Of a DNA stretch of 64,000 bases, positions 1 to 64,000 are shown in pieces. Location of the stretch: positions 62,001 to 126,000 of the forward strand of contig BQUP01000004.1 in the NCBI GenBank assembly GCA_022835595.1. Reading direction: 5' to 3'. This stretch comes from Cystobasidium ongulense (lineage: Eukaryota > Basidiomycota > Cystobasidiomycetes > Cystobasidiales > Cystobasidiaceae). The notes under the pieces are model-generated. The model searched no databases, was not told where the DNA came from, and worked only from the letters and a program-made list of their open reading frames with translations. How positions within the stretch are numbered: the first letter of the stretch is position 1; every line of letters begins with the position of its first letter. Both the position numbers and the translations under genes were made by a program.

Positions 1-18
1 AATAACTGCACCACATAT

Positions 19-1667
19 TTAGCTGGTGTCCATCATAGTATCATCATTACGAGCAGCTCCTCCCAGCCTGCCTAAAAGTCCAGAGCTATTATTCTGACGC
101 CCTTGCGGTCTCTGTTGCGTTTGTTGATTGCCAGCTGGAAAGTTTTGAAAGCCGAAACGATGAGCAATAGAAGCATTTATACTGGTATTCTGTTGGCTTG
201 ACGGATTGATCGACTTTGGTTTATTCTGCTTAGCGAACTGCTGAGGAGCTGGGCGATCCATCACCTCCGCTCGAGGATCGTACGTTGCCACCCGGTCTGA
301 ACGCAATTTACTATAGAACAGAAAGTCAGGAATTGTTTCAACAGTGATGCTCGAATGTTGCTCCATACCTCGCAGGCTGAGAAGCTGGGATACTCGTTTG
401 GATGTCTTGCTGACGTGTTTGTTCCGGCTGCCTAGCGTTCTGCTGCCTTGCGTGCGGTGTATTACCGTTATTTCGTGGACCAGATGGAATAGCAGCGCTA
501 CGCTGATTCTCTTGTCTATTCTTTGTGCCCTTTAGATTCATACCCATGGGCTTGGGTGGTGCCACCGGACGTTCTTGAATGGTCAAACGTAGTGTCTTGC
601 CATCGGCCAGAGCACCGCTACGAACGCAAGCTGTTAGCTTTGTATGTGCTCGCCTATTGGATCTCGCAAACTCACTTTAGCTGATTGACTGCGCTTTGCG
701 CCTCGGCTCTGTTTGTGAAGTCCAGTTGCATTGACACTGTATCACCATTGCTTTCAAGTACTTTGCAAGTCAAGATCTCGCCAAAGTCTCCAAGTGCCGC
801 TTTCACATCTTCAGGTGTCGTTCCATCAACCAAGTTCTCAATAACGACTGTAGTAGCTTGACTAGCCTTTCGTTCCTGCTCTTCAATTTGGCGCCGAGGT
901 AGCTGGAGATCCAATTCCTCCTGCCTCAGTAACTCTTCGCGTCGACGCTGTTCTGCCTGTTCTCTGAGTTCTCGTTCTCGATCTTGTTGTCTTGCTAGCT
1001 TCTTCTGATTGTCTTGATCTCGTAGTTGTGCTTCCCATTGCGCTTTCTGGCGCAGGCGCTCCTCTCTTTCTTTGGCAGACGTTTCAGTGCTTGCTGGCGA
1101 AAAGGAGCCATTGCTAGCACTAGCTGCGGCACCAGCAGGAGACTCAAGCCCAAATCTCCCAAATAAATCTCCTGATGGACTTTTGAGAGGTGGACTTCTT
1201 GTGGAAGCGCGTGCATTTAGAGAAGACGATGAGATTCCATCGAGCGCTTTGCCGAAGACACTGCCGCTGACCGAGCGTTTCGCTTTGCCAAAAGAGGTAT
1301 TGAGCTGAGGTGCATACAGATCAGATTGCGCAGAGAACAAGTCGTGTTCCCATTTGCTGTCCACGTCTGCTGTGCCACGGGCACTGCTCGAGCTTGACGC
1401 TGCAGGTACTGGAGTGGCTGTCTTTGCCTGTGTGAATTGGATGGCGCGCAGGGATGGACGACACAAGCATGTGTGAGCTTGCGGGGTGATGAGACTGGAT
1501 TAGAGTAGACTAACATAGGGTGCTGTGCGCTGTTGCCCTCTGGGAGATGCTCGTCCTCCTGCACTGGCTGTTCGGGCGGGTCCTGTTGGACGCCCACCTC
1601 TACCCGAGGACGACGAAGGTCTCGACTGGCCAGAAGTAGGCGCCAAACGATCCGCTAGTGAGGCCAT
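19..1667 (-). CDS. RRM-domain RNA-binding protein
   Basis: Model: exons 1667-1515, 1427-676, 617-369, 310-19; 481 aa. The N-terminus (starting MASLADRLAP) is Ser/Pro/Gly-rich. A charged Arg/Glu/Gln-rich stretch, probably a long helix or coiled coil (about residues 180-245), precedes one RRM-like domain (about 250-325). The RRM shows VVIENLVDG and LGDFGEILTCKVL as RNP2-like and loop elements and continues across the second intron to GKTLRLTIQERP. The C-terminus is Gln/Asn-rich and disordered and includes a PPKPMGMNLKG motif. The single RRM between disordered basic and Gln-rich flanks resembles REF/Yra1-type mRNA export adaptors or splicing cofactors, but I cannot assign an orthologue. Two introns are only 58 nt; intron 1 begins GTTAGT. 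The gene diverges from the reductase gene to its right. The exon model is solid; the function is generic. Confidence 0.72.
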
Positions 1668-2327
1668 CGTTGCTGCTGCTGTGTATGCTGTCTTTGTTGT
1701 GAATTGGGCAGAGGCAACCTCTCAAGGCGACTCGCGCTCCCGATCACCCTCGCGGACTGCTCATCGGCAAGGCAGCTTTTCCAGCGGTGGGCATGTTGAC
1801 GCTTTTCCAGAAAGACTTTATAAGTTTGTACACCGGCTGAGCTTGCATGCCGTGTACCTGTGGGTCGGCCTTTCGCGGTAGTTTCTTCTGGTGGCGATCT
1901 TGGTAGCGCCTGTATACGACTTGCTTGTGCGCAAAGCTACTGCTCATTCTTCCAGCATGTCGATGATAAGAGTAGGACACGATTGTGGGCCTGAAATCCG
2001 CCGAAAACCGCCCCCAGAAATGCTACGAAATCAGTGAGGTACGTGAAATAGCCGTGGTAAAGATAGACTCGGTACAAGTTAAGCCTTGCAATGCAACATC
2101 GCATTCGAAATGAAGCACGACCATAGAAAGCGCTGGAGCGAATGTAATTTACCTTCCATCTTGCTTGTTTTGACGGATCTTCCAGCATCAACGACGGCCG
2201 AGAGTATTATGCCAAACCTTGCATATAACCGGATTGCGCCACTCCTAATTATAACGAATTGATTTCCCAGCAGCCAGCTTTCGCTTCTACCTGTCACTGT
2301 CTCTGCCTCATACCCATAAGTGTCACA
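1668..2327. other. Divergent intergenic region
   Basis: This 660-bp stretch lies between two start codons pointing away from each other, so it must hold the promoters of the RRM gene and the reductase gene. I see no conserved gene, tRNA or repeat in it. Short open frames on both strands lack any recognisable domain. Confidence 0.6.
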
Positions 2328-3564
2328 ATGCCTCAAAACAGAGCAGCTTGGCTCGTCGGCCTCAAAGAGTACCCGCTACAAGTCAGGGATGCACCGTATG
2401 TCCAGCCTAATGCCGACCAGGTCTTGATCAAAGTCGCATATGCTGCTATGAATCCAGGTCGGTCATACTTACCGCTTAGCTACGACTGTACTCATTGATT
2501 CGAGTTCTGATATGTCCTTCAGCTGACTGGAAGATCGTCAAATGGGGCTATCGAGTTTCCACCTTTCCTATGATTATCGGCCAGGACGTAAGCGGCGAAG
2601 TTGTTGAAGTTGGGAGCAACGTACAGCACGTCAAGCCAGGTAGCCGAGTAGTTGCGTGAGTGGAAGGTCGTCACCTCTCAAACGAGACTACACTGAAATC
2701 ACTTATAACCCCAACAGACAAGTAATGGCGGTAGTCACGGAAAACCCCGCAGAAGGTGCTTTCCAGCTATACACGATCGCAAGCAAAGTAGCTGTTTGTC
2801 CGATACCAGACTCGCTCAGCTTCGAAAAAGCTGCCGTCCTCCCTTTAGCTGTATCAACAGCGACCGTCGCTTTGTACACGCCAAAACAGCTAGCTTTGCC
2901 GCTACCATCTGTTTCGCCGAAAGAGATGGACCAGGTACTATTAGTATGGGGAGGTAGCAGTTCAATCGGAGGAATCGGAATACAATTCGGGAGACAGTCT
3001 GGTTTCAAAATTGCTGCTACATGCTCACCGCGCAACAATGAATACGTAAAATCACTTGGTGCAGAGTTTGTCTTCGATTACTCATCTCCGACCGTTGTCG
3101 AAGATATCGTCAAAGGACTGGAAGGGTACAAAGTAGTCGGTATATTCAACGCCATCGGCGGTGAAACCTCAGGTATTGCCTGCAATAGCGTTATCTCGCA
3201 AGTGAAGACACCCACTTTACGAAGACATGTAGCGACGGTTCCGCCTATACCATCGAGCATACCGGATGGGGTAACAGTTGAAGCATTAGGTTCAGCTGCA
3301 ACTATGTTCTTTGACGACCGAAAAATCGCGGCTCTCTTTATCTGGCAAGAATTTTTGCCAGAAGCACTTGCGAAAGGAGTTGTAAGAGCAGTCCCGGAAC
3401 CTCTCGTAGTCGGTACAGGTCTGGAAAAGGTGAATTAACGCACTGTGAAACTACGAAGCGGCTTGTGGATCACTGACATTTCCTATGTATAGATACAAGA
3501 AGCTCTAGACACGCTTGAAGCTGGAGTATCCGCAAAGAAAGTTGTTGTACGCCTAGAGGAATAG
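2328..3564 (+). CDS. Medium-chain (quinone/enoyl) reductase, zinc-independent
   Basis: Model: exons 2328-2457, 2523-2655, 2718-3429, 3493-3564; 348 aa, normal for the family. The N-terminal GroES-like half has the pattern ending QVLIKVAYAAMNPGADWKI and IIGQDVSGEVVEVG. The nucleotide-binding half has VWGGSSSIGGIGIQFGRQSG (the Rossmann glycine motif) followed by CSPRNNEYVKSLGAE. No structural-zinc cysteine cluster is present. These features match fungal zinc-binding-dehydrogenase-like, ToxD-type and trans-enoyl-reductase proteins, which use NADPH to reduce quinones or enoyl substrates in the cytosol. There is no polyketide synthase nearby, so a stand-alone detoxifying reductase is more likely than a PKS partner; substrate unknown. 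The last intron is placed so that the reading continues into a 23-codon exon ending KKVVVRLEE, typical of the family C-terminus. Confidence 0.85.
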
Positions 3565-3987
3565 TGGAGGGAACCGCTAGAAGGGAAAGAGGTGAGGGTG
3601 TATGGTGTACTGCCAGCCTCTCGTGATGAGACGTCCTTGTAACTGCAGTAGGCACAGATCAATGGGTAGTCAGCACATGAGTTCACATGTGAGGCGAATA
3701 CGCGAGTGTCAGATATGAGGCAATCCAAGATGTAACCACTTCTATAGATTTCCATTGACCGCGAAACCGACTGTAAAAGGCAGGGTATGAAACATTCAAG
3801 ACTGTAGTATTCAAAAGTATTCGAAGAACCCAAGCAAGTGCCTTGGTAAATAAAGGTGTATTTTTGCAAGATAGAGTTTGTAACGACGATATTATTGGTT
3901 TTCCCGCTTGAGAATGCGGAATTTTTATGTTTTTTGTTGCTCCGATAAAGCATATCAGACTGGATGAACCTTGTGCATTCCAATAAT
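3565..3987. other. Convergent 3' intergenic region
   Basis: This 423-bp stretch lies between the stop codons of the reductase and the FKBP gene. It should hold both 3' UTRs and polyadenylation signals. It is AT-richer than the flanking coding sequence, and I see no gene in it. Confidence 0.6.
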
Positions 3988-5755
3988 CTACTTGATGGAG
4001 AGAAGCTTGACTTCGAAAGTCAAAGTCGAGTTGGCTGGAATGCCCTCGACACCTTGCTTGCCGTAAGCGAGCTTGGCGGGGATGACGAGCTTTCGCTCAC
4101 CACCGACTTGCATGCCGGCGATACCTTCATCCCATCCCTTGATGACTTCACCCTTTCCTAGCTTGAAAGTGAAAGGAGCGCCCTTGGTGTTCTGGTCGAA
4201 AATTTTACCGCTGCAGGTGGAAGATAGCAATTAGTACAAGTTTGACAAGTTTTGAATCGTTCACCATTCGCTTACTTGTTCAATCGGCCAATGTATCGCA
4301 TCGAGACGCGTTGACCGGACTTGGCAATAGCACCGGTACCAACTTTGTTGTCCTCGAGGACGAGTCCGGATGGCAGTGTCTGCTTCTTGGATGGTGCCTT
4401 CTTAGCAGCAGTAGCAGCGGCAGGAGCAGCCTTTGCCTCCTCCTTCTTTGATTCGGGCTTCTTGGCTGCTTCAGCCTTCTTCTCGACAGGAGCAGCAGCG
4501 GCAGGAGCAGCTTCCTTGTCCTTCTTTGCGAGCTTCTTTAGCTGGTTCTTGGATAGCTTGGTAGCGGCGGCAGCAGCTTCTTCAGCGGCGGCAGTAGCTT
4601 TTGGTGCTGATGCAGCGGCCTTAGCAGCCTTCTTTGGTCTAAATTCATTTGATAGCAATGTTAGTATTGCGCAATTTTAGAGTATATAACCAAACTCACG
4701 CCTCCTCAATCTCCATGAATCTGGCAGAAACATCGGCATCCTCCTCATCATCGTCTTGAGAGTCATAATCTTCAGAGTCAGAACCAATCATCAAGCCCGA
4801 TTCAGGGTCGTACATACCCATCTCGGACTCATCAAGGTCATCCGAATCTAGTTCCTCATCGCTATCGTATTCACCCTCGCCATATGGGTCTTGGTCCTCT
4901 TCGAGTGAAGGTGGGACGGGCTGGTAGAGGTAGTGGCCGAAGAGATGGATTTTGTGTGTTCCAGCGACACGGAAGACAAAGTCTTCGCCGCCTGGGAGAA
5001 TGATGTTGGTGTTGAAGTGTTCAACCTGGTGGAACGTGGTGGCAAGAGAATTAGTAAAACGCGAAAAATTGGGAAAACTTGGATAAGAATAAGAAGGCGA
5101 CCAACCTTTCCAGGGATCAAAGAGCAGATCTGGACCTCAGCCTCCTGTCGGTCGAACTCGTCTTCATCGCTATCTTCATCATCATCTTCCTCGTCAAAGT
5201 CCTCGTCTTCTTCGTCATCTTCCTCAACAGGAGCCTTGCCGTTGGCCTTGCCATTGGCGCTCTTCTTGGATGAAGTAGAGGCGGCAGAGAGCTTGGAAAG
5301 CTTGCTCATGTCGGCGAGCTCGTCCTCGTCGAGATCACCATCATCTTCCTCAGAATCTTCATCATCATCAAACTCGTCTTCGGAGTCGCTGGAGTCGTAT
5401 CCGGCGACAGCTTGCAGAAGAGCAGGGTGGGCTTGGAGATGTTGCATCTTGAGGGTAGTTCTGGAAGTGTCGGTAGACTTTTCATCGACCTCGAGGGTGA
5501 TGTTTGTGATTTGGACAGTGACATCCTCGGTGATGAGGATATCTGAGGGGTCGCAAGAGCATGTCAGTATCAAGTAGGATAATATGTACACTTGCTCAAA
5601 CGCAATAACTCACCTTGACCGGGCTCGAGGACTCGGCTGTAGACTGCGACGCTGTTCAGCCACAATGCAACCAGATGGAAAAAAAAGTTTCACGGTCAGG
5701 TTTGGTGGCAGGGCAGGCAAGAAGTGGGAAACGAGGCCTACACTGTCCCGCTCAT
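3988..5755 (-). CDS. Nuclear/nucleolar FKBP-type prolyl isomerase (Fpr3/Fpr4-like)
   Basis: Model: exons 5755-5742, 5651-5614, 5542-5106, 5025-4700, 4638-4276, 4210-3988; 466 aa. The N-terminal half is a nucleoplasmin-like fold ([20 protein letters not shown], later QICSLIPGK and [11 protein letters not shown]) carrying two long Asp/Glu/Ser tracts. A Lys/Ala-rich linker follows. The C-terminal FKBP domain runs from about residue 360, with [27 protein letters not shown] and [16 protein letters not shown] containing the usual active-site residues. This is the domain order of yeast Fpr3/Fpr4 and plant FKBP53, which act on histones and in the nucleolus. The first exon is only 14 nt (MSGTV): the downstream frame has no ATG, and the CTGAAC-AG acceptor with a GTAGGC donor restores phase. 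The isomerase identity is certain; the start exon is inferred. Confidence 0.88.
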
Positions 5756-5974
5756 TGTATAGGTATAGGGTAGATCAAGGAATATGTAGTGTATTCGCTG
5801 ACTGTGGTAGTGTGGAAAGAAGAAAGAGCAAGAGCAGTGTTGATGCAGATTATTCGCTGTCCTTCTCGCAGAGTGATCGCGATCATCCGCGCTGCTCCAG
5901 AGTGTGGGTGGAGGTACAGTATACAGCTTCCGGCTGCTAACTGCCTACAGCACCATCCACGCAGCACACTCGCC

Positions 5975-6817
5975 ATGTCAAGCCTGCGACCCTATCTCGC
6001 TGCCGTGCGGGCCACCCTCACCGCTGCTCTGGCGGTCGAGAACTTCCCGTCCCAGGTGCGTCAGGACCGGCAGTGAGGCAATCAAGTGGACAAGCTGACA
6101 TGGACCGACGTCTGTCCTGGGCTGGCATGCAGGTTGTGGAAAGACACAACAGGCCAGAGATTGAGGCTGCGTAAGTCGCCTGCTGTTTGCACCTTTTCAA
6201 TGGGCACACGGGCTGACCTGACTTGTATACTGTCGCTGCACATACCCCACGCACAACCGACAACACACAACAGCAAGAACCCAGAAGTCCTTCTCGTACC
6301 ACTCATAGTATCGCGAAATGCGAATGAACAGGTCCTCGTAGAGGCCTCCATCAACTCTGTCCGTGTCAGCATCAAGATCAAGCAAGCCGACGAGATCGAA
6401 GAGATACTTGCGCACAAGGCGAGTCGTTCTCTCATTTGTTCATGCAAGTGTCGTTGTCGTCGCTGACAACACCGTCCAATCTTCCCTGAATCGCAGTTCA
6501 CTCGCTTCCTGACACAACGCGCCGACAGCTTCGTCATTCTACGTCGGAAACCGGTCAAGGGCTATGATCTCTCCTTTTTAATTACAAATACAAACGCAGA
6601 AGACATGCTGAAGCATAAGCTTGTAGACTTTATTATCCAGTGCGTCAGCCTCTCTGTAGCTCTCTCGCCTCTGGTGTATAGCGCATACTGACCGGCCTTT
6701 GTCTGCCCCACTCACAGATTCATGGAAGACGTAGACCGAGAGATATCAGAGATGAAGCTCAGCTTGAACGCAAGAGCGCGTATATGTGCCGAGTCTTTCC
6801 TCACTCAGTTCCAGTAG
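5975..6817 (+). CDS. ARC19: Arp2/3 complex 20-kDa subunit (ARPC4/Arc19)
   Basis: Model: exons 5975-6055, 6133-6170, 6274-6418, 6497-6639, 6718-6817; 168 aa, the same length as animal ARPC4. Recognisable blocks are [86 protein letters not shown] and [22 protein letters not shown]4 forms the core of the seven-subunit complex that nucleates branched actin at endocytic patches. Intron 3 (6419-6496) uses a GC donor (AAG|GCGAGT): family conservation demands that cac aag joins directly to the exon starting TTC ACT CGC, and no in-frame GT donor does this. The gene is divergent from the FKBP gene and tandem with SFT2, about 180 bp upstream of it. Confidence 0.97.
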
Positions 6818-6994
6818 AGCACTGTCTGGATTAGCCAGATCAAGTAGCATTGTATTGTAAGATTAGAGGTGAAGCGAGAGCAGTCATATCAGAATGCCGT
6901 TGTAGCAAAATTGGAAGGTCATGTTGACCAAGCAGATCAGACAGATTCGTACTCCGAGCTTGAGTCTGGCCATATATGCAGTGCTTTTTGCCGT

Positions 6995-8263
6995 ATGACC
7001 AATCTTACCGCCTATGAACTGCTAGCAAAAACACGTGTTGCAGGTCTTTCGCCGGTTGACATCAATCCAACCCAACGCAAGCTTCCTACTTCTGAAGCCT
7101 ATCTCAAATCTACAAGATATTACGATATGGACACTGTGCGCCGCTTCTTTCCCCTGGATGGCGGCAATAGCAACCAAGTCCGCTCGCTCGTCGGTGCTGG
7201 TGAAGAGCAATCGGGCATACTACCAGAGGTGAGTGCATACTACAACCGTAGGCTCAAGTACAATGGCACTGACTGAATACTATTGCTTATATTACATACT
7301 GGACCTCACCTCCGCCTGCACTCGCGTCGCATCAACTTTTCAAACGCGTCCATGGTTTAAAATGCTGCTGGGCATTTCACTTTGAATGGCAAACACACAC
7401 GCACATCTAGCTATCGCGCAAAAACCGTATGATAGCATTTGGATCATGCTTAGTGGCTGGTTTAGCTTGCTCAGTAGTCGGCAGCATACTCTTTGCTTTT
7501 GGGTAAATTTTGCAATGCCCTCGTCGGCAGTGCACCTCTTTTTCGAAGCTGCTTGACGAGAGGCAAGGGCTATGCTGATGTCTTGTGACTTGCATTGTAT
7601 AGTCAAGTAGCCAGCTTTGCTGTTTTGTACGTCTTCGGTAAGCTACACACTATTGCACAGTCGCACACTGTCGCCTTGCATATACCAACTCTAATCTTAA
7701 TTGCTTTGCGCCACAACTTAGGTGTCTGCATTTCATTAGTCGGAACAGGGTTCCTCGTCGGATTCATGACTCAATTTAAGAAGGTATGGCTGCTTCAGCG
7801 TTACCGTATGCTTGATCGTATAGCATCTGACTTGGGTTTGTATCTCCTAAAAACCAGATGATGGACCCAGTCAGAATCGCCGCGACGGCTGTGTTTTTAG
7901 GAAGTATAGCCATGGTTTTCGTCAGTGCTTTTGCTCTTGGTATCGATGCTCTCGTTATGTAAGCCGTGTGTTTGATCCTACGAAGCAGATACCGATGTTA
8001 CTGACACGAAACGCCATGTCACGTCTAGTGTTTTCGCCGGTATGTTCGCCTTCCTTGGGCAGATCCTGCAGGAGCAGTACTCTGACGTTCCTTTCCCCCA
8101 CCCTATAGTGTTAACGTATCTCGCATATCTATGGTACATTCTCAGCTATGTGCCTTTGTGAGTTGCTTCCTCCGCAATAACATAATGAGATTTTGACTGA
8201 GCCACCTCGTCGCGCAGTGCACGAGACTTTGTCAAGAGTATTGTTAACAAATTTTCGAAATGA
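6995..8263 (+). CDS. SFT2: Vesicle transport protein SFT2 family
   Basis: Model: eight exons, 6995-7228, 7411-7502, 7603-7637, 7722-7783, 7858-7958, 8029-8039, 8109-8157, 8218-8263; 209 aa. After a hydrophilic N-terminus come four membrane segments: SRKNRMIAFGSCLVAGLACS, then QVASFAVLYVFGVCISLVG, then IAATAVFLGSIAMVFVSAFA, then TYLAYLWYILSYVPF. The C-terminus FARDFVKSI is the family signature (WYxLSYIPFARD). Sft2 is a tetra-spanning Golgi protein needed for fusion of endosome-derived vesicles. Exon 6 is 11 nt; the 69-nt intron after it (GTATGT...CCCTATAG) has no stop and is a multiple of three, so a retained form would add 23 residues. All eight phases agree. An in-frame ATG at 6869 could extend the N-terminus, but it would sit 51 bp from the ARC19 stop. 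Confidence 0.88.
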
Positions 8264-9143
8264 TAGCTGGCTATGTGCAAATGTACCAGTAGTTGTCCAC
8301 ATAGTCTGCAAATGCAATCAGTCTTCACTCAATAAGACTTTCCATCGCGCATTATCCTTGTCCGTTACCGTGTGTTCTTCTCGCTGTGTTGACATTCCCA
8401 AACTTTGCCATTCCGCAAACATCGCATCGCATCAGCCATTTATATATATCAAGATAGTAGTATGTCTGTGTTGCATGTGATTGCAGAGGAGAGAGAAAGA
8501 AAAGGAAAATTGAACTGTCGATGGTTCTACCAACACAAAGCTCTCGTGGAAAGAGATAGGCACACAGAGAGGAGCAGTATTGTATGAGAAGAGAGATGAC
8601 AGGATCCAGTGGAGAAGGAAACAAGTGAAGAGACTTGATGAGGTTCGAGATGGCAGACGCTAGCATGGATCTCAAAAAACTATGTGGAAGGGAGACATAC
8701 TGTTACAGGAATGGCCCAATGCAAGCAAGAAAGGGAAAGGGATCATGCTAAATACTGACTATGGGGGTATATACGGTCAAAAAGGAAACAGTCTCATACA
8801 GGGTAAAGAGTAGAGAGGAGAGGGAGATTGTGGAAGTGGTGTCTTAATGCTGCTTCTTGACAGAGTCGATGTAGTGTCTTGCGCAAGGTTGAAAAGGCGG
8901 CATGTCGATAGAGAGAGTGTGTAGTGAATTTTGAAAGATATTGCAACAACAATAAAGAAGGAGATTTCGTGAATATAGATATGGATTCGTGAAGACCGAT
9001 CGTTATAATAAATAAATAGAAGGAGAACTGATAGATAATTCGTGAAACTAGGGAGACTTGGAATTGAAGGATTGTAGGGGTCATTCAAGCCGACGGAGGT
9101 TGGAAGACGAAGGCCTGGAAGCGAGCGATGAGATCACGCGACG
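8264..9143. other. Convergent intergenic region, purine-rich
   Basis: This 880-bp stretch lies between the SFT2 stop and the kinase stop. From about 8480 to 9060 the + strand is rich in A and G with few interruptions (runs such as gagagaaagaaaaggaaaat). Several open frames on the minus strand reflect this bias and have no domain. It probably holds two long 3' UTRs. No RNA gene was recognised. Confidence 0.55.
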
Positions 9144-12100
9144 CTATGCAGCCGTCCGACGGCCCTGCTCGTCCACTTTCGCCTGTCGGTGCATAGCGAG
9201 TCTGCCCGCTAAGCTTTGTCTAGCTGTAGCTGCGCGTGTAACTCTCGAGCCATTGAGGTCTTTGCCTTGAGCGCTATTGGATATACTATTGCTGCTATAT
9301 GCGCGATGCATAGTACCTCCTGAGATGGTAGCAGGTTGATGTTGCTGTTGGGCATGTGCCATCGCTATAGCTCTCAATGGTCCAGTAGAGATTTTCTTCT
9401 TAATGAAAGGAGAAGGTAGAGTATCTTCATCTTCCATATTCCATCTCGGTGCAGGTAGACCATTAGGGGCGAGAGTAGCATAAGAAGCGAGTGAGTTCAT
9501 ACTCGCTGCACTTGATAACTGAGGAGGAGCTGTCGAAGTTCTAGCAACTGTCATTCGTTTTGAAGGACTAATTCGATCCGCTACGCTGCTAGCGTGATTT
9601 GCTATCGATGCGCTGGACTCGCTGCGTCGCGTTGCAGAGGAAGGTCCTTCCAGAGCCGATGACGAGGCAGGTCGGACTGGTGGCGCTGCACCATTCGAAG
9701 AAGGCGTGCCCTGCTGAGATGCGTAATGCATTCGGTTCTGAGCCAAAGAGGAAGGGAAGGCTCGAGAGGTCGGCGACTCGTGGCGTGATCCTCCAGAAGA
9801 TTTCAAGTTATGCATTGACTTTGAAGTCGCAATGCGACGTCTTGCTTCGGTATTCGGAGTTGACATGCCACTACCGCTCTTGATAGGCGTTTCACCGTCA
9901 ATAATCATACTCTGAAGACTCTGGCATGACATGCGTTTGGCGAGCGAGTGCAAGCCGATGCTGTGGGTACTCGAATTCAGTCACACGCCATATGCTGCAC
10001 GCATTTCATCTAGAACAGGACTTACATGGACCTTCTCTCTTCCAATGGTCTTCGCGGCACAAGGCTAGGTCTACTAGCGACTCGAGCTAACGTTTTAGTC
10101 GCCGATTCCGAGATGGAGCCTAATGGTGAATCATCCGGGAAGGGAGTACCTGCACCTTGTATATGCATTATAGGGAGGACATTCTCCTTCTGATCCATTA
10201 GAGGCGATGTATCTCTGCTACTAGGTGCAGTGGATGTACCGGCATAGCTCGCGCCCGAGGAAGAGGAAGAGGATTGGTATGCAGAGGTAATGCTCGTATA
10301 AGCTGCAGCGAGTCGGAGGCGTTCATTCTGGAGCTCATTGCGCTCCAGTTCAAGATCACGCTCTCGTAAACTGATTTGGCGTTCTCGCTCGGTCACCGCA
10401 GCTTCTCTAGCTTCTACCTGTTGTCTTGCTTTGAGAAGTTCATCGTGCCTGGTCGGGTGAGAGAGGCGATGTCAACATCTGAAGATTCCATATCACGAGA
10501 AAAAAAAAACAAAGTCGGTCCTTACATCTTTCTCATCTCGATAAGTCGACCTTGCAATTTAATCTCGTCCATATTTCTGATCATCTCGACAGTCGGCCTC
10601 AATTTCGGCTGGAAAGGGAAGACAGCGTTAGGATTGAGGATATCTTTCCGGCGGTCTCTGTGCCCATATACTAATACGACACTTACATCCTGCTGTAGCA
10701 TACTTTTGACTGTATCTTGTAAGCGTCTCGAATAGACAGAAGGCATATTTGGGATTCGACCATCTCGGATGAGCTTTGTGAGTTCTGCTTGTGTGCGAGC
10801 CTCGTGGAAAGGAGGGCTACGATACGCAAAAGAAATTCAGTTCTGAATATCCGCAAAAGACACTGCCATGAAATCGACTCACTGCCAAGCGCAGAGCTCG
10901 TAGATAAGGCATCCAAGAGCCCATATATCGGATCTGCGAAAAGTGCGTCAGCTGGAGCTGTGGTAACGAGACGTGGGGGATGAAATGACCCACTTCTGAT
11001 CATAGGCCTGACCATTGATGAGTTCCGGTGACATATAATAAGGAGTTCCAACATAAGTATTAGTAAAAGCAGCATTAGCCATAGCTTTACTAAGGCCAAA
11101 ATCTCCCAATTTAAGAATTCCATCTTTATCCAAGAAAACATTCTCTGGTTTTATATCTCGATGTAAGATGACTTGTTTCTGACGTCCTTTAGCGTCTAAT
11201 TCAGCGTGACAATCTGATAATGCCTGTGCTATTTGTGCTAAATATGACCAGATTGTATCTTCTCGAATTAGAGTATTCTTTCGTCTGCATCGTTGGATTT
11301 GAGCTGCTAGATCACCATTGTGACAGTATTCCATAATGATGTGAAGTCTGTATTTCTGTCGATCTACGTAACGCTCATAGTAGCGGACTATGTTCTCGTT
11401 TGGTTCGAGGTTCTGGAGGATTGTGCTATATGGGTGGGGAATGAATGGCAGAAGTTTAGTTATCTGTAGGAGCATACAAAAAGTCACAAGTGCAGTTATT
11501 AGACGACGATACCTACACTTCTTCACTGAGCTGCTTTAGATCTCGTTCGTCCATTCTGCCATAGTCGAGTTCCTGGTGAGGAGGTGAGTGAGAAAAGCGA
11601 GGATGCGTGAGCATGGGGATTCGAAAACAAGCGGCGACGCAGTACAACAGTGCCAGCGGCGAGCGAAGAGTACGCGAAGAGTGCAGATGATCATCCATAA
11701 TGACCTCCCCTTTGCGCTCCTTGGACGTTACTTTTGACGTTTCTCGAAAAGTAGTCACGTTCGCGCGGCTGGCACGTGGATTGATTGTTATGGACACACC
11801 TTTCTGGCGAGGACCTGGGTGAGAAGCAAGGTCAGCAGGCTTTCAAGAGCAGGGTATACATAGAGTGGCTACGCACCAGTCCATCTGCTCTCCTGATGAC
11901 CTGTGTCGGCGCGTAGGTAGGTTTCCCGTCGCAGTTCAGTTGTGATCACTGGATAGCGAAACCAAGGCGACTGACCTTTCGAATGATGCCAAAAGTGCCA
12001 GTTCCAATGACCTCGCCGACCTCGTACAGCTCTTCCATGCGTGCTACAGAGCCATGAGCGTGCTGTTGTTGCTGCTGAGGTGCCTGCATCTGTGGAAGCT

Positions 12101-12269
12101 GCTCGTAAGACGCAGACTGCTGGGACGAGGCGGACGAGGGTCGCTGTTGATGCTGCTGCTGCTGCGAGCCGGCGGCCTTTACATTGGCGCTGGATGCTTT
12201 GCGGTGGAGGGGCGGATGTGCCGAGGACGAGGACGCAGCAGACGGTGGTCTGTCTGTGGATGGGGGCAT
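9144..12269 (-). CDS. NIMA-related (Nek) serine/threonine protein kinase
   Basis: Model: ten exons, 12269-11976, 11900-11877, 11814-11800, 11572-11517, 11425-10994, 10933-10883, 10816-10687, 10608-10526, 10448-10026, 9960-9144; 774 aa. The N-terminus is Gln/Ser-rich. The kinase domain (about 75-370) has the Gly loop GTGTFG, the ATP-binding Lys in VLARK (about 111), HRDIKPEN (about 218), DFG and GTPYYMSPE. A coiled coil rich in Arg/Glu/Gln follows (TERERQISLRERDLELERNE), then a Ser-rich basic tail. NIMA kinases act in the nucleus, at the spindle pole and at the nuclear envelope to promote mitotic entry. The ELDYGRM segment after the lysine is typical of fungal NIMA proteins. Exons 2 and 3 are only 24 and 15 nt and sit between the glycine loop and the catalytic lysine. 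The ATG at 12269 was chosen because it has good context (gtcaccATGc); an upstream in-frame ATG exists at 12395. Confidence 0.92.
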
Positions 12270-12822
12270 GGTGACTGTCTTTGCTGTCGCGGTGGATGGA
12301 TGGCCGTCGCTGGTCCTTCTCGCGGGCAGCCAGCCCCCTCGAGCTGGACGGGTCTCTCTCTCTGCTGGCGGGACGCGCGGTGAGGGACACTGCACGGCGA
12401 GAGTGTGGTGTGGTGCTTGCAGTGTGCTCCACTTGCTGTCCTTGTCGAGACTTGCTTCCAGTCGTATTCCCGTGGTCAGTCAATCAATCAACAGCCAAAG
12501 CCCTGCAGCTTGTCCATGTCAAGTTCAATCAACACACTTCGCCCTCACGCGCCAGGCCTCGATCGACCCAGAGAAGCAAGGTATGAGGCATCATTGGTGT
12601 GCAGGTGTGCATGTGATAGACGGGAAGCACTGTACAGAAGGCAGTAACCACCGCTATCTGTCAAGCTTTGCACTTTCCGCTTCAACCTGTCCGCCAAACT
12701 TGCTTCTCGCCACCGTCCACCTCGGCACAGCTGAGCTTCAGATCTCAAGGCGGACTCTCTTCTCTTCCTTCCCACAACCGACAGACGGTAGCGACATCAA
12801 ACCCATCCCCCAGACCGACAAC
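12270..12822. other. Divergent intergenic region (kinase / SDHAF4)
   Basis: This 553-bp stretch must contain both divergent promoters. A long + strand open frame runs from it into the SDHAF4 gene, but its translation upstream of 12823 has no mitochondrial targeting character or conservation, so I treat it as 5' leader. No other feature was seen. Confidence 0.55.
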
Positions 12823-13251
12823 ATGCTCAAGACACTCCCCTCTCGATGCCCATCATGCTCGTCCGTCCTGCGCCGTCCTGCACTCTCGCCATCGCCTAGT
12901 CGCCTCCGATCAATCCATTCCACATCTCGACACTCCAGCAAAGTGCCTTCCTTCGATGGGGACAGGCCAGCTCCACCACGCCTACCAGCCCATCTCCAGA
13001 AGGAATTCGAAGAACTCCAACGCAGAGCAGCTACCCCTCTAGCCTCGTCCTCCCTCTCATCCAATAAGCCCGCCGACGAGGTATCGTCGAATAGCGCACA
13101 GTCCGAAGAACACCCTGATATGAGAAAGAAACCCAAACCGGAATTCGAAGGTGATAGAAACCCAAGAACTGGTGAAGTGGGCGGTCCTAAGAATAATCCG
13201 CTTTCATACGAGAAGGAATGGACCTACGGTGGCAGAGCGACCGATTTCTAG
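12823..13251 (+). CDS. SDHAF4: Succinate dehydrogenase assembly factor 4, mitochondrial
   Basis: A single exon encodes 142 aa. The first about 45 residues are rich in Ser, Arg and Pro without acidic residues, a mitochondrial targeting presequence (MLKTLPSRCPSCSSVLRRPA). The C-terminal block carries the full family signature NPRTGEVGGPKNNPL, then YEKEWTYGGRATDF at the very end, which defines the SDHAF4/Sdh8 (DUF1674) family. The protein binds flavinylated Sdh1 in the matrix and delivers it to Sdh2, shielding it from oxidation. The middle is disordered. This is one of only two intron-free coding regions here apart from short gene pieces. It diverges from the NIMA kinase gene and is tandem with the Mam3-like gene. 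Confidence 0.95.
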   Translation: MLKTLPSRCPSCSSVLRRPALSPSPSRLRSIHSTSRHSSKVPSFDGDRPAPPRLPAHLQKEFEELQRRAATPLASSSLSSNKPADEVSSNSAQSEEHPDMRKKPKPEFEGDRNPRTGEVGGPKNNPLSYEKEWTYGGRATDF

Positions 13252-14023
13252 AAGGCTCTGATGCCAGGTAGACTTCATTATAGGTATGCTCTTTCCTCCC
13301 TTCTCTTGCTATATAATAAGAGACTTACATTCATCTCATCGGCGTGCAGACCGTGCTCCGTTGACGTGACGTAAGCATGTGCAATCATCGAACCCTCTGA
13401 AAGCAAGAATTTAGAAAGTACCCAAGCCCGCCGTAATAAAGGCATCGCAGCTCACCTTAAGGCACGCAACTCCAATACACCTCATCAAGTCTCTATGTAG
13501 TAACTCGGTTCCAATGGCAGTCTTCTTCCTGCACGTCGAACTCACTTGTCACGCCTTTTTCGGCATAGATAGTTAGAGACTAGCCAGTCTGTTCATGAGA
13601 GGGGCATTCGTCTTGTCCATTATCGCATTCGAACAAGATGATGTTGTAGCAGGTCAATCAAGTGGAAGGCGAATGTAGATACAATACTTAGAAATCCTGT
13701 TCTGTGGCGGAATTCGAGGGGTGTCACGCGACGATTTGAACATGTCGAACTAATCTAGCAACCCAATATTAGTAAAGAACTGGGAAACCCTGGCAATGAT
13801 ACCAGATCATAGCTTTACTTGTGTACAGATGAAACTGCAGAACGTGCAAGGGTGATCGACATTTTGCGTCGCTTTTCATTGCCTGTCAAACTCACCGTCG
13901 TCGTTTACATTTCATCAGAACGCTTATATCAATACCTACCACTGACATACTCAAGCTTCATCTACACTCGGCACTGCACGCTTCTCGCCTGCTGCAGAAC
14001 AGTGGACACGAAATCGCGCGAGC
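13252..14023. other. Intergenic region with possible 3'-UTR intron
   Basis: This 772-bp stretch lies between SDHAF4 and the Mam3-like gene. A segment at about 13284-13349 starts GTATGC and ends GTGCAG and could be a 3'-UTR intron of SDHAF4; this is a guess from the splice signals alone. The remainder should hold the downstream promoter. I see no gene. Confidence 0.4.
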
Positions 14024-16486
14024 ATGGCCTCGTTCCAGCGGTCACGTCGGCTCGTGCTGGCAACGTCAATATTCCCAAACCTACTACGACTGCTACGCAT
14101 ACCGTTTGCGGCATTAGCGCTACCTACGACTCCATCGTCCTCGTCAGACTCTTCCACACTCGCCTCGTCTGCAAACTATCTCTCCTTCCTCGACCATGCA
14201 AGACCTACCATGCGTACATTTGCAGAGGCGCCCGAAACTCCACCTGGTTCAGCTGCGTACTGGCTCAAGCTGGCGGTCGTGTTATGTTTGGTGCTCATAG
14301 GAGGTATCCTCGCTGGTCTCACGTGGGTTCCTGCTCTTTCCTCAACCTCGTGCTTTCAGCCCTAAACTGACTGACTGGTTTTCGCGTGCTCCAGACTGGG
14401 CTACATGTCGCAGGACTCTGTCAATCTAGCAGTTTTAGAAGCAACAGGCGACGATAAAGAAAGAGCAAGAGCTGCTAAAGTATTGGGACTGCTTAAGAAG
14501 GGCCAGCATTGGGTACTGGGTAGGTCATTACAACCGATTTCATCCATGCTGCGTCCCAAGCACGGGCTGATCTCGCTTGATCTGTACAGTCACTCTACTA
14601 CTCTACAACACAATGTGCGTAGCAGGCGTATAGTCTGATGTGCGACACTCCCTTCCAATTCGCTGACAATACATTTAACTACTTAAATCCAGAACGAACG
14701 AAACACTGCCCATCTTTTTGGACAGCATCCTAGGTGGTGGCGTACTTGCCGTTGCGAGTTCAACAGCCTTGATTCTACTTTTCGGAGAAGTCATCCCGCA
14801 AGGTAAGTCGAGACAATGCCTCTGTAACTCCTCGCATGTAGGCTGACTTGCAAATGTATCGCATAGCCATCTGCTCCCGATATGGTCTAGCTATCGGAGC
14901 TGCCAGCACGCCCATCATGAAGGTTTTGGTAGGCCAATCCTTTTCCAGCCGTCTTGAACGCCAAGGGTATCGTCTGACACGTATTCACGCCCGTTCCTCG
15001 TAGATGTACGTCTCCTACCCAATCTCGTGGCCTATTGCCCAACTTCTCGATAAAGTACTAGGTCACGACGAAGGCACAACATACAAGCGACAAGGCTTGA
15101 AAACCTTTGTATCACTCCATCGTCATTTAGGAGCTGAAAATCTACTTGATGATGAAGTTACGATTATTTCTGCTGTGCTGGAACTATCGGAGAAGAGCGT
15201 AAAAGATATAATGACTCCTATTGGAGATATCTACTCTCTTTCAAACGATCAGATATTGGATGAAGCGACAGTGTCTGAGGTGCGTTGGTGTCGTCCAGCA
15301 AATAAGTCCAGACGATGACTTACGTGCTTGTTCGTTCTTAGATACTGAGACAGGGCTACTCTCGCGTTCCTGTGTATAGTGGAAAAGATAAATCTAACTA
15401 TATCGGCATGCTCCTCGTCAAAAATGTGAGAAGTCTCCCTCTACTTTCTTCTGAGAGAGAGCTCAAGCTCAATCTCGTTTCCCTCTCCGTAGCTGGTCGT
15501 GTACGATCCGGAAGATTCGAAGCCTGTGTCCACTTTCAACCTGATTCCCCTGCCTGAAGCAGACCCGTCATTGAGTTGTCTGGAAGCTCTCAACTTCTTG
15601 TGAGTCTGTCTTGATTCTCGTCCATGAAATAGATTCGTAAACTAACTTGACCTGCTAATCTGCGCCAGTCAACAAGGTCGCTCACATATGATGCTCGTTA
15701 CGGAACATCCGGGCGAGAATGGAGGTGCTCTCGGAATCGTCTCTTTAGAGGACGTAATTGAAGAACTTATTGGAGAAGAAATTATCGATGAGACAGATCT
15801 CTTCCTCGATGTCGCTAACAAGATCAAGGTGGTACGAAGACCGCAGATTAGAACTGGTGCCGCGAAAAAGCTTACTCCGCTATTGAAAGGTAAGTATCTG
15901 GCTTTTGCTCTTCGGTGAGTTCATAGCTAATTTACGAGCATTCTCAGATGCTACCGCTCGACGCAAACCTGGTCGTACCAACAGCCTTCCACCAAGTGAA
16001 GCCGATTCCTCCGAAAGTCCAGGCAACTATGGAACAATCACCAGTCAACACACTGGTGGAGCCAGTACACCGAAGCGAAGGCCTTCGGGACCTCATCGAT
16101 TGGGTTCTGTCACTAGTACTGCTCTCGCATTTGACAAGGTTAAAATGAAGGGAGTCAAAGGAGCTCAGCGATCAGAAGCTATGCAAGCTGTCATTCAAAA
16201 TTTGGAAGCTATGGGAAATACTGTTGAAATCGTCAATACTGATGATCCGTCGGATAATGGACAGAATGGACATGAAGCGTCGGCGGATGGAAATGGTGAA
16301 GGTGGGAATGATGCTGCTGCTGGTGGTAAGGGTGCGGACGCGGATCGGATCTCTGGGTCTCATGTTGAAGTTACAGTAGAGCACCCAAACGGAGAAACGG
16401 AAGATTTGGTCGTGACTATGGATGAGGATGAAAATGCCCCTCTGCTAGGTGGGAAACAGCTAGTTTCCAGTCCGCGACACATGTAG
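14024..16486 (+). CDS. MAM3: CNNM/Mam3-type protein (DUF21 plus CBS pair)
   Basis: Model: ten exons, 14024-14322, 14395-14519, 14590-14614, 14693-14802, 14867-14928, 15004-15279, 15342-15425, 15493-15599, 15669-15889, 15948-16486; 615 aa. An N-terminal signal-like and transmembrane region precedes the DUF21/CNNM membrane domain (about 80-250: [47 protein letters not shown]). Two CBS modules follow ([40 protein letters not shown]). The C-terminal 200 residues are polar and disordered. Yeast Mam3 is a vacuolar membrane protein affecting metal sensitivity and mitochondrial morphology; animal CNNMs handle Mg2+. The GEVIPQ and [12 protein letters not shown] motifs are diagnostic. Exon 3 is 25 nt and encodes the VTLLLYNT membrane segment. 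It is tandem with the sulfate permease. Confidence 0.93.
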
Positions 16487-16870
16487 TTCAGAACCGCGTC
16501 TTGCAGCCTGCCCTGACTGCGGATAGTTTCAAATAAAATGCACGCTTGCAATGCAATCCCCAGTGTCCTTTGCCTTTCCAGCAATTAGAGGACGAGCCAC
16601 TCAAACGCCCTACTCGACTAGCCTAAGCACGAGACACAACGTGCTATGCAATCAGATGACTCGCAATTTCGCTCGCTTAGTTCGTGTTGGACTGTAGAGC
16701 GTCTGTGCAATTGCGCAAATGCTTCAAAGCTTCTTGCTTTCGAATTGCCGCCACTGCTGTCCACGTGATTTCTTACCGACTCTTCTGATTCTTTCGACAG
16801 AGTGCCTTGCCCTCCTCACATCAACCCAGTATTTGTACATACAAGCACTTGATGCATACACATCATCACA
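16487..16870. other. Intergenic region
   Basis: This 384-bp stretch lies between two + strand genes. It holds the 3' end of the Mam3-like transcript and the promoter of the sulfate permease. No motif or gene was recognised. Confidence 0.5.
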
Positions 16871-19691
16871 ATGGACCCAGACGGTGCGTATTGTTGAAAT
16901 TGCGCATCATGTCGAACGTACATCGCTAATAGAACGGGCGCCGTAGAAAGCGAGCCAGTGACGGGCAATGTCCATTCCTGCGCGTCCTCATTCACAGAGA
17001 CCAGGCAGAACGAGCGACAAGCTCTGTTGAGCTCGTCGCAAAAGACGACGACTACCGGAAACGATAAAGGTCCAGTTTATCGCACTTTTCCTGCTCGAGA
17101 TGGCAGCATGCAATCTGGTTCTGGCACCAGCACGCCGCGCGAGAATTCAGGAGCAACGGCTACAAAGACTATCAAGCGCAAGATCAAGAACGTCAACTAT
17201 TGGACATACTATATACCTATCCTAAGCTGGCTGCCTGACTACTCGTTGCGCCTTCTGCCGGGCGATATCGCTGCTGGATTAACTGTAGGCATCCCATCTC
17301 GCACATAGGTCAATCTGGCATACTAATGGAAGTACACATACCCTTGCAGATCACATGTCTCCTAGTCCCGCAGTCTATGAGTTATGCTTCGGGACTCGCT
17401 CATCTCAACCCTGTCAATGGTATGTCCCGTCCGCAAGCAGCCTGTTAAAAGACACACACGACTGATGATACCTTTGACACCTTTGCCACAGGCCTCTTCA
17501 GCGTCATCATCCCGGCATTCATCTATTTCATCTTTGGTACTTGCAGACAGCTGAGTGTCGGCCCCGAGGCGGCACTCTCCCTCCTGTCAGTGACAGCTTC
17601 ATGTTTCGCATAACACTTCAAAATCCTTTACTGAAGTATGCCTGTAAACATATGCAGGATTGGGCAGACTGCAGACAAGCTTCTTGTACCTTATGATCAC
17701 TATTCACTGGAGCGTCTTGCGGATATGCGAATTGGTATCGCAAGCGTTGTCGTGTGAGTTATTACGACTATAGCGTGACAAGAAATTCCCTGATATTCTT
17801 CCTTTTTTCAGATTTGAAGTCGGCCTCATCACCTTCCTTCTTGGTATCTTCCGCATGGGCTTCCTAGACGCTGTTTTGAGCCGTGCTCTCCTCCGTGGAT
17901 TCATCACTGCTATCGGTTTTGTGATTCTCATTGAGCAACTTAGTACGCATTGGGTATCCATAATGAAAGAGGTTCCGAACTGTATTAATCAAACCTTCAC
18001 GCAGTCCCTCTTCTTGGCCTGTCCGCTCTAGCCAAAGAGTTACACCTTGGTCAGCAACTGCCTATTGACAAATTCTACTTTGTTATCGGGCACATCAAGC
18101 ACACCCACCGCTTGACAGCCTTGATTTCGCTTGTGTCACTGGCTGTCCTACTATTAGCGAAGATCATCAAACCTCGGCTGGTTAAACGGCACAAGTGGAT
18201 ATCTTTGATACCTGAAATCCTGATTGTCGTTGCGCTCGCAACTTGTAAGTATACTGTATTACCAGCAGCTTCTCTACTGCTGACCCAACCTTTTTATAGT
18301 TTTTACGGACAAATTCGACTGGAACCTCCGTGGCGTGGACATATTGGGCAAAGTCTCGCCCGGGAGTGTGCACATACATCTTCCGATACACTCGTCTAGC
18401 ATGATGCGCTTCGCGATCTCGCCTGAGGTAACAAGCGTAGCTGTTACGATCGCCCTGGTTGGTTATGTGGATAGTATCGTTGCTGCAAAAGAGCACTCGA
18501 GTCGCTTTAACTATCCTATCTCCCCTAACCGCGAGTTGACCGCTCTGGGGCTGGGTAAGTCAGTATTCGTATGAACGCGCAACTTTACTAATTTTTCTGG
18601 CTCAGCAAATCTTGGAGCGGCACTCGTCAGCGGAACAATACCAGGTTACGGTAGCATCACTAGAAGCAAGTACGTATCTAGTTCGGAGTAACTCGCTGTT
18701 TACACATCTCTTCTGACTCAATGTTTCCAGAATCGCATCGAATGCTGGAGCTCGATCTCCTTTATACGGCTTTTTCGTCGGTCTCTTCACCCTCTTGAGC
18801 ACATATTTCTTGCTTGGGTACCTTTACTACCTGCCAAAAGCAGTCTTGGCTTGCATTATCTCCCTTGTCGTCTACACTATCCTGGCTGAGTGCCCCGAAG
18901 AGATCGCCTTCTTCGTCCGTATGCGTGCGTGGTCGGATATGGCCTTGATGTTCCTTACATTCGCTTTGACGCTCCTGGTTTCAGTCGAGGTAAGTGACCG
19001 CTAAGCACGCCAAACCCAGCCAAACCTAGTAATCTTATTGCTGACATACTTGGGTGGTCACAGACTGGAATTCTCGTCAGTGTCGCAATATCTCTTGTCA
19101 GCATTGTACGACAGTCCGCAAGGTCGGCCGGCGTGCAGATCATGGGCCGTGTTCCCGGAACCGAAGAATGGTTGCCCGTCGAGGATGAAGCCAACGATGA
19201 TGATTTGCTAACTTCCAACGAAGAAATTCCTGGAGCTCTTATTGTCCGTTTGAAAGAAACATTACACTTCGCCAATGCCGGAGCTTTGAAGGAACGGTTA
19301 AGAAGATTAGAAAGATACGGAACGAAGAAACACCATCCATCTGATGCACCCTTTCGAGATGAAGCTCAAATTGTGGTGTTTCATGTCAAGGACCTTCAGG
19401 AGGTTGATGCTAGCGCCTTGCACATTCTGCGAGAGACATGTCAGAGCTACGTATCTAGAGATGTGCAAGTATACTTCGCCCACGTCTCGCAGGAGATGCG
19501 GAAGAAGTTTGAACTTGCTGATATAATCGAAGTGATAGGGAACGGTGAGTGATTGAACTGCAGCAGGGGCTAGCGACAACTTGCTGATGGGAGCTTCGCA
19601 TGCAGATCACCTGAAACCGACGGTCAAGCAGTGTCTGGAAGTAGCTCGCATGGCTGCCATTGCCACACCTGCTGAGGCGCAGATGGTATGA
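16871..19691 (+). CDS. Sulfate permease, SLC26/SulP family with STAS domain
   Basis: Model: twelve exons, 16871-16883, 16947-17284, 17350-17419, 17492-17585, 17658-17753, 17812-17942, 18005-18244, 18300-18554, 18606-18669, 18731-18989, 19064-19544, 19606-19691; 708 aa. The cytosolic N-terminus is followed by WLPDYSLRLLPGDIAAGLT, then ITCLLVPQSMSYASGLAHL (the SulP signature), and about ten further membrane helices. The conserved SISPNRELTALG-like loop appears as YPISPNRELTALGLANLGAA. The C-terminal STAS domain (about 560-690) has VDASALHILRETCQSY. The protein should import sulfate or a related anion across the plasma or vacuolar membrane. The first exon is only 13 nt (MDPD plus one base). All phases agree. 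The STAS extension is present, as in fungal vacuolar SulP members; substrate is inferred from the family. Confidence 0.95.
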
Positions 19692-20160
19692 CCGAAACAC
19701 GAGTCGTACAAGTGATGTTTTCCCAATTTGTGTAGCATGAAATCGTTCTCGCAATAATCAGACATACCCCACATATATTTATCAGCAATCCAAACACACC
19801 AGCGCATTGAGTACAAGTGAGCCCAGAAGGGCATCGGCATTATTTGCGGTATGTCTGTCACACAAGCTAGAAGCCCTGTTGGATCCAGCTTCTGGACCTG
19901 GTGGTGAGCGGCATCGCACGTTGATCAGCTTCTCTAGAGCTCCCATCAGAGGATCAGTCGGGCCAAACCAGGCAATATATAAGTCGAAAAGAGAAGTAGA
20001 AAGACGACATTGCAAGAGATGACAACGAGGGGTAAGAATAGACTCGAAGATACCTCAGCAGGATGTTCTATAGAATGCGGCACGCTAAGTGTGTGAAGCA
20101 CAGTCCGCTTTTGAAGAATAGCCAAGGGGTTTTTATGACAAAATGAATGGGTACAAACAT
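19692..20160. other. Convergent 3' intergenic region
   Basis: This 469-bp stretch lies between the stop codons of the permease and the Hsp70 gene. It should contain two 3' UTRs. I see no gene or repeat. Confidence 0.55.
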
Positions 20161-22735
20161 TTATCGGCCACCGGACAGAGCCTTCTGCATAGCGCGACGA
20201 AGGTGGAGGTGGACTCTCTTGAGTTCGTCGGTTGAGCTCTCTTCAATCTCGAGCTTCTCGAGTGCCTTGGCGAGTTCGGTCTCGACGTTGGCCTTAGCAC
20301 CTCTCTTCATCTTGAGGCCGGCTTCAGGTCCAGTGATAGTGGACTCGACGGAGGCAATGTATGACTCGAGCTCCTGCTTAGCCTCGTGTTTGGCGGTGAA
20401 TTCTTTATCGGCAGTCTTGAAGGTTTCGGCATCCTTGATCATCTGGTCAATCTCGGAAGATGATAGACGTCCAACGGAGTTGGTGACTGTGTAGAAAAAT
20501 AGAGATCAGTATGCTGTCACAAGTGCAAGTATAGGTTATTGTACATATGGGACTCACTGGTGATGTTGGCTTTGCGGCCGGAGGTCTTGTCCTGGGCGGA
20601 GACCTTTAGGAGACCGTTGGCATCGACTTCGAATGTGCAGATGAGCTCGGCCTGTCCTCTTGGCTGAGGAGTGATTCCAGAGAGCTCGAATTCTCCTAGA
20701 AGTCTGTTCTCCTTGCATGTCACACGCTCTCCCTCGTAAACTGGGAAGGTAACGGTGGTCTGGTTGTCCTCGACAGTGGTGAATGTTCGGGACTTGTTGG
20801 TGGGGATAGGGGTGTTTCTTGGCACGACAACACCGAAGACATCACCCTGCATGGCAACACCGAGTGATAGAGGAGCAACGTCGAGGAGGAGAAGGTCGGC
20901 GGTCTTGTCGGAGGTCTGTCCGGTTAGGACGGCAGCCTGGACAGCGGCACCGTAGGCGACAGCCTCATCGGGGTTGATGGACTTGTTTAGCGCACGGCCA
21001 CCGAAGAACTCGGAGACAAGGGACTGGATCTTGGGGATACGGGTGGATCCACCGACCAGGACGATATCGTCAACCTTGTCCTTTGCGATCTTAGCGTCCT
21101 TGAGGACCTTGTCGACAGGGATGATGGTGGACTTGAAGGTAGCGGCGTTGATCTCCTCGAATCTGGCTCTTGAGATAGAGGCAGAGAAGTCGGTACCCTG
21201 GTATAGAGAGTCGACTTCGACAGTTGTCTGTCAAGAATAATAGTGGTCAGCATGAATCCACGACCAATCAGAGCGCGCTTCCGGAAAGCAAAAGATAACG
21301 CACCTGTGTGACGGAAGAAAGAGTTCGCTTGGCACGTTCGCAAGCAGATCTCAATCGTCGGAGAGCTCGGGGGTCATCTTCAATGTCGAGCTTGGACTTG
21401 CGCTTGAACTCGGCCTTGAAGTGCTCGAGGAGGGTGTTGTCGAAATCCTCACCACCGAGATGTGTGTCACCAGCAGTGGCCTTGACGGTGAAGACACCAC
21501 CGTTAATGGTCAATAGAGAGACATCGAAAGTACCACCACCTAGATCGAAAATGAGAACGGTTCGCTCCTTCTTGTCCTTGTCGTTGGCAGAGTCGAGACC
21601 GTAAGCAATGGCGGCAGCGGTAGGCTCGTTAATGATACGGAGAACGTCGAGACCAGCGATGGTACCGGCATCCTTGGTGGATAGACGCTGAGAGTCGTTG
21701 AAGTAAGCTGGGACGGTGATGACAGCCTTCTTGACGGTCTTGCCGATCTGTGTATGATAGTGGTGAGCAGAGCACATCCAGGACAAAACCATATCGAGCG
21801 GGCTTACCTTGGCCTCAGCGGTGTCCTTGAGCTTGCTCAAGACCATGGCGGAGATCTCAGCTGGGGTGAATTGACGTGTCTCGCCGAGGTACTCGACTTC
21901 GACGGATGGGGCACCGTCCTTGTCGACAACCTTGAAAGGCCATGTCTTCATGTCCTTCTTGACTTCTTCGTCATCGAAGCGGCGACCAATGAGACGCTTG
22001 GCATCGAAGACTGTTCCTCGAGGGTTCATGGCGCTCTGTAGGCATGGGCGGATGGCGTTAGTGTTGTAGCATGCAGAGATGAAGGTATATGCAGCTCTCT
22101 GCAACGTACCTGGTTCTTGGCGGCATCACCAATGAGACGCTCCTCGGCGGTGAAGGCGACGTATGAAGGTGTGGTTCTGTTACCTTGGTCGTTGGCGATG
22201 ACTGTGGGAGGGTCGAGGAAGTATATCAGCGGGTGTTCCGTTTGCTAAAAAGTTGGGGCTCGCATCAAGGCGGCCACTTGATCTGCACTCACTCTCGACA
22301 CGGTCATCGGTCCAGACACCGACACTGTGAAGTGACGACACAGAGATGAGAAGGGCAACATGTCAGAATGTATGCTTGCTGCTGCGCAAGTGCATGCCTC
22401 TGCAGCCGCGTCCGTATTTCGGCGAGCGGTGCGCGCAGACGACGATTGCAAAATTTCCTCACCATGAGTAGGTGGTTCCGAGACTGGAGAGAGCGAAGAG
22501 GTCAGGACAGGCAGCACAGAGTAGATAGTGCAGGTGTGAGGACTCACTCGATACCAATGGCACCGTTGAACTGCAGTGCGATGAGGCCAATGGTCAGCTC
22601 TGCGCCTGCTTCGACGCCTGCATGAAGCTCTCTCTCGCTCTATGGCGGGCGGGAGCAGCTGCTCACCTCGTCGCTCTCCTCGTTGGAGGGGACCTCGGCG
22701 TCGACTAGCTGGGGGATATCGTCGTCTCCAGACAT
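20161..22735 (-). CDS. SSB1: Ribosome-associated Hsp70, Ssb type
   Basis: Model: nine exons, 22735-22667, 22570-22548, 22483-22463, 22324-22293, 22201-22110, 22035-21808, 21747-21304, 21227-20558, 20486-20161; 634 aa. All Hsp70 signatures are present: [26 protein letters not shown] and [13 protein letters not shown]. Ssb rather than Ssa is indicated by [19 protein letters not shown], by [17 protein letters not shown], and by a C-terminus ending MQKALSGGR without EEVD. Ssb chaperones bind nascent chains at the ribosome exit tunnel together with the RAC co-chaperone. The first 22 residues ([20 protein letters not shown]...) form an acidic extension not found in yeast Ssb, which starts a few residues before GAIGIDLG. 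Exons 2-4 are 23, 21 and 32 nt, so the 5' end of the gene is cut into tiny pieces while the rest is in long exons. Confidence 0.96.
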
Positions 22736-23387
22736 GATGTAGTGTGTAGATGTGTGTTGGGGGGAGGTGTAGGGTGTTGCGGTGTGCAAGTTGGCTGGAG
22801 GCAGAGGAAGCTTCCAAATTTCTGAAGGCGCAAAAAGGCGGGCCGCCCAAAAAAAAGACAAGGGCAAGAAAGAAAGAAGTTTTTTGCAGGTCTACGCTGT
22901 GACATTGATGGACAGAAGCTACATTACACAAGACACCTGGACCAGATGATATGCCATAATGCTCACGACCGCGCGCTGCAATGACTGACACTGCGAGAGC
23001 TGAAGCGAGCGACCGGTGCAGCCACATAGAAACCGTATGTATAGTACATCGTACAGCAAGATCATAAGTAAGAACTATTGGACCAACAGCACGTGTACAT
23101 TGTTAGCGGTCTGCCTGACCATCACAACACCCGTACACCTGACTCACTACCTATCAATGATTCCGGAAGAAATCCTTTCGCAACACCCTATCTCAGGATA
23201 CGGTCGCATAGCCTCTCGACAACATGACTCTGACTACCACCAACACCATATCCTTGAACTCTATCGTCCTAGATATCCGATTGAACATCTAGGATCTTTC
23301 AGTGTTGGGGGTGCTTGTGTCTCCTCAGTGCATGCTATATCATAGGAATTAGCCGCAAAGTCTCCCTAAACGGCAACCTCTCCCAAG
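22736..23387. other. Divergent intergenic region
   Basis: This 652-bp stretch between the Hsp70 start and the Ser-rich orphan start holds divergent promoters. Near the Hsp70 start there are homopurine runs (an A8 tract at about 22851 and agaaagaaagaag around 22869-22881), common in promoters of highly expressed fungal genes. I found no clear paired heat-shock element by eye. Confidence 0.5.
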
Positions 23388-24657
23388 ATGACCACTGTAT
23401 TAGCGCAACGAGATGAGATGATTCGGGCACCGCAGAATGTCTTCACCGGGTACAAGCTTGAATATCCGGGCATATTGGAAACGTTCTGGTACGTACAATA
23501 TCCCTCCACGACAACAATTGCAAACCCCTCCGGGCCAACCTGACGCACCTGGTCCCTCATGCAGTTGCAATGGGTGTATCTCGCCAATAAAACTGACCTA
23601 TCAAGGTGAGGACCCTGCCTACGGCACCCATGTAGGCGGGTCTAGGACTGTGCTCGCTACTCAACCTCAACCCACTGGAGCGGCAGTGCCTGAGACGAGA
23701 AAGATAGGCGCGACTGCGAGTAGTCTTACACATGGTATCTCTTCTGCCAACTCCGTTGCTGCCGCACCGCTCACTCGACATACTGCCAGAAGCAGCACGA
23801 ATGACAGCCAGATTCTCAACAATGCTCGCTCAATGAACCGGCAAGCTTTGAAGCGACGGGGTCCTGTAGCTGCGCAAACTCTCCATCCATCGGAAGCGTC
23901 GGCAACAGCTGCGGGAACAGTGGCCCCTGCTTCAAGGAACGCAATCCCAGTTGATGGGCGTCCCGGTAGTTATCGACATTCTGGGGAACTCCAACAGCAA
24001 GCTGGAGTGGGTCGTCGAGGATACTCTGCTGAGCGCACACTGAGTTCTGCTGGTCGATCTGAATTTACTCCCTTGAAAGACGGAAAGCACGGAGTGCAGC
24101 AGCCAGAGCCGACGAAGTACGCTACTCCGCACGCTAATGGACATGCACAGTCTATTACTCTCTTAAAATCACTATCTAAAAATGCAGAAACACAAATGCT
24201 AGCTCCCGCAAACTTCGCTGAAGCGCCTCAATCGACGCGCGCACGTAATGCAGATACGCGAAGATCGCTGACCCAGGATTCAGCGGTAGGTCATCTTTCA
24301 TCACAGCTGAGTACGAGTCCACACAATTCGCAACATTCCACTCACTCACGGTCCCTGTCCATTGGAATATCCCTACAGAAAGATACTGCAGCATCCCGAA
24401 GAAACGTAGGCCAAAGCTCGCTTGGTAACAGGGCCGATTATACCTCGACGGAGAGACCGAAATCAAGCCCAATTACACTACCAAAAGAAGCTCATCGCGC
24501 ACCTCGCCCTCAGGCAATGTGGCACATGGCAAGGCCGGACCCGTCAGCCCATCAAGGGCAACCTGAGCACCATAAGGATTCTCTGTGCAGCGAACCCGCG
24601 CAATCTGAACATTTGCGCAGAACCTCGTCCAGGGCGATCTCCCAGAGACTGGTCTAG
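23388..24657 (+). CDS. Uncharacterised Ser/Thr-rich protein
   Basis: Model: exons 23388-23488 and 23565-24657; 397 aa. The intron has a strong donor (GTACGT), an internal CCTGACG branch-like motif and a CATGCAG acceptor. Splicing joins an N-terminal block (MTTVLAQRDEMIRAPQNVFT... ending ETFW) to CCNGCISPIKLTYQGEDPAYG. This first about 60 residues look ordered, with aromatic residues and a CC-x-x-C cluster. The remaining about 330 residues are low-complexity Ser, Thr, Arg, Pro and Gln with no domain I recognise. An alternative reading starts at an ATG at 23437 without splicing and gives 406 aa; the spliced model is preferred because of the quality of its splice signals. I cannot name a family. 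It could be a regulatory or scaffold protein whose only fold is N-terminal. Confidence 0.5.
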
Positions 24658-25064
24658 CTAGCAGCATAGCAGCACAGATACCCGGTCCAGACGCCTGCAG
24701 CAGACAGAATTGGCATTGCTCAAACTCGCCAATATTCATGTCACCGGCCTGATCCCAGCCCCATTTCAGCGACCGTACGTAACTCATTTCCAGGAACGAA
24801 TACTTCATGTCTTATTGGATTAGCACTGGCTCATTAGACCCGTATTAGCATACGTTCTTTGTTGACAAGCGCTTCGCGTGTATGCCTCTGCTTCTTGATA
24901 TACTTTTACTATTTACATACCTGGAAATCGTTATAGAAGTAGCCAGCTGCCTTACGGTAAATCTACGAGACAATGTCAGATCGGTTATATAAATTTGAGT
25001 GGCGGCCGGCTAGTTCGGCATTTGCATACAGGTCTGCAACGCACCTACAGTCACACATATCAAG
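24658..25064. other. Intergenic region
   Basis: This 407-bp AT-rich stretch lies between two + strand genes. TATATAA at about 24988 lies roughly 75 bp upstream of the next ATG and could be a TATA-like element. Nothing else was recognised. Confidence 0.45.
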
Positions 25065-25868
25065 ATGTCTTCTCCAGGCTTTCTGTGCGCCATCAGCAAG
25101 CCACAAAGCTCCAGCACCGACCCAGAAAGCTTCCAGTACGAATGCCGAGCAGCCCACAAGTCACGTCGCGCATTCTTGCAGATTGGCAATGGCGAAATCC
25201 TGTCACACGAGCACTATGTTGCGAAAGACAAGGAACAGGACACGCAGACATGCATGGATGTATACGAGCTCAGCGACATTGAGCCGCTGCTCGCAGGGAA
25301 GCTGTTACTAGAAGAGGGCGGTGACGGGCCACTGATCACGCATACTTACACCTACAAGCTCATCAGGTGAGCATCCTGGATGATGGCTCTACCCTTCCTT
25401 ACACTTCCTTGGGCCACGCTGACAATTGAAATCACAGTTCACATGGTGCTACTGCTGCACAGACATCCGAGTCTCCAGAAGATTTGGTCATGGTCTCTTT
25501 CGACCCGCCTGTGACGCACCTGGACGAAATGAATCGCTGGTGAGGGTTGATCTAAAAATTACGTCGCTGCTTCTACTGATGTCCTGCTTTCCATAACGCA
25601 CAGGTATGAAGAAGAGCATATTCCCATGCTGAAGAAAGTGCCTGGCTGGCAGAGCACCATACGCGGCAAGATGCTTCTCTTGTCACGCGATGGCGATGCC
25701 TCCTTGCCGAAATACGCTGGTCTGCATCGCTACGCGCCTGAAAACGGCTGCGGTACTAGTAAGGAATGGCGGGAAGCCTGTGACACACCTTGGAGAAACA
25801 GTATAAGGGCTGTCATTGACAAGGAGGGAGCATCGCTGAGAACTGAGTGGAGGTTCCAGCAGACCTGA
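25065..25868 (+). CDS. EthD-like dimeric alpha/beta-barrel protein
   Basis: Model: exons 25065-25366, 25438-25539, 25604-25868; 222 aa, all phases consistent. The middle carries the motif MNRWYEEEHIPMLKKVPGWQ (about 128-147), which resembles the WYxxEHxPxLxxVPG pattern of fungal dimeric alpha-beta barrel proteins related to EthD. It is followed by GLHRYAPENG and a C-terminal KEWREACDTPWRNSI segment. The N-terminal half has no second motif that I can name. Members of this group are soluble, often dimeric, and mostly without proven function; some act on hydrophobic or aromatic small molecules. The gene lies between the Ser-rich orphan and a convergent LRR gene with no functional link visible. 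The fold call is moderately confident; substrate unknown. Confidence 0.7.
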
Positions 25869-26051
25869 ATATTGAATGACGCTCTACTTATGAATAAAGA
25901 AAAGTGCCCTGTCAGGTAGTTTATAGAAGGACCTCACATTAAATGCTAGTTACTGTGTCTTTAGTGAAACTAGCATAAGTCCCAGGAAGTACAGCTCTCA
26001 AGGTGATTCTGACATCGGGCGGTAGTCATACATGCTTTACTGATATAAACA

Positions 26052-28224
26052 TCATTTCTGTGGAACAACATCCGCGTTTCGAGTGTGTACAGTGTTTGCA
26101 TACACTGAGAGCCAGTTTGTAGCGCCGACTTCATTCCTGAGCTTCTCCATCTTCCTCCTGAATTCTTCAGCCTCACTACCACTATCAATCTTACCCGAGT
26201 CTGGATCGTCAAACGTATTCGAAGCTAAAGCGCGTGAGCTCTTCTTCTGGGAACGATCTTCCTTCGGCAAAGTCTTGTGTTGGCGTTGACCACTTGCAGC
26301 TACTTCCGTGCTTCCAACGTCCAGTAAAACTGCGCCTTCAGGGTGGCTTTGGGTGCGATGATGCTCGCGAGTAGTAGTGTCCTTGCTGTCGGAAGTGGCA
26401 GCCGACTTGTCCGTGTCTAAATCGACCACACGCCTATGCCTCTTTTTCACTGCTTTCACCGGTGCAGATTTGATGGGCGCGACCGGTGCAACAGAAGGTA
26501 CTTTGTCTCCAGCAAGTGGTTGTCCTGGGTCCCTGGCATCTTGCTTGCCATTTACAGGCAAAGGGGGAGGTGAGGAGGTCGTACGTGCAGCGTGAGAAGC
26601 ATTCTCGGTAAAGTTGCGAGATCTCCTTGAACGCAAAGTCTTGACAGGAACATCCACACTGGCGTCTGTGGAAGTTCTCACGTGTCGCTGACCGTTTCTC
26701 GGCCAAGTCGCAATATCTCGTGTAGTCTCGCTCTGCTCGGACTTTACGTCATGATGCTTGTGTACTTGTGAAATATGACGCTGTTCGTTCCAGGAAGGAT
26801 GCGTACCGTCCAGTCGAGGCAAGTCTGATGTCGTCCGTCGAGCAGCCTTGTCTGGAACTCGAAGGAAGCTGTCGTAGAACTTCAACCTCCAACCGTGTCC
26901 GCGATGTGAAGTAGCGTCGGCTAAGAAGGGATTGCCTTCTCCGATCCAAAGGTCGGTCAAATGCGGTAGAGTAACGAGTCTAGTAACTTCCGTCGCATCG
27001 TAAATCTCATTGTCTCGGACGTCAAGCTTCTCTATAGACAGAAGTCTTTCTATCCCGCAGAGCGAGCTGATGCGATTGCCGCGAAGATTCAACCTGTGAA
27101 GCAGAGCGCATCAGCCCCGTGCATACCAGGGCAGGCTAGTTGCGATGTTTGATAGCTTACATCTGGAGTCCAGGTAGCGAGCTATAGACAGCGAGCAGAG
27201 AGTCTATCATGTTGCCTGAAAGGTCAAGCGCTCGGAGGGATGTCATGCTTGCCAGAGCTAGAAGGAAGTGAATGTCAGAAGGGTAGCTAGTATTCGATGA
27301 TGACAATATCTTACCAGCGGGTACAGACACCAATAGATTGCGGCGCAAGCTCAAGGACAATACCCGTTCCAGACCAGCCGTGTCCTCGGTATCAATGGTC
27401 GTAATATCGTTGCACTCGAGATCAAGGATTCGCAGCCGGGCACCCCATTCGAGATCTTTCTCCTTCTTATGCCGACAGGAAGAGAGCAGTTCTGCTATAG
27501 ATTCTATCCCACAGTCGCCGACCCTCAAGTTGACAATGTTCTGCCATTCACCTGAGAACAGAAGAACACGTGCGTCGAGTCCTTCTAGTTCCAAACGCTC
27601 TAAGCTCTTGAATGCCTTGAGGGGCAACATGCGGTCCCCGGGAAGGTCAGGAAAGTCAAAGCCTTCGATGGCCTTTCCTTTTCCTTTGGCATCTTGTCGC
27701 ACCAGCTTAAGCGATGGGAGCAGGGTGAATGCGGTATAGATAAGCTTGAGGTCTCGCTCGAGAGCAGTGGCGGCATCTGTTGCTGTATTCGAGCTTGATG
27801 CGCCCCACCAGCCCGACCCAATACTCGACAGACCTTTTGAGATGGTCGAGAAGCTCGTCTTGATGCTCAAAGTGTCGCTATTGTCGCTTTGGCGAGCCAG
27901 ACTGGCAGCAGGCAAGGCAGGCCGCCTATGATGATCGAATCGTAATGGCTCGTCCATGTCGCCTACGTCGGCGAAGCCAGCCTCTTGTATCTTGAGAAGG
28001 ACATAGTAGAGGTGGTATAGATCCAGTGTCAGGGTGACGGGCTTGGGTGCCTGGTTCGACAGATACAGCATCGACGCCCAACTTGCCCGAGCATCTTGGT
28101 GGCCAGCGCATCTGAGCGGGCTTGACGCTGACGAGAGCTGCTCGCTGTGACTCCGAATGTAGCGAGCGAGGCTAGCTATGTATTCTTCTCCCGAGACTGG
28201 GCTGGGGATCGTGTTTGCAGCCAT
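26052..28224 (-). CDS. Leucine-rich repeat protein
   Basis: Model: exons 28224-27315, 27257-27161, 27093-26052; 682 aa. The N-terminal third is mostly helical with no named domain. Leucine-rich repeats span about residues 215-390: LERLELEGLDARVLLF, LRILDLECNDITTID, VLSLSLRRNLLVSVP, LRALDLSGNMIDSL, LQMLNLRGNRISSL, IEKLDVRDNEIYDA, LTDLWIGEGNPF. The layout is that of SDS22-like repeats capped by an LRRcap. The C-terminal 290 residues are basic and disordered and end with EAEEFRRKMEKLRNEVGATN. LRRs serve as protein-binding scaffolds; the target is unknown. Intron 1 (27258-27314) is 57 nt, in frame and stop-free, so its removal rests on its GTAAGA...CTTCTAG ends and on repeat spacing. It is divergent from the phosphatase gene with only 131 bp between start codons. 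Confidence 0.82.
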
Positions 28225-28355
28225 CGCATTGCGTGGGCAGCATGCAAGTTGCGTTTGCCGGCGGACGAGTCGAACGGACCACAATAGGCAAAGGCAAGAC
28301 AGCCAAAGCTTGACTTCACGACAATTTCAAGCAAAAAACCTCATAACCGTGCAAC

Positions 28356-29481
28356 ATGCCTACGAAGCAGCTGGTAGTGTTCGACTTCGACTGGTGAGTC
28401 TATTCACCTCTCGCATGAGCCAGCATAGACGTCTTTGAAGCTAATTGATGCAAATGTTTGGTGGCTGTTTTCATTCAGGTCTTTTGCAGGTCTGTAATAC
28501 AAGCCATTGCTGCAATCTGGCATTCACCACTGATGTATTGGCGAATATTCAGACAATGACACGGATCGCTACGTGCTCGAGGTGTGTGTGGTTGATCACA
28601 ATTCAACAGCCCTATCTAACCTGTTACTTCCTCGCCCAGGTTCTAGACCCAAAGTTGCGGCTACGCATGGAATCGCTTAGACACGAAATGCAGTGGACTG
28701 ACCTCGTGCAAGCATATCTATACATGGATGGAATAGTGCTGCAGCCTCGCTGACTCGTATTGCCTGCCACTAGTGCCGACTCAATGAAGGAGCTACACAA
28801 GCAAGGTGGTACCAAAGAAGACGTGATCTCTGCACTACAGGTCCTGCCAGTGGTGAGGCACTACCTTGATGAGTGCCGCAAGGCATATCTAACAAGCTCC
28901 GTTGATGCAGCACCCAGCCATGAAACGCGGCGTCCGCAATTTGAAGGCTCGCCAAGACGTTGATACGACATTCCTGTGCCTATCGAATTCAAACCAAGTG
29001 TACATCGACACAATCTTGAAGGTGTGTTTCTGCCACATATGATCCGTAGCTTCGCTGTCTGACCAATGTGTTACAGCATCATGATTTGACCGACATATTT
29101 AGCGAGATCATCACCAATCCAGCAAGCTTTACCGCGGACGGCCTACTCGAGATCAACCGCCGGGTCTTAGCATCAGATTCAGAGCAGCACAAATGTACTG
29201 TCGGCTGTTCAGCTAACATGTGCAAGGGCGAAGAGTTGGAAGCGTACCTCGAGAGGCAAGGAGGTCGCAGCACTTATGATAGAATTGTATACGTCGGAGA
29301 TGGCTCGAATGACTTCTGCCCTCTGTTGAGACTCACAAAAAACGATTTAGCGCTTGTGCGGTTCGATTTCTCCCTGGCTCGACGAATTGCTAAGGAAGGT
29401 GACGCAGCTGGAATGACTGTGCCTATCAAGTATTGGGACGGCGCTTGGCAGGTGGAACTGGCATTTGAAGCTCTAGTATGA
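28356..29481 (+). CDS. HAD phosphatase, PHOSPHO1/2-like
   Basis: Model: seven exons, 28356-28393, 28479-28489, 28553-28581, 28640-28707, 28774-28852, 28911-29021, 29077-29481; 246 aa. HAD motif I is VVFDFDWSFADNDTD (the nucleophile Asp and DxD-type follow-up), motif II lies near FLCLSNSN, and motif IV is YVGDGSNDFCPL. The cysteine pattern VGCSANMCKG is typical of the PHOSPHO/pyridoxal-phosphate phosphatase-like group, which hydrolyses phosphoethanolamine, phosphocholine or pyridoxal 5'-phosphate. Exon 2 is 11 nt and encodes part of the first catalytic motif. Intron 4 (28708-28773) appears to use a GC donor (CTCGT|GCAAGC): this keeps QWTDLVADSMKELH continuous, as in homologues I recall, whereas the only GT alternative removes conserved residues. 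The family is certain; substrate unknown. Confidence 0.88.
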
Positions 29482-29643
29482 TAGATCAACAAAATAATAG
29501 TTGATAGAACAGCTATCTACATATAATTTATCAAAAAGCCTCGCTGATTACGATTAGAATAGGGATCTAGCCTGCAATTAGAAACTCTGCTGACTTGGTG
29601 TTGAAGACTTACGCCGACCCACCAGCCTGCGCAAGGCAATCTG

Positions 29644-31319
29644 CTACACATGAAGAAATGACTGCAAGCCTTGCACCATCCCAAGCTTGCCTGAAGAATT
29701 AGCCGACAGCTTCGAAGTCAGAGCTTTGACGACAGCTTCAATCGATACTGCCTTTGTGCAGTTGACCGCTGCGATTCAAGGCGTCAGTCGTACTATCTTA
29801 CGCTACAACCATTCCAGCCTCACCTTCGCTATCGATAGAGCGAATCCTCAAGTGTGCACCTAAAGCTGTCTTCGGACGGTCGTCTTGAGCGATTTTATCG
29901 ACTCTATCTTTTAAGTAGGCCAGGGCAGCACGGTACGAGCCATGTCCCTTTAAATTATGTCAGGACACTAACAGAGCTATTCGAAGAGTGAACAGCTCAA
30001 CTCACTCCGTAGAAATATGGCATGGCTGCATGAAAGGGCGCTCCATGCTTGATTTTCAGCTTCAAGATATCGCATTTATTGCTGCAACCGTATGGGAGTG
30101 TTAAACGAGGTTGTCTGATGGCTCATATACTATACACTCACAATAATATGTGAATATTGGCCTTTCGCAGCATCGGATCTCTGCGAAGCTTGACCAACTG
30201 TCGGAAAGACTCTTCGAGGCTGTTGCTTGCTTTACCGCTAGGCTCATCGAAACACGACACATCCATCAAATAGATGATCAAAGCAGCTACCGACAGCATC
30301 GTGATTTATCAGCAACAGCGTTGCTCTAGGCTTGAGTTTCGGCTCACCGTCTTCGAAGAATCTTGCCCAAATTGGTCTCTTGCCTCCACTCTTAGACACG
30401 TCGCACAAACGTACTTGACCGATGTCAGGTAGATGCACAACGTGCTCTTCGATACCGTTTGATTCGCGGGCGCAATGCAAGATGTCGTCCCAGCTTGGCA
30501 CGAAAGTCTGCGAACAGATGCGAGATAGTGAAGCAGCGAGGCTGGAATATTTCTCAGCAAGGGATTAAATGTTATGCGGAAATACTATCGAGCGTACTAT
30601 GGATCTATCTGCAGCTCGGAGCCTTGGATCAAGTCTTGAATGTCTTGCAAAAGAGCGCCAAAAATGTGTGGCGCTAGAGACTCTGCTGTAGGCGACTGCC
30701 GGGAGGATAATTTAAAAGTGGCATTGGAAAATATTGGTCTACATCGGAGCTGGGATCGAAGGTTCGCTTGAAGTGCTAGTATGGGAGCCAACCGTATGCG
30801 TAATATTGCGATTCCGTGAGCGAGCAAGCGGTCCTGACTCTGCTTCAAGGCTTGTCGGACGTGATCAATAATGCGGCAGTAGAGGGTTATACGGCAAGAG
30901 TCTTTCAGAGCTTGCAAACTAGCCTCGGTGCCGTACCGCAAGACGAGCTGTTTCATCAAAGTCGATTTGCCACTTCCTGCTGCGCCCAAAATGAGGATAG
31001 ATGGAGCGTCTTTGAACTGATCGTCGTCGGTGGAAATCACATCTGCTGTCACATTACTAGTTGTGTAGTTTGAAGTCTGATACATTACATCGTTATGAAG
31101 TGCATTGAAGTTTTGTAGATCGAGATTGAGGTAGTTGTGAAGCGAGAAGGAGTTGTCGAGGCTTGGTAGAGATGCTGGACTTCGCGTCTCGTCCTCATTG
31201 TGACTAGATCTAGAGCAGAACGTAGATGTAGGAGATGTATCATTCTCCGATGCAGGGCAGGTTGCTCGAGATCCCCCAGTGAAGCGACCAAATAAAGACA
31301 GAATGGCCTGCCCCGTCAT
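29644..31319 (-). CDS. Divergent heterotrimeric G-protein alpha subunit
   Basis: Model: exons 31319-30598, 30541-30348, 30286-30142, 30081-30006, 29947-29824, 29768-29644; 461 aa, about 100 longer than usual because of an N-terminal extension without MG myristoylation. The P-loop ILGAAGSGKST (about 110-120) is close to canonical GAGESGKST. The helical domain ends YLAASLSRICSQTFVPSWDDIL, aligned with YFLDxxxRIxxPxYVPTxxDVL. The guanine motif NKCD (about 355) is intact. Switch I reads CARESNGIEEH in place of RARVKTTGIIE, so the Mg2+-binding Thr is missing. Switch II reads DVSKSGGKRPIW in place of DVGGQRSERKKW, so the catalytic Gln and the gamma-phosphate Gly are missing. TCAT is replaced by VNCT. 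It probably binds nucleotide weakly and hydrolyses little or none. All six exons keep frame, so this is not an obvious pseudogene. Confidence 0.85.
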
Positions 31320-31870
31320 GGCAGAGCACCAGTATTGGGTGGAAGAGGCTGTCTGATCTTTGAGGGAAAGAAGAGAGCTGTTCAAGCAGTCAGAAGGAAC
31401 ATGCAAGTTTGCGACCAACGGGCAGCGAGCCACGTTGACCTATGATACTGATGCTGATGATCTCGCGATGCCTCCCTTCGCAAATTGTGAAAGCATGTCA
31501 TAGGCCACGCGCGTGTCTCAAACCGGGGAGCGCCGAAGAGAGTGACCATACACCCTGTTGTTTGAATTAAAATGGTCGTGAAGCTAGCAATCGCTTCAGT
31601 TTGGCGTCAAATGCTCCGCGTGTCCGACGCATCCCTGCTCCGAGGTCCGATGCACTTGGTTGGCCTGCGGATAGGACGGATGGCCCGAGTCGACATTGTA
31701 GCTATCTAGACGTTGCATAAATATAGGATGTTCGAATTTTGGACATAAGTGAAGGACCTCTGCAGCGATTATCCGGAAATCTGTTGATCGGTTCCTTGCC
31801 GCAAGCTTGCCACCCTGTAATACTATACAACGACGGCCCAAAGCTACCAAATGGAGGCAGACGTCTCAAA
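31320..31870. other. Intergenic region
   Basis: This 551-bp stretch lies between the G-alpha start codon and the stop codon of the CCDC25-like gene, both on the minus strand. It holds the G-alpha promoter and the region downstream of the convergently placed 3' end. Nothing recognisable was found. Confidence 0.45.
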
Positions 31871-32891
31871 TCACATAAAGTCGTCATCCGAGTTCCAGGC
31901 GTCTTCTCCCTGGTTTTCGTCATCGCTGCCTTTTGCTTGCTGTCGCTCTTTCTTTTCTTGCTGTTGGGCAGCAAACAAGGTATCATAGCTTTTCGCCTCA
32001 GCTGCCTGTTTTCGTGCTTTCAGTATTGCTGCTTCCGCTTGCTTTCGTTCGTTGGCTTCTTTCACGCGTATCCTGTGAAGCTCCTTTTCTCGTTCTATTC
32101 TATCGCCTTCGTGATCTACTTGGCGCTCAACTGAAAGAAAGTTGTGTTTGGTTTGACGTTGAAAGTCAGACATGCGATGACTCGGAACTTACGTTCGCAG
32201 CTAACGGTGACTTACTCTTAGTCTTGTTCATTCGATTCACAATCTCATTTTGACGCTCGGCTACGTGAAAGCGTCGCACAAGTTTATCTTTGTGAAAACT
32301 GACTTGCCCGATAGCCATGTCTCCTGTTTTCTTCAGATTTGAAGCTGGCGTGTAGATTATACTGATATTATTCTTCTTGTTGCCTTCTATTGAATTGGCT
32401 TTGACAAGCTGGCAGCAGTCCAGCAGAACTTTCTCTGGGATAGCTGTCCATTCCATGCCTTTTGGCATGCGAAGATACACCTTGAACGTGACTACTTGAT
32501 CAGCTACAAACTTCTGAGCGAGCAGGCTGGTAACACTCACATGTGCACTGCTGAGTTTATCAACATGAAACCAGACGTCTTCTGGATATGCATACTTTAT
32601 CAGATCTTCGTTTTCGAACTGTCATAGGTACGTAAATCGTCTACTGAGTCATCCTCAAGGCGAAGTCAGAGGATGTAATTGACGTACTTTATCTTTTCCC
32701 ATATATCTGTTGTAGGCAACGCAATATTACGCCAAATAGAGGAGGATTGTCAGTTTCTATACACGCCACCAAAATCTTGAGCGCGAACGCACATTGATAC
32801 GCCATCGCCATAGGACGCTTTGAAAGAGGTCAATACGGCTTTCCAACCACCATGAGTGATGCGACTCACAACTAGTGAAGAACAATACCAT
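31871..32891 (-). CDS. JLP2: CCDC25/Jlp2 homologue (NFACT-R domain)
   Basis: Model: six exons, 32891-32870, 32817-32793, 32706-32688, 32618-32541, 32480-32216, 32130-31871; 222 aa. The assembled N-terminus reads MVLFFTSSSYGDGVSIYMGK, then [20 protein letters not shown] and [16 protein letters not shown], colinear with human CCDC25. Then come [26 protein letters not shown] and KTKIERQ, a charged coiled coil, and the conserved acidic C-terminus ending DDDFM. The family carries an NFACT-R (DUF814) domain. Yeast Jlp2 is of unknown function; human CCDC25 has been described as a DNA sensor at the membrane. The first three exons are 22, 25 and 19 nt. Joining them reproduces the family sequence, which strongly supports the model despite their size. 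Confidence 0.95.
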
Positions 32892-33230
32892 GATCGCACG
32901 CTTCAAAGTTGCTACGAAGACAAGAGCGAGCGGAGGGCTGCCGCTCGCACAAAATTATGCGGCAGGAGTCACGTTTTCGTAGGACCTTTGTTTTGGCGTC
33001 ACAAGAAGCACATGTCATGAATGTAAGGTTGCTATAGGACCAATCGTGATATAGTGTGGTTGAACGTAAAGTATCAGGAGACTTGGCTTTCAAAAGCCGT
33101 CATGGAACTGTATTCAAGGTGAACCCAGTACAAACCCAACCGAGACAATGTAATCCTATAGCTACACATGTGCATTGAACTGATTAACCTCTGACCTTCT
33201 TATGGCGAAATGATCTCATAAGACTCGTGG
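32892..33230. other. Intergenic region
   Basis: This 339-bp stretch between two minus-strand genes holds the RhoGEF 3' UTR and the CCDC25 promoter. No other feature is supported. Confidence 0.45.
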
Positions 33231-36200
33231 TTACTCCAACCGATGCAGGAGGTGAGCAGGTAACCAACCAACATCACCGTACAATCCTTCATGCCGAACA
33301 AGCAGGTGCTTCTCTCCAGCGATTTCATCCAACACTTCGAAGAGATCGCCAGGCTCACAACTCAAGAACGTAAAGCCTTTCAGAGCCTTTTCTTGTCCAC
33401 TTGGTCGAAAGCTCGTCGCTACAGCACCCTGCCAAAGAACAGGCTAAGACTGATTTCAGTGTTGTCCCTTCCAGTCCGTAGCTACTATTTGAGACTTATA
33501 ACAACTCACATATCCAGGCGAGGGTGTCGGAGGCGATGTTGCACTCGAAGATGAGTGGCCTGAGAACGACAGACTTCCAGCCGATGTTGAGCTGAAAGTG
33601 CTGTGACGATTCACTGTATCCGTAGGCGCTTGGTTCGAACGGCTGAAGCGAAGACCGGTGGAAGGCAGATGGCTTGAGCTGGGCGGGCGTATTAATACTG
33701 ATCCTTCCTCGCTTTCTTGGCGGACACTATGGCCTGGGAGGCTCTTCCTAGACTGGCTAGTTGATGGTGATGATGCTGGCAAAGAGCGTGTCAGATCCGT
33801 CTATCTTTACAATCCGCTTTCGTGCTGTACTCACTCCGGTCACTCGACTGTCGAGGTCGCAAGCCCGGCGGCAAGGAATTCCTCTGACGTCGTTCGACGT
33901 CCTCTATCACCTTGTCGGCGGCGAGGATCTTCAGAGAGTCGAGCTGTGCCGCAAGAGCCGAGTGTGCCTGCCACCACTGGGCGACACTATCGCTTGAACC
34001 CTGGTCATGCGGTCCAAGCTGCGTACAGCAGGCCTGTATGTACTCCCGCCAGGCTTCTGCCATTCGTTCATTGAAAGCTACCTGCAGTGTAACGAAACGT
34101 TGAACCACGGCGATAAACTACAATGGGGCGAGGTACAAACGTCAGTTGGTCCGCCTGAGTATAATTAGGTCTATACACCTACGATCCTATCGATGCCCTT
34201 CAAGAAGAGGGGCAGCTCTTCTTTGAGCTGTGCATTCAAAGCGTGATAAGCTAGAGCATGCTCCGTCAAAAGAGCGTGATCTTTCGATGAAGCTTTGCTT
34301 CGGCTTTCATTGTATCGATGATATCGGGCTTTAGTAACACGTCAGCACCAGTCTACATCGGTCTGTTCAAGTACGACTTACTAGCAATTGCGCTCCTAGG
34401 ACTTGAGAATAGGTCCAAAAGCTGCGTTGCTTTTGGTACCAGGGCTTTGCGAATTTCTTGGTCCATGTCTCGCCATTGATCTTCAATGGCACTTCTCACA
34501 ACTCCGACTGCGAAATGATCAATGGTGCAACTACTCTGGGCAGCTTCATGAGCTTCGTCTTGTCCCAACAGCGACGAGACACCCTTCCAAGCGAGAGATA
34601 GCTGCAACAACGACACCATGGCAGCCCTGACAGATTTGCTCCAGGATTTACTGTCTAGGATGAATGATTGTACCAAGCGATGCTTCGTCTCAAGTTGAGA
34701 CAGCAGGCTTTCGAATTCTTCATCTGGTTCCGGAACAGCTGAAGGTGGGTAAGCGTCGGGAAGACCTATTTTAGAGCTACGCTTGAATTTTCTACTGAGA
34801 CTCGACTTGAAAGAGCTTCCTGATGGCGTTTTTGAGGCTGCCGGGACTGCTTTATCGCTTCCACGGCGTGTATTGCCATAAAGGCCTGGGCGTGCTTTGC
34901 GTTTGATGAGCTTCGAAACTATTTCGTGACGACGCTTCATCTCATTTATGCTTTCTGCCACCTGCAGCATTGCGGAATTACTGTCTTTGAGGCTCCGCTT
35001 GTCGGGATGGGAATCCGGGGTACATTCGAGCAGACTTTGTATGAAGAGCGGATACTTGAGGCACCTTTGCACGGGTTTTATAAGAAGGGACGGCAGATCC
35101 CACGCGTTGGTGTGCCCGTAGCAAAGATCTTTACAGTCTTGAGAGTATGAGACCAGCGAGTCGGCTATCGATTCCCAGCGTTGCACAGCATCGCCGAAAG
35201 GGGCACAATAGGTAGAGTAGACTTTAGACAGCCGAGGTAGCTGTGATCCATCACGACAAGATATCAGCCTTTGTTCGCTTGTCAGACTGGCGAGAAACAG
35301 AAAGTCACCATTGTTAAGAAGGCTTGCCCAATAGCAGCTTCGCTTCCGTCGAGCTCCTCGGCAGATTGCTCCTCGCGAAGAATGGCAGCAAACTGTTCAC
35401 TCAACGACGCGACAGCTTCTATGTTACCGAATATAACGTCTGTATCGGCTCGTTGTATAGGCGCATATAATGCTGCACCGGGCGGCAAAGGTTGGGCGTT
35501 CGACAGACTCCTGTACCGCGAAGGCCCGCCGTAGGAAGCAGCTCTAGTTCCGACCTCGTGACCAGAGAGAATCGGCGTCTTTTCCTTATCGGCCTTGCTT
35601 AGGTTGTTGACCAGTCCTTTGAAGGATCGGAACGAGTTCTGAGAGGAGTTCCTCCCCATCTGGGGTGCGGAGGCTTTGCGCTCCACCAGGCGAATCTCAG
35701 GCACTTGTCCAGGTCCAGAGCGATGTAGATCCAAATTCGAAGAAGAGACGGAAGTGGGCCTCGAAGGATTTGATGGGTACGCTTCAAGCCTTGACATAAT
35801 TTCCCCCATCTCCTTTCCTCTCGCGCGGGCTAGCCAGACATCGCGTACGAGGGCCATATCACGAGCAAAATCCTCTTCTGTCTGTACGAGTTCCTGGATT
35901 ATTCTCGCCCGCTTGTTCTGCTTTCTTTCGTCCTCCGTTAGTTCAATTAAAGGCGTCGAAGGAGCCAAATTTAAAGACGATGCGATGGAGTTCACAGAGT
36001 CACGCAACGAGTTCCTGTAGGACGTCGAAGGAAGAGACTCAAGATCTTCGGAGTGGTCGGTCGGCGAAGTGACAGACGATACGTTTGACCCTCTTTGCGC
36101 GCGGTAATGACTCCCTCTTGGTAACTTGAAGACTTCTTCCTCCCTTTCGTCACATTCAGCCAACGCTTGTTGATGTAAAGAAGGTCGGCGCGTGGTGTCG

Positions 36201-38199
36201 GTACCGAGGCCTAGTCCTAGAGACACACGGCCGTGCTCAGTGGGAGGTGCTGGCAGATCCTTCGATGTGTCTGCCATGTACGGAAAGGTGTCTGGTGCAG
36301 TGCCTGCGACAGAATATATCGAGTCGGCGAGACGGCCTTGATTGGATACTGACACTCTGGGGGTTCTGAGCTCGTCAGCATTGCTTTCGGACGTGACTGT
36401 CGATGTGCTGTAGATACGTCCGACACGTTTACGAGTAGTCGTGCTAGCGGAAGTACGCCGAGACGTAGGTAAGACCAGTAGACTGTCGTCGCTTGTTGGG
36501 ATGGGCGGTGTCACTGACTCAGTGCGATGAGCTGTCGAAGACTGCGATAAAGGCACATTGAGGAACGGACAATGTGGTCAGACCTGGCGAACGGGCTACT
36601 AACAGTATACGGACTTACCGAGCCTGACGCAGGACTTGTACTATAAGACCGTGTACTGGTAGAGGGTGACCCTACAGGGGGACTTCTGACTATAGGCACT
36701 TTCCAGTTTGGAGCTATCGACGACGCGGACTCGTGAAGATATTCACCTTGGCTGTCGGAATCCAGGCTGCGTAGTGATGCCCGAGGACTATGCTGGTCAT
36801 TGGCGGTGGTAGAGAAGGAGAAAGGTGTGGTGGGCATAGATAACCTCGAAGAGCTGGCGTCTGACCTTGAGGATGACGGTCGACCGATTGAGTCGAAGAA
36901 TTCGCGCTGTAGCTGACGCTCTTGACGCTGGGCGTCTGTCGTAGAGGAGTGCTCGTCCAGATCAAAAGGTCCAAGGTTCGTCGCCTGAGATGAGCGAGTG
37001 CGTGAAAAAGCTGAGGTCGATGCGGAAGCATGACTGTCACGTGCGTTGTAAGGATGTTCGACCGAGGAGCGTACTTGTGCTGAAGCGACTGTTGCTGGCG
37101 TAGGGAGCTTACGCTGGCTCTCAAGTTGAGCATGCCACCATCTGAGCGCGTTTTCTTGTCCCTCGCGCACTGGAGAGCTCGGACGCTCATCCCCCTGCGA
37201 GTCCGCTTCGCTGGCATGGACGGAGCCTGCTGCGGAGGAGATGCTGGCTTGAGAGCTTGACAGTCCAGATGCACTGGAAGGAGGGCGCCTTCTATGCCTT
37301 CTACGCTGACTGTGTGGAGCATCTGGGGAAGGCAAGGGAACAAGAGAAGTTCGCCTTTCGGTTTGTCGTTGTACGTAGGCTAATGAAGCCAACTCTTGAT
37401 CCGATAAGCAGCTTGACGATGCGTGGGAATCGCGTCTTTCGAAGGAGGGTCGGAACTGCGAGGAAGTTTCAACGACTGGAGACCTTGTTGACCGGCTGCT
37501 GGATGAAGGTCGGTCTCGTGGACTGGCGGGTTGTAAAGATAGAGCATCGAAAAAGGACTCGGTCGTAGGCGATGTACTGCACGATGCGTTATCGGAAGCA
37601 GCGCTGAGAGAGGAATATAATGGAGGTTGTGGAAGGCTCCCAGTGGGTATCGCAGAGCTTCTGGAGGAAGCTGAGCTGTATCGCTTCGGTGATTTCGGTG
37701 GTCGAGGCAGAGGCGCTATATCGTATCATGCAGTATGTATCATCCGAGGCAAGTGGCCATGTCAATACGGCGAACTCTCACAGCAAGCTCACTGGGAACA
37801 GCACACTCACGCTTCTTGGGTATCTTGATTGTACCACCCAGTCCCAGCTGGCGAGGTGGCTCAGCCCTGCTCGCCTGAAGCGCAGCGGCTGTCTCTTGCA
37901 TGGTTACCGTCTGCGCATGCAGCTCAATCGGAATGTTGGGAAGAGGCGTGACTTGTCCCGCGTTGGGTGGCAGTGACGAAGTTCGTCCTCCTGCCCAGGT
38001 ACTGACGGCCCAGCGAAATGGGTATGATTTGCTTTCTGGTCGTGCTACAGCAACCTGCAGAAAGTCGCCCGTGCGGAAGACAGCTGCTGACAGCACAAAA
38101 GCATCCGAAGAGAGTCGCGAAGCGTGATCGTTGTTAGTTCAACCTGCTTTGTGCGCAAGTTGAGTGGACTAGCTGATGGTACAGAGATATACTCGACAT
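33231..38199 (-). CDS. Tuba-like RhoGEF with DH, BAR and C-terminal SH3 domains
   Basis: Model: exons 38199-38193, 38086-37811, 37715-36619, 36541-35309, 35240-34382, 34328-34183, 34117-33835, 33775-33510, 33428-33231; 1454 aa. A long Ser/Pro-rich N-terminus includes a class of PxxP motifs (PPLPRPPKSPKRY, about 95-107). The DH domain starts near residue 680 (RIIQELVQTEEDFARDM), is split by an about 100-residue low-complexity insert, and resumes LPRLSKVYSTYCAP ... LLIKPVQRCLKYPLF. A BAR-like helical region follows (about 1010-1310). The C-terminal SH3 reads FLSCEPGDLFEVLDE ... LYGDVGWLPAHLL. This DH-BAR-SH3 order is that of animal DNMBP/Tuba; fission yeast Gef1 has DH-BAR. It should activate Cdc42 at curved membranes. 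The 7-nt first exon is the weakest part; everything from 38086 downstream is frame-consistent. Confidence 0.85.
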
Positions 38200-38530
38200 C
38201 TAGATTCTCGTCAAGCTGACTCCCAGCTCACGGTGATGCTGGTGGGAGAGACTTAGCTTCAAGTAAATGATGGCCTCGATCACGCAGCCAACTGCAAGGA
38301 AATACAAAAGCCTTGATGCAGTATAAGTATGATACTTGATACTCCACACCCGATCCTAGTGATTGGCAGCGTAGGCTCAACTTGACATGGTGGAAGTTGT
38401 ATCATATAATCGAGTTCCCCGGCAGTCGTACGCATGCTACAAATTATCGTTACAATCCTTCAATTTCAATTTCAGACTACCATTTGAACAATCCTCCATT
38501 ACATGACCCGACATGCTCTTTCACTTTAGA
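38200..38530. other. Intergenic region
   Basis: This 331-bp stretch between two minus-strand genes holds the RhoGEF promoter and the transporter 3' UTR. If the RhoGEF start exon is wrong, its true first exon would lie here. No other feature was seen. Confidence 0.45.
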
Positions 38531-40948
38531 CTAGGCGTCCACCCCAGTCATTGGTCTCTTGTGTTTCGAGTGCAGCTCCTCCATAGGTGCGTCGACTCGG
38601 TAATGCATCGTCTTCGAGAGGTCCCCAAGGAAGAAACACATGACGACAGCCAGAGCTCCAAATGGCGCAGCAATGATATAAATATTGCGGAAGCTGTCTG
38701 CCAGTGCCTGCTGTGCCGCTGCAACTCCAGCTCCAATGATTTCTGGAGTGACGCCTGGAATAGTGGGAATAGCTGCAGCATCTTTGCCTGCAATCGCGCC
38801 GACAAATGCAGGAACAGAAGTTGCAGGAAGACCCGCTTTGATAGCCGCTTCGGCGATGTACGCAGGAAGTTTCTTGCTGATGCCGCTCGTAAGTGTAGCT
38901 CCGTAGATTGCGGTGAATGAGGAGGCAGCAACCGCTCTTGAGCTAGTCACCACCGCGGTGGCCGTAGCGATAAGGTGATGAGGTGTCGCAAGCTGGACAG
39001 CCGAGATGATGAGGATTAAAGGAGCGCCGAAACCTAGGCCTGCCATTCCATCGAAAACCAGAGCTTTTGTCGATTGACCTGGCTGAACGGTCGACATTCC
39101 AGCTGCAAGTTGCTTTCTGTTAGCTGAAAAGAGCCGCATATGAGATCAGAAGACCGCGTACCTAAGGCACCAGTGAAGATAGCGAACCCAACGGCGAGGG
39201 GTGCGCGGACTGTCCGGTATTTACTTGATGCGAATCCATAAGGAATTGTGCTGAGGCCAGAACAAATCCAGAATGGTGTCCCACGAGCAGCGACCAAGAA
39301 AGGATCGTCTTCAAACAGGGCATTGGTGCTGCAGACTCAAGATATCAGACTGAGGTATACTAGTGTCTACGATGGAAAGACGCACAGTGGAGGGTAGAAG
39401 ACGATCATTGTGAACAGCATGATTCCCTCAATGAATATCAAAGCGATACACAATCCGAAAGTACGAGCGGCCCCATTGCTGAACAGGTCGTGATGCAAGA
39501 TACCGATCTTGGTGACTGCAGAAGAAGACACACGTCAGTTGCATCGCTGCTTCTGGAAGGAAACATGCCCACATCTCCACTCGTAGATCCCGAAGGCGCC
39601 CAGGATAACGATACCGGCAATCAGGGATGCAAGAACTCTGGGATTCGTCCAGTGCCAAGGATTGTCGCCGAGACTAAGGCCAACTAGAAGTAGTGTGAGG
39701 CCAGCAGTGAGCTGTAAACCCAAGTATATCAGCCTTTGTTGATCAATTGCGACTCCAAGAAACGTACCAATGCACTTCCGGGCAGATCCAGACGTCCTAT
39801 TTTCTGCCAGATGGATAGACCATCAAGACGTGTATGGCGTTTGGGTGGTTTGTAGCCAAAGAGGATTGCAACGACGGTTGCACCCCAGAACGCCATCATC
39901 GTCCACTATGGATTGGAAAAATGGTTGGCAAGAGGCCTCCCCAAGCTCCCCAGAGGGAAATCAGCACTTACATAGAAGTTCTTGTATCCAGTATCTGGCG
40001 ATTTGCGAGTAAAAGCACCGCCCACTCTGAAATGGATGGCATTTAGTGAGTATTGCGTCGCTATCACATCAGACAGTTGAGCTCACAATGGGGCAGTGAT
40101 AGCTGCAAGTGCCGCCGCAATGTTCATGAGCGATTGAGCCACTTTACGACAACAGACAAAAGCTGATCAGCCTCGGAGCCCGATGCCGCATGCTCCCGTT
40201 TTGGCCTCACTTGGTCGCCATCTTCGTGGTAGAATCTTTTCGATCAGAAGGTGGAAGTATTAGTATTCAGGCTGCCATACAACAAGGATGCCAAGTTTAC
40301 CTCGGAGGGAATACAGTATGCCAATGGGACAGACGCAAATCCCATACCAATAAGGATAGTTGCGCCAATAAGCCCATAGATGTCCTTCACGTTGGGAGCT
40401 ACAGCAGCGCCGACGAACGAGATACTGCAAGTCACCAGGAGAAGGAGTTTGCGGACCTGGAAGGTGTCGGACGCGAACGACTACTCATAGCATACAAGAT
40501 CGTGAGATGTGTGACTCTGGTGCAGTAAGCTCGACAGAGACATAACTTACGACGAGCGGTCCAATAATCGCTTGCACCATCGAGAGAGCATTCGGTACCC
40601 AATTCTGCTCGACTGTGCCATTGAGATTCGCGCCAATGTAGCTCAACTATGGCATCATAAGACGAGCTTAGTCACCTCAGCGATATCTTCAAGCTCAATT
40701 AGGCAGCTTACGATAGCTGGGGGACCAGTCAATGCATAGACTTGAACGAAATTCAAGAAGAATAAAGCCAAAACCGCCAAATATGTGCGAGCGTGGAGTT
40801 CCGGCTCCTCTTCGACGATGCCATTGGAGTTATCGCTTAGGGTAGAATCGTTTTTAGGAATAGGCGTGGCATATTCTAAATTCTGATGATCCTCAACACC
40901 GCCTATCTTCTCGGCCATTTGCAAATCTTGTTCGTCGGTGCGTGCCAT
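38531..40948 (-). CDS. MFS transporter, TRI12/siderophore-transporter type
   Basis: Model: eleven exons, 40948-40712, 40646-40551, 40480-40301, 40235-40211, 40141-40087, 40026-39972, 39905-39768, 39711-39573, 39515-39386, 39328-39162, 39123-38531; 604 aa with about 14 predicted membrane segments, the usual size of the TRI12 group. A polar acidic N-terminus is followed by YLAVLALFFLNFVQVYALTG, then SFASDTFQVRKLLLL (where other MFS proteins have the SDxxGRR loop), LIGATILIGMGFASVPLAYC, GLTLLLVGLSLGDNPWHW and GLGFGAPLILIISAVQLATP. TRI12-type pumps export fungal metabolites or import ferric siderophores. No biosynthetic or iron-reduction genes lie nearby, so the substrate cannot be told. Exon 4 is 25 nt. 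The C-terminal loop has an Ala/Pro-rich insert (about 530-570) typical of this subgroup. Confidence 0.9.
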
Positions 40949-41865
40949 ACTCCAAGATTAGGTGCGTTACGGTGTGGAAGTCAGAACAGAAGAGCCTCTG
41001 CACTCGACCTAGTTCAGAGCAAGCGAGAAGATGCCATGGCATGGCTGATGTGGAGCCCCGAAGTCTGCCTTCTACCCCGAAGTCGGCGTTGGAGGGACCA
41101 TTGGCCATCCTTGATGCTGAGTGGGACATTTAAAGGAGAAGATCGAGCCAAGCGGGCAGGCATCAAAGACAGTCCATCCTGCGGGGATCTAGATTGCCAG
41201 CAACAGCGGTCCCACACCCACAGTCGACGGAAGATTGCCCGAGTGATCGGTGCGAGTGCCTGGTAGAAGGCCCCACTTTTACTTCATACGGTACCACCTC
41301 GACAAGTACTAGGCAACAAACTGTTCTGTAAGTGACGAATGACGGTAGTCAAAATTATGATTATCGTCGTACAGACAGCAAGGCGGTCTGCCTAGCGATC
41401 CGACTATGCAAGGTCAGCGCGTCTGCTAGCGGACATCGGGATTCCATCCAGCACTATGAGATCATTTCCAATCCTCCGAATGATCGTTTCGCAGCCGACA
41501 GTGTACACGTCGTTACAGGGAAGACCAGGGCATATGGTAAAATGACTCCAATTGCAACTGCATGATCCAGTATTTCGGCCAGAGGATCAGAAACCGTCCG
41601 GTGTTCCTAACAATCCTAAAATAACGCTGATGGCAAGAATGTTGGATGTCACGGCTAGCGAATTGCACACTGAAGATTTTTAGAAGTACAGTCCCTCTGC
41701 AGAATACCATGAAGGTATTTGAAAACTCCAGTCTATCTCTGTGACTTCTTCATTCGACTGGATCCGAAAACTCACCAGACGGCAAGAAGTTTGAGCCAGA
41801 TAAAGGTCCAAACGGCAGTCATTATTTATATACGCATAAAATTGGCAGTTGTCATCAAGAAAAGC
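40949..41865. other. Intergenic region upstream of the transporter and tRNA
   Basis: This 917-bp stretch upstream of the transporter start carries its promoter. I found no coding gene: the open frames are short and domain-free. It ends at the tRNA gene at 41866. Confidence 0.5.
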
Positions 41866-41999
41866 GCGTGAATGGTTCAACGGTGTTAGTCGACATTCAA
41901 TCATCATTCACCACAGAGCTTCATCTGACAAATAATGCCTTCTCTAGAGAATGGGTCGTTGCCATCGACTCGACCAGGGTTCGACTCCCTGTTCACGCA
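41866..41999 (+). tRNA. tRNA-Gly (anticodon GCC) interrupted in the D-loop by a GT-AG segment
   Basis: Two exons are proposed: 41866-41884 (19 nt) and 41948-41999 (52 nt), separated by 63 nt. Joined, they form a 71-nt cloverleaf: acceptor GCGTGAA/TTCACGC with all 7 pairs, discriminator A, D-stem GTTC/GAAT with loop AACGGTA, anticodon stem GGTCG/CGACT with loop TTGCCAT (U33, anticodon GCC, A37), 4-nt variable loop CGAC, T-stem CAGGG/CCCTG with loop TTCGACT. Box A (TGGTTCAACGG) and box B (GGTTCGACTCC) are intact on either side of the interruption. A T4 run at about 42033 could terminate Pol III. The usual fungal tRNA intron position after base 37 is uninterrupted. Without removal of the 63 nt, no D-arm can form. 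It could alternatively be a disrupted, non-functional copy. Confidence 0.75.
41885..41947 (+). other. Spliceosomal-type intron candidate inside tRNA-Gly
   Basis: The 63-nt segment starts GTTAGT and ends TTCTCTAG. It contains CATCTGACA, matching the CTGAC branch motif seen in protein-gene introns of this window, with the presumptive branch A about 20 nt from the acceptor. GTTAGT is also the donor of intron 1 of the RRM gene. The length is typical for this genome. There is no T4 run that would stop Pol III. Its excision exactly restores D-loop bases GGT-A and the D-stem. Confidence 0.65.
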
Positions 42000-42423
42000 A
42001 TACAAATCTGATCTGCAAAGACCAGCTTCTCCTTTTGGTGGATGTGACCTTGAGTGCACATCTCTTTTTGGCCCACACGACCAGCTTGTGCAGTTCTTTT
42101 GACTCTGTCACAACCTGACATAGTGCAAGTTTTTCCACCCTTGTACTGTGATCTTGTAGCTCCCCTAAATTACCGGAAAGTTTAATGGGCTTGGCATAGC
42201 AACAGTACAGACCTTACTTTCTTGAGTATAGTCCAGATCATTACGAGCGGCTCATCTCAGTCATGCGCACACCGTCTCTTCCATTTTCACTACCGTACTC
42301 GGTCAACACTTGGCCTTTCAATCCTGGCCTTTGCTTTTTCGATCACGAAATTGTCGGCTAGTCTTGAGGCATCGGAATACACGGTAATTTTGGTTGCTAT
42401 AGGACCATACCCACAATATCGCC
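42000..42423. other. Intergenic region
   Basis: This 424-bp stretch holds the tRNA terminator region (T4 at about 42033-42036) and the promoter of the SHB17-like gene. Nothing else is recognised. Confidence 0.45.
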
Positions 42424-43526
42424 ATGGCGCCCAAACGACTGCCTAAGGTATATGTGATTCGACACGGCCAGACTGAATGGTAAGGCGAATCACTGTGAAA
42501 TGCATGTTAACTGGTGTTGTGCGCGAACTGATCATCGCTACTTTTTGGCTTAACCGCTGCAAGGAGTTTGAATGGTGAGGGCAGAGTATTTCTATACAAT
42601 CCGAGGACCCTTCTAATCATTCATGTTGATAGGTCGCCATGTAGGCCATTATATTTGATTCGGAACAGCTTTTGAACCTGACCCTCTATTTCAAGACTGG
42701 CACGACCGAGATTCCCCTGACAGCAAAGGGCGAAGAACTAATTACGAACTTGGGCAAACGAGTTGTTGGGCAAGGCAGTGCGTGCTCAATCCGAGTTGTC
42801 GTCGACCTTTCGAAACAAACCTGAGACCGTTCACTCTGACAGAGATTCTGGATCCTGACCTCCTGAACAAGATCCTAGTCAGCCCACGGATTAGGGCGCA
42901 ACAAACATTCGAATTACTCTTTGCACCCGAAGCTGGTAATCCTAAAATCAATGACATCAGAAGTACCTATGAAGGTGTCCGGGAATGGACTTATGGTAAC
43001 TTTGAAGGTGCACTTGTTGATGATGTAAACAAAGAGAGGCGTGCAGTAGGGCAGCCAGACTGGGATATTGTGAGTCACCCTCAAGTTCCTGTCAGAGCCT
43101 TGTTCATGTTTCAACGAAATTCTCGAATGCTCAAACACTTTCTCGCAGTGGACGCAAGGCTGTGAGGGAGGTGAAAGCGTACAAGAGATGTCCGACCGAG
43201 CCGATGAGGCGGTCGCCTACGTCAGAAAAATACACCAAGACTGGTTGTCTGCCGAAGGACGCTCAGAAAACGACAGAGGAGGAGATGTAGTCATCCTCAC
43301 TCACGGTCACTTCTCGAGAGTATTCCTTGCCCGATGGCTCGGCCTGCCACTGGCTCAAGGCCAGCTATTCACAGTTGACGTGGGCGGAGTAAGCAAGCAA
43401 ACATGAAAGTGCGGTTTTCTAATACTGACGGAATTTGGGTTACAACTTCTGCAGGTATCTATCGGACAGTACTATCACAGACTGAACAGGCCATGTCTGG
43501 GGGCTCTCAACGCAGGTGCTTTCTAG
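42424..43526 (+). CDS. SHB17: Histidine phosphatase, sedoheptulose-1,7-bisphosphatase (SHB17)-like
   Basis: Model: seven exons, 42424-42479, 42564-42574, 42633-42640, 42696-42777, 42843-43069, 43149-43388, 43455-43526; 231 aa. The catalytic RHG motif is VYVIRHGQTEW; the second histidine lies in VILTHGHFSRVFLARW. The sequence SLNGRHTGTTEIPLT and VSPRIRAQQTFELLF follow the SHB17/phosphoglycerate-mutase-like pattern. Yeast Shb17 hydrolyses sedoheptulose-1,7-bisphosphate and feeds the riboneogenesis branch of the pentose phosphate pathway. Exons 2 and 3 are only 11 and 8 nt and together encode most of SLNGRH; without them the conserved region after RHGQTEW would be broken. Intron 4 was placed to give VVGQGKILDP, continuous with homologues. 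All phases agree. Confidence 0.9.
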
Positions 43527-44291
43527 CAGCCTGACTGCCGTATATCCGGGATGAATGCTGTGACATGTGAATCTCGATGGAAATGAATGTCAGGGTATTT
43601 AGAGCATGGCTGAGGAATCCCTGCTCAAAACGTATTTACGAATGTCTGTCGGTCAAGGCTGGCCATGCTTAACAAGACGCTGAGTGGCAAAGACCGAGCA
43701 TGGTGGCGTGAGAACGACAGGGTGGGAAAAAAAATGGTTGACAGATGGTAGGCCAGCGAGGTGTGCAAGGCACAGAAAGCTAGGTGTATGAGCTGAGGCG
43801 CAGGAACAAGTTACCACATCATGAACAATGCAACCAGCTCCATTGCTTGCTGGTTATCTGTGCTGCCAGCGGGACTTGCCGTATTTTCAGTATTCGCCAC
43901 CACGGCATGCTTGATCATCAATGCATCTTTGACAAGCGTTGAAGACAAATGACGGGCTGAGCGAATGTCCACAAGCAGCAGCTCAGCTTCCTACCGCACT
44001 TGGCCCAGCTCTTAGTGCTACTGCTGCTGCCCACATCCCAGAAGCCAGACCCCCGTCAGCCCGCGTTGCTTTCTCGACTCCGTTACTCACCAGGCGTGCA
44101 GCTTTGTAATTCGAGGTGAGTGAGCCGGCATCAACGTCCGCCCGGCGATTTGCTTGCTCAAAAAGGCGTGACTTATGGTCTTTCTCCTTCCCACTACTGC
44201 AACCATTCATCATCACTATCATTTGATATACAGACGCAGACTTCGGTACGCTCCTACAACACTCGCTCTCGCCCACTTCTATCGCTCCAAC
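43527..44291. other. Intergenic region
   Basis: This 765-bp stretch lies between two + strand genes. A 191-codon minus-strand frame crosses its right part, but it has no domain and overlaps the next gene's first exon. I treat the region as 3' UTR plus promoter. Confidence 0.5.
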
Positions 44292-45268
44292 ATGGCGACG
44301 CAGACAGAGACAAAGACAGAGGCGCCCACCAGCGCTGCCCCGGAGCTGCCAGCGTCGACGACAGTGACAGCAACGCAGACCCCCACTACAGAGAGCAAGA
44401 CAGTCACTATCAACCTCGATATCTACAGCGACAATATCTGCCCCTTCTGCTACCTCGGCTACCGCAAGGTCCAGGCTGCAATGGAGGATGCAAAGAAAGC
44501 TGGGCTGCCGGTGACTTTCTCGTGAGTCTTGCTTGCGGTGCTGGAGGGCACGGTTCATGCAGAATGCCTACTGACCGTTGTACTCCCCAAATAACTATGC
44601 CCTGTTATGTTGCTCTCTGCAGTGTCACTTTCAAGCCGTTCCTACTCGATCCTACACTGCCCTGTGACAAATCTATAAGCAAGAAGTGAGTCAATAGGCT
44701 GGAACCTGGTTGTCAGCACTGCAAGGCTAGCACGTAACTGACCGCATTCTGTCATCATCTTCGTTCTACTGCCTACAGAGAACGATATGCAGAGAAGTTC
44801 GGAGACAAAGCCGAAGCAATCTTTGCGGCCATGCATGAACGGGGCAAGCCATGGGGCATCGACTTCAGCTACAGCGGACCTATCCGCAATACATATACAT
44901 CACACCGCCTCGTCGAAAAAGCACTCCTCGAAGGAGGTCAAGGACTTCAACTCGCCCTTATCGAGCTCCTCTTCAAGGGATACTTTGAAAACGAAAAAGA
45001 TATTGGCGATCCAGCTTGGCTTGCTGAAGTGGCGGTTGAAGCAGGCGTATTCGACGACGAAGAATCAGCTCTGGCTTTCCTAGAATCAGATGAACTAAAA
45101 ACCGAAACATGCGCTGCGATACGATCCGCACAATCTTTGGGCATCTCGGGCGTGCCCTTCACCGTCATCAACAATAAATACGCAGTCTCAGGTGCGCAAG
45201 AACCTGCTGCCTTTACCGACATATTCAAGAAGATAGCTTGCGGCGAATGCCCATGCAAGAAATCATAA
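44292..45268 (+). CDS. DsbA/FrnE-like thioredoxin-fold oxidoreductase
   Basis: Model: exons 44292-44521, 44623-44685, 44779-45268; 260 aa. The N-terminal 37 residues are Thr/Glu/Pro-rich and disordered. The thioredoxin-like fold starts at VTINLDIYSDNICPFCYLGY, with a CPFC redox motif. It is followed by VTFKPFLLDPTLP, the helical insertion domain (AIFAAMHERGKPWGIDFSYS, LALIELLFKGYFENEKDI), and the cis-Pro loop SLGISGVPFTVINNKYAVSG. This is the DSBA/2-hydroxychromene-2-carboxylate isomerase-like family (FrnE subgroup), found in many fungi as a cytosolic protein of unsettled role, either thiol-disulfide exchange or glutathione-dependent isomerisation. An additional CGECPCKKS cysteine cluster closes the protein. 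Start context (ccaacATGgcg) is good. Confidence 0.92.
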
Positions 45269-45651
45269 GCTCTCTACGCTCTACGCTCCCTTTTCCATGT
45301 CCTTCTGATACACACGACCTCGCACTTTGTTGTGCTTGACTTGTTTCGATGCTGCCGACATCATGTCGAATCTCAGTCATGCACCTCATATTTCTCTCAG
45401 ACATGCCCTTGTCGAGTCCCCCCTGTAGTGGAGTTGTCTACGCTACCTCCGCAGTAGCTCACTTTAATCGCTGTCCAATTAGTTTATACGTCTATAGTAT
45501 CCTGTAGCACCACTTGTCCTCGTATGCGTCATGAAAGATAGTATTGCTTATTCAAAAGTCTCACGATATTGGGGTATACGTGACGGTTTTGCATTTGGCT
45601 AAAAGTGACACCTAGTTTCGTCTGCTTTACAGTTTTTTTTTGTTTCGCCTT
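45269..45651. other. Convergent 3' intergenic region
   Basis: This 383-bp stretch lies between stop codons of the DsbA-like and DUF1338 genes. It contains a T9 run near 45633. There is no gene. Confidence 0.5.
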
Positions 45652-47491
45652 TTAGGCATGAAGAGGGTACGGCAGGGCTAGCTCTCTAGACACAACATCA
45701 AGACTCTCCTGCTGACTGGCTTCGTAAAGTTCCATCTCGTCAATTACCCTTCGGCCCAGCGAACTTTCAAAAACAGTCTTATCTGGACCGCCTGTTATTA
45801 CCGCGACTTCTTGCCCGAGATTGGATTGGAAGATACCAGCTGCTGAAGCTGGAAGGAAATCTTCATATATCAAAGGTTCGTATGACACATGCCCGGAGGC
45901 TATGAGATCGTCCAAAGACGGGACACTGTCGCTATCGCTTGCTGGAAGGGGCTTCGAAGTTTGGCATGTAGTATAGCGGAAGTACCCCATGCCCTTCCTA
46001 CGTAGTTCTTCGTAGGTCATCGGAAATTGAGCTTCGAAATATCGCAAGAGATGTTCCTCATTCAGCTGGTTGGTGTCCATAGTGTCGGAATGAGAAGGCG
46101 AGACACCCAATTCAGGCGGTGCTTCAGCCTTAGCTTGTGCCATGAGCCGGGTGTACAGTGTACGTCCTGGACCATAAAATCAGATAAGACACTTGGTTGC
46201 TTAACAGGCATTGTTTGACTTACCTTGGTCAGTCAATGCACACCCTCTTTGTTCAATTTCACCAAATCGGGCCTAGGTCATTAAGTCGCTCAGTTTGCTA
46301 TACGTCCAAGTAGTCGATATAGTCAGCCTTTTATCAGGCTTACCTGGTGATGGCCAGGTTCGTGTGAGCCATCTGCGGGGTTGGTGAATTCGATATACTC
46401 GGATAAAGCAAGGAAAGAAGTTTGTCGCAACAAGACGGGACACGGCAGTGGTGGTGGACCTTCAATGATAGCTTTAGGAGGAATGCTTGAAAAGGAAACA
46501 TATTACATATTAGGGTTGGAGTTCACAAACCCTAAGGATTAAGACTCGAGCTTACCCTCTCTTCGCCATGCCAGCTTGTACCGCTTCTATGTCTAGTGTT
46601 CTTGGCGTGAGGTGATTGATATGACCTGATAGCGAGATAACAGCTTCTCAGCTTTCGCTCGTCTCGCATGCAACAATCTACATACATGATCTGAAACCGC
46701 AAACGTCGGCAGCCAGCTTGTGTGCTTTACTAAGCTTGTCATAGGTGTCCTTCGAGATAAAGCTTTTCGAATGCCATCGGAAAGTTTCCAGTGCTTCTTC
46801 TACAAAGGCGGGTGCGTCTTCTTTGGCAAGTTTTCCACCCTGAGCTTCAGCTTTATGGACCAATGCTACACATGTCTTGGAGAATATGTCTCGCTTGGCT
46901 AAACAGTCTAATGCCAGTTTCCGGGTGGCCTCGTCCACTATAAGCTCAGGCCGCAGTAGAGACGTAAAGATACGGAAAGGATTCTTGTCTAGAGAAGTTT
47001 GTTCTATCGGCCTGAAGGCAGTAGCGTGCACAGGGATACCGGAAGTGGAAAGGTCATAGTACCCCACAGGATGCATTCCCATGAGGGCGAAGAGGCGGCA
47101 TAGGAAAGCGAGCTGAATTGAGACGACCGGCTTGTAGTCAGGGCAACGTTTCAAGCAAAAGCTAGTCAGGACTCACCTCATCGGCAGTGCCTACGCGTAT
47201 CGCACCGTGTCGTTCGAGGTTAAGTCGTGCTGCAGACGACTTGGAGCTCAGCATGATCGGTTCAGAAGTATGGGGTGGAAGGTTCACCAAAGCCAGGATA
47301 CTGCACCTACAAAGTTCATGCCTCTGTTCGAGACTTTCTCTCAGAGAAGGATCCTTTCGCAAGGTTTCCGTGTTCACGTCGTGCACCAATTCCACCAGAT
47401 CCCCGTAGAGCGGAACCTCTGAGCGATACATATCACTCATAGCCTTGGAGAACATGGTGCGAACATCGTCTGGATCGATGTATTGAGCCAT
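45652..47491 (-). CDS. 2-oxoadipate dioxygenase/decarboxylase (DUF1338, HglS-like)
   Basis: Model: six exons, 47491-47177, 47112-46686, 46625-46556, 46485-46344, 46272-46224, 46166-45652; 505 aa. The DUF1338 signature is clear: RHGAIRVGTADELAFLCRLF, ALMGMHPVGYYDLSTSGIPV followed by HATAFRPI, then FRSCHINHLTPRTLDIEAVQ, and later RKGMGYFRYT. Bacterial HglS of this family is an Fe(II) enzyme that converts 2-oxoadipate to 2-hydroxyglutarate in lysine breakdown; plant homologues do the same. Metal ligands are expected from the first-domain His (RHGAIR), the HINH region and a later Glu. The fungal protein is full length, and all six exons are in phase. Role in the fungus is inferred from the family: lysine or pipecolate catabolism. 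An upstream in-frame ATG at 47581 would add 30 basic residues that could target mitochondria. Confidence 0.88.
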
Positions 47492-48408
47492 GGTGGCTGT
47501 AAATATGACTTTTTGCAGTGATGAAAGAGACTGGGGAGGTGCGGAAGAGAAAGAAGATTGACGTTTGCGACGTCGATGCAAGCCGTCTTATCAGCTGGCC
47601 TTTCGACACGTGACCCTTCTAGCCCTTCTGCGCCGCCGTGGCGTTTTCAAATCGGTTCCGGGAAAAGAATGTAGTCGACATGCGGACGACATTTAGACGA
47701 GTCCAGCCCGAGAATGAAGGCTTCTTTTAGATGAAGTATCATCGGCTTGTGCGTTGCTCAGCCGCAAGTTCAGCTGCTCATTACCTCCAACTTCCGTTGG
47801 ACTGTCTGATTAGATACCCTACTGAGAAGCGGGACTTTGCAGAGTTCCGAGTCTTACATGCAGTATGCTTCTGCTCTAATTCAAGATACTGCTTTATAGA
47901 CAATAGCCCACCACAGAGAGTCGCCAAATGGCCTGAACTGAAGGCACGGTCTCTAGCCAATTGAGATTCCTCAGAACTAGCGGGAGGGTGTTACAGCAAA
48001 GTGGGCAGTACCTGAGAGACCAAGCTATTCAGTAGCTGTAAATGAAAATGACCTCGCTCTACAAAGTACTTCCGTCGCTGTTGAACTGGCTGCATGGTGA
48101 TCGAGGTACACTCTGTCTGAAAATGACTGGAAACGATGGCAGAGGCAAGCTAGAGCCGTACTTGCTACTTCTGCAGGTGTAGCGTAGTTTAAAAGCATTA
48201 GACTTGAAAGCTCTGCCGTGCTGTTCTGTGTCTGCCGTAATATCGAGCTTCTCTGACTGGAGATTTCGATTGCCTTTTGTCGAAAAGCAATCCACCACTG
48301 TACAATGCCAGCCTTCATTTACTTTGCAAAAACCTCCATAGACACTTCACAGTTCGCTATTCAAGCCTCAGCTGCGCATTAAGACCATCCAGGTGGAGAT
48401 GCTAGGCC
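47492..48408. other. Divergent intergenic region
   Basis: This 917-bp stretch between two divergent start codons contains the promoters of the DUF1338 and RPC6 genes. A 97-codon minus-strand frame at about 48025-48318 has no recognisable domain and was not called. No RNA gene was found. Confidence 0.5.
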
Positions 48409-50803
48409 ATGCCGCCGCAAGCATCCACCTCGGCTGCGACAGCCTCAAACTCGGGCGCAAAATCATCGACTTCCTCGACGGTCAAGAAATCCGGTAGCAC
48501 GGGTGCAGGCGTCGGGGCAAAGAGAGCTGTCTCTTCAACCGCGTCGAGACAAGGCTCCGGCGGCAATGGCTCTCGTGGCTCGCCTGCCCTCAATGGGTCT
48601 GGCTACGACAGTCCTGGCGCTTCCACATCAATGAGAGCTTCTTCCTCACAGCCTGCTCCTATCCGAATGAGCACTCTGGAGGTCTTGATACACAATGCAG
48701 CTCTAGCGAATCCGAAAAGGGTGTGTATTGTCGTCGTTTCCCACACACAATCCCTGGGACTTTGTCTGACAATAAATGAATATGTGACTCGCCACAATTA
48801 TCTCTTCAATGCGAATGCTTCGTCTCGCCGCCTCTCATGCATCGCTACTGCCGAATCACCTGAACTATCTCACAATAGCAAATCTTGCAATCTTCCCTGC
48901 ACAACATCAAAGGCGTGCCCGATGACCCAGATGCCATCCAGAATACAGTCAATTCGCTACTGCGAAAGGTACATCTTTATGGCCAGTGCAAGCAATACAG
49001 TCCGCCATGCTGATCGCGTACCCCATCCGAACTGCCTGCATAGTGCTTATTCACCTTGGGAAAAGCTACGCAAGGAGAGCTTGTACTGAGAGCCGTCCCC
49101 AAGCAAGAAGCACGAGAGTCAGTGTTCTTACCTCGTTCACCTCTGCAAACGCAGTCTGTTTACAGCTAGTCTTTCATCCAATTTCGCTTTCCCTTACAGA
49201 CTAGCGTCTATGGATCCAGAAGATCGCATGGTTTTTGAGCATATACAACAGGCACATAATCAAGGTTAGCATAAGCTCGCCTGCAACGCTAGTCTGACAG
49301 ATCAAGTATTCACAATACCGTTCTTTCATGCGAACACAGGCATATGGACGCGTTCATTGAAACAAAAGACTGGTCTGCATCAGAACGTCATCTCCCGGGC
49401 CATCAAAACACTGGAGCAGAAGAAGCTCATCAAGAACGTCAAGAGTGTCAAGGTTCGCTTGATAACTTGCAATGGTTTCGGCCAATGACTGACTCTGCAT
49501 CTCGGGCTGCAGCATCCTACGCGAAAGATATACATGCTTGCGAACGTAACACCTTCCTTGGACGTGACAGGTGGACCGTGGTACGCAGGGAACGACCTAG
49601 ATGTCGAGTTCATTGGTGCTTTACAAAGTTTAGCGAAACAGTACATTCGCAAGAAGGTCAGCACTAGCGACCGTTGAACAGACAGCTGGTGTGAGATTGC
49701 AATGCTGACCCTGCCGAATGGATCTGCAGTCCTTTCCTGATAGTAGACCCGAGCTCCTGTGGCCGCAGGCCCACGTTCCGTACCTCCCAACTGCACACGA
49801 TATTCTTCAGTATTTGACAGAAAAAGACGTTTTACGAGGCGTAGAGCTCGATATCGAACACATCGAAGCTATCTTGAATGTATTAGTGTGGGATGGCGAG
49901 ATAGAGCGCTTGTGGACCCGCAGGTACGATGAGGACGATGAAGTCGTACACAGTGACCAAGATGAGGACGTTTACTTGAATGGGGCCGGGAGGAAGCGCA
50001 AAACAATGAAAGGGACAGGAGGACGAGCTACAAAGCGCAGACGACAGCGATCGGATTCCGGCGCCATCGACGAAGACAGTCAAGAAGATGATAGCGATAA
50101 TGGCAGCAAGCGTAGACGCGCAAAGCGTGAAAGTGACGAGGATTCAGATGATGCTGCGCGGCGTGAGGAGCAGTCTGCTGATGAAGACTACCTGCCACCG
50201 CCGCTGGCTGGTCGACAGAATGGCCATAGTGCAGTCAATACTCGGCACCGTCGGCCGGGCCCAGCGGGTACAGATCGTTACTGGGTATATAGAACCTGCT
50301 TAACGGCAGTTTCAAACGGGACTAAAAAAGATGCAGAGGGGAAAACAATGCAGACATTCCCAAATCTCTACGACGTTGGCTTCTCACAGACTCCCTGTGG
50401 TGTGTGTCCGGTAGCAGAGTTCTGCCGGAACCGTGGCCAGCCGAAAATGCTTCCTTTACCTGGAGAAAAGGATCTTCTATCGAAACAGCCCTCAGCGGGA
50501 GGGAGTGGCACTCCTGTTGTCAGTATCAATGAACTATATACGTCTAAAACCAAACCGGCCGCACGGCGGCGGTACGAAAACCTACTCAAAATGAAAGTGC
50601 CGTCCGGTGGTGGAACGCTCGAAGATGCGGATGGCTCGTGGAAGGGAACTATCAAAGTAGGCGGAACTGTTGTTGCTCCGGTCAACCCTGCAGGCTGTGA
50701 GTTCGAGTTGACTGTACTTGTTATGTGTAAACTACATGCTGACGCGACCTTCCTTGCAGGTTTGTACTATGCGCAGTGGTTCGGAGATGAATTTGAGTGG
50801 TAG
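48409..50803 (+). CDS. RPC34: RNA polymerase III subunit RPC6 (Rpc34)
   Basis: Model: eight exons, 48409-48720, 48879-48968, 49044-49117, 49200-49264, 49340-49452, 49513-49656, 49730-50696, 50760-50803; 602 aa, longer than yeast Rpc34 (about 320) because of a Ser/Gly-rich N-terminus and a Lys/Arg/Asp-rich insert (about 360-460). Winged-helix blocks are clear: LLRKCLFTLGKATQGELVLR, then GIWTRSLKQKTGLHQNVISR, then HPTRKIYMLANVTPSLDVTG followed by GPWY, and SLAKQYIRKKSFPDSRPELL. The C-terminal Fe-S cysteines are TPCGVCPVAEFC plus the late NPAGCLYYAQWF, which the last splice assembles. RPC6 sits in the RPC3/6/7 trimer that opens promoters with TFIIIB. The unusual insertion between the last winged helix and the Fe-S motif is low complexity. 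Confidence 0.95.
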
Positions 50804-51006
50804 TACAAAAGCCTTTTAAGACAGTCAGACCGCATTTTTCGTGCACTTTCCTGCAGAAATGACTTTAGGCTGCTCTCCATGTTTGTTGACAATAATACAG
50901 CACGTCTTTCGTAATGCAAACAGAACATGATGTTCATCAATCGCGGTCGGGATCGTCTTATGAAAGCAATGGAAGCCCGTACAATCAGCAAAACAGCTCT
51001 GTCCTC

Positions 51007-52276
51007 CTAGCGCGTGCTACACTCACGTTCTGTCCCTCGACTTTGTTTCCAAGATTCAGGCCCTTTACGATTTGCAGATCGCTGCCCTGCAACCCTTCGG
51101 AAGAACCAGGCCCCAGCAGTAACACCTGGCTCTAGCTTGCTGATAGTAGGGTGCGCTTTAGCGGCTTCGGCAATCTGCTTGCTCTCTGCAACGAGCGGAT
51201 ACAGCTCTTCCTCGAAAGAAGGCCGGAGGAAGAACACTAAAGACCATCGAGTGAAGTTCGCTTGGTCGCCTGGTGGAGGCACGACGCGATGCACATTGGA
51301 GTGCAGTATGCCGCCCGTATAGACAGCTGATCATCAGAGTGATTAGTTCATGAAGAATGAGAGAGCGGGGTTCACGAACCTAGGGTGTCGCCGACATTGC
51401 ACACCGCATGGCCAGGTAACGGCTTAATGTACTGCCACTCGTCAGAGCCAGGGGGTAGAACCTGCAGACCCCCGCAACCTCTGCCATGCAACATGGAGAC
51501 TAAGCGTATCGTTTCAGCGAAAGGTCGAGATACATCCATAGAGGCTGACTTCTTCGTTACTCACAACTGCCAAAATCGGTATGCGAACCGATTGCGGCGG
51601 CCGGCTTTCCATCCTCTCCCGTACCCTCCTTCAGTGCACCAGGAGCTCCTGAAAAAGGTTTGTAGATGAGCCGTGCTTCTGAACCAGATAAATGCGGAGG
51701 GCCATTTGCATGCAGGTTCTGCAGAACCCCTGGCTTTACGCCCACCCGGGGCTCCAAAACCGCAAGAAGTCGTTTAAGAACTGTATCTGAGGATTTGACA
51801 AAATTCGTTATCGTTGGCATGTTCCGATTAACTGCTTCAGGGTATGTTCTTTGCCTCGGTTCGGGATACGCGAGGGCATCATCTTTCGATATATTCATAA
51901 ACTCGACGGTGTCGAGGTTGCCCTTTGCATCTACATTTGCACCACCAGCTCTTTTGAATCCGCAAGTTCGTCCAGAGTCGCCCTGTTCGAATTTTAGTAG
52001 CTCTTCGAGAGGCATGCGGAAAGTCTCTTCTCCTGCTTTGAACATTGGCTCGATACAATCTTCGAATCCATAGTTCTTCAGGTAGAAGAAACCCAAGGTC
52101 TTGCAAGCGGTGAACAGGGTATCGGCTTCGGCCTCATCTCCCTGAGCAATCTTTTGGTAATCAACTACGAGTAGTGGGTGTGTCTTGATGTCCGGGAAGG
52201 GTGCCTTGGGCCAGCTTCCAGTTTCGATGGGTGGTCGAGCGCTAGCGGCGGCGGCGGCTGTCACCATAGAAGGCAT
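51007..52276 (-). CDS. 2-oxoglutarate/Fe(II)-dependent oxygenase (isopenicillin-N-synthase-like)
   Basis: Model: exons 52276-51565, 51499-51380, 51326-51007; 383 aa. The N-terminal DIOX_N part has HPLLVVDYQKI and CKTLGFFYLKNYG. The catalytic core shows the Fe(II) ligands: His and Asp in GSHTDFGS (about 234-240) and the distal His in HSNVHRVV, followed by the 2-oxoglutarate-binding RWS in NFTRWSLVFF. The phrase GGLQVLPPGSDEWQYIKPLP and the VCNVGDTLAVYTGGILHSNV segment are standard. Fungal members are soluble enzymes acting in secondary metabolism, flavonoid- or hormone-like chemistry or detoxification; the substrate cannot be predicted and no cluster surrounds it. The donor of intron 2 is GTTCGT, less usual but in phase. 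Confidence 0.92.
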
Positions 52277-53275
52277 TTTCGTGCGTGTGAATGAGGTGGC
52301 TTCGAGTGCGTGAGTGAGAAGAGAAGCAGACGTCTAGAATGTTAGTGCATTGGGTAGAAACAAGAGAAGAAGGATTGGATGCTCAGGAAGAGGCTATCAG
52401 GCGCGCTGTATTGCCGGACAGCTGGCACGTGATGGTGCCCCGCCGAGCTAGGATCTCGTGATTTAAATGCTGCTCTTGGATATCGAATAATAATAGGTGG
52501 TGTTCCTGGCATTTCGTACCGAAACTGTTGACAGCTAGTTGGGCTGCCATCGACGGCAGCGACTTACGCTGCAGTATACTTGTCAGGCATTCAGCGCGAT
52601 CATTATCATGGCAATGCATGCAAGAAGCGCGAGTTTCCGCGGAAACGGGTCTCTCTGTTGACTTCAGCACATTACAACACAGGCAGAGGGGAACACTATT
52701 TCTATCAATTTGACACTGCTGCCCAGGCTTCGCCGGTCGGAAAGCAGTCACAGGCAGCGCAGCCGTGGAAGTTCCGGGCGCTATTGATACATCGCTGCAG
52801 GCCAAAGGACGTGAACGGCGGGGCGGACAAGAATGCTGCTGCACCTGTCATAAAGAAACTGCAGACCTCTCGTCGCTACATACAAATCAAACGCTCTGTT
52901 GACTTGTACGCTTTCCACCAAACAGCCTCGACACCTCAACGGTCCCCTTCCAGCCGCACCGCACGGGTCTGCTGAAAAGCTTCAGAAGACATTCAGAGCG
53001 CGAAGGCAAGCAAGAGAGCAGGACGAGCTTCACCTGCCTTCTCATCACACATCACATCGCACAGAGGTGGTCTAGGTGTAGGTCACGCCTTCATTCACCG
53101 ACAGCACGGCCTCTCCCAAAGTCGCACACATTGGTGCTCCAGACCAGCCAAGGCACACAGCATATCTATCAGCCACAGACAATCAGCAACGCAGCCTCGA
53201 GGCATGCTACCCTTCATCTAATTCAGCCTCAAAAGAGTGTAGTGCCATCTTGCAAGCCGGCCTTGGGGTCTCGCG
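52277..53275. other. Divergent intergenic region
   Basis: This 999-bp stretch, one of the longest gaps in the window, lies between the divergent oxygenase and RasGEF start codons. Open frames of up to 153 codons on the minus strand and 131 on the plus strand overlap each other, lack domains and were not called. Long 5' leaders are likely. Confidence 0.5.
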
Positions 53276-56200
53276 ATGGTCACTGTGATGCAGATGTCGA
53301 CGGCAGGAGATGCATCCAGTTCCCAAACACGCTTCACACCTGCAGCAGCACTCAGGCCAGCCAGGAGCATGAACACGGGGCTGGGTAATGGGGTGCAAGC
53401 AGAGGGGGGTCCTGCAGACGTAACAGCTGTGGTGGAGCCGGTCGCAGTAGAGGCATTGTACCCTTATGCAGGAGACGACCAGAACCATTTACACTTCGCA
53501 AAAGGCGACCTCATTGAAGTATGGGGCCGCGAATCATCAGGTTGGTGGGACGGCATACTCATCAAGAGTAGATCACACGAGCGAGGCGCCCGTGGCTGGT
53601 TCCCTTCCAGTGAGTCGCAAGCAAGCTTCATCGCCTGTCTGTCCACGATGCTTGGAGGCAGGCAGCCAAGCCCCAACGCTGATATATTAGCAACTACCGT
53701 TCTCTAGACTACGTAAAGCCTCTGAGTACTGAACAAGCTGCACTGCTTTTGCCGGAAACGCATAGAGCACCATCTATCCTGCACCGGCTGGTGGCTAGTC
53801 AGACGTTAGATTCACAACCCCGCGACGCTTGCGCAGCCAATACTGCCCAAAGCCATGCAAGAACAGAAAGCCGTACCCCTGACCTACTAGACGGGACAAG
53901 CCTTGACATCTTGCTTGGCCGGCGAGGAACAGACAATGGGACTTCCGATCTTGACCAACTCCTCCGATGGAGTCCAGCTTCTGGAGCAGGAGGACAGCAA
54001 GAGCCCGGCGAAGACCTCACGTCCTTCTCAAGTGGTGGTGATATTTTTGGAGAAATCGCAGCAGCAGCAGCAGCAGATCATCGACGCAGTCCATCACGAA
54101 GCTTGCCTGGTCCTGGGGAACTCGCCAGATCCCTTCCTCAAGCTACGGCCACAAACACACAAGACTATTCTCAATCGATTCTTCTTCCCCCCCACGATAT
54201 AATTGAAGGGTCCTCCGTTACTCCAACTCTCCCAAATGGAGTGTCGTCGGCAAGCCAGAGCAACGTGATGGATGCAGATTGGGTGCCGAAAATTTCTTCA
54301 GATGGTCGTATTTTCTACTACAATACGCGGACAGGAACCAGTACCTACGATCTTCCCTCTCCCACCACAAGTAGCAGTGCAAGTCACCTGATGCGAAGCG
54401 AGTCTGAAACTGCTGCATCCGACAAAAGCAAATGGACTTCGGGCAGTACATCTGTTTCGGAGCAGCATCAATATACGCACAAAAGCACGATATCTGACAG
54501 TCTCGCCCGGAAAGCGCCGTCTACTGAAGACGTGACGAGTGTGCCCACCCAGCGCCTCTCGACAGATTCGTCCGCGGCAAACAGCTCTTCCCCATTTCGG
54601 AGTGCTAGCAGATCGAGTGGTCACCGAGAGCCTACACGTGCCGCAACTTTTCCGTCGCCCGGCAGATCTATCAAGTCAAAGCCTCTAGACGCGTCTAGCA
54701 CACCGCGTAAAGCTAGCATAAACACTCGGAGCTCGATAGGGACAGTTGCATCTAAGCGACGGTCAGCAATAGTATCACGCAAATTGGAGGCAACCTTGAA
54801 AATCGTTAAGCCCGTTGCGCCTCCTCTCTTGGTTCAGCTCGAGCGGCAATGTGTGAACGCATTGGCAAGGTTATCCAGCGCTGTTCAGCACCGCTCAGAG
54901 GTATACGATAGAAAACCGTCATCGAATACACACTCTTTCGAGGACGAGGAGTGCTCGTGTCGCGCCGAGCTGGTGGAGGCGTCAATTGATATCAACAATG
55001 CAACGCGACAACTCCTATCAGTCACTGACGTAATACTGGAACAACCGCAACATTCGACCTATGCCAGCGCTCGACTGCAACCTGCGCAACGACGAAATTC
55101 GCAAGACACCAATGTTGAAAGCTTGCGAGAATCACATGCAGCTATACAAAGTCTCCCTTCATTACCCGTAGCTGAATTTCGACCATTGGCGATGAAGATC
55201 ACGGCAACTGAGAGCAAGCTCATGCTATCAATCAGAACAACGTGGGGCCTCCTCGCGACCTCGCCTAGTGAAGAAGCCTTTATGAATACTGTGCAGAAGA
55301 CGGATAACTACAGCGAAGAAGAAATGGTTTCGCTACATCGACAACAGAACATCCAGCTAGCATCGCGCAGGGACATCGACACCAAACTTAGATTCGATCT
55401 CCTCGTTCAGATTCGTACTCTAGGTGATGCCATAGCAATGTTCGTTGAGCAGATCGAAGTTTTCGCTGAGAAACATGGCTGCACTGTTACAAAGACCGGT
55501 CTGCAACTTGCGGTACCTGCTCAAGCGGAGCCGAGTCTCTCACCTGAAGACATACTGCTTCCAGCAGCTTCTACAGCGGGCAGTATGCGTGGCCATGGGT
55601 TCGAGCATTACTATCCTGCCTCCAGCCTACGGCGACGCAACTCCCAGGCAGATCATAACGGGAATGGCAAGCTACCAATGCGGCCTCGGCATGTGCTCTC
55701 GGCAGCACTAGTTGACGACCTCGATTCGGATCGCAAAGCTCTGCTTAGTGACTTCTCAGCGCTAGAGGCCATCATGCAGACTGTCTTGAGCTCACAGTTA
55801 CGAGCCTCCACCATACCATTCAGTTTGATACCGACTGTTTCCACACAAGTCATGGGATTCCTCAATCGTTTGGGGCGGTTGCTCAAGCATTTGGAAGACA
55901 TTGACATTGCGGCACGCTTGGACATCGATTTCGACGCAATTTCATTAGATGCAAATCCCTCAGCAGAAGAAACCGCGTACTCCAGTTCTCTCAGACAAGC
56001 ATCGTCTACACTACGCGACTTCATACGCTTCAAGAGTTTACTGTACGGAATACCTTCGCGTGCTCTTCTCTGTCTTCAGAATTCGACGATGCTGCCTTCA
56101 TGTCACCCTCTATCCTCCATTTCTACACCACCCGCACAGCCCAAAGATGGATCTCCCCTATGCAACTGCGTGTCCCTTGCTTTCTCGCGAGCCGATGACA

Positions 56201-58555
56201 AGCGAAGCATCATGGACATCCTGGCCGACGTCGGCCCGCTGTGCAAGGACTTAATTTCCAATTTGGAGAGGCTGAATCGCATTGCGGATGAACAGAGTGG
56301 AATGCCATCCTCTTTCCGGCAGATGAATGCGGAGGCAAGGTTGAAGGAAGCTGCACGCGCTCAAGCAATCGCGTTGCGCCGCTCGTTGCAGGACGAAGAC
56401 GCTGCTGAGGAACTCGAGACTAATTTTGGGACCGGTAGCAGTGTCAACAGCACGATCTATTCGCCTGGGAAGCGTTATAGTAACGATCATTCAACGGCGA
56501 CGTCGGAGCAGCTTGCGAGAGGGCCCTCAAGCCAGAATTTCGGCAATCAGCGCGAACGTACTTCGCGAACTTCTAGATCAAACTCCGTAGCAGATTCACT
56601 AAATTCAGACATGAGCAGGTTCTCTGCCTATTCAAAGGGCGCGCTAGATGATCCACGAGCAGCACTCCTAGACATAGATCTTCGAGGTGAGTTAGAGCAG
56701 CCTGAGAGTCAGAGTAATTCTCTAACCCTCCCACGTGCTTCCAGATTCTCCGTCTAGCCATTCTCCTTCTAAGTCGAAACTCAAGCAGTTCTTCGGCGAC
56801 GATGCACCCGGTCAGATAGTTCGACGACCTACGCAAGCATCCAGAGAAGTGCCATCTTACTTGCAACAGGATTATAATCACAACGAGATCACATTCTCCA
56901 TGGACAACTCGGTCAAAGCTGGCACACTCCATGCACTGGTTTGTCGCCTAACAAACCATCAATTGGCAGAATCGCAGTACAACAATGCTTTCTTGATGAC
57001 ATACCGGACATTCACCGATGCGCATGAGCTGCTGGAAAGACTGAAGGGACGTTACTATCTTCCGGCGCCGAAGGGACTGTCCAAAGACGAGTATCACGCC
57101 TGGATTGAGCAGAAACAAAAGCTCGTCCGAGTCAGGTAAGTCCGCAGACTATGCATAGCATTCTGATTTCCAGTCAATTGATCAGGCAATCTGTTTAGGG
57201 TTATCAATGTCATACGTTCTTGGCTTATTGACCACCTGTACGAAGACGATGAAAACGGCTTGCTTGATCGAATCTCCGCATTCGCAGTCACTTTGCCAAA
57301 TGAGTCGTCGCAGCAGATTGCCAGGATTATAGAACGACGAGTAGGTCGGCATTGTGTACAGTACGATGAGCACAACACTAACAATGTCGTACCTTAGCGA
57401 GCCACTGGAGCCCCTAGACGTATGACAGCTTCTATAAGCGGAGGTATAATGCCCCCGGCAATAGTGCCGCGCAACATGAAGAAGATTAAATTTCTCGATG
57501 TCGACCCCTTGGAGATTGCAAGACAGTTCACCATAATGGATAGTCGGCTCTTTGCGAAGATTACGGTAGACGAATGTCTTGCCAAAGCTTGGCCCAAGAA
57601 GTTTGGCAATAAGCCTACACCCAACTTCACCGCTATTGCGGACCTCAGTAATGCTGTAAGTAGAAGGTACTGATTGATACAGTGGACTCGAGCCCTCTTT
57701 AGCTAATGATGAAACTCCGTTGCAAGGTCACGCTTTGGGTTGCCATGTCCATAGCTTCACAAACGGACGTGCGCAAACGCGTCAACATTATCAAACATTT
57801 CATCGCAGTCGCGGATGTGAGTGTATCCGATTGAAGGACGCATGCATGCGAAGAAGATATCTAATGGACCACCGTGCTTTTGCAGAAATGTCGTCAACTC
57901 TCCAACTTTACTACGTTGATGCACATCGTCGCGGGTCTTGGATCTTCGGCTATTTACCGCTTGAAACGTACATGGGAGCTGGTGAACCAACGGCCAATGG
58001 CTACATTTACATTCCTTGGCAATTTGATGAGTCCAGAAAACAATCACGCTCTATATCGCGACGCTTTACGCCTCGTTGGATCACCTTGCGTACCGTTCCT
58101 GGGTAAGTTCTATAAAATATAAATCACACACGGGGAGCCTCCAGGCTCAGACACTGTCGCAGGCGTATACTTCACCGACTGGGTTATGAGCGGAGAAGCG
58201 AATAGTGACATGCTACGTGATAAACCGGAGCAAATCAATTTTGCAAAGCGAGCGAAGGTGGCAGAGTCTGTAGCCCAGATTCAGCTCCACCAAGCAACGC
58301 CATACAATCTTACTCCAGTACCTCAACTTCAAACGTGGTTGCAGGGAGAATTAGACAAATCCGTGAAGATGGCCCAGGACCCTTCGTCAAAGGACTTGAT
58401 GTCCAAAGCGTACGCTATGAGTCTGGTCATTGAGCCTCGCGAAAGAGAGGATGAGCGAAGTGAGTCCTTAGTTGTTCCTTTCCTATAAAGAAAGAAAACT
58501 AACGCATGACACACCCACAGTCGCGAGGCTATTGAGCGAATCGGGTTTCTTGTGA
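53276..58555 (+). CDS. RasGEF of the Cdc25 type with SH3 and WW domains
   Basis: Model: nine exons, 53276-53609, 53708-56686, 56745-57135, 57199-57340, 57398-57655, 57727-57816, 57886-58102, 58163-58459, 58521-58555; 1580 aa. The SH3 domain (about 57-118) has EALYPYAGDDQNHLHFAKGD, WWDGIL and GWFPSNYV, completed by the first splice. A WW domain (about 300-328) reads DWVPKISSDGRIFYYNTRTG. A long Ser-rich and helical middle follows. The REM/RasGEF-N motif (about 1145-1270) has GTLHALVCRLTNHQ and FLMTYRTFTDAHELLERL. The catalytic Cdc25 domain (about 1300-1560) has FLDVDPLEIARQFTIMDSRL, VTLWVAMSI, RVNIIKHFIAVADKCRQLSN and VPFLGVYFTDW. The protein should load GTP onto Ras at the plasma membrane, upstream of adenylate cyclase or MAPK cascades. 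All phases agree. Confidence 0.95.
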
Positions 58556-59007
58556 TGAAATTGGGAAGGGAACAAGAATAGTTGATTGCGCCTGTAAAGG
58601 CGTCCAGCAGATTAACCATTCTTGAAACAGGACGTGTGATATTGTCTATGTAGCTATAAGGGGAAAAGGTATTTGGGCTGTAGCAGCCGACAGATACAAA
58701 GTCGAGAAATGCACGGTTCTCCAAACTTTCGGGAGACAGCGACAGCAAAGCCTGCGTGCACGCATGCGATGTGTCGTATGTCAACGCTCACCAAGCTAAG
58801 CACTTCAGTAGTTCAATCAGACGCACGGCTTCCCGCGGGATGCCTGATCACCCCCGACAGGCAGTGGCGGCTTCTCGATCTATGCTATGACAGCATGCAT
58901 TGCAAGCTCGACGAGACGCGCTGGCTGGCTCGCTTATTCCACTTCCAGCTTGACTGTCCTCCAGAACAATCATCCAGTGACCACTTTATTCCACTACCCT
59001 TACAGCC
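58556..59007. other. Intergenic region
   Basis: This 452-bp stretch holds the RasGEF 3' UTR and the promoter of the small orphan gene. Nothing else was recognised. Confidence 0.45.
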
Positions 59008-59587
59008 ATGGCCGAGAACAACATTTCAACAGACAACGTCTCCGCTTCCCCAAATGATCAGGTGAGTGGTCCGCTGATTGCGTCTGTCGAGCTAGCTTGA
59101 GACTTTCCTCTGACATCTTGTGTTCTACCACTAGGGTGAGCCTTATGCCTACTGGCCGCGTATCTCTAGCCTATCACTAACACCGTTGTCCCAATCTCCG
59201 TCTTCCCGTGTTGCTCCAAGCAGGTAGCAACCAGTAAGTTGACTTCCCGCATGTTTAGCAGCATAGGTCAAGACAGCTAATTCTGTTCTGCAGGGAACCA
59301 TCCAAGGGCGCGTTCTCGCACGCCAGCGACTTCGCTGATGGAGCAGCTACCAATGATGGTCGTGAGTTGTCACATCCAGCATCTCTTCGCCTAATGATTG
59401 TGGAAGGAGTAATTAAGACTCAACTCACATTCGTTTTGTCCCAACACAAAAATTCACCGCAGCCGTTGGAGAGGTAGAGAGACTCACCGCCGACACCGCT
59501 GCCTCCAACCGAGGTGATGGTAACTTCATGGCGTCTCTTCAGAGCTCCATCGAAACGCAGGAAGAGAACAAGTCGACCGCTATATAA
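59008..59587 (+). CDS. Small uncharacterised hydrophilic protein
   Basis: Model: exons 59008-59061, 59135-59223, 59294-59361, 59463-59587; 111 aa. It starts MAENNISTDNVSASPNDQ and ends with VERLTADTAASNRGDGNFMA, then SLQSSIETQEENKSTAI and stop. The composition is polar and acidic with no membrane segment, signal peptide or known domain. The final exon is open in one frame only, and a GTGAGT donor upstream fixes its phase. Exon 2 uses a weaker donor (GTAGCA), chosen because it is the only option that keeps the frame. The last exon could form an amphipathic helix. It could be a small stress-type disordered protein; I do not recognise a family. Multiple in-phase introns argue that it is a real gene. 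Confidence 0.5.
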
Positions 59588-60182
59588 AGTCACGGTTAGC
59601 AGATAATACGAAGTTATGTTTAGCAGGATAGCACTCCATAAATGGCTGAACTGGCGCTATGTCGGTAACACGACGTGAGAAAATGTGAGAGATTCACCGG
59701 GCCGAAATTCAGTCGCAATATGCTTCGCTTCCATTTGATTGCGTGCCAAGTCTGGACGCTTTGCCTAGATTGAATGGCGACACACGCGTTGTTGGCACGA
59801 CTGGCACGAGGCTTGCTAGGCTTGCTGAGGTCAATGCCATTTTCATTATTGCAGTTCGCGTTTCAGCTACTCGTATTCACCTCTGTAGTGTTCGTCGCCA
59901 CTAACAAATGTTGCCGCGTTGCCATGTAGGAGAGGTTCGCGCAGTAGAGTCTCCCCCGCCAGAGTTGACGTTACTAGAATGCTGAAGCTATGCTGATCAG
60001 CCTATCACTTTGTTCGTCGTTCGTCAATACGTTGCTGGCAAGTCACGCTTTGAAAGGTCGACGGCCGTGCCTTTGAAGCTTGCTTTCCTTTTTGCTCCCA
60101 ATCCGACTTATCGCCAACTCGTTACGCTTATCGAACTATCGACGCTTTCAGAGCCATTGCTGTTTGAGAGAGCCTCTCCAAA
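59588..60182. other. Intergenic region
   Basis: This 595-bp stretch between the small orphan and SR140 holds their 3' UTR and promoter. No gene or RNA feature was recognised. Confidence 0.45.
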
Positions 60183-63100
60183 ATGGCTGATGACGCTTTC
60201 AAGAGGCGTCTCGAGAACTTCGAGAGCGCCCACCGGCCTGCAGAGGCTGTCGATACCAAGTAATGCGCCAGACTTGCACAGCGTCGGCTGGATGCGTAGA
60301 CCAGCTTAGGCTAACAGGCAATCCTACCTTCCCTCAACGCAATACGTACCACTCGTTCTCTTCCCCTGTCGCGTCTCAGCAAAATCAACTCTTACACGAC
60401 CGGCCTGCAAAAGAAGTCAAAGAGAGAGCGTGAGAAAGAGGCAGCCGAGGCGTAAGTGGTCGAACACCGGCAGCATGAGCACTCGAAAGCACTCAGTATG
60501 CGTATCGCTAAGACCGTCGGTTACACCAGTAAACGTCTGAGGGAAGAGGAAGATGCCGCTCGTGCATACAAGGCGTTCGTCGCATCTTTTGATGATCCAA
60601 GCGAAAGCAGCGGGTCAGGCGGACGAGGACAAAAAACTTTCGTGCGTGCAGGTGAATTAGGTGCGCATATTCGTCTGTAGTCTTGTGCTTTAGCGTCTCC
60701 TATGATTTCCGCTGACACAGTCGGCACTCATTTGTGTTGCACAGCTTCAGCCGGTATATCACCACCGTCTGGGCCAGCCATTTTAAATGCAGGCTTCAGA
60801 TCTGTCGGACAATCCTCATCACGCCCACATCAGAGCACCCCCCTGGCGCCTCCCACTGGACCGCGCGCCTCAATGGGCCGAGCTGCTTTTACCCAGGCAT
60901 GCTTGTTATTTCCGATATGCGACCACACTCAGCGATGCTAACCTGAACCCAAATCAAGCAACCCCCGTCTACGACTACAAGAGCTTTTATGGATGATGAC
61001 GGTCCACCCGAGGCTGCACCGTTGCCGCCATCAAAGAAGCAGCGCGCAATGGATTCTTTTCTCGATGAACTGAAAAGGCGAGTGCGCTTCCATAGCTACC
61101 GAGTGTGACATATGCCTAATCAAATCTTGCTTCATCACATCAGAGACCAAGACTATCGAGAGAAGCGCCTACAGTCTCAAGTGCAAGCAGGTGGTACGTT
61201 CGCTTCGTTTCGCACGACAAGCGATGCAGACCTTGTAGCTAAGGCTTTTGTTTCGCAGTTGTAACCTCCGTGAGCGCTGCAGCCGGTAAGTGATCGTTAT
61301 GGCCTATCAAAGAAGGCGACCGCTGATGTCTGTGGCTGTTGTAGCGCAAGACCTTGCCCGTATACAAGGCCCTGCTATCGGTGGCTCGTACGACACAGGC
61401 GATCCAGCAACTACTAATTTGCACGTCAGCAATCTGCCAGCGAATGTAACAGCTAATGCTCTGGGAATGCACTTCGCGCAATTCGGACCGGTCGCGAGTG
61501 TCAAGATCATGTGGCCGCGCGAGCAGGGTGGAGCAAACATTGGCATGATGAGCAACTCAGCAGCTTTCGCCGCTACTAGAGCAGGTTTGAATGGGTTCAT
61601 CGCTTTTATGAAGCGAAGCGACGCTCAGAGAGCTTTGGACAAGTGTGACGGGGTAGAATGGGGCGGGACCATCCTTCAATTAGGATGGGGAAAGGGGATG
61701 CCATTACCACCAAGGCCGGCTTTCGGTAAGTGCTGACTTCCTACAGAATGGTCTGGCATGACGCTATGCTGAATGTGCATCAACAGTGTCCGCCACGCCT
61801 TATCAACGCTCTGAACGATCACCTTCGCCTTCTGGGGAGCGTTACAAGCGACGTCCCCGCTCCACCTCACCTCGCAATGTCCACCGAGGTGAAAGCCGCG
61901 AGCGTCCATCGAAGCGATCAAGACCCTCGCGTTCGAGGTCGCGGTCATACGAGTCACGGTCTCGTTCTCGAGACCGCGAACCTCGCGATCTACGACGAAA
62001 GCGCAGCGATTCAAGGTCGCGCTCCCGAAGCCGTAGTCCAGATGCTTATCGGGACGATCACCGTAGACGTAGTAGATCAAGAAGCAGGAGTCCTGGATCG
62101 AGAAGATGGCCGAAAATCGACAGTATGGAGTTACAAGGTCGCATTGAGGATGTAGCCGCGAAAATCAAGCAGTACGGAAAGCGTTACGAAGACACTTTGC
62201 GAGATAAAGAACGCAATAATCCAAGTTATGACTTCCTTCGGGATGAATCTGTGAGCCGTCACATGATCATCAATCTCATTATATATATCGCTAAATGATA
62301 ACGAAATCCCAGCTGCCTGCATTCCACTACTTTAGAATGTTATTAGATCGCCGCTACCGTCCGCCGTCCCCGCCACCGCCGCCTTTCGAGGATCAAGTGA
62401 GTGGCCTGTTTCTTCTAAGCCTTGAAAAGCACGCTCCTCCTGTACCACATGGACTGTCGCTTACCCCGCCTTACCTCTCAGGGTGATGTCGAAGTCCTCT
62501 CTAGCGACGACTCAGAATTGGAAAGCGAGATGAAGCACAACCGACGCGGAACACTAGGTCGCCTTCCCAGAGCTAGACTAGAAGCACTGCTTCGGTCTCT
62601 TAGTAATACACGCGACAAGATAGCAAGGGTGATGTGCCTAGCTCTCGATCGACCCGATGCTGCAGAAGAAGTCGCCGAGGTCATTATACAGTCGCTTCTC
62701 ATTAACTCGACGCCTGTGCCCCGGAAAATCGCTCGACTTAACGTGATATCGGATATACTGCATAATTGCGCTGGAACGCCAACAAATGCCTGGAAATATC
62801 GATCCCTGTTTGAATCGAAATTGCCAGCAGTTTTCACCCACTTGGGCGAGATTTACAAGAGCTTTCCTGGAAGAATGAAGGCCGAGGTGTTCAGAAAACA
62901 GATCATGACGACCATGGAAGTCTGGGAGCAATGGCTTGTCTTCAATCCATCCGTTCTTGCCGACCTAGAGAAGCGTTTATCAACGGGCGAGGATGGCTCT
63001 GATCGCCTGGAGAGCGCAGAGCCCGATGGCATTGTCGATGCGAAAGCGGAAGTCGAGAATGGTGCTGTCAAAGCTCGGGTGCCTGGCTTCACCGTCGTCA

Positions 63101-63252
63101 AGGCTGCTGCAACAAATACAATTGCCCAGCCCGCAGAGCAGGTGGAGGATGATATAGACGGCGAGGCTTTACCACTAGACCCGCCTTCAGCATCAGAGGA
63201 TGTAGATGGCGATCCATTAGATGGTGAGGAGCTGGACGGAGCCCCGCTGTGA
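60183..63252 (+). CDS. U2 snRNP-associated SR140 (U2SURP) homologue
   Basis: Model: eleven exons, 60183-60259, 60380-60451, 60530-60651, 60793-60904, 60982-61077, 61144-61190, 61259-61285, 61345-61725, 61787-62250, 62313-62396, 62482-63252; 750 aa. The N-terminus has KINSYTTGLQKKSKRERE and EEDAARAYKAFVASFDD, as in SR140. The RRM (about 205-305) has TTNLHVSNLPANVTANALGM and QFGPVASVKIMWPR. An RS-rich segment follows (about 345-420). The SURP domain (about 425-485) has NNPSYDFLRDESLPAFHYFR and the CID (about 515-660) has GRLPRARLEALLRSL. The acidic tail ends DPLDGEELDGAPL, mirroring the human LDGAPI repeats. SR140 joins the U2 snRNP during branch-site selection. Intron 5 is GC-AG (AAG|GCGAGT), forced by frame. 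A 9-nt optional exon (60745-60753) may exist in intron 3. Confidence 0.92.
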
Positions 63253-63291
63253 TCGTGTAGCATAGTCATATAATTGCAATGTCACCTCGAC

Positions 63292-64000
63292 TCAGTTAGA
63301 CTTATCTAGGAGAATCTGAGCATTCCCTCCGAATATCTTATCTAAGGCATCTCCCCGGAGTCCAATGTCGCATGCAACATCCAAACCCAACTTAAGATTG
63401 AAGTCCCAAAGCTCTTTGGCTGTTGCATTCGAGTCCTTCTCTAATATTGAGTCGTCTAGAGCTTCAAGAAATACTTATAATCAACACCAGGTGATATGCC
63501 TCGCTATTCCTCGGACTTACGCAAATCAGAGCCCCAAACGATACGGTCCTCTCCAAAGGCCTCCAACACGAGAGAGAAGACGGCGGCGATAGCCTTTTTG
63601 CAAGACTTGTATGCGTCGCCACCGCTTGGGTGTTCTTGAAGGACCTCCTTAATTGCGGCAAGCACCGTCGACGAAGGCAAGCTGGACAGAAAACCGGCAA
63701 ATTGCCAGTACACGTTAGGGTGAAATGCAAGTTCAGACTGTATGTTGAATCAGCCAGAGAAACCAGCTTGCATCGACGTCAGGTCTTACATATGTCCGTT
63801 CGAGCAAGTCCAAACAAGAGCGGTCCCCTGTGAGCAAGGGGGCTAAGTCGGCTCGTCCCATAGCACCTAAATTGAAGAAGCACGTAGCATATTGAGCTTC
63901 GGATCAAGAAATGTGGTATATGGGCAGAGGCTTACCTATGATGATGTTGAGCTCGCATGACGAATGTCCCATTTGTCCCAATCCAGTCTCTTGCAGAAGA
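63292..64000 (-). CDS. Amidohydrolase-related protein (partial, cut by window edge)
   Basis: C-terminal exons: 64000-63936 (continues beyond the window), 63866-63790, 63737-63521, 63455-63292; stop at 63294-63292. The readable part begins LQETGLGQMGHSSCELNIII and continues with GAMGRADLAPLLTG and SELAFHPNVYWQFAGFLSSL, then FGEDRIVWGSDLH, the catalytic-Asp strand of Amidohydro_2 barrels, and the C-terminal FGGNAQILLDKSN, the usual end of these proteins (GGNAxxLL). This family includes decarboxylases of the ACMSD type and 2-pyrone-4,6-dicarboxylate lactonases. The N-terminal metal-binding HxH is outside the window, so the reaction cannot be assigned. The stop codon is only 39 bp from the SR140 stop on the other strand. 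Confidence 0.78.

Follow-up and report, generated by a model that had tools for sequence, protein, structure and literature searches.

A tRNA-Gly(GCC) gene in the 64,000-nt stretch of genomic DNA analysed here (the window) is interrupted in its D-loop by a 63-nt GT-AG segment, and segments of the same kind were found in further tRNA genes of the genome. The signals they carry make it very probable that RNA polymerase III (Pol III) precursors of tRNA-Gly(GCC) and of at least 17 other tRNA genes are spliced by the spliceosome. It is also quite likely that the spliceosome is obligatory on Pol III transcripts for about 40% of the tRNA genes found, with two splicing systems acting on 10 of the 18 affected precursors, and that the same holds for U6 snRNA. 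This fraction takes in every gene found for Cys, Phe, Tyr, Asn, Ile and elongator Met, which were met in a non-exhaustive survey solely as interrupted genes.

The tRNA-Gly(GCC) gene of the window

The 5' exon (41866..41884, plus strand, 19 nt) comprises the acceptor 5' strand, T8, the D-stem 5' strand and most of the D-loop, with an uninterrupted box A (TGGTTCAACGGT). The 3' exon (41948..41999, plus strand, 52 nt) holds the end of the D-loop, the D-stem 3' strand, the anticodon arm with the loop TTGCCAT, the T-arm, the acceptor 3' strand and A73, and includes box B (GGTTCGACTCC). Between them lies the intron (41885..41947, plus strand, 63 nt), inserted between nucleotides 6 and 7 of the 7-nt D-loop. 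The GTTAGT start and the CTGAC about 20 nt before the end, described in an earlier note on this DNA, are both present; CTGAC (41925..41929, plus strand) is a putative branch motif judged by its sequence, with 19 nt between the branch A and the end of the intron, which reads CTCTAG. T runs in the intron never exceed two. The first downstream T4, a possible Pol III terminator, follows 33 nt past the gene in both Gly copies (42033..42036, plus strand, in the window).

The joined exons form a 71-nt tRNA whose acceptor stem has seven pairs, the D-stem four (one of them G-U) and the T-stem five; the anticodon stem includes one G-U pair. ARAGORN names this product tRNA-Gly(GCC) of 71 nt, so that the earlier description of pieces of 19 and 52 nt forming a perfect tRNA-Gly(GCC) once 63 nt are removed was exact. 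Without introns ARAGORN found no tRNA across the window, and with 37/38 introns permitted it returned a spurious tRNA-Pyl from the unspliced Gly stretch. Rfam gave a match of only 19.4 bits at the locus, under the cut-off of 29, and the three sub-threshold Rfam matches there included no intron family.

A search of the genome (19.77 Mb, 19 contigs) with the joined Gly sequence returned two loci, both interrupted, and found no intact Gly(GCC) gene. The many intact Gly-GCC genes that the earlier note had named as refuting evidence thus did not turn up. The second gene (C4:127982-128033, opposite strand) lies 24 kb from the window copy. The two are identical at 71/71 exon and 62/63 intron positions, and at 33/40 positions of the flanks (40 nt taken on each side).

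When every deletion of 49–77 nt was scanned, none gave a better cloverleaf than the annotated one. However, 16 of the 1581 products were tied, two of which admit GT-AG, because a junction in the D-loop is loosely constrained; the junction is therefore not fixed by the Gly(GCC) gene alone. Chance, which had been argued against from the restored D-loop and stem of this gene, is indeed excluded as the origin of the split tRNA, by the second copy and 16 further interrupted tRNA genes.

tRNA genes in the genome

Candidate loci were collected with the box-B pattern GGTTCRANYCC (79 sites, all retrieved, 78 distinct) and with an Rfam tRNA search (24 matches at E ≤ 0.001, 32 at E ≤ 10; 63 of 554 first-look candidates scored). 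Three further box-B types gave 214, 126 and 149 sites in their plain form and, with one base added on each side, 34 (AG..CT), 31 (CG..CG) and 47 (TG..CA); from the extended sites, 63 were retrieved in which the added base was paired and which were not already in the set. Acceptor, D-, anticodon and T-arms were read by hand. This survey, which is non-exhaustive, yielded 43 clear tRNA genes. Excluded from it were a Leu/Ser-like inverted pair (L039/L040), L093 and L100/L101, and, as truncated or incomplete, L056, L072 and L099.

Inverted pairs of tRNA or tRNA-like sequences 2–3 kb apart were seen at C3:1826675/1829169, C4:1303576/1306601, C6:780047/782310 and C9:330820/333621, L072 being the truncated second copy in one of the inverted pairs; the Gly genes form another such pair (C4:103948/128033), 24 kb apart. 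They may be inverted duplications or the ends of elements.

Among the 43 genes, 18, representing 16 anticodons, contain altogether 22 non-canonical introns of 57–66 nt. The genome-wide check for other GT-AG insertions in tRNA genes thus showed the phenomenon to be general, with at least 17 genes besides the one in the window. D-loop introns are present in both Gly-GCC genes, in Leu-TAG and Ser-AGA (both at 14/15), in Leu-TAA (after G19) and in Arg-TCT (L025; C2:2726705-2726771, minus strand). Other single introns lie at 7/8 in Ala-TGC, 10/11 in Arg-CCT, 22/23 in elongator Met, 24/25 in Cys, 25/26 in Phe, 26/27 in Gln-TTG and Asn, and 28/29 in Lys-TTT. Two introns each occur in Leu-AAG (D-loop and 24/25), Tyr-GTA (14/15 and 28/29) and both Ile-AAT genes (28/29 and variable loop). 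Where bases are repeated at a junction, the GT-AG placement was picked among the equivalent ones. Positions 7 to 29 hold 20 of the 22 introns, and none is at 37/38. An additional 37/38 intron of 11–24 nt is found in 10 of the 18 genes, so that Leu-AAG and Tyr carry three introns each.

The remaining 25 genes have no intron or a 37/38 intron only: Lys-CTT, Asp, Glu-CTC and Ala-AGC (two each), iMet, Val-TAC, Val-CAC, Thr-CGT, Thr-AGT, Leu-CAA, Leu-CAG, Arg-ACG, Glu-TTC, Gly-TCC, Gly-CCC, Gln-CTG, Pro-TGG, Pro-CGG, Ala-CGC, Ser-CGA and His. Six of them (L023, L035, L090, L095, L134 and L157) were named by hand; ARAGORN puts their intron elsewhere and reads another anticodon. By the hand readings of this survey, no intact gene was met for any of the 16 affected anticodons.

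Sequence signals of the introns

GT-AG ends, which with rare GC-AG ends mark U2-type spliceosomal introns, are found in 21 of the 22 introns, and the 5' splice site is mostly GTNNGN. The one exception, Arg-TCT, fits GA-AG: removal of its intron (GAAAGT...GCAG) leaves a normal D-loop, with which GT-AG ends cannot be reconciled. An alternative GT-AG deletion also obtains an ARAGORN call, but by our reading the GG of the D-loop is lost. This intron may be a functional GA-AG intron.

All 22 introns contain CTNAY 15–24 nt upstream of the 3' end, as compared to 3.7 expected; none of 5000 shuffles reached 22, and with paralogues dropped the count is 19/19. Lengths are narrowly distributed (61.8 ± 2.3 nt), and the similarity of the introns to each other is weak (mean z 1.1; z > 3 in 20 of 224 pairs).

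An introner-like repeat family was rejected as the source of the Gly intron, the one intron used as a DNA query, which matched only the two Gly genes in the host genome. The same query gave one match among viral contigs and two among bacterial and archaeal genome contigs, and in none of these does the tRNA continue. Group I and group II introns have a ribozyme core and are much longer than 66 nt; the length of 57–66 nt rejects them here, and no Rfam family reached its cut-off in the window.

Junctions and recovery of tRNAs

ARAGORN called a tRNA with the expected anticodon from each of the 18 spliced products. From the unspliced genes, with an intron permitted at 37/38, it obtained nothing in 11 of 18 cases and a wrong anticodon in seven; in one of the seven the amino acid was correct.

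The junctions were examined by scoring the cloverleaf quality of all deletions that differ from the annotated length by at most 14 nt, ignoring the end dinucleotides and with the remaining introns of each gene removed as annotated. The annotated product was best or tied best for 18 of the 22 introns. Alternative products, one or two in each case, outscored it for the first intron of Leu-AAG, the Ala-TGC intron and the variable-loop introns of the two Ile genes. Junctions in loops gave many ties (up to 122). A single best product was obtained for seven introns (Lys, Phe, Gln, the second of Tyr, Asn and the first of each Ile gene), which correspond to six independent loci since two are Ile paralogues. 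All seven admit GT-AG, as compared to 0.3–0.9% of products overall.

In a rescue test on 144 box-B sites, of which 17 were called unspliced and 127 were left, GT..AG deletions of 54–69 nt restored a tRNA at 13 of the 127, and four control classes of end dinucleotides at 1, 4, 6 and 6. The control rescues all fell on the same true tRNA loci save one (L050); outside true tRNA loci there were no GT-AG rescues and one by the controls. The 13 include an incomplete Asp copy (L056), a locus named Ser that reads by hand as Arg-CCT (L014), and L025, for which the deletion used differs from the annotated GA-AG one. Genes with two non-canonical introns cannot be rescued by a single deletion. The deletion scan, the rescue test and the count of branch motifs together rule out chance split tRNAs.

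Introns of U6 snRNA and of protein-coding genes

The best U6 match in the genome scored 37.3 bits, under the cut-off of 44 (four others had E > 2), and corresponds to a split gene (L165; C1, ~2353058-2353147 together with sequence upstream of the matched part, reverse strand) with at least three GT-AG introns. Its layout is AAAAT, an intron of 64 nt, TGGAACAATACAG, an intron of 64 nt, AGAAG, an intron of 60 nt and ATTAGCATGGCCCCTGCACAAGGATGACAC. One intron lies within the ACAGAGA box, and a T8 run follows downstream. By the rule applied, the third intron lacks a YTNAY motif. A fourth intron is possible after GATGACAC.

Close to the second Gly copy lies a HIT-domain gene with six introns of 50–71 nt, one of them with TTTT; their removal restores the reading frame, and the product matches Pfam HIT at 78.8 bits. 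The gene for the Pol III subunit RPC34 in the window (48409 to about 50900, plus strand) has several introns, four modelled at 60–75 nt and a fifth of 87 nt in a poorly modelled first part. The length class of the tRNA introns thus matches the protein-gene introns of this genome. A start with GTTAG is found in 10 of the 22 tRNA introns and 3/3 U6 introns, as compared to 3 of 34 protein-type introns of the window, a motif-selected and noisy set (reversed sequence gives 10 at the same score; unfiltered sets give 77 forward and 61 reversed); P is 0.003, or 0.01 with paralogues dropped (8/19). The likeness to protein-gene introns claimed in the earlier note consequently stands for length, branch motif and AG end, but not for the GTTAG start, which is commoner in the tRNA introns.

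Endonuclease or spliceosome

Two routes had been envisaged, removal by the spliceosome and cleavage by the tRNA endonuclease at a novel site. In the latter, the tRNA splicing endonuclease would act at ectopic sites by relaxed recognition of a bulge-helix-bulge (BHB) and the GT-AG ends would be incidental. Precedents exist, as the accessible parts of the literature describe ectopic introns in the D-arm and elsewhere in tRNAs of red algae, nucleomorphs and archaea (PMC3978253, PMC4090602, PMC9602550), and in Gly(GCC) the D-stem (4 bp) adjoins the junction at a distance that suits an outer helix, two of four central pairs being present. However, an outer exon helix of 5 bp is present in 10/10 canonical introns, whereas one of at least 4 bp is found in only 2 of the 22, the Gly pair. 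A full 4-bp central helix, which in a BHB stands between 3-nt bulges at the two junctions, occurs in 1/22 (Cys) and at random in 1.6%; this criterion is weak by itself, as only 2/10 canonical introns have the full helix. BHB processing was rejected on this lack of a central-helix excess, scored for the strict form. Nor does the endonuclease give any reason for GT-AG in 21/22 and CTNAY in 22/22. We therefore regard this explanation as very unlikely. The signals, the lack of a BHB excess and the split U6 gene favour the spliceosome.

Promoters, terminators and the polymerase

Splicing of the U2 type usually goes together with Pol II transcription. This coupling speaks for a further alternative, in which the tRNAs would derive from Pol II transcripts spliced by the ordinary mRNA-type pathway, as does the splitting of box A by an intron in five genes (Leu-TAG, Ser-AGA, Tyr, Arg-CCT and Arg-TCT). 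Against it, in three of the five the intron 5' end looks as if it partly rebuilds the split box A (Ser-AGA, TGGCCGAGTGAG; Leu-TAG, TGGCCGAGTTTG; Tyr, TAGCTCAGTAAG), and runs of T4–T8 lie 0–33 nt downstream of all 18 affected genes, the introns themselves being free of T4. TTTT is found in 0/22 tRNA introns as compared to 6.9 expected on shuffling (P 0.00015; with paralogues dropped 0/19, 6.2 expected, P 0.0001); the contrast with the protein-type introns, where 8 of the 34 contain it, is modest (Fisher 0.017; 0.04 for the 19). The avoidance of T4 is weakened as an argument for Pol III because Pro-CGG (L094, C3:2196695-2196777) has a T5 run in its canonical 37/38 intron, so that T5 may be no strict Pol III terminator here; TTTT also occurs inside three of the tRNA bodies. 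Taken together, we consider an origin from Pol II transcripts highly improbable.

TTTTGC was seen downstream of several tRNA genes (e.g. L020, L021, L026, L061 and L063) and TCATCAA-like motifs shortly upstream of some. In this lineage they may serve as terminator and start signals for Pol III.

Copies of the interrupted genes

The two Ile(AAT) copies have identical exons (74/74), while their flanks agree at only 11/40 and 17/40 positions. The first intron is identical at 46/63 positions and the other at 63/65, and the divergence of the first spares the 5' splice site, CTTAC and AG.

Identity of exons despite a diverged intron argues against the interrupted genes being dead pseudogenes or assembly errors next to functional intact copies. 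Such copies might hide in a partial survey, with 43 clear genes, 63 of 554 Rfam candidates scored, and genes for Trp, Val-AAC and some Ser, Thr, Pro and Arg tRNAs unlocated. Likewise, of the six hand-read anticodons with which ARAGORN disagrees, three would fall among those affected, as it reads L090 as Ala(TGC), L134 as Ser(AGA) and L157 as Ile(AAT). Intact genes would, however, be expected high in the Rfam ranking, where none was read for the 16 anticodons, and the mature Gly query met interrupted genes only. With all 18 spliced products called as proper tRNAs, this explanation can scarcely be true.

Proposed processing and its implications

Spliceosomal removal of the introns from Pol III transcripts would proceed as follows. 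From the internal promoter, made up of box A and box B, Pol III would transcribe one precursor. The spliceosome would then excise the 57–66-nt GT-AG intron, recognizing a mostly GTNNGN start, CTNAY and AG, presumably before or during folding of the tRNA. Since several introns split stems, the cloverleaf needed by the endonuclease and by RNases P and Z can form only after their removal. Ordinary tRNA processing would come next, with the tRNA endonuclease taking out the 37/38 introns in 10 of the 18 genes.

If this is true, there is a further class of tRNA intron, removed by the spliceosome, and the splicing of Pol III transcripts is no mere curiosity of U6. On this view the machinery that splices mRNA would also be needed for making the tools of translation, and if many tRNAs need the spliceosome, translation capacity would be directly tied to splicing. 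Gene finders that permit introns at 37/38 alone would hide such genes; ARAGORN, given the unspliced sequences, had 0/18 right. Several questions become accessible in culturable yeasts, namely how the spliceosome can work on RNA from Pol III when the Pol II tail is lacking, by which route structured RNAs acquire introns and why 20 of 22 fall at positions 7–29, and in which order two splicing systems work on one precursor.

Comparison with known systems

In a literature search conducted mostly without subscription journals, no publication that describes nuclear tRNA genes with spliceosomal introns was found. Two reviews on the introns and genes of tRNAs, in their accessible parts, assign the introns of nuclear tRNAs to the tRNA endonuclease and contain no word starting with 'spliceosom' (PMC4090602, PMC4033280); those of a third paper, which deals with types of BHB, contain one (PMC3978253). 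Insertions in the D-arm, in the anticodon stem and at other positions, several per gene, are described in the accessible parts of work on Cyanidioschyzon merolae, the Guillardia theta nucleomorph and crenarchaea (PMC3978253, PMC4090602, PMC9602550). In Guillardia, as far as these sources could be consulted, many tRNA introns form no defined BHB (PMC3978253), and their length of 3–24 nt (PMC4090602) is far below the 57–66 nt found here. The present introns differ from these ectopic introns in having spliceosomal signals and no BHB excess, and in occurring in a fungus.

Canonical introns at 37/38, one nucleotide past the anticodon and cut by the Sen endonuclease, share with the present ones their location in nuclear tRNA genes, and 10 of the 18 genes contain both kinds. 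The present introns differ from them in position, in their length of 57–66 nt, in their GT-AG ends and in the branch motif.

The protein encoded by RPC34 in the window is 70% identical to that of Cystobasidium minutum, the best match with an organism name, and 90% identical to another protein. By this likeness the host groups with the Cystobasidiomycetes. Tani, Ohshima and colleagues reportedly described snRNA introns in Rhodosporidium dacryoidum, which we take to be Sakaguchia dacryoidea, and in Rhodotorula hasegawae, which is Erythrobasidium hasegawianum. In the taxonomy, S. dacryoidea, E. hasegawianum and C. minutum all belong to the class Cystobasidiomycetes, so the host would share its class with the yeasts said to carry snRNA introns. 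The closest parallel in kind is with the U6 introns of fungi, which likewise have GT-AG ends and a length of about 60 nt and lie in a small structured RNA made by Pol III, and of which the host's own U6 gene has at least three. The U6 gene of Schizosaccharomyces pombe, too, contains an intron. Here, unlike there, the RNA is a tRNA, 18 of 43 genes are affected, none with more than two introns of this kind, and canonical introns are present besides in 10 of them.
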